Source of the DNA: an uncultured Erythrobacter sp.
GTDB taxonomy: Bacteria; Pseudomonadota; Alphaproteobacteria; Sphingomonadales; Sphingomonadaceae
DNA length: 64,000 bases
Reading direction: 5' to 3'
NCBI RefSeq assembly: GCF_947492365.1
Contig: NZ_CANLMB010000001.1
Location: forward strand, 1,912,874-1,976,873
Part shown: positions 1 to 64,000 of the stretch, piece by piece
How positions within the stretch are numbered: the first letter of the stretch is position 1
How the letters are laid out: the number at the start of each line of letters is the position of its first letter
Notes under the pieces: generated by a model
What the model saw: only the letters and a program-made list of their open reading frames with translations
Database searches by the model: none
What the model was told of the DNA's origin: nothing
Position numbers and translations under genes: made by a program

Positions 1-973
1 CCATATTGAGGCTGAGCAGAACGACAAATTCAGCGAGACCCTGCCCGCCATTGATCGCTGACAGCCACATGACGCTGCTGATCGCGATGAAGCCGATCAG
101 CGCCGTGTGCCCGACCCTGCGCGCGCCGAAGCGCTCGACGATGCGTGAGTTCGTAAAGTTGGATACCACCATGCCAGCCACCGCGCCGCCAAAGATCAGG
201 GCGAAGTAATCACCCATGCCAAAGGCCTCTCCAATCAGCTGCTGCGAGGAATTGAGGAAGCCGAACAGGCTGCCGAAAACCAGCGCGCTGCCCAGGACAT
301 AACCAACCGAACCGCGCACAGAGAGCGCCTTGCCCATATTCTTCAAGATCGTCGCAGGGTCGATTTCCTGCACATTTTCCGGCGCGAGGCTTTCGGGTAG
401 GCGCAGCCAGACCCAGAAGCCAACCAGCACGCCCATCACCGCCATCGCGCCGAAAATCGCGCGCCAGCCGGCGACCATCATGATCCCTTGTCCCACGGCG
501 GGCGCAAGGATCGGGACGAGCAGGAAGATCATCATGATGAGGCTCATGAGCCGCGCCATCCGGTCTCCGCCAACATGATCGCGCACAATGGCTGCGGGAA
601 CGACCGAAAGGCCTGCGCAGGCAATTCCCTGGATCACGCGGATTGCGATCAGCGACCAGAAATCGCTCACCAATGCGCAAGCGAGCGACAGGACGATATA
701 GGCGACCAGACCCACTGCCAGCACCGGACGGCGGCCAAAACGGTCGGCAAAGGCTCCGGGGAAGAACGCCCCGATACCTGCGCCGAGGAAATAGGAGCTG
801 ATGACCAGCTGCCGGTCATTGCCGCCGGCATCCATCTCGGCAGCCATCTCGCCAAGCGCGGGCAGCATGGCGTCGATGCCGAAGGCCTGCAGGCTCATCA
901 GCAGCGCCATCAGCACGATCATCTCGCGCTCGCCCAGTGGCAAGCGGGCAGGAGGGGCAGATTTTGCGGCCAT
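1..973 (-). CDS. Bcr/CflA-type MFS drug exporter (3' end outside window)
   Basis: Inner-membrane proton-driven exporter of the major facilitator superfamily. Reading the minus strand from ATG 973 gives an open frame to the window edge with the start MAAKSAPPARLPLGEREM, then alternating hydrophobic helices. The MFS signature loop between TM2 and TM3 is visible as GAFADRFGRRPV, and a helix with VIQGIACAGLSVVPAAIVRD follows, as in the Bcr/CflA drug-resistance branch. About 324 codons are present of the usual 400 or so, so the last TM helices lie upstream of base 1. An AGGA about 8 bases before the ATG supports the start. It is divergent from dinB. Substrate unknown. Confidence 0.8.
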   Translation of the reverse strand, partial: MAAKSAPPARLPLGEREMIVLMALLMSLQAFGIDAMLPALGEMAAEMDAGGNDRQLVISSYFLGAGIGAFFPGAFADRFGRRPVLAVGLVAYIVLSLACALVSDFWSLIAIRVIQGIACAGLSVVPAAIVRDHVGGDRMARLMSLIMMIFLLVPILAPAVGQGIMMVAGWRAIFGAMAVMGVLVGFWVWLRLPESLAPENVQEIDPATILKNMGKALSVRGSVGYVLGSALVFGSLFGFLNSSQQLIGEAFGMGDYFALIFGGAVAGMVVSNFTNSRIVERFGARRVGHTALIGFIAISSVMWLSAINGGQGLAEFVVLLSLNM

Positions 974-1103
974 GCAAGCGTCCTTGGGGGCAAGCGCCAG
1001 ATATTGGAAGCGCGATTTTTGCCAGCACGGGGGATGAAACCGGTGAGCGCGCGACACGCAGTGGGTGTTCCGCATTGGCGCAAAGCCGCTTAGGATGCGC
1101 GCA

Positions 1104-2225
1104 ATGGCAGAGGCTGAAGACAAGGATGAGGAAGACGGCGCGGCAGGCCTGCGCAAGATCATCCATGTCGATATGGACGCCTTCTTCGCCAGCGTCGAAC
1201 AGCGTGACAATCCCGAATTGCGCGGCAAACCAGTGGCGGTTGGCGGATCTGGCGGGCGCGGCGTGGTCGCAGCCGCCAGCTATGAAGCGCGCAAATTCGG
1301 CGTTCGCAGCGCTATGCCTTCGGTCACCGCCAAGCGGCTATGCCCCGACCTCATCTTTGTCCGCCACCGCTTTGACGCCTACAAAGAGGCCAGCCGCCAG
1401 ATCCGCAGGATATTCGAGCACCACACGCCTCACGTGGAGCCGCTCAGCCTCGACGAAGCCTTTCTCGATGTGACCGAGGACCGGCTTGGGATCGGCAGCG
1501 CAACGCGGATTGCCGAGCTGATCCGGCAGGAGATCAGAGCCAAGACCAAGCTGACCGCGAGCGCGGGAGTGAGCTACAACAAATTCCTCGCCAAGATCGC
1601 CAGCGACCAAAACAAACCCGACGGGATCTGCGTGATCCGTCCAGGGCAAGGCGCGGATTTCGTCGCGGGGCTGCCGGTCAGGCGGTTCCACGGCGTTGGT
1701 CCGAAGGCCGAGGAGAAGATGAAGCGGCTGGGCATAGAAACCGGCGCTGATCTGGCCGCGAAGGATATCGACTTTCTGCGCAGCAATTTCGGGAGCTTTG
1801 CCGACTACCTCTACCGCGCCGCGCGAGGCATCGACCTGCGCCCGGTGCGCGCGCACCGCGTGCGCAAATCGGTTGGCGGTGAACGGACATTCAGCGAGGA
1901 CATCTCAAGCGGCGCGGCCTTGCGCGACACGCTGGAGAACACGATCGAATATGTCTGGGACAGTATCGAGCGGTCAAAAGCACGCGGGCGCACAGTTACG
2001 CTCAAAGTCAAATTCACCGACTTCCAGAACATGACCCGCTCGAAATCCACCTCGGATTGGATCGAGAGCAAGAGCGAGTTCGCAGAGATCAGTCGCGCCT
2101 TGCTCGAGGAAGCATTGCCTTTGCCTATGCCGATCCGCTTGATGGGGCTGACCCTGTCCAACCTCGACCAAGGAGAGGATGCCAAGACCGAAGCACCCAA
2201 AGACGGCCAGCTATCGTTGCTCTAA
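1104..2225 (+). CDS. dinB: DNA polymerase IV (Y-family translesion polymerase)
   Basis: Error-prone Y-family polymerase that extends past lesions. The palm begins with HVDMDAFFASVEQ, the metal-binding and steric-gate region. SLDEAFLDVT carries the catalytic Asp-Glu pair, and ASAGVSYNKFLAKIASD plus the HhH-like GVGPKAEEKMKRLGI follow. The C-terminal little-finger domain ends in QLSLL, which matches the beta-clamp-binding pentapeptide and so explains the extreme C-terminus. ATG 1104 is chosen because TAGGA lies 8 bases upstream; ATG 1095 and a start at 1065 are also in frame. Length is about 373 aa, normal for the family. The stop overlaps the convergent Nudix gene by 4 bases. No SOS box was identified upstream. 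Confidence 0.93.
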   Translation: MAEAEDKDEEDGAAGLRKIIHVDMDAFFASVEQRDNPELRGKPVAVGGSGGRGVVAAASYEARKFGVRSAMPSVTAKRLCPDLIFVRHRFDAYKEASRQIRRIFEHHTPHVEPLSLDEAFLDVTEDRLGIGSATRIAELIRQEIRAKTKLTASAGVSYNKFLAKIASDQNKPDGICVIRPGQGADFVAGLPVRRFHGVGPKAEEKMKRLGIETGADLAAKDIDFLRSNFGSFADYLYRAARGIDLRPVRAHRVRKSVGGERTFSEDISSGAALRDTLENTIEYVWDSIERSKARGRTVTLKVKFTDFQNMTRSKSTSDWIESKSEFAEISRALLEEALPLPMPIRLMGLTLSNLDQGEDAKTEAPKDGQLSLL

Positions 2226-2722
2226 CCGGGTAAGCCCCTCGCCTGCCACGCCTCGATCCGGCGTCTTGTGGTTCTCCCCAAGGGTTCCGGCAATGAATGC
2301 GAGGGGAAGAAGCGCGCCTCGATCACTTCGCGTCCGTCAGGCACCGGGTGCGCGAGGCATATTGCGGTGAAAAGATGTGCGGTGTGCGGGCTTCCTGACA
2401 ATTCCTCGTCCAGATTGGCGAAGCGTTCAATGGCTTCGATGGTAATCCCCAGCTCCTCGCGCACTTCGCGCCGCGCGCAAGTCTCCGGGTCTTCGCCCTT
2501 GTTGAGCCCGCCGCCCGGCAGCGCCCATACCTGCGGGCCGTAGGAATGGCGCAGCAGCAGCACATCGCCGGACAGGTTCGTCAGCACCACACTCACCCCC
2601 TCAATCGGAGTGCCGCGCCATTTGCGCCAGCTGTGCCGGATGCGGTGGGCAAGCGGCATCAGCGCGCGGTGGATGCGCGCGGGCAGCAGCCGCTCGATAG
2701 TCTGGACAATCAGGTGAAGCAT
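2222..2722 (-). CDS. Nudix hydrolase
   Basis: Cytosolic Nudix-fold pyrophosphohydrolase of 166 aa. The Nudix box GX5EX7REUXEEXGU is complete as GGGLNKGEDPETCARREVRE followed by ELGI, around residues 70-95, so the metal-binding glutamates are present. The N-terminal segment is basic and amphipathic (LLPARIHRALMPLAHRIRHS). The substrate cannot be told from sequence; candidates include nucleotide-sugar or oxidised nucleotide diphosphates. The gene overlaps the 3' end of pgl by 13 bases and is probably cotranscribed with it. It converges on dinB. Confidence 0.85.
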   Translation of the reverse strand: MLHLIVQTIERLLPARIHRALMPLAHRIRHSWRKWRGTPIEGVSVVLTNLSGDVLLLRHSYGPQVWALPGGGLNKGEDPETCARREVREELGITIEAIERFANLDEELSGSPHTAHLFTAICLAHPVPDGREVIEARFFPSHSLPEPLGRTTRRRIEAWQARGLPG

Positions 2723-3330
2723 GTCACCGTCTGACTCACCCCGCGCAGCAGCCTCGCGACTGGCAGATCGCTCTCGCCCGCCGCCGCCGCGTCAAAGACC
2801 GCGCGTTTCTCTTCGCCGCGAATGACGAACATCAGCGCGTCGGTGCGCACCAATGCGGGCAAGGTCAGCGTGATCCGGTCGAACGGCGCGTGCGGGGGCA
2901 GCGGATCGGGGGTCAGGACGCGGATGCCTTGCGCATCGTCCGTCTGCGGATCGATGTTGGGGAAGAGCGAGGCGATATGCCCGTCCTCTCCCATGCCGAG
3001 CCAGACGAGATCGAATGCGGGCACGTCGAGATCAGGGGCAAGCGCGACCACCTTGGCACCGACCGGCTCGAACAATGCGCGGATTTTGCCGGTGTTCGAC
3101 GCCTCGTGATCTTCGGGAACGATCCGGTCGTCATTGGGCCAGATTTCCAGCCGTGCGAAGTCCAGATCACGCTTCACCAACTCGGCAAAGATCGGAAACG
3201 GGGTTGAGCCGCCGGGCACGCAAATCGCGACGGGCGTGTCTTTCGCGGCGAGCCTTTCAGCGATCCGGTCGCCCAGCCACTGCGCAATCTGCGCGGCATC
3301 GCGGTCATGGACGTATTCAATGTCGGTCAT
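2710..3330 (-). CDS. pgl: 6-phosphogluconolactonase
   Basis: Hydrolyses 6-phosphogluconolactone to 6-phosphogluconate, the step feeding the Entner-Doudoroff route and the oxidative pentose phosphate path. Family motifs are visible: VAICVPGGSTPFPIFAEL near the N-terminus, NDDRIVPEDHEASNTGKI in the middle and LVWLGMGEDGHIASLFPN for the active-site region. ATG 3330 gives MTDIEYVHDRD and about 206 aa, slightly short of the usual 230-260. Another ATG lies at 3342; a start further upstream would run through the dps terminator hairpin and is rejected. The product joins the Eda reaction encoded at 7540-8181, although the two genes are not in one operon. Confidence 0.88.
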   Translation of the reverse strand: MTDIEYVHDRDAAQIAQWLGDRIAERLAAKDTPVAICVPGGSTPFPIFAELVKRDLDFARLEIWPNDDRIVPEDHEASNTGKIRALFEPVGAKVVALAPDLDVPAFDLVWLGMGEDGHIASLFPNIDPQTDDAQGIRVLTPDPLPPHAPFDRITLTLPALVRTDALMFVIRGEEKRAVFDAAAAGESDLPVARLLRGVSQTVTCFT

Positions 3331-3345
3331 GCGATCCTGCATAGC

Positions 3346-3382
3346 AAAAGGGCCGCCCCCGCCTAGCGGAAACGGCCCTTTT
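3346..3382 (-). terminator. Rho-independent terminator after dps
   Basis: Perfect 10-base inverted repeat AAAAGGGCCG (3346-3355) and CGGCCCTTTT (3373-3382) with a 17-base loop. Read on the minus strand it is a GC stem ending in a T tract just downstream of the dps stop at 3420 and upstream of pgl, so it should end dps transcription. The symmetric A/T flanks mean it could work in both directions. Confidence 0.72.
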
Positions 3383-3419
3383 AATGTGGACGCGTCGTGC
3401 GCACCCCTGATGCCTCGCC

Positions 3420-3881
3420 TTAGCCAAGCAACGAGCTCAGGAACCACACGCGCTCTTCGGCAGCGTCTGTCCAGTCGTCGAGCAGGCCGTCGGTGGCGTT
3501 GTCGCCAGCGGCTTCCGCGGTGTCTTTCATCGATTTGAGGCGGTCGACGAGGCGCTGATTGTCGTCACGCAATTCGCGGATCATGTCTTCAGCGCTCAGA
3601 GTGGCGCTGTCCTGATCCTTCACCTGCGTATGCTGGGCGATCATACCAATCGAAGTGATCGTGTCGCCGCCCAGCTTGCGCGCGCGCTCACCAATAGTGT
3701 CGATTTCGCCTTGAATCGCCAGCGCCTGCTCGTCGAACAGCAAGTGCAGGTCGCGGAAGCGCGGGCCCTTCACGTGCCAGTGGAAATTCTTCGACTTCAC
3801 ATAGAGCGCGAAGTGATCGGCCAGCAGGCCATTAATCTCAGCAACCATCTGGGTTTTCGAATTGGTTTTGGGGTCAACCAT
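3420..3881 (-). CDS. dps: Dps-family ferritin-like DNA-binding/starvation protein
   Basis: Miniferritin that stores iron and protects DNA from peroxide. The ferroxidase-site segment is clear: FALYVKSKNFHWHVKGPRF supplies the first His, followed by LHLLFDEQALAIQGEIDTIG with the Asp/Glu ligands shared between subunits. The rest is the four-helix bundle expected of a dodecamer-forming Dps. ATG 3881 gives 153 aa and has GGAGG 6 bases upstream on the minus strand; upstream ATGs at 3893 and 3956 are less well placed. The short N-terminal tail has two lysines, so DNA binding is possible but not certain. The gene is monocistronic, with its own terminator. Confidence 0.9.
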   Translation of the reverse strand: MVDPKTNSKTQMVAEINGLLADHFALYVKSKNFHWHVKGPRFRDLHLLFDEQALAIQGEIDTIGERARKLGGDTITSIGMIAQHTQVKDQDSATLSAEDMIRELRDDNQRLVDRLKSMKDTAEAAGDNATDGLLDDWTDAAEERVWFLSSLLG

Positions 3882-4023
3882 CTTGTCCTCCATAGGAAAC
3901 AGCTTTGCGTGCAAGGCGGAGCCAGGATTGGCCTGCCGCACCGCTTGGGTGTGCATGTTATGGCGGGGGCAATTCGGGCGTTTGCTATGTGGAAGTTCAA
4001 TTCGCAGTGATCGAAGAAAACGA

Positions 4024-4587
4024 TCACAGGAACATAAAACGAGCGTTCAATCCGATTACTAGTGCCGCGAACATCATGCCCACCGCTAGCGTCAAGCGGA
4101 TCGCGCGCAGCGGCCATTTCTGCAACGTCGAAAGGCCAAGCGACCAACCCAGCGCTACCGCGACGACCCCACCAATCGCTCCGCCAATCATCGCCGTGGT
4201 CGGATAGACCGCTGCTGCGGCAAAGGCGAAAATCACGAAGCGCGCGGCATCGCCGATCTGGCGGAACAACAGGACCGCTCCGATAGCGATGTAGGAGCGG
4301 GTTGGCTCTTTCATCGGCTTCACCTTCACCCGCCACGCCAGCTCGATCGCGGCAAAGCCAAGCGCGAAGGCGACCAGCATATTGGCCGCGCGCTGGGGCA
4401 GGATCGCCGCGATGCTCGCGCCTGCATAGGCCATGACTCCGGCGCTCACGATGGCGCAGATCGCGCCGGTAACCAGCAGTCCGCCCGTGCGCTCAAGCTC
4501 GGTCGAGAATTGCGCCACGATCAACTGCTCGCGCCCGCCCAGCGCGATGGTGAATGTGAGGATGAGGCACAGGAGGAAGGAATCCAT
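4024..4587 (-). CDS. Divergent TMEM165/Gdt1 (UPF0016)-like membrane protein
   Basis: Integral membrane protein of 187 aa with about six hydrophobic segments arranged as two related halves, as in the Gdt1/TMEM165 cation (Mn/Ca) exporter family. Each half of a true family member carries an E-x-G-D-K/R-S/T motif. Here the first is degraded to ALGGREQ (residues 16-22) and the second to RQIGDAAR, so the acidic metal-coordinating residues are partly lost. Transport activity is therefore doubtful. The gene is divergent from the SDR gene at 4706. The family assignment rests on overall topology and motif position. Confidence 0.55.
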   Translation of the reverse strand: MDSFLLCLILTFTIALGGREQLIVAQFSTELERTGGLLVTGAICAIVSAGVMAYAGASIAAILPQRAANMLVAFALGFAAIELAWRVKVKPMKEPTRSYIAIGAVLLFRQIGDAARFVIFAFAAAAVYPTTAMIGGAIGGVVAVALGWSLGLSTLQKWPLRAIRLTLAVGMMFAALVIGLNARFMFL

Positions 4588-4705
4588 CGCCCTCCCCTAG
4601 CACGCCGCGTCCGCCGCGCCAGCGCATCAACCATTTTCGACAGCTAGCGGTGGTCCGTGATCCGCACTAGGCTGGCACGCAAGACAGACAGGAGAGAAAG
4701 CAGCA

Positions 4706-5500
4706 ATGAAACTCGAAACAGGAATGGCAGCCGTGGTCACAGGCGGCGCATCGGGTCTTGGCCGGGCGAGCGCGGCGGCGCTGGCCGAAGCGGGGCTGAA
4801 AGTCGCGATCTTCGACATCAATGACGAAGACGGCGAAGCGCATGCCGCAGCGATAGGCGGGACATTCCACCATGTCGACATCATGGACGAGGCATCGGTC
4901 GAAGCAGGCTTTGCCGCCGCCCGCGCCGCCAACGGGCAGGAGCGCGTGACGGTCCACTGTGCAATGGCATCGCGCCGCGGCAAGACGGTCGGCTATGACA
5001 AGGCAACCGGCGGCTACAAGCGGCTCTCTACCGAGGATTACGAATTCGGCGCGAAGGGCGTGCTGGTCGCAAGCTACCGCGTGGCCAGTATATCCGCGCT
5101 CGGCATGGCCAATGCGGAGCCGGTCAATGATGATGGAGAGCGCGGCTCGATCACTCTTACCGCCAGCGTCGCCGCGCAAGACGGGCAGATCGGGCAAGTG
5201 GTCTATGGTTCGTGCAAGTCAGGGGTGAACGGGCTGGTCCTGCCGATGGCGCGCGACCTGATGGACCTCGGCATTCGGGTGAACTCGGTCATGCCGGGGA
5301 TCTTCGCCACCCCGCTGATGCTAGGCATGAAGGACCGCAACCCGCAGATGTGGGACCAGCTCAACGCCAGCGTCCCCTTCCCCAAACGCCTGGGTGAACC
5401 CGAAGAATTCGCTTCACTGATTTGCGAAATCGCTCGCAATTCCTACATCAATGGCCATCAGTTCCGGCTCGACGGCGCGATCCGCATGCCGCCGAAATAG
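4706..5500 (+). CDS. SDR-family dehydrogenase (3-hydroxyacyl-CoA dehydrogenase type II-like)
   Basis: Cytosolic NAD(P)-dependent short-chain dehydrogenase of 264 aa. The Rossmann motif VVTGGASGLGRA lies at residues 10-21, and Asp in IFDIND favours NAD. The catalytic Ser sits in TLTASVAA, and the YxxxK motif is intact as YGSCK. The usual NNAG segment is replaced by VHCAMASRRGK, as in the 17-beta-HSD10-like branch that acts on 3-hydroxyacyl-CoA or 2-methyl-3-hydroxybutyryl-CoA. A GGAGAG lies ahead of the ATG. It stops 10 bases before the next gene and probably shares its transcript, though the functional link to sulfur metabolism is unclear. Confidence 0.82.
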   Translation: MKLETGMAAVVTGGASGLGRASAAALAEAGLKVAIFDINDEDGEAHAAAIGGTFHHVDIMDEASVEAGFAAARAANGQERVTVHCAMASRRGKTVGYDKATGGYKRLSTEDYEFGAKGVLVASYRVASISALGMANAEPVNDDGERGSITLTASVAAQDGQIGQVVYGSCKSGVNGLVLPMARDLMDLGIRVNSVMPGIFATPLMLGMKDRNPQMWDQLNASVPFPKRLGEPEEFASLICEIARNSYINGHQFRLDGAIRMPPK

Positions 5501-5510
5501 GAGGTCGCCA

Positions 5511-6440
5511 ATGGCCGAAGACATCGTTCTGGATCTTGCTCGCGCACAGATTGCCGCCGCGCAATCCGATGCAAGCATGCGCCCGTCAATTGCAGGGTTC
5601 TTCGACGAGGCGACCAACACAATCAGCTATGTCGTCCACGATCCCGCCACACGCGAGGCGGCGGTGATCGATTCCGTGCTCGATTATGAAGCTGCTTCGG
5701 GCCGAACATCGCATGGATCAGCGCAGCGCATCATCGAATATGTCGCTGCCAATGATCTGTCGGTCAGCTGGCTGATCGAAACCCACGCTCACGCGGATCA
5801 CCTTTCAGCCGCGCCATTTTTGCAGGAAAAGCTGGGCGGGAAGCTGGCGATCGGCAAGGACATCATCCGCGTGCAGGAAGAGTTCGGCAAGCTCTTCAAC
5901 GCTGGCTCGGATTTTGAGCGTGACGGGAGCGAGTTTGATCATCTCTTCACCGATGGAGAGAGTTTTGCCTTGGGCGGGATCGCAGCGATATGCCTGCACG
6001 TCCCCGGTCACACCCCGGCCGATATGGCCTTCATAATCGGCGATGCAGCCTTTGTCGGTGACACGATGTTCATGCCCGACTTCGGAACCGCGCGTGCAGA
6101 TTTTCCCGGCGGCGATGCGCGGCAGCTTTTCCGCTCAATCCAGCGCCTGCTCCGCCTGCCCGATGCGACACGGATATTCCTGTGCCACGATTACAAGGCT
6201 CCGGGGCGCGAAGATTATGCGTGGGAGACGACGGTCGAACAGCAGCGCCGCGAGAATGTCCATGTGCGCGAAGGCATATGCGAAGACGAATTTGTCGAAA
6301 TGCGCACTCGCCGCGATGCCAGCCTAAACATGCCCGCATTGATCTTGCCATCGGTGCAGATCAATATTCGCGGCGGCAGATTGCCCGAACCGGAGGATAA
6401 TGGCGTGAGTTACATCAAAATCCCGATCAACGCGGTATGA
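5511..6440 (+). CDS. MBL-fold persulfide dioxygenase-like hydrolase (ETHE1/Blh type)
   Basis: Metallo-beta-lactamase-fold enzyme of 309 aa, most like the non-heme iron persulfide dioxygenases that oxidise glutathione persulfide to sulfite. Metal ligands are visible in order: THAHADH, then VPGHTPAD, then the Asp in GDTMFMPDFGTARADFPGG and the His in IFLCHDYKAPGR. The GTxRxDFPGG signature separates this group from glyoxalase II. ATG 5511 has AGGAGGT upstream; a longer in-frame start at 5451 lies inside the SDR gene and is rejected. Its stop overlaps the next start (ATGA), coupling it to two YeeE/YedE-type membrane genes, a context typical of sulfide detoxification. Confidence 0.82.
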   Translation: MAEDIVLDLARAQIAAAQSDASMRPSIAGFFDEATNTISYVVHDPATREAAVIDSVLDYEAASGRTSHGSAQRIIEYVAANDLSVSWLIETHAHADHLSAAPFLQEKLGGKLAIGKDIIRVQEEFGKLFNAGSDFERDGSEFDHLFTDGESFALGGIAAICLHVPGHTPADMAFIIGDAAFVGDTMFMPDFGTARADFPGGDARQLFRSIQRLLRLPDATRIFLCHDYKAPGREDYAWETTVEQQRRENVHVREGICEDEFVEMRTRRDASLNMPALILPSVQINIRGGRLPEPEDNGVSYIKIPINAV

Positions 6441-6904
6441 CCGGCGCGCTTGACCTGACCTTGCCCGGCTTTCCCGATGCCGCTCCGGTCGATGGGCTCG
6501 TCGGAGGCATTCTGATCGGATTGGCTGCGGCAGTGATGCTACTCGGCGCGGGCCGGATTGCTGGAATCTCAGGGATCGCTTCAAGAGCGGTGGGCCTATC
6601 GCAAAGCTCGATGCCGCGCAGTTCGGCATGGCTATTCCTGCTGGGCCTGCCGGTCGGAGCGCTAATTGTAGCGGCGATGCAAGGAGGCCTGTCTGCCCAA
6701 TTTGCCTCGCCCGCTTTGCTGGCGATTGCCGGCCTGATCGTGGGCTTTGGAACCAAGATCGGCAGCGGCTGCACCAGCGGGCACGGCGTGTGTGGGATGA
6801 GCCGCTTTTCGCAGCGCTCGATCATCGCAACACTCACCTTCATGGCGACCGGCTTTGCCACGGTCGCGGCGATGAATGCGCTCGGGATCGAGGTGCTACC
6901 ATGA
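6437..6904 (+). CDS. YeeE/YedE-family sulfur transporter, N-terminal half protein
   Basis: Small integral membrane protein of 155 aa with about four hydrophobic helices. It carries the family hallmark GTKIGSGCTSGHGVCGMSRF, whose cysteines in YeeE relay thiosulfate or other sulfur species through the pore. It equals one half of full-length YeeE/YedE; the second half is the next gene. The start codon overlaps the stop of the upstream persulfide dioxygenase gene (ATGA), and its own stop overlaps the next start in the same way. The three genes should therefore be translated together. Likely role: moving a reduced sulfur compound across the inner membrane. Confidence 0.83.
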   Translation: MTGALDLTLPGFPDAAPVDGLVGGILIGLAAAVMLLGAGRIAGISGIASRAVGLSQSSMPRSSAWLFLLGLPVGALIVAAMQGGLSAQFASPALLAIAGLIVGFGTKIGSGCTSGHGVCGMSRFSQRSIIATLTFMATGFATVAAMNALGIEVLP

Positions 6905-7311
6905 TTGGCCGCGCGATAGTTCCGGCGCTTTCGGGCGTCCTTTTCGGCAGCGGGTTGGCTTTGGGCGGGATGACCGACCCGGCGAGGGTGCGTGGTTTTC
7001 TCGACCTCTTCGGTGATTGGGACCCGACGCTCGCCTTTGTCATGGGCGGAGCGGTGCTGGTGATGGTTATCGCATGGCGCATCCAGTCCCGCCTCTCCGC
7101 GCCGGTTTTTGCCGAGGGCTTCGCTCTGCCAGATGCAAGCGATCTCACGCCGCGCCTGATCGGCGGGTCCGCCCTGTTCGGGATTGGCTGGGGGATCGCC
7201 GGGCTTTGCCCCGGACCTGCCGTGGCCGCGCTTGTGATCGAACCGGTATCAGCGGCAATCTTTATCGCCGCAATGGTAGCCGGAATGGGGCTCGCCAAGC
7301 TGATGGATTAG
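6901..7311 (+). CDS. YeeE/YedE-family (DUF6691) transporter, second half protein
   Basis: Membrane protein of 136 aa that pairs with the preceding gene. It has about four helices, with the internal motif GVLFGSGLALGGMTDPARVRG near the N-terminus and FGIGWGIAGLCPGPAVAAL in the second half, where the conserved Cys lies in GLCPGP. Together the two short proteins reproduce the inverted-repeat architecture of YeeE/YedE. ATG 6901 overlaps the previous stop; upstream in-frame starts run inside the previous gene and are rejected. About 105 bases of apparently empty sequence separate it from the tRNA gene. Confidence 0.82.
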   Translation: MIGRAIVPALSGVLFGSGLALGGMTDPARVRGFLDLFGDWDPTLAFVMGGAVLVMVIAWRIQSRLSAPVFAEGFALPDASDLTPRLIGGSALFGIGWGIAGLCPGPAVAALVIEPVSAAIFIAAMVAGMGLAKLMD

Positions 7312-7416
7312 TAGCCCTGGAGGGTTTGGAGCAGGTGGACTCGAAGCGCGCAGCGCGGAGAGGGCCTTGCGCACAATGGCCTACGGAACCGAAGCCCGCG
7401 AAAGGAACGAAGTGAC

Positions 7417-7490
7417 TGGAGCGGGTGAAGGGAATCGAACCCTCGTCGTCAGCTTGGGAAGCTGCTGCTCTACCATTGAGCTACACCCGC
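7417..7490 (-). tRNA. tRNA-Gly (anticodon CCC)
   Basis: On the minus strand the gene starts GCGGGTG (7490) and folds as a cloverleaf: acceptor GCGGGTG/CACCCGC, D stem GCTC/GAGC, anticodon loop TTCCCAA giving anticodon CCC, T arm with GGTTCGATTCC, discriminator T and an encoded CCA end at 7417-7419. The outermost anticodon-stem pair is a G-A mismatch. It reads GGG glycine codons. It stands alone between yedE-like and eda genes. Confidence 0.95.
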
Positions 7491-7539
7491 AAGGTGCCGC
7501 GCGCCGTCTGCTATGTGGCGGCGCCTGCGTCAAGCCGCT

Positions 7540-8181
7540 TTAGCCGCGAACGCCGCGCGCGATCTCGACCGCATTCTCGGCGAGAACGGTCACTGCATCG
7601 AACCGGCCCGCTGCAATCGCGTCCTTGGGCGTGAGCCAGCTGCCGCCGCAGGCGATCACGCTGGGGAGCGCGAGGAAATCGGCCAGGTTTTCAGGTGATA
7701 CGCCGCCGGTTGGCATGAAGCGCATCTCGCGGAACACTGACGAGAACGCCTTGAGCATTGGCACGCCGCCGGCAAGGCTGGCGGGGAAGAACTTCACTTC
7801 GCGCAGGCCCAGCGCATATGCGCGTTGAACCTCGCCAGCGGTCATGCAGCCGGGGAAGAAGGGAATGCCCTGATCGAGGCAATAGACCGCAATCTCGTCC
7901 ACCAATCCCGGCGAGACGATGAACTGCGCGCCGCTCGCCACCACCGACTTCGCCTGATCGAGAGTCAGGACAGTACCAGCGCCCACTACCATATCCTGCG
8001 TTTGAGCAAGGATCGCTTCCATCCCCGCCTGCGCATTGTCAGAGCGCAGCACAACCTCAAGCACACTCAGCCCGCCTTGACCCAGTGCGCGCGCGACTTT
8101 CACTGCGGCCTTGGGATCGTCCTCTGCGATCAGCGGAACGACAGGGGCCGATTGAAGACGGCTGGTTAGGTCAGTGCTCAC
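7540..8181 (-). CDS. eda: 2-dehydro-3-deoxy-6-phosphogluconate aldolase
   Basis: Class I aldolase that splits KDPG into pyruvate and glyceraldehyde-3-phosphate, the last step of the Entner-Doudoroff pathway. The active-site Glu is in VLEVVLRS, the phosphate loop includes GAGTVLT, and the Schiff-base Lys is in REVKFFPASLAGG. The TGGVSPEN segment completes the phosphate site. The best start is GTG 8181 (product MSTDLTSRLQ), 7 bases after GGAG, giving 213 aa, the usual length; an ATG at 8223 would add 14 residues of unlikely sequence. It is divergent from mmsA. The matching edd gene is not in this window. Confidence 0.93.
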   Translation of the reverse strand: MSTDLTSRLQSAPVVPLIAEDDPKAAVKVARALGQGGLSVLEVVLRSDNAQAGMEAILAQTQDMVVGAGTVLTLDQAKSVVASGAQFIVSPGLVDEIAVYCLDQGIPFFPGCMTAGEVQRAYALGLREVKFFPASLAGGVPMLKAFSSVFREMRFMPTGGVSPENLADFLALPSVIACGGSWLTPKDAIAAGRFDAVTVLAENAVEIARGVRG

Positions 8182-8337
8182 GAGAATCTCCGTCAGGAAT
8201 GCGCGCGCGAGCGTTAGGGGCAATTTCTGCTTCGGGCAATCATCTGGCGGGCCAGAATGCCCCCTATCTGCTTTGACCCTTGCCAGCCGCGCGCCGTAAC
8301 GTCATTTGGGGCGCATATTTCAGGAGTCATAACCCTC

Positions 8338-9831
8338 ATGCGTCAAGTCGACCACTTCATCACCGGCGAAAGCCCCGCCGCCACCCGCAAGCACCAGATC
8401 TGGAACCCTTCGACCGGCGAAATTCAGGCCGAAGTCGCTTTGGGCGATGCCGCACTGCTCGAACGCGCAGTCGCCACTGCCAAGGAAGTCCAGCCCGCAT
8501 GGGCCGCGACCAACCCGCAGAAGCGCGCGCGGGTGATGTTCAAGTTCAAGGAGCTGATCGAGGCGAACATGCAAAGCCTCGCCGAGCTGCTTTCCAGCGA
8601 GCACGGCAAGGTTATCGACGATGCCAAGGGCGATGTTCAGCGCGGTCTGGAAGTGATCGAATATGCTTGCGGCATCCCGCAGGTGCTTAAGGGCGAATAC
8701 ACGCAAGGAGCTGGTCCCGGCATCGACGTCTATTCGATGCGCCAGCCGCTTGGCATCGGTGCGGGCATCACACCGTTCAACTTCCCCGCAATGATCCCGA
8801 TGTGGATGTTCGGCATGGCCTGCGCAGCGGGCAACGCCTTTATCCTCAAGCCTTCCGAGCGCGATCCCTCGGTGCCGGTGCGGCTGGCTGAATTGTTTGT
8901 CGAAGCGGGCGCTCCCGAAGGGCTGCTTCAGGTCGTGCACGGCGACAAGGAAATGGTCGATGCGATCATCGACCACCCTGACATTCCCGCGATCAGCTTC
9001 GTCGGAAGCTCGGACATCGCGCATTACATCTATCATCGCGGCGCGGAGAACGGGAAGCGCGTGCAGGCCTTTGGCGGCGCGAAGAATCACGGAATAGTGA
9101 TGCCTGACGCTGACCTCGATCAAGTGGTGAACGACCTTGCGGGCGCGGCCTTCGGTTCGGCAGGCGAACGCTGCATGGCGCTGCCTGTGGTGGTGCCGGT
9201 GGGCGAGGACACCGCAGACCGTCTGCGCGAAAAGCTGATCCCGGCGATCAACGCGCTTCGCATCGGCGTCTCAACCGATCCGGATGCGCATTACGGCCCT
9301 GTCGTCACGCCTGAACACAAGGCACGGGTCGAGCAGTGGATCACCACCGCCGAAGAAGAGGGCGGCGAGATCGTGGTCGATGGCCGCGGCTTCACGCTTC
9401 AGGGGCACGAGAAGGGCTTCTTCATAGGCCCCACCCTTATCGACCGTGTGACCCCCCAGATGAAAAGCTATCAGGAAGAGATCTTCGGTCCCGTACTCCA
9501 GATCGTGCGCGCCAAGGATTTCGAAGACGCCGTGCGCCTCCCGAGCGAGCATCAATATGGCAACGGCGTCGCCATCTTCACCCGCAACGGCCACGCCGCG
9601 CGCGAATTTGCCAGCCGCGTGCAGGTCGGCATGGTCGGCGTGAACGTGCCGATCCCCGTTCCGGTGAGCTACCACTCATTCGGCGGGTGGAAACGTTCGG
9701 GCTTTGGCGACATCGACCAATACGGCACCGAGGGCCTCGCCTTCTGGACCAAGAAAAAGAAGATCACCCAGCGCTGGCCCGATGGCTCCCCCGATGGCGG
9801 AAACGCCTTTGTCATTCCGACGATGGGGTGA
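8338..9831 (+). CDS. mmsA: CoA-acylating methylmalonate-semialdehyde dehydrogenase
   Basis: Oxidises methylmalonate semialdehyde to propionyl-CoA, the last step of valine (and part of thymine) breakdown. It is an aldehyde dehydrogenase-fold tetramer of 497 aa. The substrate/NAD motif GITPFNFPAMIPMWMFGMA is near residues 143-161, and the catalytic Cys is in GSAGERCMALPVVV. C-terminal QVGMVGVNVPIPVPV is typical of MmsA. ATG 8338 follows AGGAGT; an earlier in-frame start at 8257 lacks a ribosome site. mmsB and the other valine genes lie 3-7 kb downstream on the same strand. Confidence 0.95.
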   Translation: MRQVDHFITGESPAATRKHQIWNPSTGEIQAEVALGDAALLERAVATAKEVQPAWAATNPQKRARVMFKFKELIEANMQSLAELLSSEHGKVIDDAKGDVQRGLEVIEYACGIPQVLKGEYTQGAGPGIDVYSMRQPLGIGAGITPFNFPAMIPMWMFGMACAAGNAFILKPSERDPSVPVRLAELFVEAGAPEGLLQVVHGDKEMVDAIIDHPDIPAISFVGSSDIAHYIYHRGAENGKRVQAFGGAKNHGIVMPDADLDQVVNDLAGAAFGSAGERCMALPVVVPVGEDTADRLREKLIPAINALRIGVSTDPDAHYGPVVTPEHKARVEQWITTAEEEGGEIVVDGRGFTLQGHEKGFFIGPTLIDRVTPQMKSYQEEIFGPVLQIVRAKDFEDAVRLPSEHQYGNGVAIFTRNGHAAREFASRVQVGMVGVNVPIPVPVSYHSFGGWKRSGFGDIDQYGTEGLAFWTKKKKITQRWPDGSPDGGNAFVIPTMG

Positions 9832-9847
9832 TTGGAGGGTGACGGCG

Positions 9848-10315
9848 ATGCGCATCGTATTTCTTGCATTAGGCACGCTCGCCCTCGCCGCTTGCGGTGA
9901 AGCGCCGGAGCAGGCACCGCGCACCGAAAGCGAAGTGGCGCCTGACGAAGCTGCCGCTCCTGAGGCTGCCGCAGATACGGAAGATGGTTCACAATCGGCG
10001 CTCGCAAACCGCATACCAACCCGTTTCCACGGCGCGTGGGACTATGAAGGCGGCACCTGCGCACCGGAAAGCGATATGCGCATGGAAATCTCCTCTGCCG
10101 AAATCCTGTTCTACGAATCGATCGGCATCGTCACCGGTGTAGAGCATGAAGGCTATGACACCGTGGTCTCACTCGCGATGGAGGGCGAAGGCGAGACATG
10201 GGAGGAGAAAATCCGCCTCTCGCTAGTGGATGGAGATGGCACAAGCCGCTTGCACACTTCCGATGGCGAAATGCCCAAACAGGTCGATGATTATCCAAGG
10301 ATGCCTTGCCCGTGA
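9848..10315 (+). CDS. Predicted lipoprotein of unknown function
   Basis: Not recognised. The 155-aa product begins MRIVFLALGTLALAACGEAP, a type II signal peptide with lipobox LAAC, so the mature protein should be lipidated at that Cys. An Ala/Glu/Pro-rich linker follows, then a compact domain starting near IPTRFHGAWDYEGG with two Cys (EGGTCAPES and the C-terminal MPCP). GGAGGG precedes the ATG, which lies 16 bases after mmsA. Its TGA overlaps the ATG of the next gene by one base (TGATG), so it leads a coupled four-gene set. It may be read from the mmsA promoter. Confidence 0.7.
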   Translation: MRIVFLALGTLALAACGEAPEQAPRTESEVAPDEAAAPEAAADTEDGSQSALANRIPTRFHGAWDYEGGTCAPESDMRMEISSAEILFYESIGIVTGVEHEGYDTVVSLAMEGEGETWEEKIRLSLVDGDGTSRLHTSDGEMPKQVDDYPRMPCP

Positions 10316-10929
10316 TGCGCCGCTTGCTCACCTATCTCGCCTTCGGGACGGTTGGGATCGCCGTGGGCGCTTACACCGCATTCTCGATGGCGGGACTGCT
10401 TCCCGGCGACAGGCGCACGCAGGGGCCGATTGCGCTCAATCATTGGTACGGCGATTTTGCTATGGGGTCACAGGATGCCAGCCCCTATTTTCGCGCGCGG
10501 ATTGCGCGACACGGCCTGCTGGCGCTCGCCAATTCCGAAGCGATCTATTTCACGCGCGGCGTCGATGATGACGGCCGACCGTTTAGCGAGGATTGCACAT
10601 ACCAGATGAGCGGCGGCTCGCTTCCGGCGCGGTGGTGGTCGGTCACGCTCTACAATTCCGACAATTTCCTCCCCGACAATGCCGACAATGCGCTCAGTTT
10701 CGATGCCAGCCGTGCAGAAGCGCAGGGCGGCGAGGATGGTGCATGGCAGGCGGTAATCGCGCCGCAAAGCTCCGGCGGCGATACAGGCTGGATTTCGAGC
10801 AGTGAGGGCGGCGATTTCGACCTGACCTTGCGGCTTTACGTTCCCGATGACGGCGTACTCGAAGATCCCGAAGGACTGATCGAAGCGCCATCGGTCGAGC
10901 GGATCGAGTGTGCAGGAGAGGCGGCATGA
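10315..10929 (+). CDS. DUF1214 domain protein
   Basis: Membrane-anchored protein of 204 aa with an N-terminal hydrophobic helix (LLTYLAFGTVGIAVGAYTAF) and a DUF1214 domain. Visible family features are the SEAIYFTRGVDDDGRPF segment, PARWWSVTLYNSDNFLPDN, and the C-terminal LRLYVPDD. The domain is beta-rich and of unknown function, and it nearly always occurs with a DUF1254 partner, here the next gene. ATG 10315 overlaps the previous stop; a TTG at 10306 and a GTG at 10312 are alternatives. Confidence 0.75.
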   Translation: MRRLLTYLAFGTVGIAVGAYTAFSMAGLLPGDRRTQGPIALNHWYGDFAMGSQDASPYFRARIARHGLLALANSEAIYFTRGVDDDGRPFSEDCTYQMSGGSLPARWWSVTLYNSDNFLPDNADNALSFDASRAEAQGGEDGAWQAVIAPQSSGGDTGWISSSEGGDFDLTLRLYVPDDGVLEDPEGLIEAPSVERIECAGEAA

Positions 10930-11411
10930 TCAAACGCTTCGCCGGACCATTGCTGCTCGCGCTTGTTCTTGGCGCGGCGGCCCATGCGGCCATCGTCTTC
11001 TACGCGCCGTCCGTCATCATGGACCGCGCCTATACGATGATCGGCGAGCGCGGGACGCCGGTGCACGGATTTCAGTTGGGTCCGCAAATGCGCCCCGATA
11101 CGCAGAGCGTTGTGCGTCCTTCGCCCGACCTTGCCTATTCAGGATGCCGATACGACCTGGCGCTTGCGCCCGATGGCGTGCGCGTGCGGATGGCCGCCTT
11201 TGACGGCTATTCCAGCCTCTCCTTCTTCGATGCACAGACCAACAATTTCCTCACCTTGCGCGGCGATGGCGAGGTGCGCGAAGTCACACTTACGCGCGAA
11301 AACAGCCCGAGCGAACGCGGCATCATCCTGATCCGGCGGCTGGCACCAACCGACGCCGACTACGCCCGGGTTGAGCAGATCGTTGTGAACGATGAATGCG
11401 AGGCATTATGA
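10926..11411 (+). CDS. DUF1254 domain protein
   Basis: Protein of 161 aa with an N-terminal membrane anchor (GPLLLALVLGAAAHAAIVFY) followed by a DUF1254-type domain. Family-like segments are CRYDLALAPDGVRVRMAAFD and GYSSLSFFDAQTNNFLTL, with a C-terminal Cys. Function unknown. The start overlaps the end of the DUF1214 gene (ATGA), and its stop overlaps the RidA gene in the same way. The tight coupling implies the two DUF proteins act together at the membrane. Confidence 0.75.
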   Translation: MIKRFAGPLLLALVLGAAAHAAIVFYAPSVIMDRAYTMIGERGTPVHGFQLGPQMRPDTQSVVRPSPDLAYSGCRYDLALAPDGVRVRMAAFDGYSSLSFFDAQTNNFLTLRGDGEVREVTLTRENSPSERGIILIRRLAPTDADYARVEQIVVNDECEAL

Positions 11412-11788
11412 GACAACGCGCCACATCAGGCTCTCCCTACGAGGCTCAGTTCGGCTTTTGCCGCGCGATACGCGAAGGCAACCGCATCGTAGTCGCTGGC
11501 ACCGGACCGGTTGAGCCCGACGGTTCGACCACACCGGGCGGCGTCGCGGAACAAGCAGATCGCTGCCTGACCATCATCGTTGCTGCAATCGAAGAGCTTG
11601 GCGGATCGGCCAAGAACGTGGTGCGCACCCGCATGCTCCTCACCGATCCCGCCGATCAGGATGCAGTAGGCGCAGTCCATGCGCGCTATTTTGGCGTAGC
11701 TCCACCCGCGGCCACCATGGCGGGTGTCGCGTGGCTGTGCCGTCCTGAATGGAAGGTCGAAATCGAAGCCGAGGCTGTGATTTCCTAG
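11408..11788 (+). CDS. RidA/YjgF-family protein
   Basis: Small protein of 126 aa of the RidA (YjgF/YER057c/UK114) superfamily. Trimeric RidA hydrolyses reactive enamine/imine intermediates made by PLP enzymes. The fold is supported by FCRAIREGNRIVVAGTGP, the conserved VVRTRMLLTD with its substrate-carboxylate Arg, and EVEAEAVI-like WKVEIEAEAVIS at the end. The classic final-strand ARVEVE motif is only loosely kept, so it may be one of the non-archetypal Rid groups. ATG 11408 overlaps the upstream stop. It converges on the next gene with a 4-base overlap. Confidence 0.82.
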   Translation: MRQRATSGSPYEAQFGFCRAIREGNRIVVAGTGPVEPDGSTTPGGVAEQADRCLTIIVAAIEELGGSAKNVVRTRMLLTDPADQDAVGAVHARYFGVAPPAATMAGVAWLCRPEWKVEIEAEAVIS

Positions 11789-12204
11789 GCCAAAGCCTTG
11801 AAGCCTGGAGCAGATTCGTGCTGGTCTGTCAGGCGCTGCTCGACAATCTCGATCAGTTCAATCGTGTCCGCAGTCGCATCTAGCTCAGCCTGCGACACCA
11901 GCACGCGCGGATGCTCATCGCCGTTGGCTAACAGGATCGCCGGCAGCGCAATATCGTGGCCGGGATAGTCTGCCGAAAAGTCATCCTTGTGGTGGAACAC
12001 AACCTCCAGCGGCAAGCTTTCCAGAAAGCGCCGCCACTCAGAATGCATCGCAACAGGACCGTAGGTTATGGCGCAAAGCGAACACGGATAGGTCGATGGC
12101 GATGCGATCTTCCACACCCCGTCCTTGATCATATTAAGGATGCCGCCATCGGCATTGTAGACGAGCAGCAGGCGCGCCGCGCGGAGCGATGAGCGTTTGG
12201 TCAT
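11785..12204 (-). CDS. Conserved hypothetical protein with CxxC motif
   Basis: Not assigned to a named family. The 139-aa protein is soluble, has no signal peptide and starts with RAARLLLVYNADGGILNMIKD. A CxxC pair in TYPCSLCAITYG (around residues 40-51) could bind metal or be redox active. The middle SEWRRFLESLPLEVVFHHKDD is followed by a strand-rich half ending near VLVSQAELDAT. It is alone on its strand, convergent with the RidA gene and divergent from the acyl-CoA dehydrogenase gene. Confidence 0.6.
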   Translation of the reverse strand: MTKRSSLRAARLLLVYNADGGILNMIKDGVWKIASPSTYPCSLCAITYGPVAMHSEWRRFLESLPLEVVFHHKDDFSADYPGHDIALPAILLANGDEHPRVLVSQAELDATADTIELIEIVEQRLTDQHESAPGFKALA

Positions 12205-12332
12205 ATCAAAAGATACGCAGCCGGCCGCATTTGGGTTACTTTATTCCGCAAATTTCGCGGCTTTCCCTTCACATGTGACCTAGCAAACAAAGCAGGCCCC
12301 GCGCTCTTTTCTAAGCTTCCCACACGGTCTAG

Positions 12333-13487
12333 ATGGAACGGATGCAAGGACAATTCTCCCTCACCGACGATCAGCTCGCGATCCAGGAAATGGCGCAGCG
12401 ATTCACCGCCGACAACATTACGCCCTATGCCGGGGAGTGGGATGAAAAGAGCCACTTCCCGCGCGACGTTATCCAGCAGACGGGCGAGCTGGGCTTTGGC
12501 GCGATCTATGTCTCCGAAGAATCGGGCGGGATCGCGCTCGGGCGGCTCGAAGCGGCGCTGATCATGGAGGCGATGGCCTATGGCTGCCCTGCCACCAGCG
12601 CCTATATCTCGATCCATAATATGGCGAGCTGGATGATCGACCGCTTCGGCTCGGACGAGGTGAAATCGCGTTTCCTCCCCAAGCTCGTCACGATGGAGCA
12701 TATCGCCAGCTACGCACTTACCGAGCCGGGCAGCGGTTCGGATGCAGCTGGGCTGAAGACCAGCGCGGTGCTGGACGGCGACCATTACGTGCTCAACGGC
12801 ACCAAGCAGTTCATCAGCGGAAGCGGGTTCAACGACATCTATGTTGTGATGGTCCGAACCGGCGATCACAAATCAAAGGGTATCTCTTGCCTCGTGGTGG
12901 AAAAGGACACCCCGGGGCTGAGTTTCGGCAAGCCGGAAAAGAAGCTCGGCTGGAATGCCTCCCCCACGGCGCAGCTGATCTTTGAAGATTGCCGAGTGCC
13001 GGTGGCCAATCGCGTCGGAGCCGAGGGCGAAGGGTTCCGCTTTGCCATGGCAGGACTTGATGGCGGGCGCCTCAATATCGGTGCTTGCTCGCTCGGCGGA
13101 GCGCAGCGCTGTCTCGACGAAGCGATCAAATACACCAAGGATCGCAAGCAGTTCGACACGCCGATTGCCGACTTCCAAAACACGCAGTTCATGCTCGCCG
13201 ACATGGCGACCGAGCTGGAGGCGGCGCGCGCGCTGCTCTACCTCGCCGCCGCCAAAGTCACCGAGAACGCGCCGGACAAGAGCCGCTTTTCCGCGATGGC
13301 CAAGCGGCTCGCCACCGACAGCGGCAGCAATGTTGTGAACAATGCGCTGCAACTGTTCGGCGGCTATGGCTATCTCAAGGAATATCCGATTGAGCGTTTC
13401 TGGCGCGATTTGAGGGTCCACTCGATCCTCGAAGGCACCAATCAGGTCATGCGCATGATCGTGGGCCGCGACTTGCTGCGCCAGTGA
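12333..13487 (+). CDS. Acyl-CoA dehydrogenase, probably isobutyryl-CoA dehydrogenase
   Basis: FAD enzyme of 384 aa that introduces the 2,3 double bond into a short acyl-CoA. The N-terminal helical domain (LTDDQLAIQEMAQRFTADN), middle FAD segment SYALTEPGSGSDAAGLKT and C-terminal domain are all present. The catalytic Glu is in HSILEGTNQVMRMIVGRDLL, the position used by isobutyryl- and short-chain dehydrogenases. The isobutyryl assignment comes from the downstream order: 3-hydroxyisobutyryl-CoA hydrolase, enoyl-CoA hydratase and mmsB, the complete route from isobutyryl-CoA to methylmalonate semialdehyde. Another ATG lies three codons inside. Confidence 0.9.
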   Translation: MERMQGQFSLTDDQLAIQEMAQRFTADNITPYAGEWDEKSHFPRDVIQQTGELGFGAIYVSEESGGIALGRLEAALIMEAMAYGCPATSAYISIHNMASWMIDRFGSDEVKSRFLPKLVTMEHIASYALTEPGSGSDAAGLKTSAVLDGDHYVLNGTKQFISGSGFNDIYVVMVRTGDHKSKGISCLVVEKDTPGLSFGKPEKKLGWNASPTAQLIFEDCRVPVANRVGAEGEGFRFAMAGLDGGRLNIGACSLGGAQRCLDEAIKYTKDRKQFDTPIADFQNTQFMLADMATELEAARALLYLAAAKVTENAPDKSRFSAMAKRLATDSGSNVVNNALQLFGGYGYLKEYPIERFWRDLRVHSILEGTNQVMRMIVGRDLLRQ

Positions 13488-13501
13488 GGAATTAGAAGCC
13501 A

Positions 13502-14560
13502 ATGACAGACGAAATTCTCACCCGCAAAGAGGGACGCGTCGGGCGCATATCGCTCAACCGTCCCAAGGCGCTCCACGCGCTGACGCTCGACATGTGCCAC
13601 GCGATGAGCGCGGCGCTGAGTGAATGGGAGCACGACGCCGAAGTCGAGGCGGTGATGATTGACCATATGGAAGGCACGCGTGGCTTCTGCGCGGGCGGCG
13701 ACATCGCTTTCCTGCGCGATTCTGCGCTCAATGATAGCGGCGCGTCGGGACGCAAGTTCTTCCACGACGAATATCAGCTCAACCACCAGCTCTTCACCTA
13801 TCCCAAGCCGATTGTCGCCTTCATGGACGGCGTCACGATGGGCGGCGGCGTGGGCGTCTCACAGCCCGCCAAATTCCGTGTCGCGACCGAGAACACCCGC
13901 TTCGCCATGCCCGAAACCGGGATCGGCCTGTTCCCCGATGTCGGCGGCGGCTGGTTCCTCTCGCGCCTCGGCGGGCGGCTGGGCCAGTTCCTCGCGCTGA
14001 CCGGCGCGCGGCTGAAGGGTGAGGAATGCCTGTGGGCGGGCCTCGCCACGCATTACGTGCCCAGCGAAATGCTCGAAGACCTGAAAGCTCGCATCATCGA
14101 AAGGCCGGGCCGGATCGCTGGCATCCTGTCAGAGCCGGTTGGCACGCCTCCCGAGGCGCGGATCGAGCAGAACGCACCCCGCATTGCCAAACACTTCGCC
14201 TCCGACACGTTCGAAGATATCATCGCCAGCCTTGAAGCAGCGATGACTGACGGAGACGAATGGGCGCAAAAGGAGCGCGACACGCTGGGCACCAAGAGCC
14301 CGCAGACCTGCAAGGTTGCCCTGCGCCAGCTTGCGACCAGCGCGACGCTCGACAATTTCGCCGATAACATGGTGATGGAATACCGCATCGCCAGCCGCGT
14401 CCTGACCCGCCCCGATTTCGCTGAGGGCGTGCGCGCAGTCATCAGCGACAAGACCCACGATCCCAAGTGGGATCCGGCAACACCCGAGGACGTGAGCGAA
14501 GCGCTAATCGACAGCATCTTCGCCCCGCTCCCCGCCGATGAGGAATGGAAGCCCCTATGA
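13502..14560 (+). CDS. 3-hydroxyisobutyryl-CoA hydrolase
   Basis: Crotonase-fold thioesterase of 352 aa that releases 3-hydroxyisobutyrate from its CoA ester in valine breakdown. The oxyanion-hole segment is GTRGFCAGGDIAFLRDSA, the second loop is DGVTMGGGVGVSQPAKFRVA, and the family-specific block MPETGIGLFPDVGGGWFLSR contains the catalytic Glu region. Length fits HIBCH rather than a simple enoyl-CoA hydratase because of the C-terminal extension with the KTHDPKWDP motif. It lies 14 bases after the acyl-CoA dehydrogenase gene and overlaps the next start by 4 bases. Confidence 0.92.
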   Translation: MTDEILTRKEGRVGRISLNRPKALHALTLDMCHAMSAALSEWEHDAEVEAVMIDHMEGTRGFCAGGDIAFLRDSALNDSGASGRKFFHDEYQLNHQLFTYPKPIVAFMDGVTMGGGVGVSQPAKFRVATENTRFAMPETGIGLFPDVGGGWFLSRLGGRLGQFLALTGARLKGEECLWAGLATHYVPSEMLEDLKARIIERPGRIAGILSEPVGTPPEARIEQNAPRIAKHFASDTFEDIIASLEAAMTDGDEWAQKERDTLGTKSPQTCKVALRQLATSATLDNFADNMVMEYRIASRVLTRPDFAEGVRAVISDKTHDPKWDPATPEDVSEALIDSIFAPLPADEEWKPL

Positions 14561-15351
14561 GCTACGAAACAATTCTGGTCGAGAAAGACGCGGGCGGCAC
14601 CAAGGGTGTCACGCTGATGACGATCAATCGGCCCAAGGCACTGAACGCGCTCAACTCGAAGGTTCTCGAAGAGCTGATCCATGCCTTTGCCGCCTATCAA
14701 GCCGATGACAGCCAGCTTTGCGCAGTGCTTACCGGATCAGGCGAGAAGGCCTTTGCGGCGGGCGCTGACATCAAGGAGATGTCTGACAAGGCTGCGGCAG
14801 ATTTCTATCTCGACGACTTCTTCTCCCCGTGGACGAGCGAGATCGTGAAGAAGACTCGCAAGCCGTGGATCGCGGCAGTGAACGGCTTTGCGCTGGGCGG
14901 CGGGTGTGAACTTGCGATGATGGCTGACTTCATCATCGCCTCCGACAATGCCAAATTCGGCCAGCCCGAAATCAAGCTTGGCGTGGCTCCCGGCATGGGC
15001 GGGTCGCAGCGCCTCACCCGCGCGATCGGCAAGTCGAAATCGATGGAAATGTGCCTCACGGGCCGGATGATGGGCGCCGAGGAAGCCGAACGCGCCAACC
15101 TGATCGTGCGCGTCGTGCCGCAAGCCGATCTGATCGCCGATGTGCTCAAGACCGCTGCCGTCATCGCTGCTATGCCCCCCATGGCGACGATTGCGAACAA
15201 GGAAATGGTCAATTCAGCCTTCGAAATGACGCTCGATCAGGGACTTATCGTCGAACGCCGCATCTTCCAGATCCTCACCGCTAGCGAGGACAAGGCCGAA
15301 GGCATGGCTGCGTTTATCGAGAAGCGCGAAGGTAACTGGAAGGGACGCTGA
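14557..15351 (+). CDS. Enoyl-CoA hydratase
   Basis: Crotonase of 264 aa. In the operon it should hydrate methacrylyl-CoA to 3-hydroxyisobutyryl-CoA. The oxyanion-hole segment is EKAFAAGADIKEMSD. Both catalytic glutamates of true hydratases are visible, in ALGGGCELAMMADF and GQPEIKLGVAPGMGGSQRL. The start ATG 14557 overlaps the previous stop (ATGA); a start at 14545 lies inside the upstream gene. mmsB begins 2 bases after the stop, so the operon is tightly coupled. Confidence 0.92.
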   Translation: MSYETILVEKDAGGTKGVTLMTINRPKALNALNSKVLEELIHAFAAYQADDSQLCAVLTGSGEKAFAAGADIKEMSDKAAADFYLDDFFSPWTSEIVKKTRKPWIAAVNGFALGGGCELAMMADFIIASDNAKFGQPEIKLGVAPGMGGSQRLTRAIGKSKSMEMCLTGRMMGAEEAERANLIVRVVPQADLIADVLKTAAVIAAMPPMATIANKEMVNSAFEMTLDQGLIVERRIFQILTASEDKAEGMAAFIEKREGNWKGR

Positions 15352-15352
15352 C

Positions 15353-16219
15353 ATGAAAATCGCATTCATCGGCCTCGGCAATATGGGCGGCGGGATGGCT
15401 GCTAATCTGGTGAAGGCCGGGCATGAAGTGCGCGCTTTCGACCTGAGCGCCCCTGCGCTGGAGGCCGCGCGCGAGGCTGGCTGCGCAACTTTCGACACCG
15501 CCAAGGAAGCGTGCGAGGGCGCCGAAGCGGTCGTCTCGATGCTGCCCAATGGCGCGATTGTGAAAGGCGTCTATACCAACGAAGTGATCGGCCATGCGCC
15601 TGCCGGTGCGGTGCTGCTCGATTGCTCGACCATCGACGTCGCCACTGCGCGCGAAGTGATCGAAGCGGCAACCAGTGCGGGCTATGACATGGTCGATGCG
15701 CCGGTGTCGGGCGGAATCGCAGCGGCCAATGGCGGCACGCTCACTTTCATGGTCGGCGGGACAGAAGCGGCGTTCCAGCGTGCAGAACCGATACTGAACG
15801 CGATGGGCAAGGCAGTGATCCATGCTGGCGATGCCGGAAATGGTCAGGCTGCGAAAATCTGCAACAACATGCTGCTAGCGATCCACATGATCGGCACGGC
15901 AGAGGCGTTTGCGATGGCAGAGAAGCTGGGCCTCGACGCGCAAACTTTCTACGATATTTCGAGCGTTTCGAGCGGGCAAAACTGGTCGATGACGAGCTAC
16001 TGTCCGGTGCCCGGTGTCGGCCCGCAAAGCCCGTCTGACAATGACTATCAGGGCGGGTTCGCAAGCGCGTTGATGCTCAAGGATTTGAGGCTGGCGATGG
16101 AAGCGGCGGGCAGCGCGGATGCGAACACCCCGCTCGGCAAGCACGCGCAGGAAATCTACGAGGCCTTTGCCAAGGAAAACGGCGCACTCGATTTCTCGGC
16201 GATCATCAAGACGCTCTAA
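15353..16219 (+). CDS. mmsB: 3-hydroxyisobutyrate dehydrogenase
   Basis: NAD-dependent beta-hydroxyacid dehydrogenase of 288 aa that oxidises 3-hydroxyisobutyrate to methylmalonate semialdehyde, which MmsA (8338-9831) then uses. Rossmann motif IAFIGLGNMGGGMAANLVKA is at the N-terminus, substrate loop DAPVSGGIAAANGGTLTFMV near residue 120, and the catalytic Lys in GNGQAAKICNNMLLAIHMIG near residue 170. It ends the valine operon and overlaps the convergent Nmad3-like gene by 14 bases. Confidence 0.94.
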   Translation: MKIAFIGLGNMGGGMAANLVKAGHEVRAFDLSAPALEAAREAGCATFDTAKEACEGAEAVVSMLPNGAIVKGVYTNEVIGHAPAGAVLLDCSTIDVATAREVIEAATSAGYDMVDAPVSGGIAAANGGTLTFMVGGTEAAFQRAEPILNAMGKAVIHAGDAGNGQAAKICNNMLLAIHMIGTAEAFAMAEKLGLDAQTFYDISSVSSGQNWSMTSYCPVPGVGPQSPSDNDYQGGFASALMLKDLRLAMEAAGSADANTPLGKHAQEIYEAFAKENGALDFSAIIKTL

Positions 16220-16931
16220 TCTCGGCGATTATGCCTTCGAGCCATTCGCGCGGAGCTTTGCGCCGTCCGATATCGGCGACGAATTCCTGACCGCGCGCGA
16301 CGCTGCGCAGCCTGCCGCCTCTGAGCCAGCGATCCGCGCGGTCGTGATAGGACAGCCCGCCGTGCTTGAGCCACGCAGGCCGCGTCCACAGGCTCGGCGG
16401 ACCTTCGGGCACGGTTAACCGCAAGGCTTCGCTTGCTCGCGCTGCCACCCGCCCCTCACCGCGCCAGATCACGTCATTGGAGCTGTGCATGGAAAGCGCA
16501 TGGGGGTGTGCGATGTCGACAAGCTCGCGCGGAATGCCCTCAGCCAGCCGGATCATCTCTTCGACGCGCAGATAGCCAAAGATGCGGTGATGCAGCTCGC
16601 GCGTCTTCTCTTCACCGAACAGACCGAAGAAGACGAAGACATCGCCCACGCCGACGCCCTGCCCCTCCAGATGCGTTTGCGCCGCGCTGTGCTGGCCGAA
16701 TGCGCATGTGCCATCGTCCAGAAACATAGGATCGTGGTGGCACAGATCGCCTGCACCCAACTTGCCCCGGCTTGCTTTCGCGGCGTGTTCTCCAAGGCCC
16801 AAATCGCCATAAGTGGTCGCGCTAGCGGTTCCCGCTGGGATTGGCAGACTCAACGGACGGCCATCGACAATCGGCGACGGCCCGCCCCCGGAGCTTGAGT
16901 CAAAACCCTTGCGAGAGAAGATGATCCGCAT
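16206..16931 (-). CDS. Nmad3-like protein (nucleotide modification associated domain 3)
   Basis: Protein of 241 aa whose N-terminus MRIIFSRKGFDSSSGGGPSP resembles the Nmad3 family, predicted from comparative genomics to belong to base-hypermodification chemistry. Further features are TTYGDLGLGEHAAKA, a Cys/His stretch LGAGDLCHHDPMFLDDG, GDVFVFFGLFGEE and an aromatic C-terminal half. There is no signal peptide. ATG 16931 is preferred over 16958 because it begins the conserved domain. No other DNA-modification or phage gene is nearby. The biochemical role is unknown and the family call is from memory of its start motif. Confidence 0.6.
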   Translation of the reverse strand: MRIIFSRKGFDSSSGGGPSPIVDGRPLSLPIPAGTASATTYGDLGLGEHAAKASRGKLGAGDLCHHDPMFLDDGTCAFGQHSAAQTHLEGQGVGVGDVFVFFGLFGEEKTRELHHRIFGYLRVEEMIRLAEGIPRELVDIAHPHALSMHSSNDVIWRGEGRVAARASEALRLTVPEGPPSLWTRPAWLKHGGLSYHDRADRWLRGGRLRSVARGQEFVADIGRRKAPREWLEGIIAEIRAS

Positions 16932-17023
16932 GTCGCGTGCCTTGTGAACCGCGACCAAAAGTTTCTCAAGCCAGTCTATTCCTTGCTTTGCGCAGAGGCA
17001 TGTTAGGCGCTAAAGCTCTGTCC

Positions 17024-17821
17024 ATGACACAGGATAGAAAAGTCACCGCGCTCATCATGGCTGGCAAACGCTCGGGCGCGCTCGATCCGCTCGCCGCCAA
17101 TGCAGGTGTGGCGCAGAAATGCGTCGTCCCGGTCTTGGGCGTTCCAATGGTCGAGCGCGTAGTCAAACAGGTCGCCGCTTGTGATCGGGTCGGCGCGATC
17201 CGCATCATTGCGCATGAGCCGGACGAAATTGCTGCAATCCCCTCGATTGCCGCGCTGATCGAAGAAGGCCGCCTGACCTTTGCCGAGGGCAAGTTCAACA
17301 TCGTCGACAGCGTGTTTTCGGGCGCAGAAGGCGCGGAATATCCGCTGCTGATCACCACCGCGGACAATTGCCTCGTCACGCCCGACGGCTATGCCGAGTT
17401 TATCGACAAGTGCTTTGCCGCCGAAGCCGGCGGAGCAGCAGGTTTGGCGCGCAAGGAAGACGTGATCGCCGCCGATCCCGAGGGGCAAAGCAAGTTCTAC
17501 CAGTTCAAGGATGGCGGTTTTTCCAACTGCAACATGTACTGGATCGGCAGTCCCGAGGCGCTCAGCGCAGCCGAGATCATGCGCGGCGGCGGGCAATTCG
17601 TGAAGTTCCCCAGCCGCATCATCAAGGCATTCGGCCTGATGAACCTCATCCGCTTCCGCCTTGGCAATGGCTCAAAGGAAAAGCTGTTCGAGCAGGTTTC
17701 CAAGCGCTTCGGCTTCAAGATGGTGCCGGTCGAATTGTCGGACGGGCACTATGCCATCGACGTCGACAACCAGCGCACATTCGATGTGACCGAGCGCATC
17801 CTCAAACGCCGCGCCGGTTAA
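17024..17821 (+). CDS. MobA/GlmU-like nucleotidyltransferase
   Basis: Nucleotide-sugar-type NTP transferase fold, 265 aa. The N-terminal nucleotide-binding loop is ALIMAGKRSGALDPLAANAG, a variant of the GGxGTR loop, followed by QKCVVPVLGVPMVERVV. LLITTADNCLVTPDGYAEF supplies the metal-binding Asp region. It should transfer a nucleotidyl group to a small phosphate acceptor or head group, but the acceptor is not known. ATG 17024 is chosen because the conserved domain starts 9 residues later. It is 27 bases upstream of a flippase gene, which suggests an envelope lipid or glycan. Confidence 0.72.
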   Translation: MTQDRKVTALIMAGKRSGALDPLAANAGVAQKCVVPVLGVPMVERVVKQVAACDRVGAIRIIAHEPDEIAAIPSIAALIEEGRLTFAEGKFNIVDSVFSGAEGAEYPLLITTADNCLVTPDGYAEFIDKCFAAEAGGAAGLARKEDVIAADPEGQSKFYQFKDGGFSNCNMYWIGSPEALSAAEIMRGGGQFVKFPSRIIKAFGLMNLIRFRLGNGSKEKLFEQVSKRFGFKMVPVELSDGHYAIDVDNQRTFDVTERILKRRAG

Positions 17822-17848
17822 TTTGAGCCTGAGGCAGAACGTGCGCGC

Positions 17849-19156
17849 ATGAAGCGCCTATTCACCAATATGGGCTGGCTGCTCACAGGGCGTGGTTTCA
17901 ACGCCGCGATGAGCATCGTCTATCTGCCCATCGCGACCTACACGCTGGGTATCGAGCTGTTCGGTTATTGGGCGATCATCATCGCGCTGGGTCAGGCGGT
18001 GACGGGCCTCGCCAATTTCCAGACCTGGCAGTTTGTGGTGCGCTGGGGAGCGAATGGCAGCGGGCCTGCTGCTGCAACCGGATTTGCCATCGCGCTCGAT
18101 CTGTTGAGCGTTGCGCTAGGAACAGTCGCCGCCGCCATTGTGGTGCTGACAGCGCAGCTTTGGCTGCCATTGCCCGATGATCTGTTGTGGCTGACCTTTG
18201 GCTTTTGCGTGGCATCTTTGCTGTCGATCCGGACCACGCCGATTGGCCTGTTGCGACTGCGCTTTGAATATAAGAAGGCGACCGCAGCCGAAGCGGTTCA
18301 GCCGCTCATCCGTGTGATCGGGGCTTTGCTGGCCTGGCAGTTCTATCCCACAGTTGCCGGTTTCGTCATTGCTTGGGCCGCTTCGGAAGTTTGCGTCGCC
18401 ATCGCGCTGTGGGTGGTCGCTGCACGGCATGAGCGGATTGACCTAAGCCAGATCAGCCTCACCAAAATCCCCGCCCAGCATAAGGATGCGTGGCGCTTTG
18501 TCTGGTCGACCAACATGTCCGGCACCCTCACCATTGCAGGCAAGCAGGTGATGATCCTGATGGTTGGCGCGATTGGCGGAGAAGCGCTGGCGGGCGGTTT
18601 CCGCATTGCCAGCCAGCTGGGTCAAGCGCTGGTGATCCTTGCGCAGACAGTCGGCAAGGCGATTTATCCCGAGCTGGTTCACTCCAAAGATCAGGCCCTG
18701 ATGATCGCGCGCCGGATGGCTAATATCGCGCTGATTGCCGGTGTTCTGGCGGTGATGGGCGCGCTGTTTGGCGGGCGCTGGGCGCTTTACCTCCTAGCGC
18801 CGCCGGAGTTTTCGGGCTTCTACTGGGCGATGGTGATCCTCTCTATCGCGGGCGCGGTCGAACTGATCGGGGCGAGCCTGGAATCGCTGCTGGTCTCGGC
18901 GGGGCGCGCTGGTACCGCCTTTGTGGTGCGCGCGATCCCAACCCTTCTCGCGCTGGTCTTGCTCGACGTGGCAATCAACTGGAACGGCGCGAAAGGCGCG
19001 GCCTTTGCGATGCTCGGATCAAGCTCCCTGGCCGTGATCGGGTTTTACGTGGCGATCCTCAACCTGCGGGAAATCCGCTTCGACGTGACCGAGGAAAGCC
19101 GCAAGGCGGGCGGCGAGCCAGCCGATCCGACTGACGCGCCGCCGTTCAAGAGTTAG
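17849..19156 (+). CDS. Polysaccharide/lipid flippase-like membrane protein (MVF/MOP superfamily)
   Basis: Integral membrane protein of 435 aa with about 12 hydrophobic segments. The start (RLFTNMGWLLTGRGFNAAMSIVYLP) and the repeated helix pairs resemble Wzx/RfbX-type exporters that flip lipid-linked glycans. SNMSGTLTIAGKQV-like WSTNMSGTLTIAGKQVMILM mid-protein is typical of the second bundle. The C-terminal tail is hydrophilic (GGEPADPTDAPPFKS). No glycosyltransferase genes flank it, so the cargo is unclear. It is probably cotranscribed with the nucleotidyltransferase gene and converges on gcvPB. Confidence 0.72.
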   Translation: MKRLFTNMGWLLTGRGFNAAMSIVYLPIATYTLGIELFGYWAIIIALGQAVTGLANFQTWQFVVRWGANGSGPAAATGFAIALDLLSVALGTVAAAIVVLTAQLWLPLPDDLLWLTFGFCVASLLSIRTTPIGLLRLRFEYKKATAAEAVQPLIRVIGALLAWQFYPTVAGFVIAWAASEVCVAIALWVVAARHERIDLSQISLTKIPAQHKDAWRFVWSTNMSGTLTIAGKQVMILMVGAIGGEALAGGFRIASQLGQALVILAQTVGKAIYPELVHSKDQALMIARRMANIALIAGVLAVMGALFGGRWALYLLAPPEFSGFYWAMVILSIAGAVELIGASLESLLVSAGRAGTAFVVRAIPTLLALVLLDVAINWNGAKGAAFAMLGSSSLAVIGFYVAILNLREIRFDVTEESRKAGGEPADPTDAPPFKS

Positions 19157-19168
19157 CTCTAAGGCTGA

Positions 19169-20740
19169 TCAGGCCTCTTGCTCAGGCTCCCACGCCAGCT
19201 TGGGCTTGCGTGCGGCAGCGGTTTCATCGAGGCGGCGACGCGGCGCGTAGTATGGCGCTTGCTTGAGGCTCTCGTCACCCGCCTTCGCGCGTTCGACCAG
19301 CGAGCGGAATGCGGTGATGAACTGGTCAATCGCCGCCTTGCTCTCTGTCTCGGTCGGCTCGACCAGCATTGCGCCGTGCACCACCAGCGGGAAATAGACC
19401 GTCATCGGGTGATAGCCTTCGTCGATCAGTCCCTTGGCCAGATCGAGCGTCGATAGCCCGCCAGCAAAGTCCTTATCGCCGAACAGCGCCTCGTGCATGC
19501 AAGGGCCGCTATCGGCAAAGGGCGCATGCAGCACATCCTCCATCGAGCGCAGGATGTAATTGGCATTGAGCACCGCGTCTTCCGACACCTGTTTCAAGCC
19601 GTCAGCACCGTGGCTGAGCATATAGGTCAGCGCGCGGGTAAACATGCCGATCTGGCCGTGGAACGCCGTCATACGGCCAAAGGCGTTCGCCCGAGTGGCT
19701 TCGCGCTGTTCCTCCTCGACCAGTTCGAATGTCCCGTCGCCCGCCTCGCGGACGAAGGGCAGCGGCGCGAAAGGCGCGAGCGCTTCAGAGAAGACCACCG
19801 GCCCTGAACCCGGTCCGCCGCCGCCATGAGGGGTGGAGAAGGTCTTATGCAGATTGATATGCATCGCATCGACGCCGAGGTCGCCGGGACGCACGCGGCC
19901 CACAATGGCGTTGAAATTCGCGCCGTCGCAATAGACGTAGCCGCCCGCTTCATGGACCGCATCGGCGATTGTGCGGAAATCCTTCTCGAACAACCCGCAA
20001 GTGTTGGGATTGGTGATCATCACCGCTGCGACGTCCGGACCAAGCCGTGCTTTGAGCGCCTCGACATCGACGCGGCCTTCAGCGGTCGCGGGAATGTCTT
20101 CTACTTTGTATCCCGCAAAGGCGGCAGTGGCCGGATTGGTGCCATGCGCGCTTTCGGGCACAAGCACGACCTCGCGCGCATCGCCGCGCGCTTCGTGGGC
20201 TGCGCGGATCGCGAGGATCCCGCACAGCTCGCCATGCGCGCCCGCTTTGGGGCTCATCGCAACCGACGGCATGCCGGTGAGTTTGCACAGCCAGTCACCC
20301 AGCTCGTGGATCACTTGCAATGCACCCTGCACGCTCTGCTTCGGGGCAAGCGGGTGAATATCGGCAAAGCCCGGCATCCGCGCGACTTTCTCGTTGAGGC
20401 GCGGATTGTGCTTCATCGTGCAACTGCCGAGCGGGAAGAAACCAAGGTCGATCCCGAAATTCTGGCGGCTGAGGCGGGTGTAGTGGCGAGTCGCCTCGGG
20501 CTCGGTCAGGCCAACAAGGCCAATCGGCTCGCTGCGTGCAAGTCCGCCCAGACGCGTGGGCGCTGACGGGTCGAGCGGCGGAAGGTCAACGCCGGTAATC
20601 TCAGCCTGACCAACCTCGAACAGCAGCGGCTCTTCGAGCATCAGCGCGCGGTTGCCTGTGGTCGTGCTGGGACCGTTGTGCATGCCATCCTCGGCAACGG
20701 TCATTTCAGGTTTCCAGCCGGATTTGTTGGGGGTGCTCAT
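19169..20740 (-). CDS. gcvPB: Glycine dehydrogenase (decarboxylating) subunit 2
   Basis: PLP-binding half of the P protein of the glycine cleavage system, which decarboxylates glycine and passes the aminomethyl group to the GcvH lipoyl arm. The Schiff-base Lys lies in [20 protein letters not shown], and the product ends in a flexible basic tail. Length 523 aa is normal for the two-subunit enzyme. ATG 20740 overlaps the gcvPA stop by 4 bases; a start at 20854 would lie inside gcvPA and is rejected. It is the last gene of the operon. Confidence 0.95.
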
Positions 20741-22113
20741 GCTGCATTCTCCCCGACCAGCGAGGCAATTGCGGCTGCAAGCGCCTCGATATCTTCCTCG
20801 GTTGTTGTCTCGGTGACAGCAACCAACAGCGCCTGCTCCAGCGCCTCGACACACGGATAGAGTCGCCCGAGCGACACCCCGCCCAGAATGCCGCGATCCG
20901 CCAGTTTGCGCACGATCTCGCGCGCGGGCCTGCCGTCTAGCAGCAGTGTAAACTCGTTGAAGAACGCATTGTTGAGCACGCGCACGCCCGGCACCTCGGC
21001 CAGCCGGTCCGCTGCAATGCAGGCGAGCCGGTGGTTCTCCGCTGCCAGTTCGCGCAAGCCCCGCTCACCGAGCAGCGTCATATGCGCGCTGAATGCAAGT
21101 GCGCAGAGGCCGGAATTGGTGCAGATATTCGAAGTCGCCTTCTCGCGGCGAATGTGCTGCTCGCGGGTTGAAAGCGTGAGCACATATCCGCGCTTGCCCT
21201 CTGCATCCTGCGTCTCGCCGCAGAGCCGACCGGGCATCTGGCGCACATGTTTGGGATCGCGCACCGCGAACAGGCCAAGATACGGCCCACCAAATTGCAA
21301 GCCGACGCCGATTGACTGGCCTTCGCCTACGACAATATCCGCGCCTTGCTCACCCGGCGACTTGATCGCACCCAAGGCAACCGGCTCGGTATTCACAACC
21401 ACCAGCAGCGCGCCTTTTGCATGCGCGGCCTCAGCAATCGGAGCCAGATCGGTAATCCGGCCGAGAATGTCGGGATATTGCACCACGACGCAGGCCGTCT
21501 CGTCGTCGATCCGCGCGATGATCCCGGCGCTATCGGGTTCGGCCTGCATCGCAGGCTGGGCATCGGCGATTGTGTCACCTGTGAAGTGCGCCATCGTCCG
21601 CACCACTTCGGCATAATGCGGGTGGAGCGCGCCAGAAAGCACCGCGCGTTTGCGCCGCGTAACGCGGGTCGCCATCGCAACCGCCTCCCAGCACGCCGTC
21701 GATCCGTCATAGAGCGAGGCATTGGCGACCGCGCAGCCATAGAGCCGCGCAACCTGCGTCTGGAATTCGAACAGCATCTGCAGCGTGCCCTGCGCAATCT
21801 CGGGCTGGTAGGGCGTGTAGGCGGTCAGAAACTCGCCGCGCTGAATGATGTGATCGACACTCGCCGGAACATGATGGCGATAGGCCCCTGCGCCAAGGAA
21901 GAACGGTGCATCACCCGCAGCGAGGTTCTTCGCCGCGCGCGCGCGCATATGGCGTTCAACCGCCATCTCCGACGCATGCATCGGCAATTCGCGGATAGGC
22001 CCGTCGAGCTGCGCGAAAGCGGGAACATCGACGAACAGATCGTCAATCGAAGACGCACCGACGCGCTCAAGCATCTCGCTGCGGTCGGTATCGGTCAGTG
22101 GAAGGTAACGCAT
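20737..22113 (-). CDS. gcvPA: Glycine dehydrogenase (decarboxylating) subunit 1
   Basis: Non-PLP-lysine half of the two-subunit P protein, 458 aa. Family signatures include [19 protein letters not shown] at the start, the [20 protein letters not shown] block, [15 protein letters not shown], and the C-terminal [10 protein letters not shown]. It pairs with gcvPB by a 4-base ATGA overlap, which favours 1:1 synthesis. It follows a small lipoprotein gene by 8 bases. Expression should depend on the glycine riboswitch upstream of gcvT. Confidence 0.95.
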
Positions 22114-22121
22114 AACTTTTC

Positions 22122-22583
22122 CTAAAATATGATCTTGCGTACGGATTGCGGTCGAATGTCGTCACAGCGATCAAGGCAACCGAACTGAATTCCACTTTCG
22201 TCCGGCGGTTTGCGCCACTGCGCGTTGATCTCGCCGACGATCACGACTTCGTTGAACTGCATTAGTAACGCGGAAGCATCGAAACCATCATTGGATCCCA
22301 CACTTAGGCTCCGATCAAAAGCTGGCATCCATTCTTCATCCGGGAGCTCCCGGTATGCCGCGACTTTCTCGGCATCCTCGAGATTGCTGAAGATTGCGCA
22401 GTTTGTTCCGTAACATTCGCCAAGCCAGCCGTGCACGGAGACTGTCTTTCCATCCAATTCGCTTTGCGACGAACTGATATCAGCCAAAACCTCCTCGACG
22501 GAGTACACATCGTCTGGCTTAGAGAGCGCACAACCGCCGAGCATCAGGGACAAACCAGCAAAGGCGACCGCGCGCAGCATCAC
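22122..22583 (-). CDS. Predicted lipoprotein inside the glycine cleavage operon
   Basis: Unrecognised 153-aa protein. The N-terminus [20 protein letters not shown] is a type II signal with lipobox LGGC, so it should be a lipoprotein. The mature part has an OB-fold-like start ([20 protein letters not shown]) and two Cys pairs, in [11 protein letters not shown] and FGCLDRCDD, that could form disulfides in the periplasm. It overlaps the end of gcvH by 4 bases and ends 8 bases before gcvPA, so it is fully embedded in the operon. Nothing in it points to glycine chemistry. ATG 22583 or the next codon is the start. Confidence 0.7.
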
Positions 22584-22951
22584 AGATTGTCGACGAACGC
22601 CTTGTAGCCTTTGTCGTCCATCAGGCCTTCGAGTTCGGACTTGTCGCCGATTGTCATGCGGAAGAACCAGCCATCTTCTTCTGGCGAGGAATTGACCAAA
22701 GCGGGCTCATCTTCGAGTGCGCCGTTGCCTTCGGTCACTTCGCCGCTGATCGGAGCGTAGACGTCGCTGGCGGCCTTGACGCTTTCGACCACAGCAGCAT
22801 CGCCGCCCTTGTCGAGCATCGAGCCTACATCGGGCAGTTCGACAAAGACGATGTCGCCCAATTGCTCCTGCGCATAGTCGGTGATGCCGACGGTGGCGCT
22901 GTCGCCTTCGACGTCGATCCATTCATGTTCATCGGTAAAGTAACGCGGCAT
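22580..22951 (-). CDS. gcvH: Glycine cleavage system H protein
   Basis: Lipoyl carrier of the glycine cleavage complex, 123 aa. The acidic N-terminus [20 protein letters not shown] and the lipoyl-lysine loop [20 protein letters not shown] (Lys near residue 60) are fully conserved, as is [19 protein letters not shown]. It lies 3 bases after gcvT. Its stop overlaps the lipoprotein gene by 4 bases. Confidence 0.97.
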
Positions 22952-22954
22952 TGA

Positions 22955-24100
22955 TCAATTCCCCCTGTAATAATTATGCGGGACAAACGGCATGGGTGTA
23001 ACGGTGGCTGGAAGGCGCTTCTTGCGCACTTCGCAGGTCAGTTCTGTGCCTTCCAAGGCGTGCTGTGTATCGACATAGGCCATCGCAATCGGGTGGCCGA
23101 GCGTGGGCGAGAAGCCGCCGCTGGTCACGGTGCCAACCTTGGTGTCGCCTGCATAGACTTCGGCCCCTTCGCGCGCGGGCATGCGGCCATCGATCGCAAG
23201 GCCAACGCATTTGCGTGCAGTTCCTTCGGTGATCTCGCGGCAAATCCGTTCTGCGCCCATAAATCCGCCTTCGCTGCGGCGACGCTTGTTGATGCCGAAT
23301 ATCAGGCCCGCTTCGATGGGACTGATTTCGGGCGAAAGATCGTGGCCATAAAGCGGCAATCCCGCCTCAAGACGCAGACTGTCGCGCGCGCCCAAGCCGA
23401 TGGGCAGAACTTCGGGCTCGCCGCAAAGCAGGTCTGCGACTTCCGCAGCGGCGCTGGCGGGCAGCGAAATCTCGAACCCGTCCTCGCCAGTATATCCAGC
23501 GCGCGCAATCGTCACATCGTGACCACCAAGCTGAAACTGGCCAAAGCGCATGAAGGTTAGATCGGAAAGCGAATATTCGCCGCTCGCATGGCGCGCCAGA
23601 GCGTCGGCCGCTTTCGGACCCTGCAAGGCCAGCAGCGCCTGATCTTCCATATGGTGCAGCGTGATCTCGTCGGGCAGATGTTCGCGCAGATAGCCGATAT
23701 CGTCATATTTACACGCGCCGTTGACGACGAGATAGAGGTGGTTCGGCCAGCGCGATACCATCAGATCATCAAGCACCCCGCCATGCTCGTCGAGCAGCAG
23801 TGAATAGCGCTGTCGGCCCAGCTTCAGGGTCGACAAGTCGATCGGAAGAATAGCCTCGACCGCTGCATCCAGCCCATCGCCCGACAGCAAGAGCTGACCC
23901 ATATGCGAGACATCGAACAGGCCCGCATTCTCGCGCGTCCAATTGTGTTCACCCACGATCCCGCCATGCTCTCCGGCATATTGGATCGGCATTTCATAGC
24001 CGGCAAACGGCACCATACGCGCGCCCTTTGCACGGTGCCATGCATCGAGCGGCAAAGTGCCAAGCTCGGGAGTTTCTTCGTCTATCTGGTCGTCGCTCAA
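22955..24100 (-). CDS. gcvT: Aminomethyltransferase (glycine cleavage T protein)
   Basis: Folate-dependent T protein of 381 aa that releases ammonia from the aminomethyl-lipoyl arm and forms methylene-tetrahydrofolate. Landmarks are MVPFAGYEMPIQYAG, the conserved FDVSHMGQLLLSG, ARAGYTGEDGFEISLP, and LGARDSLRLEAGLPLYGHDL with the folate-binding residues. First gene of the operon, about 52 bases downstream of the tandem glycine riboswitch. The N-terminal extension (DDQIDEETPELGTLPLD) is a little longer than in E. coli. Confidence 0.96.
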   Translation of the reverse strand: MSDDQIDEETPELGTLPLDAWHRAKGARMVPFAGYEMPIQYAGEHGGIVGEHNWTRENAGLFDVSHMGQLLLSGDGLDAAVEAILPIDLSTLKLGRQRYSLLLDEHGGVLDDLMVSRWPNHLYLVVNGACKYDDIGYLREHLPDEITLHHMEDQALLALQGPKAADALARHASGEYSLSDLTFMRFGQFQLGGHDVTIARAGYTGEDGFEISLPASAAAEVADLLCGEPEVLPIGLGARDSLRLEAGLPLYGHDLSPEISPIEAGLIFGINKRRRSEGGFMGAERICREITEGTARKCVGLAIDGRMPAREGAEVYAGDTKVGTVTSGGFSPTLGHPIAMAYVDTQHALEGTELTCEVRKKRLPATVTPMPFVPHNYYRGN

Positions 24101-24152
24101 AATCAGTTTCCCGAACAGGTATTCGACGCCTCACGATCAAAGCATCGTTCCT

Positions 24153-24352
24153 GCCCCCTCTGTCGGGAAAACCTGAGAGCTTAGCGATGGCTATGTCACA
24201 AGCCGGCGCCTTCCCCTTCGGTGGCAGCAGGCATAGCCCGCCGCGCTTTCCAGAGTGCCTGTGCCGTGACGCGGTCCGTTTGCCTGAGAGTTTCCGGGGC
24301 GGTTGCTCCTTCGGCGCCGAGCCCCCTTGCAAAAAGGGCCAAGTCTCTCCCG
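24153..24352 (-). promoter_or_regulatory. Tandem glycine riboswitch controlling gcvT operon
   Basis: Two aptamers on the minus strand in the 5' leader of gcvT. The first opens with GGGAGAG near 24352 and holds GCGCCGAAGGAGCAA and GGAAACTCTCAGGCA. The second holds CACCGAAGGGGAAGG and AGCTCTCAGGTTTTCCCGAC, ending near CAGAGGGG. Repeated CCGAAGG and CTCTCAGG elements with a short linker are diagnostic of the cooperative glycine sensor, which normally turns gcv genes on when glycine is high. A weak promoter candidate, TTGACG at 24417-24412, lies just upstream. Confidence 0.92.
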
Positions 24353-24486
24353 CGAAAGACGCCGGAATCACTCCCGGCAGGCGCTTCGTGTCTTGCCCAA
24401 GCATCGCCGCACGTCAATCGCGTAGCGACAGCTTGTCAGGAAAAATATGCGGAAATGCGGCTTTTAGGGGGAAATACTCCGCGCGC

Positions 24487-24837
24487 TCAGCAATCGCCAG
24501 CAGTGAGCGTGTAGCTTTGGCCGCTCGCTTCGGTCACTTCGACCGTTGCGCACCAGCCATCGCCGATATTGGTCCTCAGACGCGAGAGCACGTGGCGATC
24601 GCCTGCAGCAATGCTGGTATTGCCGCTGTGCCGAGAGCGCGAGCCGCCGACCAGTTCGAGCTCATACTCGACTTGCTGCGTTACCGGCGAATTGGCGACG
24701 AGCTGGATTTCGACCATGTCGCCGCTCTCTTCGACATCGAGCGTTAGAGCGCGCGTGGTCTCCGAATGCGCGCTTCCGGCTGTGCCGAATGCCAGCGCGA
24801 TGGCGGTTGCAGCCATTCCCTTGGCAAGATTGCGCAT
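24487..24837 (-). CDS. csgH: CsgH-like curli chaperone / amyloid inhibitor
   Basis: Periplasmic protein of 116 aa after a signal peptide (RNLAKGMAATAIALAFGTAG ending near SAHSE). The mature part is a small all-beta domain: VEIQLVANSPVTQQVEYELE, then RHVLSRLRTNIGDGW, then VTEASGQSYTLTAGDC. This matches CsgH, the alphaproteobacterial functional analogue of CsgC that blocks premature curlin polymerisation. Two cysteines (GWCATVE and the C-terminal residue) may pair. It is the last gene of the curli locus, 11 bases after the preceding gene, consistent with a chaperone for the large subunits encoded upstream. Confidence 0.75.
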   Translation of the reverse strand: MRNLAKGMAATAIALAFGTAGSAHSETTRALTLDVEESGDMVEIQLVANSPVTQQVEYELELVGGSRSRHSGNTSIAAGDRHVLSRLRTNIGDGWCATVEVTEASGQSYTLTAGDC

Positions 24838-24848
24838 TTTCGCTCTCC

Positions 24849-25580
24849 TCAGTTCCCGCCCAATTGCTGGACGATTGCAGCGACCAGAGCCTGCGTTTCC
24901 TGCGATAGCTCGCCGTTCGGATCGCCCTCTGCATCGGTTGCCTGACTGTCGCTTAACGTCTGATTGCCGAGCGCTACGGAAGCGATCACCTGATTGGAGA
25001 AATTGTTCGAATTGCCGGTGTTGCGCGACAGTCGGTTGATCGCCGCCTCGAGCGTCGCCACGCGTTCGCTATCGAGCCCGCCGCCCAGCAGACTGTCTTC
25101 AGCCGAGCCGCTGTCCGCCTGTGCAAAGTCAGCCGAGCGGGTTTCGATCCGCCGGGCGCACAATTCCTGCAAAGCGGGAATGTCGCTGCCGCGGTCGCAA
25201 ATATCGGTGCCTTCAACCGCTTCGAGCAGAACCTGCCGTTCAGCCGCGGAAAGTTGCGCGAGCGCCTGCGATGAATTGCCGTCGGAAAGCTGCGCGACTT
25301 CTTCCTGCGGAGCATCGCTGGCCGGCAATTGCTGCGATTGGGCGGACCGCGCGCGGGCCACGCTGTCGGGCGTGATCGCGTCGGGGAAGTAGACTTTGGA
25401 AGACTGGTCTTCGATCTGTGCAGGGGCCTGCGCGGCAGTGCTTTGACCGGTCGGCGCTTGCTCGACATAGACCGATTGGGCTTGCGTGTTCGATTGCGCC
25501 AGCGCGCCGGTCGCGGCGGCGAGTGCGATGCAGGCCAGACTGGCCGAGGCGGCGAAGAGGCGGGTGTGTTTGCTCAGCAC
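24849..25580 (-). CDS. Uncharacterised exported protein of the curli locus
   Basis: Not recognised. The 243-aa product has a signal peptide (FAASASLACIALAAATGALA) cleaved near AQSN, then a Gln/Ala/Ser-rich disordered stretch, an Ala-rich helix with QLSAAERQVLLEAVEGTDIC, a likely disulfide pair (DICDRGSDIPALQELCARR), and a C-terminal half with Asn-rich NRLSRNTGNSNNFSNQVIAS and ELSQETQALVAAIVQQLGG. It is not like CsgE, CsgF or CsgG. GTG 25580 is chosen because GGAGGG sits 4-9 bases upstream; 25676 would overlap the previous gene. It sits between the small curlin and csgH, so a role in fibre assembly or surface attachment is inferred from position only. Confidence 0.7.
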   Translation of the reverse strand: MLSKHTRLFAASASLACIALAAATGALAQSNTQAQSVYVEQAPTGQSTAAQAPAQIEDQSSKVYFPDAITPDSVARARSAQSQQLPASDAPQEEVAQLSDGNSSQALAQLSAAERQVLLEAVEGTDICDRGSDIPALQELCARRIETRSADFAQADSGSAEDSLLGGGLDSERVATLEAAINRLSRNTGNSNNFSNQVIASVALGNQTLSDSQATDAEGDPNGELSQETQALVAAIVQQLGGN

Positions 25581-25591
25581 CTGCCCTCCGC

Positions 25592-26200
25592 TCAGTTCGA
25601 CTGCGAGATGATTGCCACCGCGCCGCCGGTCTGGACGATGTTGAGATCGGACAGGCCGGTTCCGTTCTGGGTCCATTCAAGGCGGTTGCCGTCGCTGAGC
25701 TGGGTGGCGGTCATCGCATTGGCATCACCGGTCTGCGTCAGCGTCGCCTGATTGTCACTGCCGTCCTGCGCCAGTGTAATCGTGTTGCCATTGCCGTTCT
25801 GGACGATCTCCGCAAGCGAGCCGAGCCCGCCGGGATTGTTCTGATAGATATCGGCGCTGTTGCCATTGCCCAGCTGCGCGAGGGACAATTCAACGTCGCC
25901 ATCGCCTTCCTGCAGCACAGCCATTTCGTTGTCGTCGCCGCTCTGCTCTACAGAGGCGCTATCATCGCCGCTGTCGCGCTGTTCGATATTGGCGAGATTG
26001 CCAGACCCGTCCTGATCCACCGTAGCGCTTTGCGTAGTGCCCGCCGACTGGTCGAGCTCGATCGTGTTTCCGGTGCCGATTTGATCGATGAAGACGCTGT
26101 TCGACTGCGCGGCGAGCGGTGCCGAGATGAGCGCCGCTGCCAGCACAGTGCCAGTAAGCAGGCCATTCCGGCCGGTCAGGTTAGCAAAAGTCGACTTCAT
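25592..26200 (-). CDS. Small curlin-repeat protein F (candidate CsgB-like nucleator)
   Basis: Secreted curlin-like protein of 202 aa. After the signal peptide (LLTGTVLAAALISAPLAAQ) the mature part is almost entirely QxGxxN-type units, for example FIDQIGTGNTIELDQ, IVQNGNGNTITLAQDG and NQATLTQTGDANAMTATQ, roughly eight to nine two-strand units. The repeats are more degenerate than in the large paralogues, contain more Glu/Arg, and the protein ends AVAIISQSN with no GTGNxxTVTQ cap. Size and distal position suggest the minor nucleator role of CsgB, which is an inference. ATG 26200 precedes the signal peptide; an upstream start at 26284 has no support. Confidence 0.8.
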   Translation of the reverse strand: MKSTFANLTGRNGLLTGTVLAAALISAPLAAQSNSVFIDQIGTGNTIELDQSAGTTQSATVDQDGSGNLANIEQRDSGDDSASVEQSGDDNEMAVLQEGDGDVELSLAQLGNGNSADIYQNNPGGLGSLAEIVQNGNGNTITLAQDGSDNQATLTQTGDANAMTATQLSDGNRLEWTQNGTGLSDLNIVQTGGAVAIISQSN

Positions 26201-26312
26201 GGTCACATCATACTCGATTTCTTGGTCGATCGGGAGGGCGCGCCTAGCAACCCTCCCGAAAGCTCTTGTGGCGAAGCGCAGCAATGCGCCCGGCCGAATG
26301 AACGGGGCCTGA

Positions 26313-28019
26313 TTACATGCCCTGCGTGACTGTCACCGTGTTGCCGGTCCCGTCTTGGAACACGCTCGATGTGTTTCCATCGAGAGCCTGCATGACATTG
26401 GCAGAGTTGCTGGTGCCTTCCTGTTCAATGAAGCTGGTGTTGTCATTACCATCCTGAAGAACGGTCGCCATGTTGAGCCCGCCCGCAGTTGCGAGGTTCT
26501 GGGTCACTTCGCTGAAGTTATCGTCGCCGCCTTGCGTGACATCGGCGACATTGCCGTCGGCGCCAGTTCCAGCACCGCCAGCGAAGCCCTGGTCAATTGC
26601 GCTGAAGTTGCCTTCGCCGATCTGGAAGAGGTCTGCATCGCTGCTGTCGCTATTCTGGAACACCAGCGAAGTGCCGTTGTTACCGTCCTGATCGACATTG
26701 GTATCGCCGCTCGCGCCGCCAAAGTCACCCTGAACAACTGTGCTTTCATTGCCATCACCGATTTGGTCGACAAAAGCGACCTGCGTCGCGCCGCCCTGAA
26801 CGATCAGCGATGACAGATTGTCGCCTGCCTGATTGGAGGTTGCGGTCGCATCATTCGCCCCGCCAGTGACGCCTCCAAATGCGGAAGTGTCACCTTGCAC
26901 GATGAACGAGAAGTTGTTCGTGCCGCTGGTCTGATTGATTGTGGCAACGCTGGCTGTGGCAGGAGCGCCGTCAACCGCATCGCCGGTTTGAACGATGCCC
27001 GCATCCGCACCGTCTGTGCCAGCGCTCTGCGTGATCGTTGCGGTGTCTCCGCGAGCCTGATCGACCTGCTCTACAGTTGCAAAACCATTGTCACCATCTT
27101 GAGTGATAGTGGCAAAGTTGTTGCCATCATCGGGACCCGGATTGCGGCCATCCTGGAATATACCCGTAAAGTTGCCCGAACCGGTTTGTGTGATCGTTGC
27201 GGTCTGGCCAACGGCGCCTGCATCGTCCTGGAACACGTCGGATTCATTGCCGGTTCCCGATTGATTGAGCGTCGTAAGGTTGCTGCGACCTTGCTGCTCA
27301 ACATTCGAGACACCGTCATCGCCGGTTTGCGTCACATTCGCCGTGTTCTGGCGCCCCGTAATCGAGGACTGAACGACAGTCGAAGAACTGTCATTGCCTG
27401 ACTGGATAATTGTCGCGGTGTTCTGACGATTGAACTGGCTGACATCCGAAGAATTGCCTGCGCCGGTTTGTGTTACAGTCGTCGTCAGATCACCATCATT
27501 GAGACCGCCACCAAGATCGGCCTGACTGATAATCGAGGAATGACCATCACCAGTCTGATTGACCGTCGCGACAAAGTTGTTTGCGGTTTCGTTGGCAGTG
27601 GTCTGCGCAATGTCTGATGCGCTCGCTCCGTTCTGAGTGACCGTTGCCGACATAATACCCGAATTCAGGCCGCCTGCCGACTGGCTCACGACCGAGTCTG
27701 CCCCGCCTGCCTGGGTGACAGTCGCGGTCAGATCGGTAGCGCCAACACCGGGCGTGGTCTGATCGATGTTCGAGATATTGCCATCCGCATCCTGATCGAC
27801 GGTAGCGGTAAGCGTGTCGCCGTCCTGCACCACATCGGAAACGTTGCCGGTGCCGCCGCTCTGATCAACATTGGCGGTCACGCCTGTGCCGGTGGAATCA
27901 ATCACAGAGCAATTTCCCGTGACGCCGACACATGCGGGCGGAACCACTGCTTGAGCGAAAAGCGGTGCGGCGGCGGTGAACGCCAGAGCCGATGCGCTTG
28001 TGAGAATGATCTTTTTCAT
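26313..28019 (-). CDS. Giant curlin-repeat protein E
   Basis: Predicted secreted amyloid subunit of 568 aa. Signal peptide (LTSASALAFTAAAPLFAQA), then a mature N-terminus with the pair CVGVTGNC, then about 24 two-strand units estimated from length. Units are 11-residue half-repeats such as TVTQAGGADSVVSQ and NVTQTGDDGVSNVEQQG. Between the regular stretches are longer loops, for example DQGFAGGAGTGADGNVADV near the C-terminus. It ends FQDGTGNTVTVTQGM. The N-terminus is nearly identical to protein D while the C-terminal third is closest to protein C, so the gene looks mosaic. Very acidic with few Lys/Arg. Confidence 0.88.
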   Translation of the reverse strand: MKKIILTSASALAFTAAAPLFAQAVVPPACVGVTGNCSVIDSTGTGVTANVDQSGGTGNVSDVVQDGDTLTATVDQDADGNISNIDQTTPGVGATDLTATVTQAGGADSVVSQSAGGLNSGIMSATVTQNGASASDIAQTTANETANNFVATVNQTGDGHSSIISQADLGGGLNDGDLTTTVTQTGAGNSSDVSQFNRQNTATIIQSGNDSSSTVVQSSITGRQNTANVTQTGDDGVSNVEQQGRSNLTTLNQSGTGNESDVFQDDAGAVGQTATITQTGSGNFTGIFQDGRNPGPDDGNNFATITQDGDNGFATVEQVDQARGDTATITQSAGTDGADAGIVQTGDAVDGAPATASVATINQTSGTNNFSFIVQGDTSAFGGVTGGANDATATSNQAGDNLSSLIVQGGATQVAFVDQIGDGNESTVVQGDFGGASGDTNVDQDGNNGTSLVFQNSDSSDADLFQIGEGNFSAIDQGFAGGAGTGADGNVADVTQGGDDNFSEVTQNLATAGGLNMATVLQDGNDNTSFIEQEGTSNSANVMQALDGNTSSVFQDGTGNTVTVTQGM

Positions 28020-28091
28020 CGTAGCCTGCCTCTTCGTTTGCCGCCCGATGCGGCTTTGTATTCGTACCGGAGCCTTCCGGTAAGTTCGGAA

Positions 28092-28126
28092 CCTGACCGG
28101 CAGAGCCTCCTGCTCCGCCGGTCAGG
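28092..28126 (-). other. Intergenic hairpin between curlin genes D and E
   Basis: Perfect 10-base inverted repeat CCTGACCGGC (28092-28101) and GCCGGTCAGG (28117-28126) a few bases after the stop of curlin gene D. No T tract follows on the minus strand, so it fits a partial terminator, RNA-processing or 3'-end-protecting hairpin better than a full terminator. A second smaller hairpin (TACCGGA/TCCGGTA) lies at about 28066-28083. Confidence 0.55.
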
Positions 28127-28137
28127 ATCAATCGTGA

Positions 28138-30696
28138 TCAGGGCGTGCCCTGCGTGACCGTGGTCATGTTGCCCACGCCGGTCTGGCTGATGGTCGACAT
28201 GTCGCCCATTCCGCCTTGCGTGACATCGGCGACATTCGAAGTGCCGTCCTGCGTGATGCTAGAAACCGCCAGCGATGAACCAGCCAGCTGCGTCAATGTA
28301 GCCTGGTTGGTGGTGCCAGACTGATCGATCAGCGACATACCCTCTGTTCCGTTTTGATCCGTGGTCGCCAGATTGCTGACACCGCCTACATTCTGCGTGA
28401 CTGTCGATCCGTTTTCATTGCCGATCTGGGTAATGAATGCCCGGTCATCGGTTCCTGACTGCGTAGCGGAGGCAACATTGTCATCACCCCTCTGATCGAT
28501 GGTTGCATTGGTGCTGAAGAAGCCGGTTGCATCGCCGTCCTGCAGAATTGTGCCATCGTTGCGATCTCCAAGCTGGGTGATCGTAGCAGTGGCCAATCCT
28601 CCCGGGCCATTGGTCGTGGATTGGGTGATCGAGGCGACGTTGTCGTCAGAGTTGCTTTGAGTGATGGAGGCCAAAGTGTTGACGCCGTCCTGGAGAACGG
28701 TGAGCTCGTTACGATCTCCCAACTGCGTAGTGTTCGATGCGTTGGCGCTGCCCGTCTGATCGACATCAGCCATATTGGCGGTGCCATCCTGGTTGACACG
28801 AGCCACCGGGCTCCCGCCAATTCCTGGCAGTCCAAAGCCGATGGCACCCTGAACGGCGGATTGGTTCACATCGGCAACGTTGTCCGCGCCGGCCTGAATT
28901 ACGAGCGCTCCAGCAGTGCCCGTCGGTGACGATTGAGTAATCGTGGATTGCTGATTATCACCGCTCTGCTCGACAATTGCCTCATCGCCAACGCCTGATT
29001 GAGTCACTTCGGAAAAGCTGTTGGCGGACATCTGAGTGATGTCCGCGCTCGCATCATCCCCGGTCTGGGTGACAATCGAGGTGTTGTTGTCGCCGGTTTG
29101 CTCAACATCACCGATATTGTTCGCGGCGGTCTGTGTCGCGGTGTTGGTGTTGTTATTTCCGGTCTGACTTGCGAGGAACAGGCCCGAGGTTCCGCTCTGG
29201 CCGACATCGGAGAAGTTACCGTCGCCCGCCTGGAACGTCTCGGAATTATTGCCCGTTCCGCTCTGGGCAGTGAAGGCGGCATTCCCGTCGCCGCTTTGCT
29301 GTTCGATCAGAGCCTCGTTGGCGCTGATCGGGTCGCCTGCAGCCGCGTCACCTGTCTGGGTGATCGCCGCATTGCCGTTGCTCGAAGCCGCGCCCTGGAA
29401 AATGACCGCGACATCGCCGCGTGCATTGTCGCTCTGCAAAATACCGGCGAAGGAGCCGTCACCGGACTGGATCAGCTCGGCACGGTTGGCGCGCGGATTA
29501 CCGCCGCCATCATTGCCCGAACCGGCATCACCGGTCTGCACAATCTCACCGACATTGTTGTCACCGTTCTGCGTGACATCGGCAAACATCGTGTCGCCGC
29601 CTGCCAGCTGATCGACGAAGCTCATATTGCCGTCGCCATTTTGAGTTACGTTGACATCGGCGCGGCTAACATTTTCCTGATTGACGGCCGAGGTGTTGTT
29701 CGACCCTTCCTGTATAATCACTGTGTCGATATCGACGCCGCCATTGGCAGGACCGACCTGCACGAAAGACGTGTTGTTGCCGCCGGAGATATTGAGCAGG
29801 TTCTGGTTGACTGTGACACGGGCCGAGAATGCGCCGTCCTGGATGATGTCGGAATTGTTGTCGACGCCGTCCTGATTGACAGTCGCGGTCAGGCTGAAGC
29901 GATCCTGCGTGATGGTCGATGTGCCGCCCGTGCCGGATTGCATGACCGTGGCTGTGCCGCCGCTAGCCGCCACCTGATCGATCTCTGACGAATTGTCGAA
30001 GCCCGATTGCGTGACAGTCGCCGTTTGCGAGCGGGCGCTGGCTGTCTGGTCGATGCGCGAGAAGTGGGCATCGCCCGTTTGGGTCACGGTTGCATCCGCG
30101 CCGTTGTTCGTGCCGCTGATGATCTGGGTGATCTGCGATTCGCTTGCGCCATCCTGCGACACGATCGCGCTACCCGTAGTGGGGTTCACATTGGTTGTGC
30201 TCTGCAGGATCGAAGATGTCGCGCCGTTCGACTGCGTCACATCTGCGATCAAGGCGCCATCCGCACCGCCGCTGGCATCCTGCGCAACAATGGAAGAACT
30301 GCCATCCGCATCCTGATCGACATCCGCAGACAAAGTGGTGGTGACACCAGTTGCCGTTTGATCAATGTCGGAATCGTTGCTGTTCCCGTCCTGATTGATG
30401 ATCGCAAGCGGATCGGCCAGCGCAGCGCCGTCATCCTGTTGATCAATATTCGAGAGGTTATCCGTGCCGTTCTGGTCGACATCGGCATCAGCGCCGATTG
30501 CGTCCTGAATGACTTCCGAAGCATTCCCCGTGCCGGTTTGATCCACCGCGACATCGTTGTCGCTGCCGGTGGAGTCGATAACACTGCAATTGCCTGTGAC
30601 GCCGACGCAAGCGGCCGGTGTGGTTGCCTGGGCGAAAAGCGGTGCGGTTGCGGCAAGCGCGAGGACCGATGCGCTTGTGAGAATTGTCTTCTTCAT
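28138..30696 (-). CDS. Giant curlin-repeat protein D
   Basis: Predicted secreted amyloid subunit of 852 aa, about 38 two-strand units by length. Signal peptide LTSASVLALAATAPLFAQA and mature start with CVGVTGNCSVIDSTG, shared with protein E. Repeats read like TVTQSGFDNSSEIDQ, IVTQTGDDASADITQ and NVASATQSGTDDRAFITQIG. A long loop GAIGFGLPGIGGSPVARVNQ interrupts the ladder at about 28795-28860, at the place where A and B also have loops. The C-terminus is VTQGGMGDMSTISQTGVGNM followed by TTVTQ, shared with A and B. ATG 30696 is preferred over 30723 because it begins the signal peptide. Confidence 0.9.
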   Translation of the reverse strand: MKKTILTSASVLALAATAPLFAQATTPAACVGVTGNCSVIDSTGSDNDVAVDQTGTGNASEVIQDAIGADADVDQNGTDNLSNIDQQDDGAALADPLAIINQDGNSNDSDIDQTATGVTTTLSADVDQDADGSSSIVAQDASGGADGALIADVTQSNGATSSILQSTTNVNPTTGSAIVSQDGASESQITQIISGTNNGADATVTQTGDAHFSRIDQTASARSQTATVTQSGFDNSSEIDQVAASGGTATVMQSGTGGTSTITQDRFSLTATVNQDGVDNNSDIIQDGAFSARVTVNQNLLNISGGNNTSFVQVGPANGGVDIDTVIIQEGSNNTSAVNQENVSRADVNVTQNGDGNMSFVDQLAGGDTMFADVTQNGDNNVGEIVQTGDAGSGNDGGGNPRANRAELIQSGDGSFAGILQSDNARGDVAVIFQGAASSNGNAAITQTGDAAAGDPISANEALIEQQSGDGNAAFTAQSGTGNNSETFQAGDGNFSDVGQSGTSGLFLASQTGNNNTNTATQTAANNIGDVEQTGDNNTSIVTQTGDDASADITQMSANSFSEVTQSGVGDEAIVEQSGDNQQSTITQSSPTGTAGALVIQAGADNVADVNQSAVQGAIGFGLPGIGGSPVARVNQDGTANMADVDQTGSANASNTTQLGDRNELTVLQDGVNTLASITQSNSDDNVASITQSTTNGPGGLATATITQLGDRNDGTILQDGDATGFFSTNATIDQRGDDNVASATQSGTDDRAFITQIGNENGSTVTQNVGGVSNLATTDQNGTEGMSLIDQSGTTNQATLTQLAGSSLAVSSITQDGTSNVADVTQGGMGDMSTISQTGVGNMTTVTQGTP

Positions 30697-30767
30697 GGTT
30701 CTAACCTCTCGAATGTTGTTCATTGCGACACATTCGCGTGCGGGATCTTTTGTCCCGCTTATGTGTT

Positions 30768-30794
30768 GCCGGGCGAGCCCCCCGCCCGCCCGGC
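30768..30794 (-). other. Intergenic hairpins between curlin genes C and D
   Basis: GCCGGGCG (30768-30775) pairs with CGCCCGGC (30787-30794) just after the stop of curlin gene C. A second stem GCGGGA/TCCCGC follows at 30740-30758. Neither is followed by a convincing T run on the minus strand. As with the D-E gap, these could reduce read-through or protect the upstream message and so set subunit ratios. Confidence 0.5.
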
Positions 30795-30804
30795 TATCGG
30801 TGTC

Positions 30805-31845
30805 CTACTGGTTCACCGTGATGGAGTTGCCGGTGCCGCCCTGCGTGACAGACGAGAAGTTCCCGTCGGTCAGCTGGTTGACCGTTGCACTCAGAGTGCT
30901 TCCGTCTTGCGTAACGAAGCTGACATTGTTGTCGCCAGCCTGAAGCACGTCAGCGATATTGCCGCTGCCAGCGGTCGTCTCGTTCTGCGAGATCGCGCTG
31001 AAGTTGCCCGATCCGTCCTGCGCGATGCTCGCGGTGTTGTTGTCACCGCCAACGCCTGCGCCGCCGACAAAGCCCTGATCGATCAGGGCAAAGTTGCCGG
31101 TGCCGTTTGCCTGGCCGATATCAGCGTCGTTGCCGTCGCTGCTCTGAGCGATTTCAGCGCTATCGCCGTCACCGATCTGCAGAATGAAGGCATCGTTGGT
31201 GCTGCCGCCGAATGCACCCTGCGAAACGATTGCATCGTTGCCCGAGCTAGCCGTGAGCTGATCTATAAGGGTGATCTGGTCGGCCCCGGTCTGGATGTTC
31301 AGCGCAACATTGTTGTCGCCTTCCTGACGAACGATCGAGCTGGCATTTGTAGCGCCCGAAACTGTGCCACCGACAAGCGAGCTATCGCCTTGAACGATCG
31401 CAGTGAAGTTGCCGATTCCGTTCCCGCCACCTTGGAAGACTTCAGCGAAGCCATTGAGCGAGTCCGTCTGGGTAACTTCAGCCGATGCGACCTGAGTCGA
31501 CGCCTGGTCGATATTGGCGGTGTTGCCGTCAGAAGTGCCGTCCTGGATCACATCGGCAAACGAGCCGTTTGAACCTGCCTGCTGGATAACATTCGCGGTA
31601 TTGGAACCGGTCGCAGTCTGATCGATATCAACTTCGTTACCCGTGGTGTTGATACCGGTCTGGGTCACGTCGGCGTCATTGTTGTCGCCAACCTGATTGA
31701 TGTCGGACGTGTTCGCATTTTCTTGCGTGACGTCGGCCGCGTTGCCGGTGCCGTTCTGGGTGACGGTCGAAGTGCTCTGCGCGAAGGCCGGGCTGGCCAG
31801 TCCGAGAGCAAGGATCGATGCGCCTGCTAGGATTGTCTTTTTCAT
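30805..31845 (-). CDS. Curlin-repeat protein C
   Basis: Predicted secreted curlin-type subunit of 346 aa. Signal peptide KKTILAGASILALGLASPAF with AQ at the cleavage site, nearly the same as protein B. The mature protein goes straight into repeats (TSTVTQNGTGNAADVTQ), about 15 units by length. Its C-terminal half parallels protein E, sharing an IDQGFVGGAGVGGDNNTASI block and a QGAFGG loop. It ends VTQGGTGNSITVNQ. GAGGACCAAGACC precedes ATG 31845. At 346 aa it is the shortest of the five large curlins but still more than twice the length of E. coli CsgA. Confidence 0.88.
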   Translation of the reverse strand: MKKTILAGASILALGLASPAFAQSTSTVTQNGTGNAADVTQENANTSDINQVGDNNDADVTQTGINTTGNEVDIDQTATGSNTANVIQQAGSNGSFADVIQDGTSDGNTANIDQASTQVASAEVTQTDSLNGFAEVFQGGGNGIGNFTAIVQGDSSLVGGTVSGATNASSIVRQEGDNNVALNIQTGADQITLIDQLTASSGNDAIVSQGAFGGSTNDAFILQIGDGDSAEIAQSSDGNDADIGQANGTGNFALIDQGFVGGAGVGGDNNTASIAQDGSGNFSAISQNETTAGSGNIADVLQAGDNNVSFVTQDGSTLSATVNQLTDGNFSSVTQGGTGNSITVNQ

Positions 31846-31924
31846 GGTCTTGGTCCTCTTCATTCAAATTCGTCTGTTCAATTCATGCGACGGGCAATTC
31901 TGCGTGCCCTTCTAAATCTGCGTT

Positions 31925-34585
31925 CTAATTCTGAGTCACGGTGACGGCGTTGCCGGTGCCGATTTGCGAGACGCTCGACATGTCACCCATTCCGCCCTGA
32001 GTGACGGTTGCGGTATTGCTTGTGCCGTCCTGAAAGATGGAAGAACTGTTGAACGTCCCATCCTGATTGAGCGTTGCATTGTTGCTGGTTCCAACCTGGA
32101 TGACATCCGAGGTTCCGTCATCGCCGTTCTGATTGATATCGGCAGTGTTCGTGAAGCTCACCGGATTTTGAACTATTGTCGATACATTGCGATCGCCGAT
32201 CTGGTCGATGAAGGCGACGTTATCGGTGCCCGATTTCAGAACGTTGGACGAGTTGTTGTTGCCGATCTGAATGGCCTGCGTTTGCTGCGTAAAGAAGCCG
32301 GTGGCGACGCCCTGATCATCGATCCGCGAGAAGTTGTCATCGCCGGTTTGGTTCGGCTGGGCGAAGGTGATACCTCCAGCGGTTGAAATCCCAGACATCA
32401 ACACCTCGGCGGTGTTGTTGTTGCCGGTCTGGTTGAACGAAGAATCGGTGTTATCACCGCTCTGAAGGATAGAGGCGGTGTTTCCGTCACCGGATTGATT
32501 GAACCGACCGATATTGCTGTTGCCGGTCTGGGTAATGATGCCAGTGTTCCCGTCGCCATCCTGGCCGACAAACGCAACCTGACCGGATGTCCGACCCCCG
32601 GCATTATTGAAGAAATCGGCAAATCCGCCTGACTGATCAATGGTGGCTGTATTGTTCGCCCCGAATTGTATGACCTGAGCAGCAGCAGACGCATTGAGTG
32701 CCCCGCCGGCATTGTCAGTGGAGCTTTGAGTGATAGTCGACGTCTGATTGGTGCCGAACTGCTCAACATCAGCAAAGTTGAAATCACCGGTCTGGGTCGC
32801 AGTTGACGTGCTGTTGTCGCTCAATTGATCGATATCGAGCTCGCCATTGGTGCCTGTCTGAGACGCGGTTGATGTGTTGCCATCCCCATCCTGCAGGACG
32901 TCGGCGAGATTGTCCGACCCTCCTTGGGTCACCGTCGATGCGTTGCCGATCCCGCCGGTCAGAACGATTGCATTGTTGAGCATGCCGCTCTGCGTGACAG
33001 TCGAGGTGTTCTCATCACCAATCTGATCGACTGTCGCATCGTTCTGGTCGCCCGATTGCGTCACCGTGCTGGTGTTGGCGAGCATATTGGCATTGAGGTC
33101 GATACCGAACTGAGTCACCGTGGCGGTGTTGTTCGTATCCGACTGAGTGACCGTCGACACATCGAACTCGCCGTTCTGGTTGACGTCGGCAAGGTTCGCA
33201 GAACTGCCGACTGCCTGCGTCGCTGTTGAAGTGTTGTTGTCGCCAAGCTGGTCGACAAGCACCGTGCCGTTTTCTCCCGAGGCGGTTACGTTAGAAGTGT
33301 TGTCGCTGCCCCCCTGAAGGATAGTCACGATGCTGCCCGAGGGGACATCAAAGGAATTGGCCGCGCTACCAAGGACAGTCGTGCTGGAGTTGAAATTGCC
33401 TGACTGGGTCAGCGTGTGCGTGCTGTTTTCTGCAGGCTGGTCAAGGCTGGCAAAGTTGTCATCGCCGCTCTGGGTAATGGTGCTGGTATTGTTGTCATCA
33501 GCCGGGCCCGAGGCGTTGATTCCCTGACGAAGGACATTGGCCGTGTTCCGGCTGCCGTCCTGAGTGATCGTGCTCACCTGATCGCCAGACACCTGACCCT
33601 GCACAACCGTAGCGATATTGTCATCACCGTTCTGGGTGATCGTGCTGTCGCTGTCCTCCGAACGCTGCGAGGTGTCGGCGATGTTGTTTTCGCCCGTCTG
33701 GGTATGGGTGATGGTCGAATCGTCATCATCCTGGAACGCGCTCGAATCGTTGCCGTCGCCGCTTTGCGTGATCAGCACGACACCGCGGTCGGTGTTGCTG
33801 TCCTGATCGACAAAGCTGGTGTTGAGCACGCCCGACTGGATTACGTCGACATCGCCCTCTTCGCCGTCTTGGATGACAGTCGAAACATTGTCCGCTGCGG
33901 TCTGCTCGACATTGGCGTTGTTGGCGCGCTGTGACTGGTTGACGGTGGAGACGCCGTTATCGGAAGATTGCGACACGGTCGCGACCTGATTCAGCGCACT
34001 CTGCGTGACTGAAGATGTGTTATCCGATCCGGTCTGGTCGACATCGGCCGAACCGTTGGTCCCGCCCTGTGACACAGAAGAATCGTTGCCGCTCAGGATC
34101 TGGAAGACATCGACCGTCCCGGCACTGCCGGTTTGGGTCACGCTGGAAATCGAACCATCGCTGTCCTGATTGACAGTTGCCATGTTGGTCGAGCCGGATT
34201 GTGCGATATCGGAATCGTTGCCGAGACCAGCCTGCGTGAAGCTTGTGGTGTTGGTCAGACCGCTTTGCGTCATCGCGGAGGTGTTTTCGTCCCCGATCTG
34301 GAACGAGGTGATGGTGTTGCCGTCACCCGCCTGATCGATGTCGCTGGCATTGGTGTTGGCCGTCGCGCCAGTAATGAGGATACCCTGCTGCTCGACAGTA
34401 ACCGAAGAATTGTCCGCGCTCTGATCGACGATCGACGAATTGCCGCCATCGGGGCCGCCCTGCGTCACCGAAAGAGTGCTGCCGGTTCCCGTTTGAGAAA
34501 TGGTGCTGGAATTGCTTTGCGCCAGCGCGGGGCTTGCCACGCCAAGAGCAAGGATCGACGCGCCTGCTAGGAATGTTCTTTTCAT
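31925..34585 (-). CDS. Giant curlin-repeat protein B
   Basis: Predicted secreted amyloid subunit of 886 aa, the largest here, about 39-40 two-strand units by length. Signal peptide RTFLAGASILALGVASPALA. Mature start SNSSTISQTGTGS and the VTQGGPDGGNSS block are shared with protein A. The ladder is strictly 11-residue in many places, for example TVTQSGDQNDATVDQIGDEN. Inserted loops include QGINASGPADDNNTSTITQ and SGGFADFFNNAGGRTSGQV. It ends VSQIGTGNAVTVTQN. The ribosome site TAGGAGG overlaps the stop of gene A, leaving 13 bases between the genes, so A and B should be made together. Confidence 0.9.
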   Translation of the reverse strand: MKRTFLAGASILALGVASPALAQSNSSTISQTGTGSTLSVTQGGPDGGNSSIVDQSADNSSVTVEQQGILITGATANTNASDIDQAGDGNTITSFQIGDENTSAMTQSGLTNTTSFTQAGLGNDSDIAQSGSTNMATVNQDSDGSISSVTQTGSAGTVDVFQILSGNDSSVSQGGTNGSADVDQTGSDNTSSVTQSALNQVATVSQSSDNGVSTVNQSQRANNANVEQTAADNVSTVIQDGEEGDVDVIQSGVLNTSFVDQDSNTDRGVVLITQSGDGNDSSAFQDDDDSTITHTQTGENNIADTSQRSEDSDSTITQNGDDNIATVVQGQVSGDQVSTITQDGSRNTANVLRQGINASGPADDNNTSTITQSGDDNFASLDQPAENSTHTLTQSGNFNSSTTVLGSAANSFDVPSGSIVTILQGGSDNTSNVTASGENGTVLVDQLGDNNTSTATQAVGSSANLADVNQNGEFDVSTVTQSDTNNTATVTQFGIDLNANMLANTSTVTQSGDQNDATVDQIGDENTSTVTQSGMLNNAIVLTGGIGNASTVTQGGSDNLADVLQDGDGNTSTASQTGTNGELDIDQLSDNSTSTATQTGDFNFADVEQFGTNQTSTITQSSTDNAGGALNASAAAQVIQFGANNTATIDQSGGFADFFNNAGGRTSGQVAFVGQDGDGNTGIITQTGNSNIGRFNQSGDGNTASILQSGDNTDSSFNQTGNNNTAEVLMSGISTAGGITFAQPNQTGDDNFSRIDDQGVATGFFTQQTQAIQIGNNNSSNVLKSGTDNVAFIDQIGDRNVSTIVQNPVSFTNTADINQNGDDGTSDVIQVGTSNNATLNQDGTFNSSSIFQDGTSNTATVTQGGMGDMSSVSQIGTGNAVTVTQN

Positions 34586-34598
34586 CTGCCTGGTCCTC

Positions 34599-37142
34599 CT
34601 AGTTCTGCGTCACGGTGGCGGCGTTGCCGGTGCCGGTTTGCGAGACACTCGAAAAATCACCAATGCCGCCTTGCGTGACGGTGGCTCCGTTGAGGTCGCC
34701 GTTCTGCGCAATGACGCTGATCCCATCAGTCCCGTTTTGCGTGACAGTGAGGGTGTTGTCGGTGCTGATCGCGTCAAACCCTTGCTGGGCAAGGCTCAGA
34801 TTGCCGGATCCGTTTTGAGTGACAGTCGCAGTGTTGGTCGCGCCGCCAGTAAAGCCCTGATCGATTTCGCTCTCGTTGCCATTGCCATTCTGGTTGAGCG
34901 TCGCGACTTGCGTGGTGCCGCCCTGGAACACACGGCTGATGCCGTCGTTGGCAGACTGGTTGACATCGGCGGTGCTGGTGGCGCTACCGGCGATCTGCAC
35001 GACCAGACTGTCATTGGCGTTGCCGACCTGATCGACAAAAACGCGATTGTCGGTGCCAGACTGGGTGACGTCTGAAACATTGTCATCGCCAATTTGCATC
35101 GGGCGAACCAGCAGGGTTTGAAATCCTGCCACAGACACGCCGTCCTGAAGCACGGTTGAGGTGTTGTTGCTACCCCGTTGAGCAGTCTGAACATCGGCAA
35201 GGCCTGGTGCAGCGGTCAGACCCGACTGCGTAATGGTCGATGTATTCCCGTCGCCCATTTCCTGCGTCACCACCGCCAACATGCGATCGCCATCTTGCGT
35301 GACGGTCGAGGTGTTCATCGAGCTGTCTTGGAACACGCTGGCGTTTGCCGAATCGCCGGGCTGGTTCACGGTGGACGTGTTGCCCGTGCCTTCTTGCCTC
35401 ACGAACGCGGTGACGGAAGCAGAGCCACCGGGGACGCCCCAATTGATCCCGGCATTCCCGCCGCTCTGGTCAATGGTGGAAACATGATCCGCGCCGATCT
35501 GCTCACTTCGCGCAAATGAGGAAAAAATTGCCCCACCAAGGTCAGTCGAGGACTGCGTGATGGTCGAGGTCTGGTTGGTCCCGGACTGATCAATATCCCC
35601 AATATTCTGATCACCCGTCTGGGTCAGCGTCGCAGTGCTGTCATCGCTGACTTGCAATACCGTTGCATCACCATTGGTGCCGGTCTGGCTGAGCGTCGAA
35701 GTATTGTCGTCGCCATCCTGATCGACATCCGCAACATTGGCCATGCCAGATTGCGTAATGCCCGATGTGTTACCCGTACCACCCTGAAGCAAATTAGCCA
35801 GATTGAGGGTGCCGCCCTGCGTCATGGTTGAGCTGTTTTCGTCGCCCACTTGCGCAGAGACCACAATGCTCATGTCACCGCTTTGAGTGACAGTGCTGGT
35901 GTTGGTGGTCGCAGGCAGACCAAGGTCAAACCCGGTTTGCGTGACCAAGATCGAGCTGTTGTCTCCGCTTTGATCGACCGTCGAGCTTCCGCCGCCAAAG
36001 ACGCCGTCCTGCACAATTGTGGTCGTGCTGTCAGTGCCCGATTGGGTGATCGCCGACGTATTGTTGTCGCTCGATTGCGTGACAGTGGCGGTCGGACGAA
36101 TGCCGCTCTGCGTTCCGGTCGAGCTGTTCATATTGCCAGACTGGGTAACAGTGAACGTGCCTTCATCACCCGGCTGATTGACCGAGGCGAAGTTGTCGTC
36201 ACCGCTTTGGATGAAGGTCGCGGTGTGGTCTTCATTGCCGCTCGCAGAAAGACCGGTGCCCTGGCTTTCGACCCGCGCTTCGTTGCGGTCGCCGGTTTGC
36301 AGGATGTCCGCGAGGTTGAGCTCGTTGATCTGGCGAACCACGGCGATGTTGTCATCGCCTTGCTGATTGACAAAAACATCGTTGTCATCGTCAAGCGGGC
36401 CAGTGCCGTTGATACCCTGCTGGACATCAGAGGAGTTGCGGTCACCACTTTGCGTGATCGTCGCCGTCTGATTGTCCGAGATAATGCCTTGAACAAGCGT
36501 CGAAGTGTTCATCTCGCCGCTCTGCGTCACAAAAGCATCGCTGTTCGATGCGCGCTGATCAATCGTCGAGGTGTTGTCGCTACTGGTTTGCAGAACAACC
36601 GCATTGGTGTTGTTGTCATCGCGCTGAGTGATGGTGCTCGAATTGCGCTCGCCCAGCTGATCGACATCGATCGTACCGTCGAGGTCTGACTGCGTGATGG
36701 TCGAAGTGTTGTCGTCGCCATCTTGCAGAACATCGGCGAAATTATCTGTGTCGGACTGGCTCACGGTCGAGCTGTTGCCGATGCCGCCCTGGACCAGCGC
36801 GACTTCCATATCGACGCCGCTTTGGGTGACGGTGGAATCGTTCGCATCACCGGTCTGCGCCGAATTGACGATCTGGTTGGCGCCAGCCTGCGTGATGTCG
36901 CTGGAATTGGTGTCGGGGCTTGGTGCGACAAGATCAATGCCGGTCTGCGTAACATTGATCGTGCTGGTGTCAGCGCTCTGATCGACAGTCGAAGAGTTAC
37001 CACCATCCGGACCGCCCTGCGTGACAGAGACGGCGCTGCCTGTTCCGGTTTGAGAAACAGTACTCGAATTGTCCTGCGCTGAGGCTGTCACACTTACCGA
37101 AAGCGCCAGCGTCGAAACTGCAAGATATAGGTAGTTCTTCAT
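34599..37142 (-). CDS. Giant curlin-repeat protein A
   Basis: Predicted secreted amyloid subunit of 847 aa, about 38 two-strand units by length. Signal peptide YLYLAVSTLALSVSVTASAQ, different from the other paralogues. The mature start NSSTVSQTGTGSAVSVTQGG is very close to protein B, and loops QGINGTGPLDDDNDVFVNQ and GNAGINWGVPGGSASV sit where B has its loops. It ends SVSQTGTGNAATVTQN. ATG 37142 has AGGTGA 7 bases upstream; 37193 would add 17 residues before the signal peptide. A 195-base gap upstream, after csgG, probably holds a separate promoter. Confidence 0.9.
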   Translation of the reverse strand: MKNYLYLAVSTLALSVSVTASAQDNSSTVSQTGTGSAVSVTQGGPDGGNSSTVDQSADTSTINVTQTGIDLVAPSPDTNSSDITQAGANQIVNSAQTGDANDSTVTQSGVDMEVALVQGGIGNSSTVSQSDTDNFADVLQDGDDNTSTITQSDLDGTIDVDQLGERNSSTITQRDDNNTNAVVLQTSSDNTSTIDQRASNSDAFVTQSGEMNTSTLVQGIISDNQTATITQSGDRNSSDVQQGINGTGPLDDDNDVFVNQQGDDNIAVVRQINELNLADILQTGDRNEARVESQGTGLSASGNEDHTATFIQSGDDNFASVNQPGDEGTFTVTQSGNMNSSTGTQSGIRPTATVTQSSDNNTSAITQSGTDSTTTIVQDGVFGGGSSTVDQSGDNSSILVTQTGFDLGLPATTNTSTVTQSGDMSIVVSAQVGDENSSTMTQGGTLNLANLLQGGTGNTSGITQSGMANVADVDQDGDDNTSTLSQTGTNGDATVLQVSDDSTATLTQTGDQNIGDIDQSGTNQTSTITQSSTDLGGAIFSSFARSEQIGADHVSTIDQSGGNAGINWGVPGGSASVTAFVRQEGTGNTSTVNQPGDSANASVFQDSSMNTSTVTQDGDRMLAVVTQEMGDGNTSTITQSGLTAAPGLADVQTAQRGSNNTSTVLQDGVSVAGFQTLLVRPMQIGDDNVSDVTQSGTDNRVFVDQVGNANDSLVVQIAGSATSTADVNQSANDGISRVFQGGTTQVATLNQNGNGNESEIDQGFTGGATNTATVTQNGSGNLSLAQQGFDAISTDNTLTVTQNGTDGISVIAQNGDLNGATVTQGGIGDFSSVSQTGTGNAATVTQN

Positions 37143-37242
37143 ACTTGTATCACCTGACATCACAGGCGATGACCGCAGAACGCAACGACGCATTGAGACG
37201 TCGAGCTATCAGGATATCGCCATCCAATTCACTGCACGCATC

Positions 37243-37256
37243 GGAGTTGCAGCTCC
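37243..37256. promoter_or_regulatory. Near-palindrome upstream of curlin gene A
   Basis: GGAGTTGCAGCTCC is a 14-base near-perfect palindrome about 100 bases upstream of the start of curlin gene A, in the 195-base gap after csgG. A second perfect palindrome, CGGTGCGCACCG, lies at about 37302-37313 close to the csgG stop. Either could be an operator, but no regulator is assigned and no convincing -10/-35 pair was picked. Confidence 0.3.
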
Positions 37257-37337
37257 TTTGCGTGCGTTTCTTCTGCGACCCGCGATGCGCCCTCATTTTT
37301 TGCGGTGCGCACCGACTTCAATTCAAAAGCTTCTCGA

Positions 37338-38318
37338 CTACGACCCCCCGTCGTTGTCATCCCCGTCATCGACCACCGTTAGAGCGGTCAGCGAGCCTGC
37401 GCGTTCGACTGCTTGCTGCACGTCGCGCGCATCGTAAATTCCATCACGCTCTGCGCGGTAGGTGCTGAGCAGCGCCTCGGCGCCTTCCATGTCGGCGAAA
37501 CGCCACAGGCCCAGATCGACGCCTTCGAGCACCAGCCCGTAAACCGCCTTTTCAATGGCTTGCTGGAGCGCGACCTGATCTGGCTCATTCGAAGTGATGC
37601 CCCACTCCGCTTCAAGCAGTTCGCGGAAAGCCACAAAGCGATAGGCACTTGCGCCGATGGCCTGACTGGCAATCGTCTTGGATGCCTGAACATTGGTGAG
37701 CACTTCGCCGGTGCGCACAGAAACCGCGCGCAGGTAAACCGTCACAGTGTCCTGCCGGTATTCGGTCCGCGCCCCGATGCCGAGAAACGCTGCACCAGCG
37801 CCTCCGGTCACAGTGTTGGTGTCATAGCCGACGATCCCGCCTTCGAGCAGCACGCCGGCAAACAGCAGAGCGGGCAGCGCATTGGGATCGATCTGCTCTT
37901 CACCGAGATAGCGGCGGCGCATTTCGCCGATGATCTGGCGTTCTTTCAGCAGGTTATCGAGACGCTCGCGCTCGACCACGGTGAACCATTGACGGTCGCC
38001 CGCATCCTGCAGAGCCTTTACCAGGATCGAACCTGCGCCCTGCGTGACAGCGCGCGACAATGTCTGACCGGTATTGGTCGGTCGGAACTGGCCGGTCTGA
38101 TCGGTGAAACCATAGACTGCAATCGCCACCTGCCGCTGCGGGCCAGGAAGCTGTTGCAGCAGATTTTGCGTCTGCGTTTTCTTGGGGAAGTAAGCGAGGC
38201 TGGTGCTTTCGGGCAGCAGATTGCGCCCATCCTGCCCAACACTCATACACCCGCCCAGACCAAGGGCGAGCGCGGTGGCCAGACCGATCTTCGCGCCAAG
38301 TTTCGCAAGGGCGCGCAT
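37338..38318 (-). CDS. csgG: CsgG-like curli secretion channel lipoprotein
   Basis: Outer-membrane lipoprotein of 326 aa that should form the ninefold curlin export pore. Lipobox LGGC follows a short signal peptide. CsgG landmarks: IAVYGFTDQTGQFRP, GSILVKALQDAGDRQWFTVV, ERERLDNLLKERQIIGEMR, LEGGIVGYDTNTVTGGAGA, FLGIGARTEYRQDTVTVYLR, VSVRTGEVLTNVQASKTI and RELLEAEWGITSNEPDQVAL. The eyelet loop after GQFRP reads TNTGQTLSRAV, without the Tyr/Asn/Phe found in E. coli. The C-terminus is longer than usual (YRAERDGIYDARDVQQAVE onwards). ATG 38318 overlaps the csgF stop by one base. Confidence 0.95.
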   Translation of the reverse strand: MRALAKLGAKIGLATALALGLGGCMSVGQDGRNLLPESTSLAYFPKKTQTQNLLQQLPGPQRQVAIAVYGFTDQTGQFRPTNTGQTLSRAVTQGAGSILVKALQDAGDRQWFTVVERERLDNLLKERQIIGEMRRRYLGEEQIDPNALPALLFAGVLLEGGIVGYDTNTVTGGAGAAFLGIGARTEYRQDTVTVYLRAVSVRTGEVLTNVQASKTIASQAIGASAYRFVAFRELLEAEWGITSNEPDQVALQQAIEKAVYGLVLEGVDLGLWRFADMEGAEALLSTYRAERDGIYDARDVQQAVERAGSLTALTVVDDGDDNDGGS

Positions 38319-38740
38319 CAGTTCACCTCGATAAACAGAGGGATCACGATGCGGGTTTCTTCGCCCGTATCATCATTGCGGATGATCAGCGTCACCTCAT
38401 CGAGTGAGCGGAAGAATTCGATTGTCTGACCGCCGAAACTGATCGTGCCCGATTCTTGCGGATTTTCGCCAAAGATCGCGTCGACAATCTGCGACGACAG
38501 CGCTGACAAGAGCCGCGATTCCAGCTGGCGGGCGAAGATGCTCGACTGGCTGTTGCGATCAACTGCATTGGGGTCGGTCGTGTTGTTCTGCGCGTTGGCA
38601 GTGCCGAGAATGTGATTGGAATTAAAGGGGTTGCCGCCGAAAGTCGGGCTGATCGGCTCATGCACCAGATCCTGTGCCAGCGCCGGACTCGCGATTGCAC
38701 AGCAACCAAAAGCCGCAGCAAACGCAAAAGAGCGTATCAT
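38318..38740 (-). CDS. csgF: CsgF-like curli assembly factor
   Basis: Secreted accessory of the curli channel, 140 aa. After a signal peptide (RSFAFAAAFGCCAIASPALA) the mature N-terminus has SPTFGGNPFNSNHILGTANA followed by QN, matching the conserved CsgF segment PxFGGNP...AQAQN that plugs the CsgG neck. The helical neck (SSIFARQLESRLLSALSSQI) and the C-terminal beta head (GTISFGGQTIEFFRSLDEV) follow. ATG 38740 starts the signal peptide; a start at 38776 adds 12 non-signal residues. First gene of the locus, coupled to csgG by TGATG. Confidence 0.92.
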   Translation of the reverse strand: MIRSFAFAAAFGCCAIASPALAQDLVHEPISPTFGGNPFNSNHILGTANAQNNTTDPNAVDRNSQSSIFARQLESRLLSALSSQIVDAIFGENPQESGTISFGGQTIEFFRSLDEVTLIIRNDDTGEETRIVIPLFIEVN

Positions 38741-39025
38741 CCTCAATTCCCCCCTGCCCATAGGCAGCCCTAACAAAGGTTAATTTTCTCGATGAGCGAA
38801 AATGCAATGATCCACTCTGCGAGTCGAGCAATTTAATAACACTATGATACAAATTAGCCAGCTTTTCCGACGTTTTAATCGGAGCTTACCGCATTATGGC
38901 TTCGCTCTGCCGTGCGGTGGAAGCGAGCCAATGCTTACCGGAAATGGTTAACGCCGACCTAGGTGAAGGTGCGTAGGACTGAGCCTCTCACAGGACTTTT
39001 CGGGAAATTGGCGGAGAATTGGCGG
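38741..39025. promoter_or_regulatory. AT-rich region upstream of csgF
   Basis: This 285-base stretch between the metH 3' end and csgF has no gene. The part at about 38770-38880 is markedly AT-rich compared with its surroundings (for example ATTTAATAACACTATGATAC), as expected for the promoter and operator of the curli locus on the minus strand. GGGGGGAATTGAGG precedes the csgF ATG. No confident -10/-35 pair or known operator was identified. Confidence 0.45.
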
Positions 39026-41680
39026 CTAGAGGTTGGGCCGCAGCCAACGCTCTGCCGTCGCCATATCAACCCCGCGCCGGGTCGCATATTCCTCAAGCTG
39101 GTCGCGTCCGATTTTGGCAACCCCGAAATATTCCGCTTCCGGGTGGCCGAAATAGAACCCGCTCACCGCCGAGGTTGGCCACATGGCAAAGCTTTCGGTC
39201 AGGCTGATCCCGGTGTTCTTCTCCGCCTCGAGCAGGTCGAACAGGATCGGTTTGAGCGAATGGTCCGGGCATGCTGGATAGCCGGGCGCTGGTCGGATAC
39301 CGCGATATTCTTCTTTGACCAGCGCCTCATTGGTCAGCTGCTCACCGGGCGAATAGCCCCACAGATCGGTGCGCACATGCTTGTGCAGCCGCTCAGCAAA
39401 AGCCTCAGCAAAGCGGTCAGAGAGCGCTTTGAGCAGGATGTCCGAATAATCGTCCTTGTCCGCCTGGAAGCGCGCCGAATGCTCGTCGATCCCGTGGATA
39501 CCGACCGCAAATCCGCCGATCCAGTCGCCATTGGGATCGATGAAGTCGGCAAGGCACATATTGGCCCGGTCGCGCGACTTCTTGATCTGCTGGCGCAGCA
39601 TAGGAAGCACCACATGCTCTTCGCGACCCCCTTCACGAATAAATTCGCGGTGGATCGTGATGTCATCGCCGTCACGCGCGCACGGCCAGAAACCGCACAC
39701 GCCCTTCGCCGTCAGCCATTTCTCCGCGATAATCTGGTCGAGCATTGCATCCGCATCAGCCTTCAGACTGCGCGCGCTTTCGCCCACCACTTCATCGTCG
39801 AGAATCTTGGGATAGTTGCCGTGCAGTTCCCACGCGCGGAAGAACGGGGTCCAGTCGATATAGTCGCGCAGGTCTTCGAGCGGCCAATCTTCGAATGTGT
39901 GAACACCCGGCTGCAAAGGCGGCGCGGGCTTGTCCGAAAGATAGGCGTCGTAGAAGTTTGCGCGCGCCTCTTCGATCGTGAGAAGCTGCTTTTCCGCCTT
40001 ACCCGCACGCGCATCGCGGACCTTGACGTATTCCTGGGCGGTCTCGCTCACCAGACCATCACGCTGCGTATCGGACAGCAGTTTTGAGGCCACACCCACC
40101 GCGCGGCTTGCATCGAGCACGTGGATCACCGGGCCATCATATTTTGGATCGATCCTCAGCGCGGTGTGGACCTTGCTGGTGGTCGCCCCGCCGATCAGCA
40201 GCGGCATAGTCATTTCGGCGCGGCTCATCTCTTCGGCAACCGTCACCATCTCGTCCAGCGAAGGGGTAATGAGGCCCGAAAGCCCGATCATATCCGCCTT
40301 GTTGTCATTGGCCGATTTCAGGATGTCCTGCCACGGCACCATGACACCCATATCGATCACGTCATAGCCGTTGCACTGCAGCACGACGCCGACGATGTTC
40401 TTGCCGATATCGTGCACGTCGCCCTTCACGGTCGCCATGATGATCGTGCCTTTGGAGCTGCGCTCAGCCTCGGGCAGCAGCAGCTTCTCCTCCTCGATAA
40501 AGGGGATGAGATGCGCGACCGCTTTCTTCATCACGCGCGCTGATTTGACGACTTGCGGCAGGAACATCTTGCCCGATCCGAACAGATCGCCGACGACATT
40601 CATGCCGTCCATCAGCGGGCCTTCGATCACTTCGATAGGCCGCCCGCCTGATGCGAACAAAGCCGCGCGCGCTTCTTCGGTGTCAGCAACAATATGCGCG
40701 TCGATGCCTTTGACCAAAGCGTGTTCGAGCCGCCGCTTGACCTCCCAGCCCCGCCATTCCTCGGCTGCCTTTTCGTCGGCAACCGACTTGCCCTTGTAGC
40801 TTTCGGCCAGGTCGATCAGCCGCTCGGTCGCGTCGTCACGCCGCATCAGGATCACGTCTTCGCAGGCGTCTCGCAAGGTCGGGTCGATCGTGTCATAGAC
40901 GTCGAGCTGCCCCGCATTGACGATCGCCATGTCGAGACCCGCCGGAATGGCGTGGTAGAGGAACACCGAATGCATCGCGCGGCGCACCGTCTCGTTGCCA
41001 CGAAAGCTGAAGGACAGGTTGGAAAGCCCGCCCGAAGTCTTTGCATGCGGGCATTGCCGCTTGATCTCGCGCACAGCCTCCAGAAAATCGAGCCCGTAGC
41101 GATTGTGCTCTTCGATCCCCGTGGCCACCGCAAAGATGTTGGGGTCGAAGATGATATCTTCGGGCGGAAAGCCGATGCCGGTCAGCAGGTCATAGGCGCG
41201 CTTGCAAATCTCGATCTTGCGCTCTTTGGTGTCAGCCTGTCCGACCGTGTCGAACGCCATCACAACCACAGCCGCGCCGTAAGCCATGCATTTGCGCGCT
41301 TGCTCGAGGAACAGCTCTTCGCCTTCCTTCATGCTGATAGAGTTCACAATCGGCTTGCCCGAAACGCATTTCAGACCCGCTTCGATCACGTCCCATTTGG
41401 AACTGTCGATCATCACCGGAACCCGCGCAATATCGGGTTCTGCGGCGATCAGTTTGAGGAATGTCGTCATCGCCGCTTCGGCGTCGAGCAGACCCTCATC
41501 CATATTGACGTCGATCACCTGCGCGCCGTTTTCGACCTGCTGGCGAGCGACCTCGACTGCGGCGGCGTAATCATCGCCCATGATAAGCTTTTTGAAGCGC
41601 GCCGAGCCGGTGACATTGGTGCGCTCACCGATATTGATGAAGCGCGCGATGGATTGGTTGGGGGATTGCTGTTCAGTCAT
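39026..41680 (-). CDS. metH: Methionine synthase, folate/cobalamin/AdoMet domains (split MetH, part 2)
   Basis: C-terminal three modules of cobalamin-dependent methionine synthase, 884 aa. The pterin-binding domain starts [20 protein letters not shown] and includes [12 protein letters not shown]. The cobalamin domain has the DxHxxG motif in [20 protein letters not shown], with the B12-ligand His, and [13 protein letters not shown]. The reactivation domain carries [20 protein letters not shown] near residue 805, which binds AdoMet. The homocysteine-binding module is the separate gene directly upstream, 3 bases away. Both open frames are intact, so this is a split gene, not a frameshift. Last gene of the methionine operon. 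Confidence 0.95.
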
Positions 41681-41683
41681 GGA

Positions 41684-42730
41684 TCAGGCCGCCACTACAA
41701 AAGCTTCAAGGCCCGACAGGCGCATCGCAGTTTCGGGCGTGGGCACAGAGCGCGGGGTAAGGCCGTTCACCGCTTCGGCAATCGCCTTGATGTGAGCGGG
41801 CGAGGAACCACAGCAGCCGCCAAGGATATTGGCCTGCCCGTTCTCGGCCCATTGCTTCACGAGGCCCGCTGTCGTTTCCGGCATCTCGTCATACTCACCC
41901 AGCTCATTGGGGAGTCCGGCATTGGGATAGGCCATCAGCAGGGTGTCGGCGATGGCGGAAAGCACCTGCACATGCGGGCGCAGCTGATCCGCGCCGAAAC
42001 TGCAATTGAGGCCGATGGTTGCCGGTTTCGCGTGGCGCACCGCATACCAGAACGCCTCGACCGTGTGGCCGGACAGATTGCGGCCAGACAGGTCGGTCAG
42101 CGTCATGGAGATCATGAGCGGCACATCGCGGCCCAGATCCTGCTCCAGCTGCTTGACCGCCATAATGCCGGCCTTGGCGTTGAGCGTGTCAAAGATCGTC
42201 TCGATCAAGATGAAATCAACTCCGCCTTCGATCAGCGCGGCAGCCTGTTCTTTGTAAACAGCGGTCAGCTCGTCAAAATCGATTTCGCGGTAGCCGGGGT
42301 CTTCGACATCGGGGCTCAGTGAAAGCGTCTTGTTGGTTGGCCCGATTGCGCCTGCGACAAAGCGCGGTCTGCCGTCCCTGGCCTGATATTCATCCGCCAG
42401 TTCGCGCGCGATTTTGCCGCTGGCAATGTTGATCGCCTCGACACGGTCCTCCGCCGCGTAATCCGCCTGCGAGATGCGATTGGCAGAGAAGGTGTTGGTA
42501 GAGATGACGTCCGAACCCGCATCGAGATAGGCGCGGGTAATGTCGGCGATCACATCGGGCCGCGTCAGAGCGAGGATATCGTTATTGCCCTTCTGGTCTG
42601 CGGCAAGGCCAAGATCACCGGCGTAGTCTTCCTCGGACAGTTTGCGATCCTGGATTTGCGTCCCGAATGCGCCGTCAAAGATCAACACCCGCTCGGCTGC
42701 GGCGACCTTTAGCTGTTCGCGCGCGCTCAT
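41684..42730 (-). CDS. Methionine synthase, homocysteine S-methyltransferase domain (split MetH, part 1)
   Basis: Homocysteine-binding barrel of methionine synthase as a stand-alone protein of 348 aa. VLIFDGAFGTQIQDRKL opens the domain. The zinc-binding cysteines are in TIGLNCSFGADQLRPHV and NILGGCCGSSPAHIKAIAEA. In E. coli MetH this is residues 1-350 of one 1,200-residue chain. Here it works with the next gene to move the methyl group from methyl-tetrahydrofolate through cobalamin to homocysteine. Its start overlaps the metF stop (ATGA). Confidence 0.93.
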   Translation of the reverse strand: MSAREQLKVAAAERVLIFDGAFGTQIQDRKLSEEDYAGDLGLAADQKGNNDILALTRPDVIADITRAYLDAGSDVISTNTFSANRISQADYAAEDRVEAINIASGKIARELADEYQARDGRPRFVAGAIGPTNKTLSLSPDVEDPGYREIDFDELTAVYKEQAAALIEGGVDFILIETIFDTLNAKAGIMAVKQLEQDLGRDVPLMISMTLTDLSGRNLSGHTVEAFWYAVRHAKPATIGLNCSFGADQLRPHVQVLSAIADTLLMAYPNAGLPNELGEYDEMPETTAGLVKQWAENGQANILGGCCGSSPAHIKAIAEAVNGLTPRSVPTPETAMRLSGLEAFVVAA

Positions 42731-43659
42731 TGTCTATTCTCCGAGACCGGGCGCTTGCCGAGCATATGACAGATGGCATAGCTCAGCTCGGCGCGGTTCA
42801 ATGTGTAAAAGTGAAAGTCACGCACACCGCCTGCGTAGAGTTTGCGGCACAGTTCGGCAGCGATAGTTGCGCTGACCAGCTGGCGCGCCGCGGGGCGCTC
42901 GTCGAGGCCGTCAAACAGCCCCTCCATCCATGCCGGGATCGCGGTGCCGCACATCCCGCTCATGCGCTGGACGGCGGCAAAGCTCATCACCGGCATCACG
43001 CCCGGCACGATTTCCGCATCAATCCCGGCAGCTGCGGCCTTGTCGCGAAAGCGGAAGAAGCATTCGGGATCGAAGAAGAACTGGGTGATGGCGCGCGTTG
43101 CGCCCGCATCGAACTTGGCCTTCAAATTCTCAATATCGGCCTGCGCATCAGGCGAGTCCGGGTGAACCTCGGGATAGGCGGCCACCGATATCTCGAAATC
43201 CGCAACCTGTTTAAGGCCTGCGATCAACTCGACCGCATTGGCATAGCCGCCCGGATGCGGGGTGTAGTGCCCCGCGCCCTCGGGCGGATCGCCGCGCAGC
43301 GCGACAATGTGGCGAATACCGCTCTGCCAGTAATGGCGCGCAACCGCATCGACCTCTTCGCGCGTCGCATTGACGCAGGTGAGGTGCGCGGCGGCCGGAA
43401 TGCCGGTCTCCTGATTGATCCGCACAACCTGCTGATGCGTCCGCTCGCGCGTCGTTCCGCCTGCACCATAGGTGACAGAGATAAAGCGCGGGCCAAGGGG
43501 AGCGAGCGTTTCGACACTCTTCCACAATGTGTCGGCCATCTTGTCCGACTTGGGCGGGAAGAATTCGAAGCTGATCGCGATATCGCCGGGCAGGTCGGAA
43601 AATAAAGGCGCACCCAGCGCGGTTTGCGCTTCTTGCAGTTGGTCGAGCGTCGGGGTCAT
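42727..43659 (-). CDS. metF: 5,10-methylenetetrahydrofolate reductase
   Basis: FAD enzyme of 310 aa that makes 5-methyl-tetrahydrofolate for methionine synthase. Family blocks are ISFEFFPPKSDKMADTLW with the proton-donor Glu, FISVTYGAGGTTRERTHQ, AAHLTCVNATREEVDAVA, and HIVALRGDPPEGAGHYTPHP. FDAGATRAITQFFFDPECFF completes the flavin site. It lies between the ArsR-methyltransferase and metH genes with 4-base overlaps at both ends, so the four genes form one coupled unit. Confidence 0.95.
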   Translation of the reverse strand: MTPTLDQLQEAQTALGAPLFSDLPGDIAISFEFFPPKSDKMADTLWKSVETLAPLGPRFISVTYGAGGTTRERTHQQVVRINQETGIPAAAHLTCVNATREEVDAVARHYWQSGIRHIVALRGDPPEGAGHYTPHPGGYANAVELIAGLKQVADFEISVAAYPEVHPDSPDAQADIENLKAKFDAGATRAITQFFFDPECFFRFRDKAAAAGIDAEIVPGVMPVMSFAAVQRMSGMCGTAIPAWMEGLFDGLDERPAARQLVSATIAAELCRKLYAGGVRDFHFYTLNRAELSYAICHMLGKRPVSENRQ

Positions 43660-44663
43660 TTTTGAGCTACTTTGGCGGGGGTGGAGGTTGTTGCAGAAGG
43701 GGTGCCGCGGCGTTTGCCGAGCCAGATTTTGACGACCAGTTCGCCGCCCTCGAGTGCAATCGGATCAGACGGGGTGAAGCCGGCCGCGCGCAAAAGCTCG
43801 CGCATCTGCTTGTCAGAGAAACCGAGACGGGCATGCTGGTGGCGGTCGCGCAATTCCTCGTGATCATGCGCGGCAAAATCGACGATGGCGATCCGGCCAG
43901 CGGGGCGCGTGACGCGCGCCGCTTCAGCCAGCGGCAGCGCAGGGTCTTGCGCGAAGTGCAGAACCTGATGGAGCAGCACAGTGTCAAAGCTTTGCGCGGC
44001 GAAGGGCAGATCGGCAAAATCGCCCTGCACCAGTTCGACCTGCGAGGCAGGCAGATGCTGAAGCTTGGCCCGCGCGACGCGCAGCATTTCGAGGTTCTTG
44101 TCGAGCGCCACCACGCGCTCAGCCTCGCCAGCGAACAGCTCCGCCATGCGGCCCGTGCCGGTGCCGATATCCAGAACCGCGCCGAGCGGCGCCTCGCCCA
44201 GAGCCTTGGAGAGGTGTTCTTCGACCTTGCCATCGGGAGTGTGGAGTGCGCGCAGCTCGTCCCATTCTCCGGCATGGCGGGCGAAATAGTCCTCCGCATT
44301 GCTTTCACGCGAACTGCGGATTGCAGCGAGCTTGCGGCGGTCTTCTTCGCAGACCCGCGCAAATTCGCTGTTCTCGCGCTCGGCAATTGCCAGCATCCGG
44401 TCGAGCGCGGCGAGCACAGGATCGGCCTCTTCAGCGCCGCCGGAACCGCCAATGGTCGCGCGCAGGAACACCCAGCTGCCTTCGCGGCGGCGCTCGGCAA
44501 GCCCGGCATCGCACAGAATGCCGACATGGCGCGAAACGCGCGGCTGGCTTTGGCCCAGCACTTGCGCAAGCTCGCCCACCGCGAGTTCCATTGCGGAAAG
44601 CAGGCGGGCTATGCGCAGCCGCGTTGGGTCTGCAAGCGCCTTGAAGATTGTGTCGATGGCCAT
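43656..44663 (-). CDS. ArsR-family regulator fused to SAM-dependent methyltransferase
   Basis: Two-domain protein of 335 aa. Residues 1-90 form an ArsR winged helix (IFKALADPTRLRIARLLSAM, QSQPRVSRHVGILCDAGLAE). From about residue 140 comes a class I methyltransferase with SAM motif AVLDIGTGTGRMAELFAGEA, VVALDKNLEMLRVARAKL and FDTVLLHQVLHFAQDP. Heading an operon with metF and metH, it is probably a sensor of S-adenosyl-homocysteine or SAM, as known for ArsR-type SahR regulators of methionine genes. ATG 44663 is chosen because a start at 44675 would fall inside the palindrome at 44671-44696, the likely autoregulatory operator. Confidence 0.88.
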   Translation of the reverse strand: MAIDTIFKALADPTRLRIARLLSAMELAVGELAQVLGQSQPRVSRHVGILCDAGLAERRREGSWVFLRATIGGSGGAEEADPVLAALDRMLAIAERENSEFARVCEEDRRKLAAIRSSRESNAEDYFARHAGEWDELRALHTPDGKVEEHLSKALGEAPLGAVLDIGTGTGRMAELFAGEAERVVALDKNLEMLRVARAKLQHLPASQVELVQGDFADLPFAAQSFDTVLLHQVLHFAQDPALPLAEAARVTRPAGRIAIVDFAAHDHEELRDRHQHARLGFSDKQMRELLRAAGFTPSDPIALEGGELVVKIWLGKRRGTPSATTSTPAKVAQK

Positions 44664-44670
44664 CGCAAAC

Positions 44671-44696
44671 CACATATAAAGATATTTTTATATGTG
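44671..44696. promoter_or_regulatory. Perfect AT-rich palindrome, likely operator of the met operon
   Basis: CACATATAAA (44671-44680) and TTTATATGTG (44687-44696) form a perfect 10-base inverted repeat with 6 bases between, about 8 bases upstream of the ArsR-methyltransferase start. It is strikingly AT-rich in GC-rich surroundings. ArsR-family dimers bind such sites, and the ATAAAGATAT core resembles my memory of the SahR-type motif. Autoregulation of the met operon is inferred; the divergent beta-galactosidase gene starts 87 bases away. Confidence 0.65.
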
Positions 44697-44782
44697 TAAA
44701 TGGTGCGCAGCAGAATGCGCGCTGGCACAGATGGAAAAGCAAGGTTAGGACGCCAAGCAACAATTGCAAAGGGTGCCCCTAA

Positions 44783-46690
44783 ATGAAACTCGGCTGCTGT
44801 TATTTTCCCGAACACTGGCCCGAAAAGATGTGGGCAGACGACGCGCGGCGCATGGCAGAAATGGGCCTATCGCTGGTGCGCATCGGGGAATTTGCGTGGA
44901 GTCGGATCGAACCGGAGGATGGTCGCTTCGATTGGGGCTGGCTCGACCGCGCAATTGCGACTTTGCACGATGCGGGCCTCAAAGTGATGCTCTGCACACC
45001 GACCGCGACCCCGCCCAAATGGCTGGTCGACCGGATGCCTGATATGGTCGCGCTCGACGAGGCAGGCCGCAAGCGCGGTTTCGGATCGCGGCGGCATTAT
45101 TGCTTCTCGCATCTCCCCTATCGCGCCGAAAGCCGCCGGATCACGCGCGCGCTCGCCGAAAGATACGGCAACCACCCCGCAATCACCGCGTGGCAAACCG
45201 ACAATGAATATGGCTGCCACGATACGGTGCTCAGCTTCTCCGACGCCGCTGCTGCGCGTTTCCGCGAATGGTGCGCGGCGCGCTATGGCGATGTTGGCGC
45301 GCTGAACGCGGCATGGGGTAATGTGTTCTGGAGCTTGGAATATGCCAGCTTCGACGCCATCGACCCGCCTAACCTGACCGTCACCGAAGCCAATCCCGCC
45401 CACTGGCTCGACTATCGCCGTTTCGCTTCCGACGAAGTTGTGAGTTTCAACCGCGAGCAAGTCGACATCCTGCGCGAGCATTCTCCCGGCCGCGACGTCA
45501 CCCACAATTTCATGGGCTTCTTCACCGAGTTCGACCACCACGGTGTTGGGCGCGATCTCGATGTAGCGACTTGGGATTCTTACCCGCTCGGCTTTCTCGA
45601 ACAGTTCTGGTTCAGTGCGGAGGAGAAGAACACCTATCTGCGTCAGGGCCACCCCGACATCGCCGCCTTTCACCACGATCTTTATCGCGGCTGTGCCAAT
45701 GGGCGCTGGGGAATCATCGAGCAGCAGCCGGGGCCGGTGAACTGGGCGCGTTTCAACCCTGCGCCTCTGCCCGGAATGGTGAAGCTCTGGACGCTCGAGG
45801 CGATGGCGCATGGGGCGGAATTCACGAGCTATTTCCGTTGGCGGCAGGCTCCGTTCGCGCAGGAGCAGATGCACGCAGGGCTGCTGCGGCCTGACAGTTC
45901 GGATGCGGAGGCTGCAGGTGAAGCGCGCGCGGCGGCGGATGCAATCGAGGAATTGGGCGCGCAGGAGGTGGTTCAGGCTCAGGCTGCGCTCGTGTTTTCC
46001 TACGAAGCGGCATGGGTGTGCGGCATCCAGCCGCAGGGCAAGAGCTTCCGCTATCTGGAGTTGGCGTTTGAATGGTATTCGGCTTTGCGGCGCGCTGGCA
46101 TCGACGTTGATATCGTCGGACCGGATGCTGACCTGTCGGGGTATAAGGCCGTGCTTGCCCCCACCCTCCCAATCACCGCGCCATCTCTGGTCGAGAAGCT
46201 GGCAGCGCTCACCTGCCCGGTCCTGATCGGGCCGCGCTCTGGCAGCAAGACCGACAGTTTCTGCATCCCTGAAAGCCTAGCGCCCGGCGAATTACGCGCG
46301 CTCATCCCGCTAACGATTACCCGCGTCGAAAGCCTCCGCGACGGGGTGAGCGAGACAGGCAATGGCTGGACAATCTCACGTTGGCGGGAGGATGTTGAAA
46401 CCGCGCTCGAACCCGAATTCGTGCTCAAGGACGGGCGCGGCGTGGTCTTTGCTCAGCACAACATCCGTTACTGCGCCGCATGGCCCGATCGCTCGCTGCT
46501 CGACTTGCTGGTCGGGCGGGTCGCGGGCGAAGCGCGGATAGCCACCGCCACCCTGCCCGAAGGCCTGCGCATCCGCCGCACCGCGACGCATCTTTTTGCT
46601 TTCAATTACAGCGCACAGCCGGTGCGTTTCGACCTGACCGGCGAGACAATTGACCCGGCAGGCGTTTCGATTACGGCGCTGGCGCAATGA
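44783..46690 (+). CDS. Beta-galactosidase, glycoside hydrolase family 42
   Basis: GH42 enzyme of 635 aa releasing terminal beta-galactose. The family start LGCCYFPEHWPEKMWADDAR is present, as are TPTATPPKWLVDRMPD and the acid/base Glu in TAWQTDNEYGCHDT. The nucleophile Glu is probably in WGIIEQQPGPVNWARFNPAP near residue 314. A trimerisation domain and C-terminal beta-sandwich (ATLPEGLRIRRTATHLFAFN) complete the usual order. No signal peptide is seen, so it acts in the cytoplasm on imported galactosides. The first gene of a coupled four-gene set; its stop overlaps the next start (ATGA). Confidence 0.92.
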   Translation: MKLGCCYFPEHWPEKMWADDARRMAEMGLSLVRIGEFAWSRIEPEDGRFDWGWLDRAIATLHDAGLKVMLCTPTATPPKWLVDRMPDMVALDEAGRKRGFGSRRHYCFSHLPYRAESRRITRALAERYGNHPAITAWQTDNEYGCHDTVLSFSDAAAARFREWCAARYGDVGALNAAWGNVFWSLEYASFDAIDPPNLTVTEANPAHWLDYRRFASDEVVSFNREQVDILREHSPGRDVTHNFMGFFTEFDHHGVGRDLDVATWDSYPLGFLEQFWFSAEEKNTYLRQGHPDIAAFHHDLYRGCANGRWGIIEQQPGPVNWARFNPAPLPGMVKLWTLEAMAHGAEFTSYFRWRQAPFAQEQMHAGLLRPDSSDAEAAGEARAAADAIEELGAQEVVQAQAALVFSYEAAWVCGIQPQGKSFRYLELAFEWYSALRRAGIDVDIVGPDADLSGYKAVLAPTLPITAPSLVEKLAALTCPVLIGPRSGSKTDSFCIPESLAPGELRALIPLTITRVESLRDGVSETGNGWTISRWREDVETALEPEFVLKDGRGVVFAQHNIRYCAAWPDRSLLDLLVGRVAGEARIATATLPEGLRIRRTATHLFAFNYSAQPVRFDLTGETIDPAGVSITALAQ

Positions 46691-47760
46691 GCGAAACGCG
46701 CACCTATGCGATCATCGGCTGCGGCATGATGGGCCGCGAGCACATGTCGAACCTCGCGCTGGTGCCGGGCGCGGAGCTTGTCGCGATTGCCGATCCTTTC
46801 GAAGGCTCGCGCAAGGCGGCGGAGTATCACGCGGGCAGGCTCGGCCAGAGCGTGCAGTTGTTCGATGACAATGCCAAAATGCTGGCAGCGACGAAGCCCG
46901 ATGCGGTCATCATCGCTTCGCCCAACTTCACCCATTTCGACGTCGTGAAACCGGTGATGGAGGCAGGCGCGGCGGTGCTGCTCGAAAAGCCGATGTGCAC
47001 CGAACTCGCCGACGCGAAGGCGCTGGCCGAGGCGGTGCGCGGCTACCCTCACCTCTTCTGGGTCGGCCTCGAATATCGCTACATGCCGCCTGTCACGCGC
47101 TTTGCCGAGCGGGTCCATGCGGGCGAAACAGGGGACGCAAAGATGCTTTCGATCCGCGAGCACCGCTTCCCCTTCTTGCCCAAGATCGGCGACTGGAACC
47201 GTTTCAACCGCAACACCGGCGGGACTTTGGTGGAGAAGTGCTGCCACTTCTTCGACCTGATGCGCCACATCTTGCGCGACGAGCCAGTGCGCGTCTTCGC
47301 CAGCGGCGGGCAGGATGTGAACCATCTCGACGAGCTTTATGACGGCGAAGTGCCCGACATTATCGACAACGCCTTTGTCATCGTCGATTTCGCCGGCGGA
47401 GCGCGCGCGGTGCTCGACCTGTGCATGTTCGCCGAAGGGTCCGAACAGCAGGAAGAGATCAGCGTCGTCGGCCCCACCGGCAAGCTTGAAGTCAAGATCC
47501 CCGCTGCCGACATCACCTGGTCCCCGCGCGACCGCTCCGGGCCGGTTGTCACCCATGTCGAAACGCCTGCCGAAGCGCTTGCGGCAGGCGATCACCACGG
47601 TGCGACCTATTTCCAGCAGCTCCACTTTCACCGCGCGCTGGTCGAAGGCGGCGAGCCGCATATCACCGCGCGCGACGGCTATCATTCGGTTGTCATGGGC
47701 GTCGCCGCGCAGCAAAGCATCGCAACCGGCCAGCCGGTCGACATCAATTTCGAGGACTAG
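46687..47760 (+). CDS. Gfo/Idh/MocA-family oxidoreductase
   Basis: NAD(P)-dependent sugar oxidoreductase of 357 aa. N-terminal Rossmann domain AIIGCGMMGREHMSNLALVP, the consensus EKP motif in VLLEKPMCTELADAK with its catalytic Lys, and a C-terminal alpha/beta domain that includes NTGGTLVEKCCHFFDLMRHI. Likely oxidises galactose or another sugar released by the neighbouring beta-galactosidase; the exact substrate cannot be told. It overlaps the galactosidase gene and lies 3 bases before the aldo/keto reductase gene. Confidence 0.88.
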   Translation: MSETRTYAIIGCGMMGREHMSNLALVPGAELVAIADPFEGSRKAAEYHAGRLGQSVQLFDDNAKMLAATKPDAVIIASPNFTHFDVVKPVMEAGAAVLLEKPMCTELADAKALAEAVRGYPHLFWVGLEYRYMPPVTRFAERVHAGETGDAKMLSIREHRFPFLPKIGDWNRFNRNTGGTLVEKCCHFFDLMRHILRDEPVRVFASGGQDVNHLDELYDGEVPDIIDNAFVIVDFAGGARAVLDLCMFAEGSEQQEEISVVGPTGKLEVKIPAADITWSPRDRSGPVVTHVETPAEALAAGDHHGATYFQQLHFHRALVEGGEPHITARDGYHSVVMGVAAQQSIATGQPVDINFED

Positions 47761-47763
47761 CAC

Positions 47764-48735
47764 TTGCCCGACACAATGCCCCGATTGAACATGCCACGCA
47801 TCGGCTTCGGCCTCTGGAAAATCCCGCGCGAGCACACCGCCGCCAGCGTCGTCGAGGCGGTGCGTGCAGGCTATCGCCATTTCGACAGTGCCGCCGACTA
47901 CGCCAACGAGGCGGAGACGGGTGAAGGCCTCGCGCAGGCCATGGCCGAGGGGTTGGCGAGCCGCGATGATCTGTGGGTGACGTCCAAGCTGTGGAACACC
48001 TTCCACGCCGCTGAACATGTCGAAGAGGCCTGCCGAAAGAGCCTTGCCGACCTCCAGCTCGATTATCTCGACCTCTATCTGATCCACTTCCCCATCGCGC
48101 TCGAATATGTCGCGCCCGAAACGCGCTATCCGCCCGAATGGCTCCACGACCCCGACGCCGCCGAGCCGGTGATGAAACCTGCCCGCGTGCCTTTGCACGA
48201 GACGTGGAAGGCGATGGAGGCACTCGTAGAAAAGGGCCTCGTGAAGCAGATCGGCGTGTGCAACTACAATTCCGCTCTGCTGCACGATCTGATGACTTAT
48301 GCGACGGTCAAACCTGCAATGCTCCAGATCGAGGCGCATCCTTATCTGACGCAGGATAATCTCATTCGCTGCGCGCAAGGATATGGCATGGACGTGACCG
48401 CCTTTTCTCCGCTGGGCGCGCAAAGTTATTTCGAACTCGATATGGCTGCCGAGGGCGAGAGCCTGCTCGGCACCGCGCCGGTCATGGTGGCCGCGCAGGC
48501 GCATGGCAAAACGCCTGCACAAGTGCTGCTGCGCTGGGGTGTGCAACGCGGCACGGCGGTGATCCCCAAGACGACCAAGCCGGAACGGATGCGCGAGAAC
48601 CTTGCCATCGACGATTTCGAGCTGAGCGCGGTCGAGATGGCAGCGATTTCCTCGCTTAACCAGAACCGCCGCTTCAACGATCCCGGCGTCTTTGCCGAAG
48701 CCGCCTTCAACACGTTTCACCCGATCTATGACTGA
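47764..48735 (+). CDS. Aldo/keto reductase
   Basis: NADPH-dependent carbonyl reductase of 323 aa with a (beta/alpha)8 barrel. The catalytic tetrad is complete: Asp and Tyr in HFDSAADYANEAETG, Lys in LWVTSKLWNTFH, His in LDLYLIHFP. NADP-binding segment GTAVIPKTTKPERMRENL is near the C-terminus. TTG 47764 is favoured because GAGGA lies 7 bases upstream; ATG 47776 is the alternative. It ends by overlapping the dioxygenase gene by 8 bases, so the four genes are one transcript. Confidence 0.88.
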   Translation: MPDTMPRLNMPRIGFGLWKIPREHTAASVVEAVRAGYRHFDSAADYANEAETGEGLAQAMAEGLASRDDLWVTSKLWNTFHAAEHVEEACRKSLADLQLDYLDLYLIHFPIALEYVAPETRYPPEWLHDPDAAEPVMKPARVPLHETWKAMEALVEKGLVKQIGVCNYNSALLHDLMTYATVKPAMLQIEAHPYLTQDNLIRCAQGYGMDVTAFSPLGAQSYFELDMAAEGESLLGTAPVMVAAQAHGKTPAQVLLRWGVQRGTAVIPKTTKPERMRENLAIDDFELSAVEMAAISSLNQNRRFNDPGVFAEAAFNTFHPIYD

Positions 48736-49651
48736 GAGAGAGCAGAGCGAATTTCCCGGCATCATTGCGGGCGGCGGCGATCTGGCGGCATTCCTTGCGG
48801 CCAACAAGCAGGCAGTCGATCTCGCGCTCGGCGATGCCGGAGCGCTGCTGTTTCGCGGCTTCGACGTGCCCGATCCTCAGGCCTTCGATGCGGCGGTGGA
48901 AGGTTATGGCGAGGGCGGCTTCACCTATGAAGACTCGCTCAGCAATGCGGTGCGCACCAATGTGACCCCGCGCGTCTTCACCGCCAACGAAGCGCCGCCC
49001 ACGACCGAGATATTCCTCCATCACGAGATGGCACAAACGCCAATCTACCCGGCCAAGCTGTTTTTCTACTGCGAGATTGCTCCGGACAAGGGTGGAGCGA
49101 CGCCGCTGTGCCGATCGGATTGGGTTCTGGACCGTCTATCGGAGCAGGCCCCAGAATTCGTCGCAAGGATCGAGGCCAATGGCGTGCGCTACACCAATGT
49201 CATGCCCGGCGATGATGACGCGGCTTCAGGACAAGGCCGCTCGTGGCGCAGCACTCTAAGTGCCGCGGACAGAGTGGGGGCAGAGGCGCGCCTGGTGGAA
49301 CTGAGCTATAGCTGGGAGTGGCTGAACGACGGTTCCCTGCGTGCAACCACGCCTGTCCTGCCTGCGATCCGAACGCTGCCTGATGGCAGACGCACCTTCT
49401 TCAACCAGCTGATCGCGGCGTTTCGCGGATGGGCAGACAGCAGGAATGATCCAAATCGGAGCATTACCTTCGGCGACGGCTCGCCAATCACACAGGGGGA
49501 CATGGCGCCCGCTATCGCGATTGCCAATGCACTGACTTATGATTTGGAATGGCAGGTGGGCGATGTCGCGTTGGTCGACAACTTCCTCACCATGCACGGG
49601 CGCAGGCCGTTCGAAGGCAAACGCCGCGTGCTCGCCAGCTTGATTGCCTAA
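48728..49651 (+). CDS. TauD/TfdA-family Fe(II)/2-oxoglutarate dioxygenase
   Basis: Non-heme iron dioxygenase of 307 aa. The metal triad appears as His-x-Glu in TEIFLHHEMAQTPIYPAKLF and a distal His in VDNFLTMHGRRPFEGKRRVL, with the oxoglutarate-binding Arg in the same C-terminal block. The HxE in place of HxD is common in the TauD-like syringomycin-type subgroup. Substrate unknown; its membership in a sugar operon is unusual. ATG 48728 overlaps the aldo/keto reductase stop. Confidence 0.85.
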   Translation: MTEREQSEFPGIIAGGGDLAAFLAANKQAVDLALGDAGALLFRGFDVPDPQAFDAAVEGYGEGGFTYEDSLSNAVRTNVTPRVFTANEAPPTTEIFLHHEMAQTPIYPAKLFFYCEIAPDKGGATPLCRSDWVLDRLSEQAPEFVARIEANGVRYTNVMPGDDDAASGQGRSWRSTLSAADRVGAEARLVELSYSWEWLNDGSLRATTPVLPAIRTLPDGRRTFFNQLIAAFRGWADSRNDPNRSITFGDGSPITQGDMAPAIAIANALTYDLEWQVGDVALVDNFLTMHGRRPFEGKRRVLASLIA

Positions 49652-49654
49652 GCG

Positions 49655-49792
49655 CTACCCGCCGCCCGGCGAATTGCGCGAACTGGTGACCGCGCCATCG
49701 CGCCCAACGGTAGCGCTGCCGCCGGTGAGATTGCGGACCGATCCGAAATGGATCAACCTTGGCTTGTTGTAATGGCGCAACTCTGTTCTCAT
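49655..49792 (-). CDS. Small RiPP precursor-like ORF with lasso-type leader
   Basis: A 45-codon frame on the minus strand in the 245-base gap between the dioxygenase and symporter genes. The peptide starts MRTELRHYNKPRLIHFGSVR and continues NLTGGSATVGRD. The pattern Y-x-x-P-x-L-x-x-x-G-x-x-x-x-L-T-x-G fits the leader recognised by lasso-peptide B1 proteins. After the leader there is a Gly/Ser-rich stretch ending in SRNSPGGG. No cyclase (C), B1 or B2 protease gene is visible in the window, so it is an orphan if real. A weak GGAA precedes the ATG. It is too short to be certain. Confidence 0.55.
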   Translation of the reverse strand: MRTELRHYNKPRLIHFGSVRNLTGGSATVGRDGAVTSSRNSPGGG

Positions 49793-49896
49793 GGGGTGGT
49801 TCCGGATTCCGATTCTGCTTTAGCCCCCAGATCTTCAATATGGGTTAAAGCGTGCACTCCGGCTGAACAATGGAATTACAGCATGTTACGTTCGGC

Positions 49897-51633
49897 CTAG
49901 CCTGCTTTTGCAGCGCCCCGTCGTAAGCTAACGCCCCACAACGCCAGATTGCCCGCAATCAGCGCCGACATCAGCGTAGCAAATGTGGCACCCATCCCGC
50001 CTACCGAGGCGACGCCGATGGGCGAGAACAGCAGGTAAGTGGCGACCACGCAGGAGAAGAGCGTCACCGCCAGCGGCCTGGCAAAGCGCCACGGGGTCAG
50101 GTCGACCTTCTCGTCGCGGGTGAACTTCCACGCTTTCTCGCGCGGGGCGATCCGGCCGCAGACCAGCATGATCGCAACTTCGATCACAAACAGCACCGCA
50201 TAAAGGTGGATGAAGTGCAGCGTGATGACGTCTTCGAGCGGAAAGCGGATCAGCCAGTAGGCAATGACGTGAAAGATGATCGCGATCTTCGCGCCCAGTG
50301 CAGGAACGCGCGCGGTGAACAGGCCGACAATCACAATCGCGATTGTAGGGATGTTGTAAAAGCCGGTGAACTTGCGGATCACCTGCCACAGCCCGTCCTC
50401 CGCATAGGACAACATCGGCGCGATGACGAAAGAAGCGAGCGCGATCACGACGCTGGCGATCTTGGCGACCCGCACCAGCTCGGCATCGCTCGGCTCACCG
50501 CCGCGTGCTTTTGCCTTGGCGGGGGCATAGACGTCGAGGCTGAACAGGGTCGCGGCGCTATTGAGCAGCGAGTTGAACGAACTGAACACCGCGCCCAGCA
50601 GTACCGCGAGGAAGAAGCCCGACAGCCATAGCGGCAGCACATCGCGGATCAGGCGCGGATAGGCTTGGTCAATCGAGCCCAGACCCGAAACGCTTGGGGG
50701 CCCATACATATGAAACGCAATCACGCCCGGGATCATCATCATGAAGGGCACCATGATCTTGAAGAAGCCGGAGAACAGCACGCCCTTTTGCCCTTCGGCG
50801 AGGCTTCGTGCGCCGAGGGTTCGCTGGATGACATATTGATTGGTGCACCAGTAAAACAGATTGGCGAAGATCATGCCGGTGAAGAGCGTCCCGAACGGGG
50901 TCGGATCACTGGAGGAGCCTATCGCGTTGAGCTTTTCGGGATGCTCGGTGGTGAGCTGCGCCAGCCCCGCGCTGAAGCTGCCCTCTCCCAAGGCGATCAG
51001 GCCGAGCACAGGCACCAGAATGCCGATGATGAGCAGGCCCACGCCGTTGAGCGTGTCCGACACAGCAACCGCGCGCAGCCCTCCGAACACAGCATAGATG
51101 CCGCCAACCACTCCGATCAGCACAACCGTGAAGACCAGCGCCTCGAACTCGGCCAGTCCTGTCAGCGCGGACATATCGAAGAAGGCGTTGACCGCGAGGC
51201 TACCTGCATAAAGCACGCCAGGAATGGTCACGAGACCGTAGCCAAGCATGAACAGCAGCACCGAAAGCCGCCGCACATCGGCGTCGAACCGGTCGTTCAG
51301 AAATTGCGGCAGAGTGGTGAATGCGCCCGCGAGATATTTGGGCAAGAACACCAGCGCCATCGCAATGGTCGCGACTGCTGCTGTGACTTCCCAGCCCATG
51401 CTCGACAGATTGTGACCATAGGCCGATCCGTTGAGGCCGGTCAGCTGCTCCGCCGACAGGTTGGTGAGCAGCAGCGAGCCCGCGATAAAGGTCGCCCCCA
51501 GCCCGCGACCTGCGAGGAAATATCCGTCCTTGGTCTCCGCCGTCCCGCGCGTCTTCAGCCAGCTGATCCAACCGACCAGCGCCATGAAGAAGAGGCAAGA
51601 GCCGAGGGTGAAGGCGAGGCTCGCCCCGCTCAT
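49897..51633 (-). CDS. Sodium:solute symporter (SSS/SLC5 family), probable sugar transporter
   Basis: Sodium-coupled inner-membrane transporter of 578 aa with about 14 helices. SGLT-type features are KDGYFLAGRGLGATFIAGSL near the start, LLLTNLSAEQLTGLNGSAYG in TM1-2, GVLYAGSLAVNAFFDMS, and LLNSAATLFSLDVYAPAKAK. The resemblance to vSGLT-like galactose/glucose carriers and its place next to a beta-galactosidase gene suggest hexose uptake. ATG 51633 (SGASLAFTLGSCLFFMALVG) is chosen over 51846, which would run through the promoter region shared with the divergent exporter genes. Confidence 0.87.
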   Translation of the reverse strand: MSGASLAFTLGSCLFFMALVGWISWLKTRGTAETKDGYFLAGRGLGATFIAGSLLLTNLSAEQLTGLNGSAYGHNLSSMGWEVTAAVATIAMALVFLPKYLAGAFTTLPQFLNDRFDADVRRLSVLLFMLGYGLVTIPGVLYAGSLAVNAFFDMSALTGLAEFEALVFTVVLIGVVGGIYAVFGGLRAVAVSDTLNGVGLLIIGILVPVLGLIALGEGSFSAGLAQLTTEHPEKLNAIGSSSDPTPFGTLFTGMIFANLFYWCTNQYVIQRTLGARSLAEGQKGVLFSGFFKIMVPFMMMIPGVIAFHMYGPPSVSGLGSIDQAYPRLIRDVLPLWLSGFFLAVLLGAVFSSFNSLLNSAATLFSLDVYAPAKAKARGGEPSDAELVRVAKIASVVIALASFVIAPMLSYAEDGLWQVIRKFTGFYNIPTIAIVIVGLFTARVPALGAKIAIIFHVIAYWLIRFPLEDVITLHFIHLYAVLFVIEVAIMLVCGRIAPREKAWKFTRDEKVDLTPWRFARPLAVTLFSCVVATYLLFSPIGVASVGGMGATFATLMSALIAGNLALWGVSLRRGAAKAG

Positions 51634-51857
51634 GCTGCGGCGTATCCTGTGAGGGAATGGACTGGCGCGAAAAAGTAACTGAATTGCATGGCGCAGGCGG
51701 ATACCATCGCCGCAGCCATCGCGCCAATCCGCCAGCGCAAGATTTGCCCATTCTACCAGCGCTGCAATGCAATCGACCGGCGCGGGCGAGGCATGGTGGC
51801 ATCCGGCTCGCAAGCGTGTATGCCTCGCTCGGCATATTGCTAGCAAACAGGTGGAAT

Positions 51858-53093
51858 TTGGGCCGCATTCTCGACTGGATCAAATCGCATAAGATCATCT
51901 CGGCGATTATCGCGCTGGTGATGCTGCTCGCGATCAGCAGCTTCTTCTCATCGGGCGGGCGCGATTACGAATATGTCGCGGAGGACGTGACCGAGGGCGA
52001 AGTAACGCGCGTTGTCTCGGCGAGCGGCACATTGCGAGCGCTCAACACGATCAATGTGGGTGCCGAGGTCTCCGGCCAGATCACCGCCGTCTATGTCGAT
52101 TTCAATTCACCGGTTCAGGCCGGACAATTGCTGGCAGAGATCGACGCGACCCGCCCGCGAGCGCAGGTCACGCAGGCGCGCGCGCAGGTCAGCCTAGCCC
52201 GCGCAAGTCTGGCACAGGCCGAGGCGGCAATCATCCGCTCGACCACCGATGTCGAAGTCCAGACCCGCGAATTTGCCCGCCGCACCGAACTGGCAGAAAG
52301 CGGCTTTGTCTCCGCCGCCGGTCTGGATCAGGCGGAGAACGCGCTCGGAGCCGCGAAAGCCGCGCTCAGCACTGCCGAAGCGCAGGCCCAAAGCGCGCGG
52401 GCCCAGATCGCCCAGAGCCAGGCCCAACTGCAATCCGCAGAGCTCGATCTTTCGCGCACCCGCATCATCGCTCCCACCAGCGGCGTGGTGATCGACAAGC
52501 TGGTCGAGCCGGGCACCACCGTTGCCGCCAATTTCCAGACCCCCAATCTCTTCACCATTGCGGCCGACACCAGCCGGATGCAGGTCGAGGCTTCGGTGGA
52601 CGAAGCGGATATCGGGCAAGTGCGCGAAGGCCAATCAGTGCGCTTCTCGGTCGATTCCTATCCCGAGGAAGAGTTTGAGGCGATCGTCCAGCAGATCCGC
52701 CAGTCGGCCACACAGTCGGGCACGGCGGTGAGCTATCTGGTCATCCTCGACGTGGATAATAGCGACGGGCGGCTGCTCACCGGCATGACCGCCAATGTCG
52801 ATATCATCACCGGCCTCAACACCGGCGTGGTGCGCGTGCCGGTTGCCGCCACGCGCTTCCTCCCGCGCGAACAGGATCGCGGCGAAAGTTCCAGCGAAGA
52901 CGGCGCGGAGCAGACCAAGCAGGCCTATGTCTGGGTGCCGGGCGACGATCCCTATGCGCCAACCCGCTTGCCTGTCGAGACGGGGCTGGAAGGAGAAGAC
53001 TATGTCGAAATCACCAGCGGATTGGAGCCGGGGCAAAAGGTGATCGTGCGCTCGCGCAATGTGACGGGCGACGGCGCGCAAAGCGGCTCCTGA
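51858..53093 (+). CDS. MacA-like periplasmic adaptor of an ABC exporter
   Basis: Membrane-fusion protein of about 411 aa: an N-terminal anchor (IISAIIALVMLLAISSFF), a lipoyl/barrel-sandwich half starting VVSASGTLRALNTINVGAEV, a long coiled coil rich in Ala/Gln/Arg (for example QAEAAIIRSTTDVEVQTREF), and the second lipoyl half DLSRTRIIAPTSGVVIDKLV. It should bridge an inner-membrane ABC pump to an outer-membrane channel. TTG 51858 is favoured because AGGTGG lies just upstream and it leaves room for a promoter from the divergent symporter; an ATG at 51657 is in frame. It runs into the ATPase gene with an overlapping TGATG-like junction. Confidence 0.85.
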   Translation: MGRILDWIKSHKIISAIIALVMLLAISSFFSSGGRDYEYVAEDVTEGEVTRVVSASGTLRALNTINVGAEVSGQITAVYVDFNSPVQAGQLLAEIDATRPRAQVTQARAQVSLARASLAQAEAAIIRSTTDVEVQTREFARRTELAESGFVSAAGLDQAENALGAAKAALSTAEAQAQSARAQIAQSQAQLQSAELDLSRTRIIAPTSGVVIDKLVEPGTTVAANFQTPNLFTIAADTSRMQVEASVDEADIGQVREGQSVRFSVDSYPEEEFEAIVQQIRQSATQSGTAVSYLVILDVDNSDGRLLTGMTANVDIITGLNTGVVRVPVAATRFLPREQDRGESSSEDGAEQTKQAYVWVPGDDPYAPTRLPVETGLEGEDYVEITSGLEPGQKVIVRSRNVTGDGAQSGS

Positions 53094-53854
53094 TGGACGG
53101 CGCTCACTCCCCTGAAGGCGGTGCCACCAAACCACTCGTCGAAACCCGCGATCTGGTGAAGACCTACAATCTGGGCGGCGAGCTTATCCATGCCGTCAAC
53201 GGCGTTTCGTTGACGATCCAGCGCGGCGAATATGTCGCGATCATGGGAAAGAGCGGATCGGGCAAATCGACCTTTATGAACATGATCGGGTGCCTCGATG
53301 TGCCCACCAGCGGGCAGGTGCTGATCGACGCGATCCCGACCGAGGCGATGTCGAGCGACGAGCTGGCGGTGCTTCGTAATGAGAAGATCGGCTTTGTCTT
53401 TCAGCAGTTCAATCTGCTCGCGCGGACTTCCTCCATCGACAATGTAGCAGTGCCGCTGATCTATGCCGGTATCGACACTGCGACCCGGCGCGAACGCGCG
53501 ACCAACAAGCTGATCGAAATGGGACTGGGCGACCGGCTGCTCAACACTCCGGCCAAGCTGTCAGGCGGTCAGCAACAGCGTGTCGCCATCGCCCGGGCAC
53601 TGGTGACAGAGCCGCTGATGCTGCTCGCCGACGAGCCGACCGGCGCGCTCGACACGCGCACCAGCGCAGAGATCATGGCGATCTTCGAACAGCTCAACGC
53701 GGCTGGCATAACCGTGATCGTCGTTACCCACGAAGACGAGATCGCCGACCACGCCAAACGCCGTATCGAGTTCCGCGATGGCAAGGTTATCGAGGATCGC
53801 GCGGTCGAAAGCCGCGTGGTGGCCTTGCGCGAACCGGCAGCGGAGAACGCCTGA
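53093..53854 (+). CDS. ABC transporter ATP-binding protein (MacB/LolD type)
   Basis: Cytosolic ATPase of 253 aa. Walker A IMGKSGSGKST, Q-loop FVFQQFNLL, signature LSGGQQQRVAIARALV, Walker B LLLADEPTGALD and the H-loop in VIVVTHEDE are all intact. It belongs to the MacB/LolCDE class that drives a mechanotransmission exporter. In E. coli MacB the ATPase and membrane parts are one chain; here they are separate genes (next one overlapping by one base). A short N-terminal extension precedes LVETRDLVKTYNLG. Confidence 0.93.
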   Translation: MDGAHSPEGGATKPLVETRDLVKTYNLGGELIHAVNGVSLTIQRGEYVAIMGKSGSGKSTFMNMIGCLDVPTSGQVLIDAIPTEAMSSDELAVLRNEKIGFVFQQFNLLARTSSIDNVAVPLIYAGIDTATRRERATNKLIEMGLGDRLLNTPAKLSGGQQQRVAIARALVTEPLMLLADEPTGALDTRTSAEIMAIFEQLNAAGITVIVVTHEDEIADHAKRRIEFRDGKVIEDRAVESRVVALREPAAENA

Positions 53855-55146
53855 TGGCAAGCTCTGCGCCTATGACATCAGCGAAGGCTGCTTCTGGCAA
53901 GGCCAAGCGGGCACGATTCCTCGCCAGCTGGGGCGTCAATATCGCGATTGCGCTCACGGCGCTGCGGACCAATCTGATGCGCTCGATCCTCACCATGCTG
54001 GGCGTGATGATCGGCGTGTTCGCGGTGACGCTGGCCGTGGCGGTCGGCAATGGCGCGCAGGTTTCGGTGATGGAATCGATCAACAATTTCGGATCGAACA
54101 TGGCGATCCTCGTGCCCCAACCCGACAATGAAGGCGGGCGGCGATCCTTTGATCGCGGCAGGCTGACCAGCCGCGACATGCGCGCTATCGAGCGCGAAGT
54201 GCCGGGTATCCGCGCTGTCGCGCCGCAGCTTCGTTCGAGCCTTGAACTGGTGGTCGCAGGCACCAGCGCCGGAACCAATGCGGTGGGAACAACGCCGGGA
54301 TACGGCACGATCACCAACCACCCGGTCGATCGCGGGCGCTCGCTCAGCGATGCCGATGTCAGATCCGCCGCACGGGTCATGGTGCTTGGGCGCACAGTGT
54401 CCGAGACGCTCTTTGGCGAATTCGACCCGGTCGGCGAGACGGTGCGCGTGGACGGGGTGCCCTTCATCGTGATCGGGTTGCTGGAAGAGAAAGGTTCGAC
54501 CTTCGGACAGGATAATGACGATACCGCGCTCATGCCGATTTCGACCATGCGCCAGCGGTTTGTCGGCGATACCTTGCCGGGGCCGGACGATCTGCAAGTT
54601 GCCTATATCGGCTTTGAAGACGGCGTTTCGCTGACTCAGGCCAAGACCGACATCACCAATGTCATGCGCGACCGTTACCGCGTGCAGGATGACGAAGTTA
54701 ATCCCTTCACCGTGCGCACGACACAGGAATTCATGGAGGAGAGCCAGTTCGTCACCGGCATATTCCAGGCGGTTCTGGTCGCGATTGCTTCTATCTCACT
54801 GCTGGTTGGCGGGATCGGGATCATGAACATCATGCTGGTTAGCGTGACCGAGCGAACGCGCGAGATCGGGCTGCGCATGGCCTTGGGCGCGCGGCGCAGC
54901 GATATTCGCAATCAGTTTCTGGTCGAGGCCGCCGTGCTTTGCGCGCTGGGCGGAGCGGTCGGTCTGGCGCTGGCATGGCTGAGCGGTGCCGCGCTCACCG
55001 CCTATGCCGACTTCCCCGTTCCTATCGGGATCGGCGTCGCTATCGGCTCGCTCGCGTTCTCCGCCTTTCTGGGGCTGGTGTTTGGCAGCTATCCCGCGAT
55101 CCGCGCCTCGCGCCTATCGCCCATCGAGGCGCTGCGGACAGAGTGA
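53854..55146 (+). CDS. MacB-like ABC transporter permease
   Basis: Four-helix FtsX-type permease of 430 aa with a large periplasmic domain between TM1 and TM2. TM1 region is MRSILTMLGVMIGVFAVTLA, the periplasmic MacB_PCD domain follows (MAILVPQPDNEGGRRSFDRG onwards), and the C-terminal core contains ISLLVGGIGIMNIMLVSVTE and RTREIGLRMALGARRSDIR, which is the family signature. The trio of adaptor, ATPase and permease should export a peptide, lipid or antibiotic from the periplasm to the exterior. No outer-membrane channel gene is adjacent. Confidence 0.92.
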   Translation: MASSAPMTSAKAASGKAKRARFLASWGVNIAIALTALRTNLMRSILTMLGVMIGVFAVTLAVAVGNGAQVSVMESINNFGSNMAILVPQPDNEGGRRSFDRGRLTSRDMRAIEREVPGIRAVAPQLRSSLELVVAGTSAGTNAVGTTPGYGTITNHPVDRGRSLSDADVRSAARVMVLGRTVSETLFGEFDPVGETVRVDGVPFIVIGLLEEKGSTFGQDNDDTALMPISTMRQRFVGDTLPGPDDLQVAYIGFEDGVSLTQAKTDITNVMRDRYRVQDDEVNPFTVRTTQEFMEESQFVTGIFQAVLVAIASISLLVGGIGIMNIMLVSVTERTREIGLRMALGARRSDIRNQFLVEAAVLCALGGAVGLALAWLSGAALTAYADFPVPIGIGVAIGSLAFSAFLGLVFGSYPAIRASRLSPIEALRTE

Positions 55147-55273
55147 AGAACACAGCTCAATTTTCCTACTTGTCAGCGCGCTGGTAAAGCCCGCGTATGA
55201 CGATTCAAACGCACTCTTCGATCCTTTCAAGAGCGGCCATTCCTCCCGGAAATATTTTTGCTCAGGACCGTGT

Positions 55274-55290
55274 AACATGCGGTCCATGTT
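55274..55290. promoter_or_regulatory. Palindrome upstream of the LysR gene
   Basis: AACATG-CGGTC-CATGTT is a perfect 6-base inverted repeat with a 5-base spacer, about 90 bases before the LysR start. The rest of the 234-base gap (55147-55380) shows no gene. LysR regulators often bind dyads near their own promoter, but this half-site does not show a clear T-N11-A, so assignment is tentative. Confidence 0.35.
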
Positions 55291-55380
55291 AGGGTGTATC
55301 ATGGGCGGAAATGTGAGTGCAGCATGGGGAATAGCGAGCCTTAGGCTTTCGCTTGGCGGCAAAGCCTGTAGGGTGCACCT

Positions 55381-56259
55381 ATGCGGCTAAGGCATATAGA
55401 GGTCTTCTACCACGTCTATCGAGAGGGCTCGATCAGCGCGGCTGCGCGCAATCTGCATGTCTCCCAGCCATCGGTCAGCAAGGTGCTGCGCCATGCGGAG
55501 GATCAGTTGGGCTTTGCGCTGTTTGACCGGCGCAAGGGACGGCTCCACCCCACCGATGCCGCAAGCGAGCTGTTCCGCGAAGTTAGCGACATCTACGACA
55601 GGGTCTCCGCGCTCGACCGGACGACCAAGAACATCCGCAATCGCAAAGGCGGGCATGTGCGGATCGGCGTGCTGCCTTCGCTGGGCTTTGCGATCGTGCC
55701 GCCGCTGGTGGCGGCATTGCGCGCGGCCAATCCGGACCTCAGCTTTGACCTTGCTACCTTGCATTCGGATCAGGTGACGGCTGCCTTGCTCGAAAAGCAG
55801 TTCGACCTGTGCATCGGTTTTGACGACGAGTTCGACAGCCGCATACGCTGCCGCGCGGTCAACTCGATCAATCTGGCATTGGTGGCGCAAAAGGGGGTGT
55901 TCCCCGAAGGCCAGAGCCATGTTTCGGCGCAGGAGCTTGACGGGATCGAGATGATCGGACTGCGCGCCAGCGGTCCGGTGGCAGAGAGGATCGACGCCTT
56001 CCTCGCCAGCGCGGAGGTCGAGCCTCGAATCGCGATCTCGGCCCAGACCTATTATGTCGCCGCCGAACTGGTGAAGCTGGGCGCAGGCGTCGCGATTGTC
56101 GACGGCTTCACCGCGCGCCGCTTTGCCGATGATGAAGTCCAGGCATTCGAGCTGGTGGGAGCGCCTACGCTGCCCTTCGTCGCAATGACGCTCGCCGAAG
56201 AGCCCGATAGCGCGCAAATCACCAGCTGTCTGGAGATGCTGACCAAGCTGTTCGGCTGA
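55381..56259 (+). CDS. LysR-family transcriptional regulator
   Basis: DNA-binding regulator of 292 aa. The N-terminal winged helix-turn-helix RHIEVFYHVYREGSISAAAR continues NLHVSQPSVSKVLRHAEDQL, and the effector-binding domain begins near GHVRIGVLPSLGFAIVPPLV. Effector unknown. It lies just upstream of a TonB receptor, M14 peptidase, D-aminoacylase-like gene and amino acid transporter, all on the same strand, and is likely their regulator; this is inferred from position. Confidence 0.9.
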   Translation: MRLRHIEVFYHVYREGSISAAARNLHVSQPSVSKVLRHAEDQLGFALFDRRKGRLHPTDAASELFREVSDIYDRVSALDRTTKNIRNRKGGHVRIGVLPSLGFAIVPPLVAALRAANPDLSFDLATLHSDQVTAALLEKQFDLCIGFDDEFDSRIRCRAVNSINLALVAQKGVFPEGQSHVSAQELDGIEMIGLRASGPVAERIDAFLASAEVEPRIAISAQTYYVAAELVKLGAGVAIVDGFTARRFADDEVQAFELVGAPTLPFVAMTLAEEPDSAQITSCLEMLTKLFG

Positions 56260-56348
56260 CCGCGCGTCACCCCACATCGCACTTGGGTCCAAATCCGGTT
56301 CCATAACGAAAGGCTATGGCTCAAACGGCATATTGTCTGGGCGCGCGG

Positions 56349-56377
56349 TTGCGCAGGACGCATGATTGACGTCTAAT
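56349..56377 (+). promoter_or_regulatory. Candidate sigma70-type promoter for the TonB receptor gene
   Basis: TTGCGC (56349-56354), a 17-base spacer, then TCTAAT (56372-56377), about 70 bases before the TonB-receptor start at 56447. It matches the consensus moderately. A CCATA/TATGG dyad lies some 40 bases upstream and could be a regulator site. Prediction by eye only. Confidence 0.35.
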
Positions 56378-56446
56378 TATGGCGGTTGAGAAAAAGGCAT
56401 GCCGCACATCAGGCCGCGGCTTCGCCGATAGATTTGGGGGCCTAAA

Positions 56447-59400
56447 ATGAAATTTGGATCGCGTGTAATCACTTTGGCTGGTGCTTCGACAGTAGCGCTC
56501 GTAAGCGCCAACGCTAGCGCTCAGGATACGGGTACAGCACCTACTGCGCCGGATAGCGGAGCAACGCAGGAAGAAACGCCTGTCATCGTCGTGACGGGTT
56601 CGCAGATTCAGGGCGCGAAGATTGACGACGTTCTGCCGGTGACGGTGGTTGATGAGGCGCTGATTGACTCGATCGATCCGGGTTCGGGTGACGAGCTGTT
56701 CCGCGCAATCCCGCAAGCTGGTTCGGTCGCGTTCAACGATCAAAGCACCGTCGGCGGCGTCAACGGCGCTCGCGGCGACATCGCCTCGATCAACCTGCGC
56801 GGGATCGGCACCGGCAACACGCTGCTGTTGATCAATGGCCGCCGCATGGTGCTCAATCCGGGCTTCCAAACCGAATTGCTGGTTCCGGTCGTCTCGCCAG
56901 ACACCAATCAGATCGTGCCCGGCAGTGTGCGCCGGGTCGAAGTCCTTCGTGACGGCGCATCGGCAGTTTACGGTGCCGACGCGGTTGCGGGCGTGGTCAA
57001 CACGATCCTGCGCGGTGACCTCGACGGAGCAGTGCTCGAAGGAAACTGGCGCGCATCGACCGGTACTGAGCTCTACAGCGCCTCGATCCGCGGTGGCTAC
57101 GGCTTCGACTTCAACGAAGGTCGCGGCAATCTCACGCTCTACGGGTATTACTTCCATGAGAACGGCGCGCCATCATCCATGCGCGACTACGCTGCAGACA
57201 GCGACCGCCGTCCGTTCCTGATCGGGACCGAGTTCGAAGGCGATCTCAACTTCGACAACCGTTCGAACGACACGCCGTGGGGCGAATTCGACATCCAGTC
57301 TTCGCGCGGCAACACCGACCTCAACGATGACGACTTCTTCGTCCGTCCTTGCGGTGCATTCGGAGATGAGAACGCAATCTCGGACAGCCGCTTCCTCGAT
57401 CTTGGCAACGGGCTGTGCGCGGATAACGGCACCACCCAGACCCGCTCGCAGCGTTACAATCTCGAATCCGAAACAGACCTGTTTTCCGAAAAGGATCGCT
57501 ACAGCGCGCAAGGCCTGTTCCGCTACGAATTGTCGCCTTCTGCTGAGTTCTATGCCGAAGGGTCCTATTACCGCTCACAGTCGAGCCGCAATCTTGAGCA
57601 GCGCTCCAACCTGACGGCAACTCCGATAGCGGTCCTGCCGACCGCGTTCTGGAACCCTCTCGGCGCGACAACGCTCGCTGACGGATCGCCCAATCCGAAC
57701 CGCCTGCAGAACGGGATCGACGGCATTCCCGACAGCGGTGCGACGATCATCATCGAAGATTACCGCCCAGTTGATGCAGGACCGCGCCGCGTGACCGTAA
57801 CGAAAGATGTCTACCGCATCGTCACCGGCCTGCGCGGCAATTTTGGCGCTTGGGACTACGACACCGGATTCCTCTATTCGCAGGCCAACACCAGCGACTT
57901 TACCGAAAACCGCGTTTCGAACACTCTGTTCGAACAGGCGATCAACCGCACCGACGCAACCGCCTATAACCCATTCAATGGTGCTTGCATCGACAATCCG
58001 AGCGTGGGCGATTGCACACCCAATCCGCAATCGGTGATCGACAGCTTCACTGTTGACGTCTTCCGTAATGGCGAGACCACGCTTGCGCTTGCAGACTTCA
58101 AGGTATCGCGCAGTGATCTGTTCGCGCTGCCCGGCGGTGATGTCGGGATCGCAGCGGGGATCGAGTATCGCCGTGAAACTTTCGAGGATGACCGCGATCC
58201 GCGCCTCGACGGGACGATCACCTACACCAATTCATTCGACGGAGGCTTTTCAGGAAGTGACGTGATGGGCTCCAGCCCCTCGCCCGACACAAGCGGTAGC
58301 CGCAATGTCTATTCGGCCTTCGCGGAAACCTTCATTCCGGTCGTCTCGCCTGACATGGACATTCCGCTGGTCCATGAGTTCAACATCCAGCTCGCGGGCC
58401 GGATGGAGCACTTCACCGATATTGACGAGACAACGATCGTCCCGCGTGCAGCGGCCTCGTGGAGCGTGTTCGACGGTCTGCTCTTCCGCGGCGCATGGTC
58501 GCAGGGCTTCCGCGCGCCGAACCTGGTGCAGGTCAACGATCTGGGCACCACGCGTTCGAACACGCGCGATGATCTGGTGCGCTGCTTTGCTGAGATTCAG
58601 CAGGGGGAGATCGCCAATTTCGATGATTGCTCAGGCTCTGGCACGGTCAGCGTCCGCACCGGCACCAATCTGCTTCAACCCGAAGATACCGAAAGCATCA
58701 ATCTCGGCGTCGTGGTTGCGCCGGTCTTCATTCCCGGTTTGACGCTCACCGCCGATTACTGGCGCGTCAAACAGGACGGCATTGTCGGCGTCTTCGGAGA
58801 CCAGAACCAGATCGCGCTCGACCTGCTGCGGCGGCTTGAAGGCGGGACCAACCCCAATGTTATCCGCGAAGATCCCGATCAGGATCGGATCGATCTGTTC
58901 GCCGGCACCGGCCTCGCGCCAGCGGGTGACATCATTCGGGTGAACGATGCTTACTTCAACCTCGACTCGCGTGTGTCGAAGGGTTGGGACTTCGGCATGT
59001 TCTACGACGTTCCCGAATTCGGCATCGGCGACATCGATCTGCAGCTGAATGCGGCCTATCTGGAAAGCTTCTTCCAGAGCCCGGGCGCGGATGGTCAGGA
59101 ACTGCTCGACGCGGTTGCTGCCGGAACACTGCCGGGGATCACCATCGCCAATACCGGCCAGGTGCGCGAGCTCAACGGTCGCCCGAAATGGCGTATCACC
59201 GGCCGGGCATCTTGGGAAAGCGGCCCTGTTCGCGTGAGCTTCTTCGGACGCTATGTCGACAGCGTGTTCGACACCAGCGTGACGCAGGACGACACGGGCG
59301 AGTTCTTCCGCGTGGATGACTGGTTCACCCTGAACGCCTCGATCAGCTACACGATCGAGAACGACACCGCGCTTGATGGCACGCGCCTGCGGGTCGGGGT

Positions 59401-59515
59401 CAACAACCTGTTCGGCGAAGAACCCCCACTGGCTGACCAGAGCTTCGGCTTCTTCAGCAACCTGCACAGCGCACGTGGCCGTCAGGTCTCAATCTCGCTG
59501 CGCAAGGACTTCTGA
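56447..59515 (+). CDS. TonB-dependent receptor
   Basis: Outer-membrane 22-strand gated channel of 1,022 aa. A signal peptide (VITLAGASTVALVSANASA) is followed by a TonB-box-like EETPVIVVTGSQIQG, the plug domain (LPVTVVDEALIDSIDPGSGD; RGIGTGNTLLLINGRRMVLN; EVLRDGASAVYGADAVAGVV) and a barrel that ends in aromatic QVSISLRKDF. The plug's GADAVAGVVN run is typical of the large substrate-specific receptors of Sphingomonadales. Neighbours indicate a peptide or amino-acid derivative as cargo. It has its own strong terminator downstream. Confidence 0.93.
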   Translation: MKFGSRVITLAGASTVALVSANASAQDTGTAPTAPDSGATQEETPVIVVTGSQIQGAKIDDVLPVTVVDEALIDSIDPGSGDELFRAIPQAGSVAFNDQSTVGGVNGARGDIASINLRGIGTGNTLLLINGRRMVLNPGFQTELLVPVVSPDTNQIVPGSVRRVEVLRDGASAVYGADAVAGVVNTILRGDLDGAVLEGNWRASTGTELYSASIRGGYGFDFNEGRGNLTLYGYYFHENGAPSSMRDYAADSDRRPFLIGTEFEGDLNFDNRSNDTPWGEFDIQSSRGNTDLNDDDFFVRPCGAFGDENAISDSRFLDLGNGLCADNGTTQTRSQRYNLESETDLFSEKDRYSAQGLFRYELSPSAEFYAEGSYYRSQSSRNLEQRSNLTATPIAVLPTAFWNPLGATTLADGSPNPNRLQNGIDGIPDSGATIIIEDYRPVDAGPRRVTVTKDVYRIVTGLRGNFGAWDYDTGFLYSQANTSDFTENRVSNTLFEQAINRTDATAYNPFNGACIDNPSVGDCTPNPQSVIDSFTVDVFRNGETTLALADFKVSRSDLFALPGGDVGIAAGIEYRRETFEDDRDPRLDGTITYTNSFDGGFSGSDVMGSSPSPDTSGSRNVYSAFAETFIPVVSPDMDIPLVHEFNIQLAGRMEHFTDIDETTIVPRAAASWSVFDGLLFRGAWSQGFRAPNLVQVNDLGTTRSNTRDDLVRCFAEIQQGEIANFDDCSGSGTVSVRTGTNLLQPEDTESINLGVVVAPVFIPGLTLTADYWRVKQDGIVGVFGDQNQIALDLLRRLEGGTNPNVIREDPDQDRIDLFAGTGLAPAGDIIRVNDAYFNLDSRVSKGWDFGMFYDVPEFGIGDIDLQLNAAYLESFFQSPGADGQELLDAVAAGTLPGITIANTGQVRELNGRPKWRITGRASWESGPVRVSFFGRYVDSVFDTSVTQDDTGEFFRVDDWFTLNASISYTIENDTALDGTRLRVGVNNLFGEEPPLADQSFGFFSNLHSARGRQVSISLRKDF

Positions 59516-59520
59516 TCCGG

Positions 59521-59559
59521 CAAAGAGGGGCTGCACTGATTGCAGCGCAGCCCCCTTTG
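59521..59559 (+). terminator. Rho-independent terminator after the TonB receptor gene
   Basis: CAAAG and GGGGCTGC (59521-59534, one bulged A) pair with GCAGCCCC and CTTTG (59547-59559), a 13-base stem with a 12-base loop 3 bases after the receptor stop. The following T run is short, so termination may be partial and the peptidase genes could still be reached. Confidence 0.7.
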
Positions 59560-59603
59560 CGACATTCTGATATTGGTGGAACCCGATTGAGAGGGGATGG
59601 CCG

Positions 59604-60830
59604 ATGCGCCTGACTGCGATGATTGCTGCCTTCGGCATGGCCTTGATTGCCACGCCTGCCGCTGCATCGAGCGGCGATCACGCGAGCGCAATTGCTGCGG
59701 ATTGCAGCACCGAGATCGCGCGGATCGACAAGGACTTCCCCACGGGCGCCTTTGCCACCTGCGAAACGAGCGGTGAGCGCACCTTCCGCCTCACCATCGC
59801 GCCGGAAGATGAGGGCGATATCAATTGCAGCGCCTGGTACGCCTTTCGCGTCACCCCTCAGCGGCGCGTACGGATCACGGTTGAACTCGATTACGAGACA
59901 TGCGGCCATCGTTACTGGCCCAAGATCAGCACGGACGGCGTGAACTGGACCTATATGCGCCCCAGCCGCGTCACGGTGGAAGGCGAGCGGGGCGAGCGCA
60001 CAGCGCGGCTATCCTTGCGCGTGCGCGGTGAGCCAATCTTCGTGGCCGCGCAGGAAATCCTGCCCCCTTCGGCCTATGACGCGTGGCTGGACGGGCTGGA
60101 GGGACACGATTTCGCGACCCGCAGTCTGCTCGGCAAATCGGCAGAGGGGCGTGATATCGAGCTACTCACCATCGCGCAGCCTGACGCTGGCCAGCGCGAA
60201 ACTGTGGTGCTGCTGGGCCGCCAGCATCCGCCGGAAGTCACCGGCGCGCTTGCCATGTTTCCCTTTGTTGAGACATTGATGGGTAACAGCGAACTCGCCC
60301 GGGCCTATCGCGCACGGTTTGAGACTTTGGTGGTGCCGATGCTCAACCCGGATGGCGTGATGCGGGGCCATTGGCGGCACAACACTGGAGGTGTTGATCT
60401 CAATCGCGATTGGGGGCCTTGGACGCAGCCGGAAACGTCTCTGATGCGCGATCTGCTTGCAGCGGTCGAGGCTGATCCGGCGCGCGATCTGCGGGTGCTG
60501 ATCGACTTCCACTCGACCAATCGCGACGTGTTCTACACGATCCCCGACGAGTTGCCGACCGATCCCCCGCTCTTCACCCGCGACTGGCTCGCGCGGTATG
60601 AGGAGCGGATGGAGGGCTATGATGTGAACCGCGATGCGCGGCACAGTGTGGGCCGCCCAATCTCGAAGGCCTATACCTATGACACTTATGGTGCCCCCGG
60701 GATCACTTTCGAGATCGGCGATGAGACGGACCGCGAACTGATCCAGCGCATTGGGCGAGAGGCCGCGATTGCTATGATGGAGACGATGCTTCTGACTGGG
60801 CCCGCAACCACTGAGGCGGCTGCGGAGTGA
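59604..60830 (+). CDS. M14-family zinc carboxypeptidase
   Basis: Exported metallopeptidase of 408 aa with an N-terminal signal (MIAAFGMALIATPAAASS). It starts with a beta-sandwich domain holding three Cys, then the M14 domain. Zinc ligands are His and Glu in LLGRQHPPEVTGALAMF and His in VLIDFHSTNRDVFYTIPDE. GVDLNRDWGPW supplies the substrate-carboxylate Arg, and the catalytic Glu is in PGITFEIGDETDREL. It should trim C-terminal residues from peptides in the periplasm. Its stop is overlapped by the next gene (ATG/TGA). Confidence 0.9.
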   Translation: MRLTAMIAAFGMALIATPAAASSGDHASAIAADCSTEIARIDKDFPTGAFATCETSGERTFRLTIAPEDEGDINCSAWYAFRVTPQRRVRITVELDYETCGHRYWPKISTDGVNWTYMRPSRVTVEGERGERTARLSLRVRGEPIFVAAQEILPPSAYDAWLDGLEGHDFATRSLLGKSAEGRDIELLTIAQPDAGQRETVVLLGRQHPPEVTGALAMFPFVETLMGNSELARAYRARFETLVVPMLNPDGVMRGHWRHNTGGVDLNRDWGPWTQPETSLMRDLLAAVEADPARDLRVLIDFHSTNRDVFYTIPDELPTDPPLFTRDWLARYEERMEGYDVNRDARHSVGRPISKAYTYDTYGAPGITFEIGDETDRELIQRIGREAAIAMMETMLLTGPATTEAAAE

Positions 60831-62434
60831 TGGTCAAGCGCGGCGCCGTTTTACTCGCCGCGCTGGCCTGGACCCTGTCGCTGCCTGCGTGTCAGGCATT
60901 ACCCGATCATGCCGCAGAGCAGCGCGAAGCTGCCGATCTGATTATCGCCGGGGGCATGCTCTTTGATGGCAGTGGGCAGCCAGGAGAGATGGCTGATATC
61001 GCAATCGCAGGCGACCGGATTGCCTATGTCGGGCCGGATGCCGCTGCGCTCTACCGGGCCGGAGCCACAATCGATGCAAGCGGTCTGGTGGTCGCGCCCG
61101 GCTTTATCGACCCACACACTCATGCAGAGACCGATCTCGCTGCAGAGGACCCAGCGCGCCGCGCCAATTACCCATTTGCTTTTCAGGGGGTGTCGACTGT
61201 GGTGGTCGGTAATGACGGGTTTGGCGACCACAATGTCGGGGAACTGATCTCAGACGCCCGCGCAAGAGGTATCGGCTCCAATGCAGCGTTTCTTGTCGGC
61301 TTCGGCTCGGTGCGCGAGGCGGTGCTCGGCACGCAGAACCGCGCACCGAATGCCGCCGAGATGGCGCAAATGGAAGCGCTCACCCGTCAGGCCATGTGCG
61401 AAGGCGCATGGGGACTTTCCGCCGGGCTTTACTACGTGCCTCAAAGCTATTCCTCGACCGAGGAAGTCACCGCGCTTGCTCGCATCGCTGGAAGTTTCGG
61501 CGGCTATTACGACACCCATATGCGCGACGAGAGCACTTACAACGTGACCGTTACCGGCGCCTTGGCCGAGACGCTCGACATCGGGCGCGCAGCCGATATT
61601 CGCGTCCATATCGCGCATATCAAGGCGCTTGGTCCGGCGGTCTGGGGGCACAGCGCACAGATGATCGCGATGATCGAGGAAGCGCGCGCAGGAGGCCAGC
61701 AGGTCACTGCAGATCAGTATCCGTGGGAGGCATCGGGAACGCGTATTTCTAACGCGCTCGTCCCGCGCTGGGCGCTCGAAGGCGGGCTGGAAGCCTTGCG
61801 CGAAAGACTTGGCGACGCGGCATCGCGCGACCGGATACGCAATGAGATGGTGGATGCCATTGCAAGGCGCGGCGGTGCGGACCGGCTGCTTGTTACAGGA
61901 CAACTCTCCGGCTCTGACGCTCCGATTGGCAAGACACTCGCCGAGATCGCCGAAACCGAAGCGCGCGCACCGGTCGATTCCGCGATCGCGATCCTGGAGA
62001 GCGGTGACGCACGCCTCGCCTCTTTCAACATGGATGCCGCCGATATCGCCGCTTTTGCGCGGCAAAATTGGGTGGTGACAGGATCGGACGGATCGACCGG
62101 CCATCCGCGCAAATTTGGCAGCTTTCCAAAAGCCTACCGCGACCTCGTCTTGGGCGAAGAAGCCATGGACCTAGCCCGCTTCATCCGCCGCAGCAGCGGG
62201 CTGACTGCCGATATTATCGGGCTGGAGAAGCGCGGCTATTTGCGCAACGGATATTTCGCCGATGTGCTGGTGTTCGATCCTGAAAGCTTCGCACCCAACG
62301 CCACCTATTCTGCCCCGCGCGAGCTTTCGAGCGGGGTCATCCACCTCTACATCAACGGGCAAGCGGTGATCCGCGATGAAGCCCCGACCGGCACCCTTTC
62401 CGGGCGGCCACTGGTTAAGGACACACAATGCTGA
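60830..62434 (+). CDS. N-acyl-D-amino-acid deacylase-like amidohydrolase lipoprotein
   Basis: Amidohydrolase of 534 aa. The start VKRGAVLLAALAWTLSLPAC has a lipobox LPAC, so it is predicted to be a lipoprotein, which is unusual for this family. Metal-site motifs fit D-aminoacylases: APGFIDPHTHAETDLA with the HxH, VVGNDGFGDHNVGELI, YDTHMRDESTYNV, HIAHIKALGPAVWG and GSDGSTGHPRKFGSFPKAYR near the end. It releases D-amino acids from N-acyl or short peptide substrates. GTG 60827 and ATG 60830 are both possible starts. It overlaps the transporter gene by 7 bases. Confidence 0.85.
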   Translation: MVKRGAVLLAALAWTLSLPACQALPDHAAEQREAADLIIAGGMLFDGSGQPGEMADIAIAGDRIAYVGPDAAALYRAGATIDASGLVVAPGFIDPHTHAETDLAAEDPARRANYPFAFQGVSTVVVGNDGFGDHNVGELISDARARGIGSNAAFLVGFGSVREAVLGTQNRAPNAAEMAQMEALTRQAMCEGAWGLSAGLYYVPQSYSSTEEVTALARIAGSFGGYYDTHMRDESTYNVTVTGALAETLDIGRAADIRVHIAHIKALGPAVWGHSAQMIAMIEEARAGGQQVTADQYPWEASGTRISNALVPRWALEGGLEALRERLGDAASRDRIRNEMVDAIARRGGADRLLVTGQLSGSDAPIGKTLAEIAETEARAPVDSAIAILESGDARLASFNMDAADIAAFARQNWVVTGSDGSTGHPRKFGSFPKAYRDLVLGEEAMDLARFIRRSSGLTADIIGLEKRGYLRNGYFADVLVFDPESFAPNATYSAPRELSSGVIHLYINGQAVIRDEAPTGTLSGRPLVKDTQC

Positions 62435-63666
62435 AATTCTGGCTGGGTATCGATCTTTGGAAGCGTGTTTTGGGCGCGCTGGTTGTCGGCATCATCGCGG
62501 GCTTTGTGATGGGCGATGCAGCAGAGAACATCCGCTGGATTGGCGATCTGTTCATCCGCGCGATCCGGATGCTGATTGTGCCGCTGATCTTCTTCTCGCT
62601 CGTATCTGGCATTGCAGCCCTCGGCGATCTGAAGAAGCTTGGCGATGTGGGCGGGAAGGCGTTGCTGCTGTTCCTGTTCACCGCGCTGACTTCGATCTCG
62701 CTCGGGCTCACCCTCGGCACGATCTTCCAGCCCGGCATGGGTCTCGACATCTCGCTGGCTCAAGGCGCCGAGATCATGCAGCCACCCGAACTGACATGGA
62801 CAGAGCGGCTGCTCGACATGATCCCCGAAAACCCGATCATGACCATGGCAGAGGGGCAGATACTCCCGCTGATCATCTTCGCCGTGCTGGTGGGCGTCTC
62901 GCTGTTGATGGCGGGCAAAGAAGCTGAACCCATCGTCAAAGTCGTCGATGCGGGCGCTGCCGTCATGCAGCAGATGACCATGATTGTGATGGAGCTCACC
63001 CCCTTTGGCGTCTTCGCACTAATGGCTTGGGTGACAGGCACATTCGGCTTTGAAGCGCTGCTGCCCCTCGCGACCATGGTGGGGCTGAATTACGCAGGCT
63101 GCTTCATCATTATCCTCGTCGTTTACCCGCTGATCCTGAAGTTCATTGCGAAACTGCCCGTGGTCGATTTCTATCGCGGGATCGTGGATGCGCAGGCCGT
63201 CGCCTTCTCCACCGCGTCTTCCAACGCCGCGCTGCCAGTGACCTTGCGCTGCGTTCAGCGCAATCTGGGCGTCTCGCGCTCGGTTTCCAGCTTTGTCGTG
63301 GCGCTGGGCGCGACGATCAATATGAACGGGACCGCGATGTATCTCGGCCTCGTCGCCTTATTCGGCGCGCAGCTGTACGGGATCGAGCTAACCATGACAT
63401 CTTACCTGCTGATCGCGCTCACGGCGACGCTTGGCTCGGTAGGGGCAGCGGGCATTCCGGGGTCGGGCCTGATCATGATGGGCCTGGTACTCTCCGCTAT
63501 CGGAGTGCCGCTTGAAACCATCGCCTTTGTCGCCGGGATCAACCACATCATGGATATGATGCGGACCATGACCAATGTGACAGGAGACGCAACGGTTGCG
63601 GTGGCTGTCGGAAGGATGGCGGGAGAGATCGACGTCGAGGAATACGTCTCCGACGACGATATTTAG
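62428..63666 (+). CDS. Dicarboxylate/amino acid:cation symporter (DAACS, GltP/GltT-like)
   Basis: Sodium- or proton-coupled transporter of 412 aa with eight helices and two hairpins. Diagnostic blocks are AFSTASSNAALPVTLRCVQR (the SSSTLP-type HP1 tip), FVVALGATINMNGTAMYLGL (TM7 NMDGT-like with NMNGT), GSVGAAGIPGSGLIMMGLVL (HP2), and INHIMDMMRTMTNVTGDATV (TM8 substrate site). The TM8 DxxRT motif reads DMMRTMTNVTGD, consistent with acidic or neutral amino acid uptake. Its start overlaps the deacylase gene and it converges on the DadA-like gene. Confidence 0.92.
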   Translation: MLKFWLGIDLWKRVLGALVVGIIAGFVMGDAAENIRWIGDLFIRAIRMLIVPLIFFSLVSGIAALGDLKKLGDVGGKALLLFLFTALTSISLGLTLGTIFQPGMGLDISLAQGAEIMQPPELTWTERLLDMIPENPIMTMAEGQILPLIIFAVLVGVSLLMAGKEAEPIVKVVDAGAAVMQQMTMIVMELTPFGVFALMAWVTGTFGFEALLPLATMVGLNYAGCFIIILVVYPLILKFIAKLPVVDFYRGIVDAQAVAFSTASSNAALPVTLRCVQRNLGVSRSVSSFVVALGATINMNGTAMYLGLVALFGAQLYGIELTMTSYLLIALTATLGSVGAAGIPGSGLIMMGLVLSAIGVPLETIAFVAGINHIMDMMRTMTNVTGDATVAVAVGRMAGEIDVEEYVSDDDI

Positions 63667-63667
63667 C

Positions 63668-64000
63668 CTAGTTTTCGACTAGCCCGGCGAGCCGCTCGGC
63701 CGATCCCATGGCCAGCGTCCATCCCAATGAACCGTGCCCTGTGTTGATCGCGATAGACTTGCCAGCACGCCGGATCACTGGCCGCGAGTCCGGCGTGGAG
63801 GGTCGCAATCCCGTCCAGAACTGTCCAGCTTTCGAATAGTCACCCCCATTGGGCAGGCTCTCGCGCGCTGAGCGGACCAACCACTCGATCCGGCCGGGAT
63901 CAATATCACGCGATCCTTCGCCAACTTCGGCAATCCCGGCAACGCGCATCCGGTCACCCAGATTGGTGAAGACCAGCCGTCTCTTGCCATCGGTGACAGA
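63668..64000 (-). CDS. D-amino acid dehydrogenase-like FAD oxidoreductase (5' end outside window)
   Basis: C-terminal 110 codons of a DadA-type flavoprotein that oxidises D-amino acids to keto acids and passes electrons to the respiratory chain. Visible parts are RLVFTNLGDRMRVAGIAEVG, WTGLRPSTPDSRPVIRRAG and the C-terminal FAD-binding NTGHGSLGWTLAMGSAERLA, all typical of DadA. The start lies beyond base 64000. It converges on the DAACS gene with 1 base between. It fits the D-amino-acid theme of the neighbouring operon. Confidence 0.87.
   Translation of the reverse strand, partial: SVTDGKRRLVFTNLGDRMRVAGIAEVGEGSRDIDPGRIEWLVRSARESLPNGGDYSKAGQFWTGLRPSTPDSRPVIRRAGKSIAINTGHGSLGWTLAMGSAERLAGLVEN

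Follow-up and report, generated by a model that had tools for sequence, protein, structure and literature searches.

A curli gene cluster with numerous long subunits and a conserved exported protein in an uncultured Erythrobacter sp.

Gene content of the locus

The minus-strand block between positions 38740 and 24487 of the window (the whole 64,000-nucleotide stretch of Erythrobacter DNA that was analysed) is a genuine curli gene cluster with unusually many and unusually long fibre subunits. It contains csgF, csgG, five large curlins (R1 to R5), a small curlin, orfX and csgH (Table 1). The locus is interpreted here as a CsgE-less, CsgH-type curli system (type VIII secretion) of the Erythrobacter group, a reading to which, together with the working proposed below, a probability of about 0.88 is given. 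As judged from sequence, orfX appears to be a new part of the locus, a conserved exported family that accompanies the cluster.

All ten genes were found as open frames at the coordinates of Table 1, with identical direction. Together with the Pfam and NCBIfam matches, this confirmed the single ten-gene block described in a first-pass annotation of the same DNA. The curli-type assignment made there was also supported. When the proposed HMM search was run, PF07012 exceeded its cut-off in all six repeat proteins, CsgG was matched by its profile, and CsgF and (with NCBIfam) CsgH were likewise above their cut-offs. Tandem Repeats Finder at its default score detected no array between 22000 and 42000, and scans of the locus for sigma-70 promoters and terminators gave results at or near chance. 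A tRNA-Lys called by ARAGORN at 26715-26810 lies inside R5, had no Rfam support and was taken as false.

Table 1. Genes of the curli locus, in order along the minus strand. Curlin lengths were counted from likely starts; units are two-strand units.
Gene	Position	Strand	Length (aa)	Units	Description	Profile match
csgF	38318..38740	-	140			PF10614, E 4.7e-30, 104.9 bits (cut-off 25.8)
csgG	37338..38318	-	326		outer-membrane secretion pore	PF03783, E 6e-59
R1	34599..37142	-	847	~32	large curlin	Curlin_rpt, E 8.7e-65
R2	31925..34585	-	886	~34	large curlin	Curlin_rpt, E 2e-64
R3	30805..31845	-	346	~12	curlin	Curlin_rpt, E 6.1e-23
R4	28138..30696	-	852	~30	large curlin	Curlin_rpt, E 5.3e-48
R5	26313..28019	-	568	~20	large curlin	Curlin_rpt, E 3.2e-32
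small curlin	25592..26200	-	202	~7	Trp signature	Curlin_rpt, E 2.6e-17
orfX	24849..25580	-	243 (GTG start assumed)		exported protein, unnamed family	
csgH	24487..24837	-	116		periplasmic anti-amyloid chaperone family	NF041112, E 1.6e-13

Secretion and chaperone genes

CsgG carries the lipobox LGGC, matched the E. coli CsgG structures with E of about 5e-51 and was the single match in the whole genome. The E. coli stretch PASNFS, which forms the narrowing, was aligned with GQTLS in the Erythrobacter protein, so that pore details may differ from those of E. coli. For CsgF, the CsgF chains of the PDB matched the N-terminal part (E 7e-4 to 2.4e-3). CsgH scored 50.5 bits with NF041112 (cut-off 35) and 21.1 with the Pfam CsgC model, below the cut-off of 25. 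Its Cys96 and Cys116 were invariant in 25 aligned members; both are near the C-terminus, and no CxC was present. According to the available part of PMC4838910, a disulfide bond staples the first and last strands of R. palustris CsgH. The position of both cysteines suggests that the staple may differ here.

The profile search for CsgE returned no match at E <= 10 in this genome; of 14 control genomes, four were matched and one exceeded the cut-off, E. coli being among them. In E. coli, CsgE works at CsgG. Because Alphaproteobacteria lack csgE, as stated in the accessible text of PMC3521004, CsgE does not define the alphaproteobacterial curli branch.

The orfX family

The extra accessory gene pointed out in the first-pass annotation proved to be a real conserved family. 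No Pfam family was matched at E <= 0.01 by any of 25 members, the orfX of the window had no match at E <= 1 in Pfam and NCBIfam, and no description of the family was found in the literature among the matches listed. Cys128 and Cys141 are invariant, and the N-terminal half is Gln-rich. AlphaFold2 with 25 sequences predicted only helices, with a mean pLDDT of 59.4 and a pTM of 0.21.

Strong matches were obtained in 21 of 296 genomes of the order, all 21 of them CsgF-positive. This count leaves out G254, which bears the deletion scar L051, as well as G294 and G147, where marginal hits (E about 1e-3, profile positions 1-105) fell in frames of 493 and 808 residues. The profile set comprised 21 loci, L042 weakly, after L051 and one curlin that the profile had drawn in (L029) were dropped. 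In a class sample of 385 genomes, orfX was found in one and CsgF in seven, and the CsgF-bearing genomes outside this taxonomic family were without orfX. The gene adjoins csgH, with 11-base gaps, and all 24 named loci examined with orfX had it in the same place, flanked by the last (small) curlin on one side and csgH on the other. It was also present in six loci in which the csgH profile (E <= 10, frames of 80+ aa) found no match (L039, L042-L045 and L048). In L042 the orfX match was weak, and one frame there was CsgH-like by eye.

A kinship with CsgF was considered and rejected. The iterated orfX profile drew in CsgF, likely through the row of L051, a locus in which csgF is fused to the C-terminal half of orfX and csgG and the curlins are missing. 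Even with that row kept, profile comparison gave a probability of only 8.6%.

It is possible, but doubtful, that orfX replaces CsgE, capping or priming the periplasmic mouth of CsgG and selecting curlins. The undetectable CsgE, the apparent export of orfX, its place beside csgH, its co-occurrence with CsgF in all strong cases and its presence in the six loci mentioned (L042 weak) would agree with such a role. On the other side, a PDB search with the orfX profile brought up no CsgE chain as far as E 10, and the predicted structure is poor. The lack of csgE in Alphaproteobacteria (PMC3521004, in the part available), together with the CsgF genomes without orfX, indicates that a substitute is not generally needed.

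Large curlins

The five large subunits together had 258 half-units, or about 129 two-strand units, and inclusion of the small curlin brought the count to 272 half-units (about 136 units). The count was position-specific, was trained on the locus curlins and two orphan curlins, and had a false-positive rate of 4.4 units per 1000 residues of shuffled sequence. The earlier estimate of about 150 for the large subunits was therefore somewhat high. The E. coli protein, to which they had been compared, was also an unfair yardstick of size, since the survey in PMC10192328 gives, in its accessible part, 4-62 repeats per curlin and up to 30 copies per genome. The acidic character noted before was borne out (net -21 to -87 each).

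R2 is a paralogue of R1 (50% identity). R1 is longer than its counterparts (474-496 aa) and is internally duplicated at a distance of about 335 residues. Counterparts of R3 showed 53-61% identity in seven named relatives, and those of R5 were conserved across the full length. Identities among orthologues and among paralogues span ranges that meet at 50%, with the weakest separation for R4. Relatives retain several of the large curlins as distinct orthologues, and these are therefore unlikely to be interchangeable. R4 and R5 both have an N-terminal Cys30/Cys37 pair. By eye, the N-termini of the six curlins, orfX and CsgH were signal-like; as regards an N22-type secretion signal, the repeats of R1-R3 begin no more than a few residues from the likely signal end.

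The predicted model of R5 was a curli two-strand beta-solenoid, and its best VIA-align match was Pontibacter R15.5 CsgA (PDB 8c50). Foldseek gave no significant match with the same model (8c50 at rank 27, E 4.0), so that the predicted agreement comes from the second aligner. The thicker fibre suggested in the first reading runs contrary to PMC10192328, where, in the text available, added repeats make the monomer longer and the lateral dimension stays constant; lateral bundling of fibres is shown there as well. Nothing in the sequence analysis pointed to the calcium binding that the first reading also suggested.

The subunits may instead build several separate fibres, the classes R1/R2, R3 and the Cys-pair R4/R5 polymerising alone, by condition, with intergenic hairpins setting the amounts. 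This alternative was judged unlikely, at about one chance in four. The retention of some paralogues as distinct orthologues speaks for it, as do stable RNA hairpins in the R3-R4 and R4-R5 gaps (z -4.7 and -4.4), low-energy folds that recur in many gaps of the relatives examined (10 of the 24 named ones) and two further curlin genes that stand alone elsewhere in the genome (C1 at about 1295 kb, C2 at about 695 kb), whereby the locus does not hold the full curlin set. However, the genome gave a single CsgG match and no second small curlin of this type, the R2-R3 and R5-small gaps were not significant (z -0.6 and -1.1), the folds of the relatives were compared with composition shuffles only, and the conserved architecture may permit mixed fibres (PMC10192328, as far as its available part goes).

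Small curlin

The last repeat of the small curlin in the window is degenerate and CsgB-like, without the first Asn, and by this analogy the protein is proposed as a candidate nucleator. The first Asn of the final strand was present in none of 24 small curlins, versus 52 of 75 large ones; the other 23 large curlins likewise end without it. A narrower terminal pattern, tried first, matched 13 of the 24 small curlins. The broader W.Q.G..L pattern was picked by eye after these 24 loci had been viewed, and on 15 further loci it was missed in three (L039, L041 and L042). The W signature was absent from the small curlins of L049, L050 and L052, which are loci without orfX. The NCBIfam CsgA and CsgB models fail to tell the two apart here.

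Curlin units were also scored in orfX, for the idea that it is itself a degenerate curlin turned minor fibre component. Its position beside the curlins, its Gln-rich half and the one curlin drawn in by an early profile iteration may be cited in favor. This origin is nevertheless highly improbable, as unit scores of the 25 members were no better than shuffles (mean z 0.55), profile comparison with the curlin repeat gave 0.2% and the low-confidence model is all helices.

Distribution in relatives

The proposed synteny comparison showed that the layout of the locus is common to its relatives. The view that such a layout of many large paralogues was undescribed did not hold, given that surveys report such curlins: the accessible portion of PMC3521004 mentions up to six csgA/B and up to 22 repeats, extra copies often being in extra operons. 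The window is the extreme, with five large curlins versus one to four in relatives. One fixed site for the whole group was discarded, because metH and gcvT both flank the block in only 9 of 24 named loci; just one of them does so in three more, and neither lies within the examined stretch in 12. All 13 curli-negative congeners lacked the block at this site, with no remnants detected.

Of 23 congeners sampled, 13 have no CsgF, and L051 carries its csgF-orfX scar. Even so, it is very improbable that the locus is a chance survivor in decay or without function, as the ten frames are open, R5 counterparts are conserved over their entire length and dN was below dS in eight of eight genes tested (dS at or near saturation).

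Proposed working of the locus

In the CsgE-less, CsgH-type reading, the six curlins, orfX and CsgH would enter the periplasm, as their signal-like N-termini suggest, where CsgH would keep the acidic curlins unfolded, by comparison with its relative from R. palustris, which has been tested. Unfolded curlins, the two encoded elsewhere among them, would leave through the single CsgG-CsgF pore. The small curlin may dock at the pore through its degenerate C-terminal repeat and nucleate like CsgB, which shares this terminal feature. On this template the large curlins would fold as long two-strand beta-solenoids, as modelled for R5 only, and presumably join at their ends, giving a single fibre that is made of long subunits but has the usual width. 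Most likely, orfX would be a helper in the periplasm or at the pore, specific to the subunits of this lineage.

A bolder version, which we regard as speculative, makes orfX a hitherto unnamed factor of curli biogenesis, specific to this lineage, that does the work of CsgE (CsgG priming or capping) or pairs with CsgH, enabling one-pore export of 350-900-residue subunits, with the large curlins forming one composite fibre of non-equivalent subunits.

The orfX family bears on the question of how alphaproteobacteria run curli without CsgE. Its role can be tested directly, since the group includes a number of named strains as well as congeners that lack curli and in which the matching site has been located. 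The great length of the subunits, which are probably not equivalent to one another, also makes them well suited to studying the effect of repeat number on curli fibres.

Comparison with known curli systems

With E. coli curli (csgBAC-csgDEFG) the locus has in common the CsgG pore, CsgF, curlin-repeat subunits, a CsgC-class chaperone (here CsgH) and a small subunit whose end is degenerate in the manner of CsgB. It differs in the undetectable CsgE, the single direction of all genes, the extra exported protein, the CsgG residues at the stretch aligned to the narrowing and the subunits, of which there are five with 346-886 aa where E. coli has a single CsgA of about 150. The alphaproteobacterial csgH-type loci (Dueholm 2012, PMC3521004; Taylor 2016, PMC4838910) share csgH beside the curlins and, in the available text of PMC3521004, the lack of csgE and a variable subunit number. 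In contrast to them, six curlins stand in one block here, whereas extra copies are often in extra operons there, and orfX is not mentioned in the accessible parts of the two papers. The large curlins of the "curliome" (Sleutel 2023, PMC10192328, in its available part) are likewise long N-x-psi-x-psi-x-Q-x-G repeat proteins and predicted two-strand beta-solenoids, 8c50 being the one closest to the R5 model by VIA-align. The present locus is distinguished from them by several curlin classes in one place, some with an N-terminal cysteine pair.

Gene organisation and genomic site

The first-pass annotation read the block as a curli-like locus, and its assignment to curli is sound; the gene families, their order and their co-occurrence are established. 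Every gene except orfX, which encodes an unnamed exported-looking protein, could be assigned to a family with Pfam and NCBIfam. The csgF and csgG genes overlap by 1 base, 195 bases separate csgG from R1, the first of the five large curlin genes, and 13 bases separate R1 from R2. The gaps between the later curlin genes range from 79 to 118 bases, and 11-base gaps precede both orfX and csgH. Both flanks are housekeeping, with a split methionine synthase upstream and the gcvT, gcvH and gcvP genes, behind a glycine riboswitch, downstream. The hairpins between R3, R4 and R5 are strong and lack a clear U-run; low-energy folds between curlin genes were also found in the 10 relatives examined, some of them containing perfect stems of 12-15 pairs.

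Features of the block and of the fetched stretches (positions in the window unless a stretch is named)
Feature	Position	Strand	Remark
csgF	38740-38318	minus	Pfam/NCBIfam
csgG	38318-37338	minus	Pfam/NCBIfam
R1	37142-34599	minus	Pfam/NCBIfam
R2	34585-31925	minus	Pfam/NCBIfam
R3	31845-30805	minus	Pfam/NCBIfam
R4	30696-28138	minus	Pfam/NCBIfam
R5	28019-26313	minus	Pfam/NCBIfam
Small curlin	26200-25592	minus	Pfam/NCBIfam
orfX	25580-24849	minus	no Pfam/NCBIfam placement
csgH	24837-24487	minus	Pfam/NCBIfam
Glycine riboswitch	24262-24362		upstream of gcvT gene; downstream edge of curli block
R3-R4 RNA hairpin	30697-30804	transcript	z -4.7
R4-R5 RNA hairpin	28020-28137	transcript	z -4.4
First further curlin	L009:4909-5949		own genome, C1 ~1295 kb; 346 aa frame
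Second further curlin	L010:5533-7302		own genome, C2 ~695 kb; 589 aa frame
OmpA-domain gene	L010:7640-8605		after second further curlin
csgF-orfX scar	L051:3304-3924		natural deletion
LuxR-type (GerE) regulator gene	L042:7266-7844		near relative's locus
LuxR-type (GerE) regulator gene	L051:2522-3124		near relative's locus

In each of the 13 congeners without CsgF, 0.3-3.2 kb separates the metH match from the gcvT match. The riboswitch is present at this empty site in all 13, and tblastn (E <= 0.01) detected no csg remnants there with protein queries taken from the window and from 8 of the 24 named loci. The block is flanked by both genes in 9 of the named loci and by one in 3 more; neither was seen beside it in the other 12, so that it sits elsewhere in part of the group. 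One genome, G255, retains a single isolated curlin gene, which lies on a different contig. The two GerE-type regulators are possibly local ones.

Distribution and orfX

Of the 296 genomes sampled from the order, 29 have CsgF, 28 of them over the cut-off, and 28 have curlin repeats. From the 28 other CsgF-positive genomes 27 loci were examined, G060, below the cut-off, being left out. The order csgF, csgG, curlins, orfX recurs, with orfX detected by profile in 21/27 (one weakly). A scan of named genomes with the orfX alignment gave 24 loci, which six of the 27 CsgF-centred loci duplicate; orfX is present in all 24 by construction, and in each it is flanked by the last, small curlin and csgH. 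Their titles name Erythrobacter or Erythrobacteraceae in 19 cases, the others being a Qipengyuania, Altererythrobacter xiamenensis, a Porphyrobacter and two unclassified relatives. The layout is not unique to the window. The named loci hold one to four large curlins and 741-2934 aa of summed curlin length, against five and 3701 aa in the window, the count for L071, which starts within its block, being a lower bound.

With the window protein as query, orfX matched 15/296 order genomes, and with a 21-sequence profile 24: 21 strong (E <= 1e-46), two marginal and the L051 scar. The 21 strong genomes are all CsgF-positive, and among listed congeners orfX occurs in 10/10 CsgF-positive versus 0/13 CsgF-negative genomes. 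A class-wide sample of 385 genomes yielded orfX once, in the window's own genome, and CsgF in seven (six over the cut-off); no orfX was seen in the examined stretches of five of the six other CsgF-bearing genomes. At E <= 10, csgH was not found in 6 of 21 orfX loci, one L042 frame being CsgH-like by eye. Across 21 diverse members G124, D126, C128, C141, E146, R148, F152, E161, L164 and A200 are invariant. None of 25 members matched Pfam at E <= 0.01, and the matches listed in open-licence PMC literature contained no description of orfX. We infer a role for orfX in this locus.

Assignment of orfX as a curlin was rejected, and no likeness to CsgF or CsgE was detectable. The L051 scar joins the N-terminal part of csgF in frame to the C-terminal half of orfX, with csgG and the curlins missing; such a fusion can mislead profile searches.

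Curlin subunits and pore

R3, R4 and R5 share 50-67% identity with counterparts in several relatives, and the window's own paralogues share 36-50%. Orthologue assignment is clear for R5 and R3 and marginal for R4. R1 (847 aa; best counterparts 474-496 aa) contains an internal copy offset by about 335 residues and is related to R2 (50% identity). The fold of one subunit is supported by prediction.

R4 and R5 carry an N-terminal cysteine pair (30/37) characteristic of one curlin type, to which 16 of the 99 curlins belong, from 10 of the 24 named loci. The pair is invariant across eight aligned R5-type rows and is possibly a disulphide cap. R1, R2 and R4 exceed the cut-off (165) of the NCBIfam model 'curli minor subunit CsgB' with 211-248 bits, presumably through repeat number, and automatic naming may thus label these 850-residue proteins CsgB.

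The C-terminal repeat of CsgB is described in PMC10192328 as degenerate at the first Asn positions. In the named loci, Asn starts the final strand in 0/24 small curlins versus 52/75 others. The pattern W.Q.G..L, chosen on these same loci, occurs in 24/24 and 0/75, respectively; in 15 further orfX loci it was found in 12/15 last curlins and 0/39 others. The small curlin is therefore the candidate nucleator. The fibre would be a composite of several subunits.

The own genome has one CsgG match versus three curlin sites. The two further curlin genes lack a CsgG of their own and may feed the same pore as the block; the subunits are presumably exported. CsgE was undetectable in this genome. GQTLS in the window CsgG aligns with PASNFS, the narrowing of E. 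coli CsgG. Of the 48 rows that could be read, duplicates included, 47 have QTLS or QSLS at this stretch, the exception being L038; the unreadable L070 fragment is not among the 48.

Comparison with known curli systems

The proposal of a thicker fibre goes against published data, since PMC10192328 reports that lateral size is conserved and that repeat number sets monomer length; bundling of fibres is also noted there. PMC4838910 describes CsgH fold and function, and PMC12172448 uses curli in E. coli only. PMC3521004 describes csgH, reports that Alphaproteobacteria lack csgE, and gives up to six csgA/B copies and up to 22 repeats; PMC10192328 gives 4-62 repeats and up to 30 copies per genome. 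The scale of the locus is an extreme of the known range, and its new part is orfX together with the division of labour among subunits.
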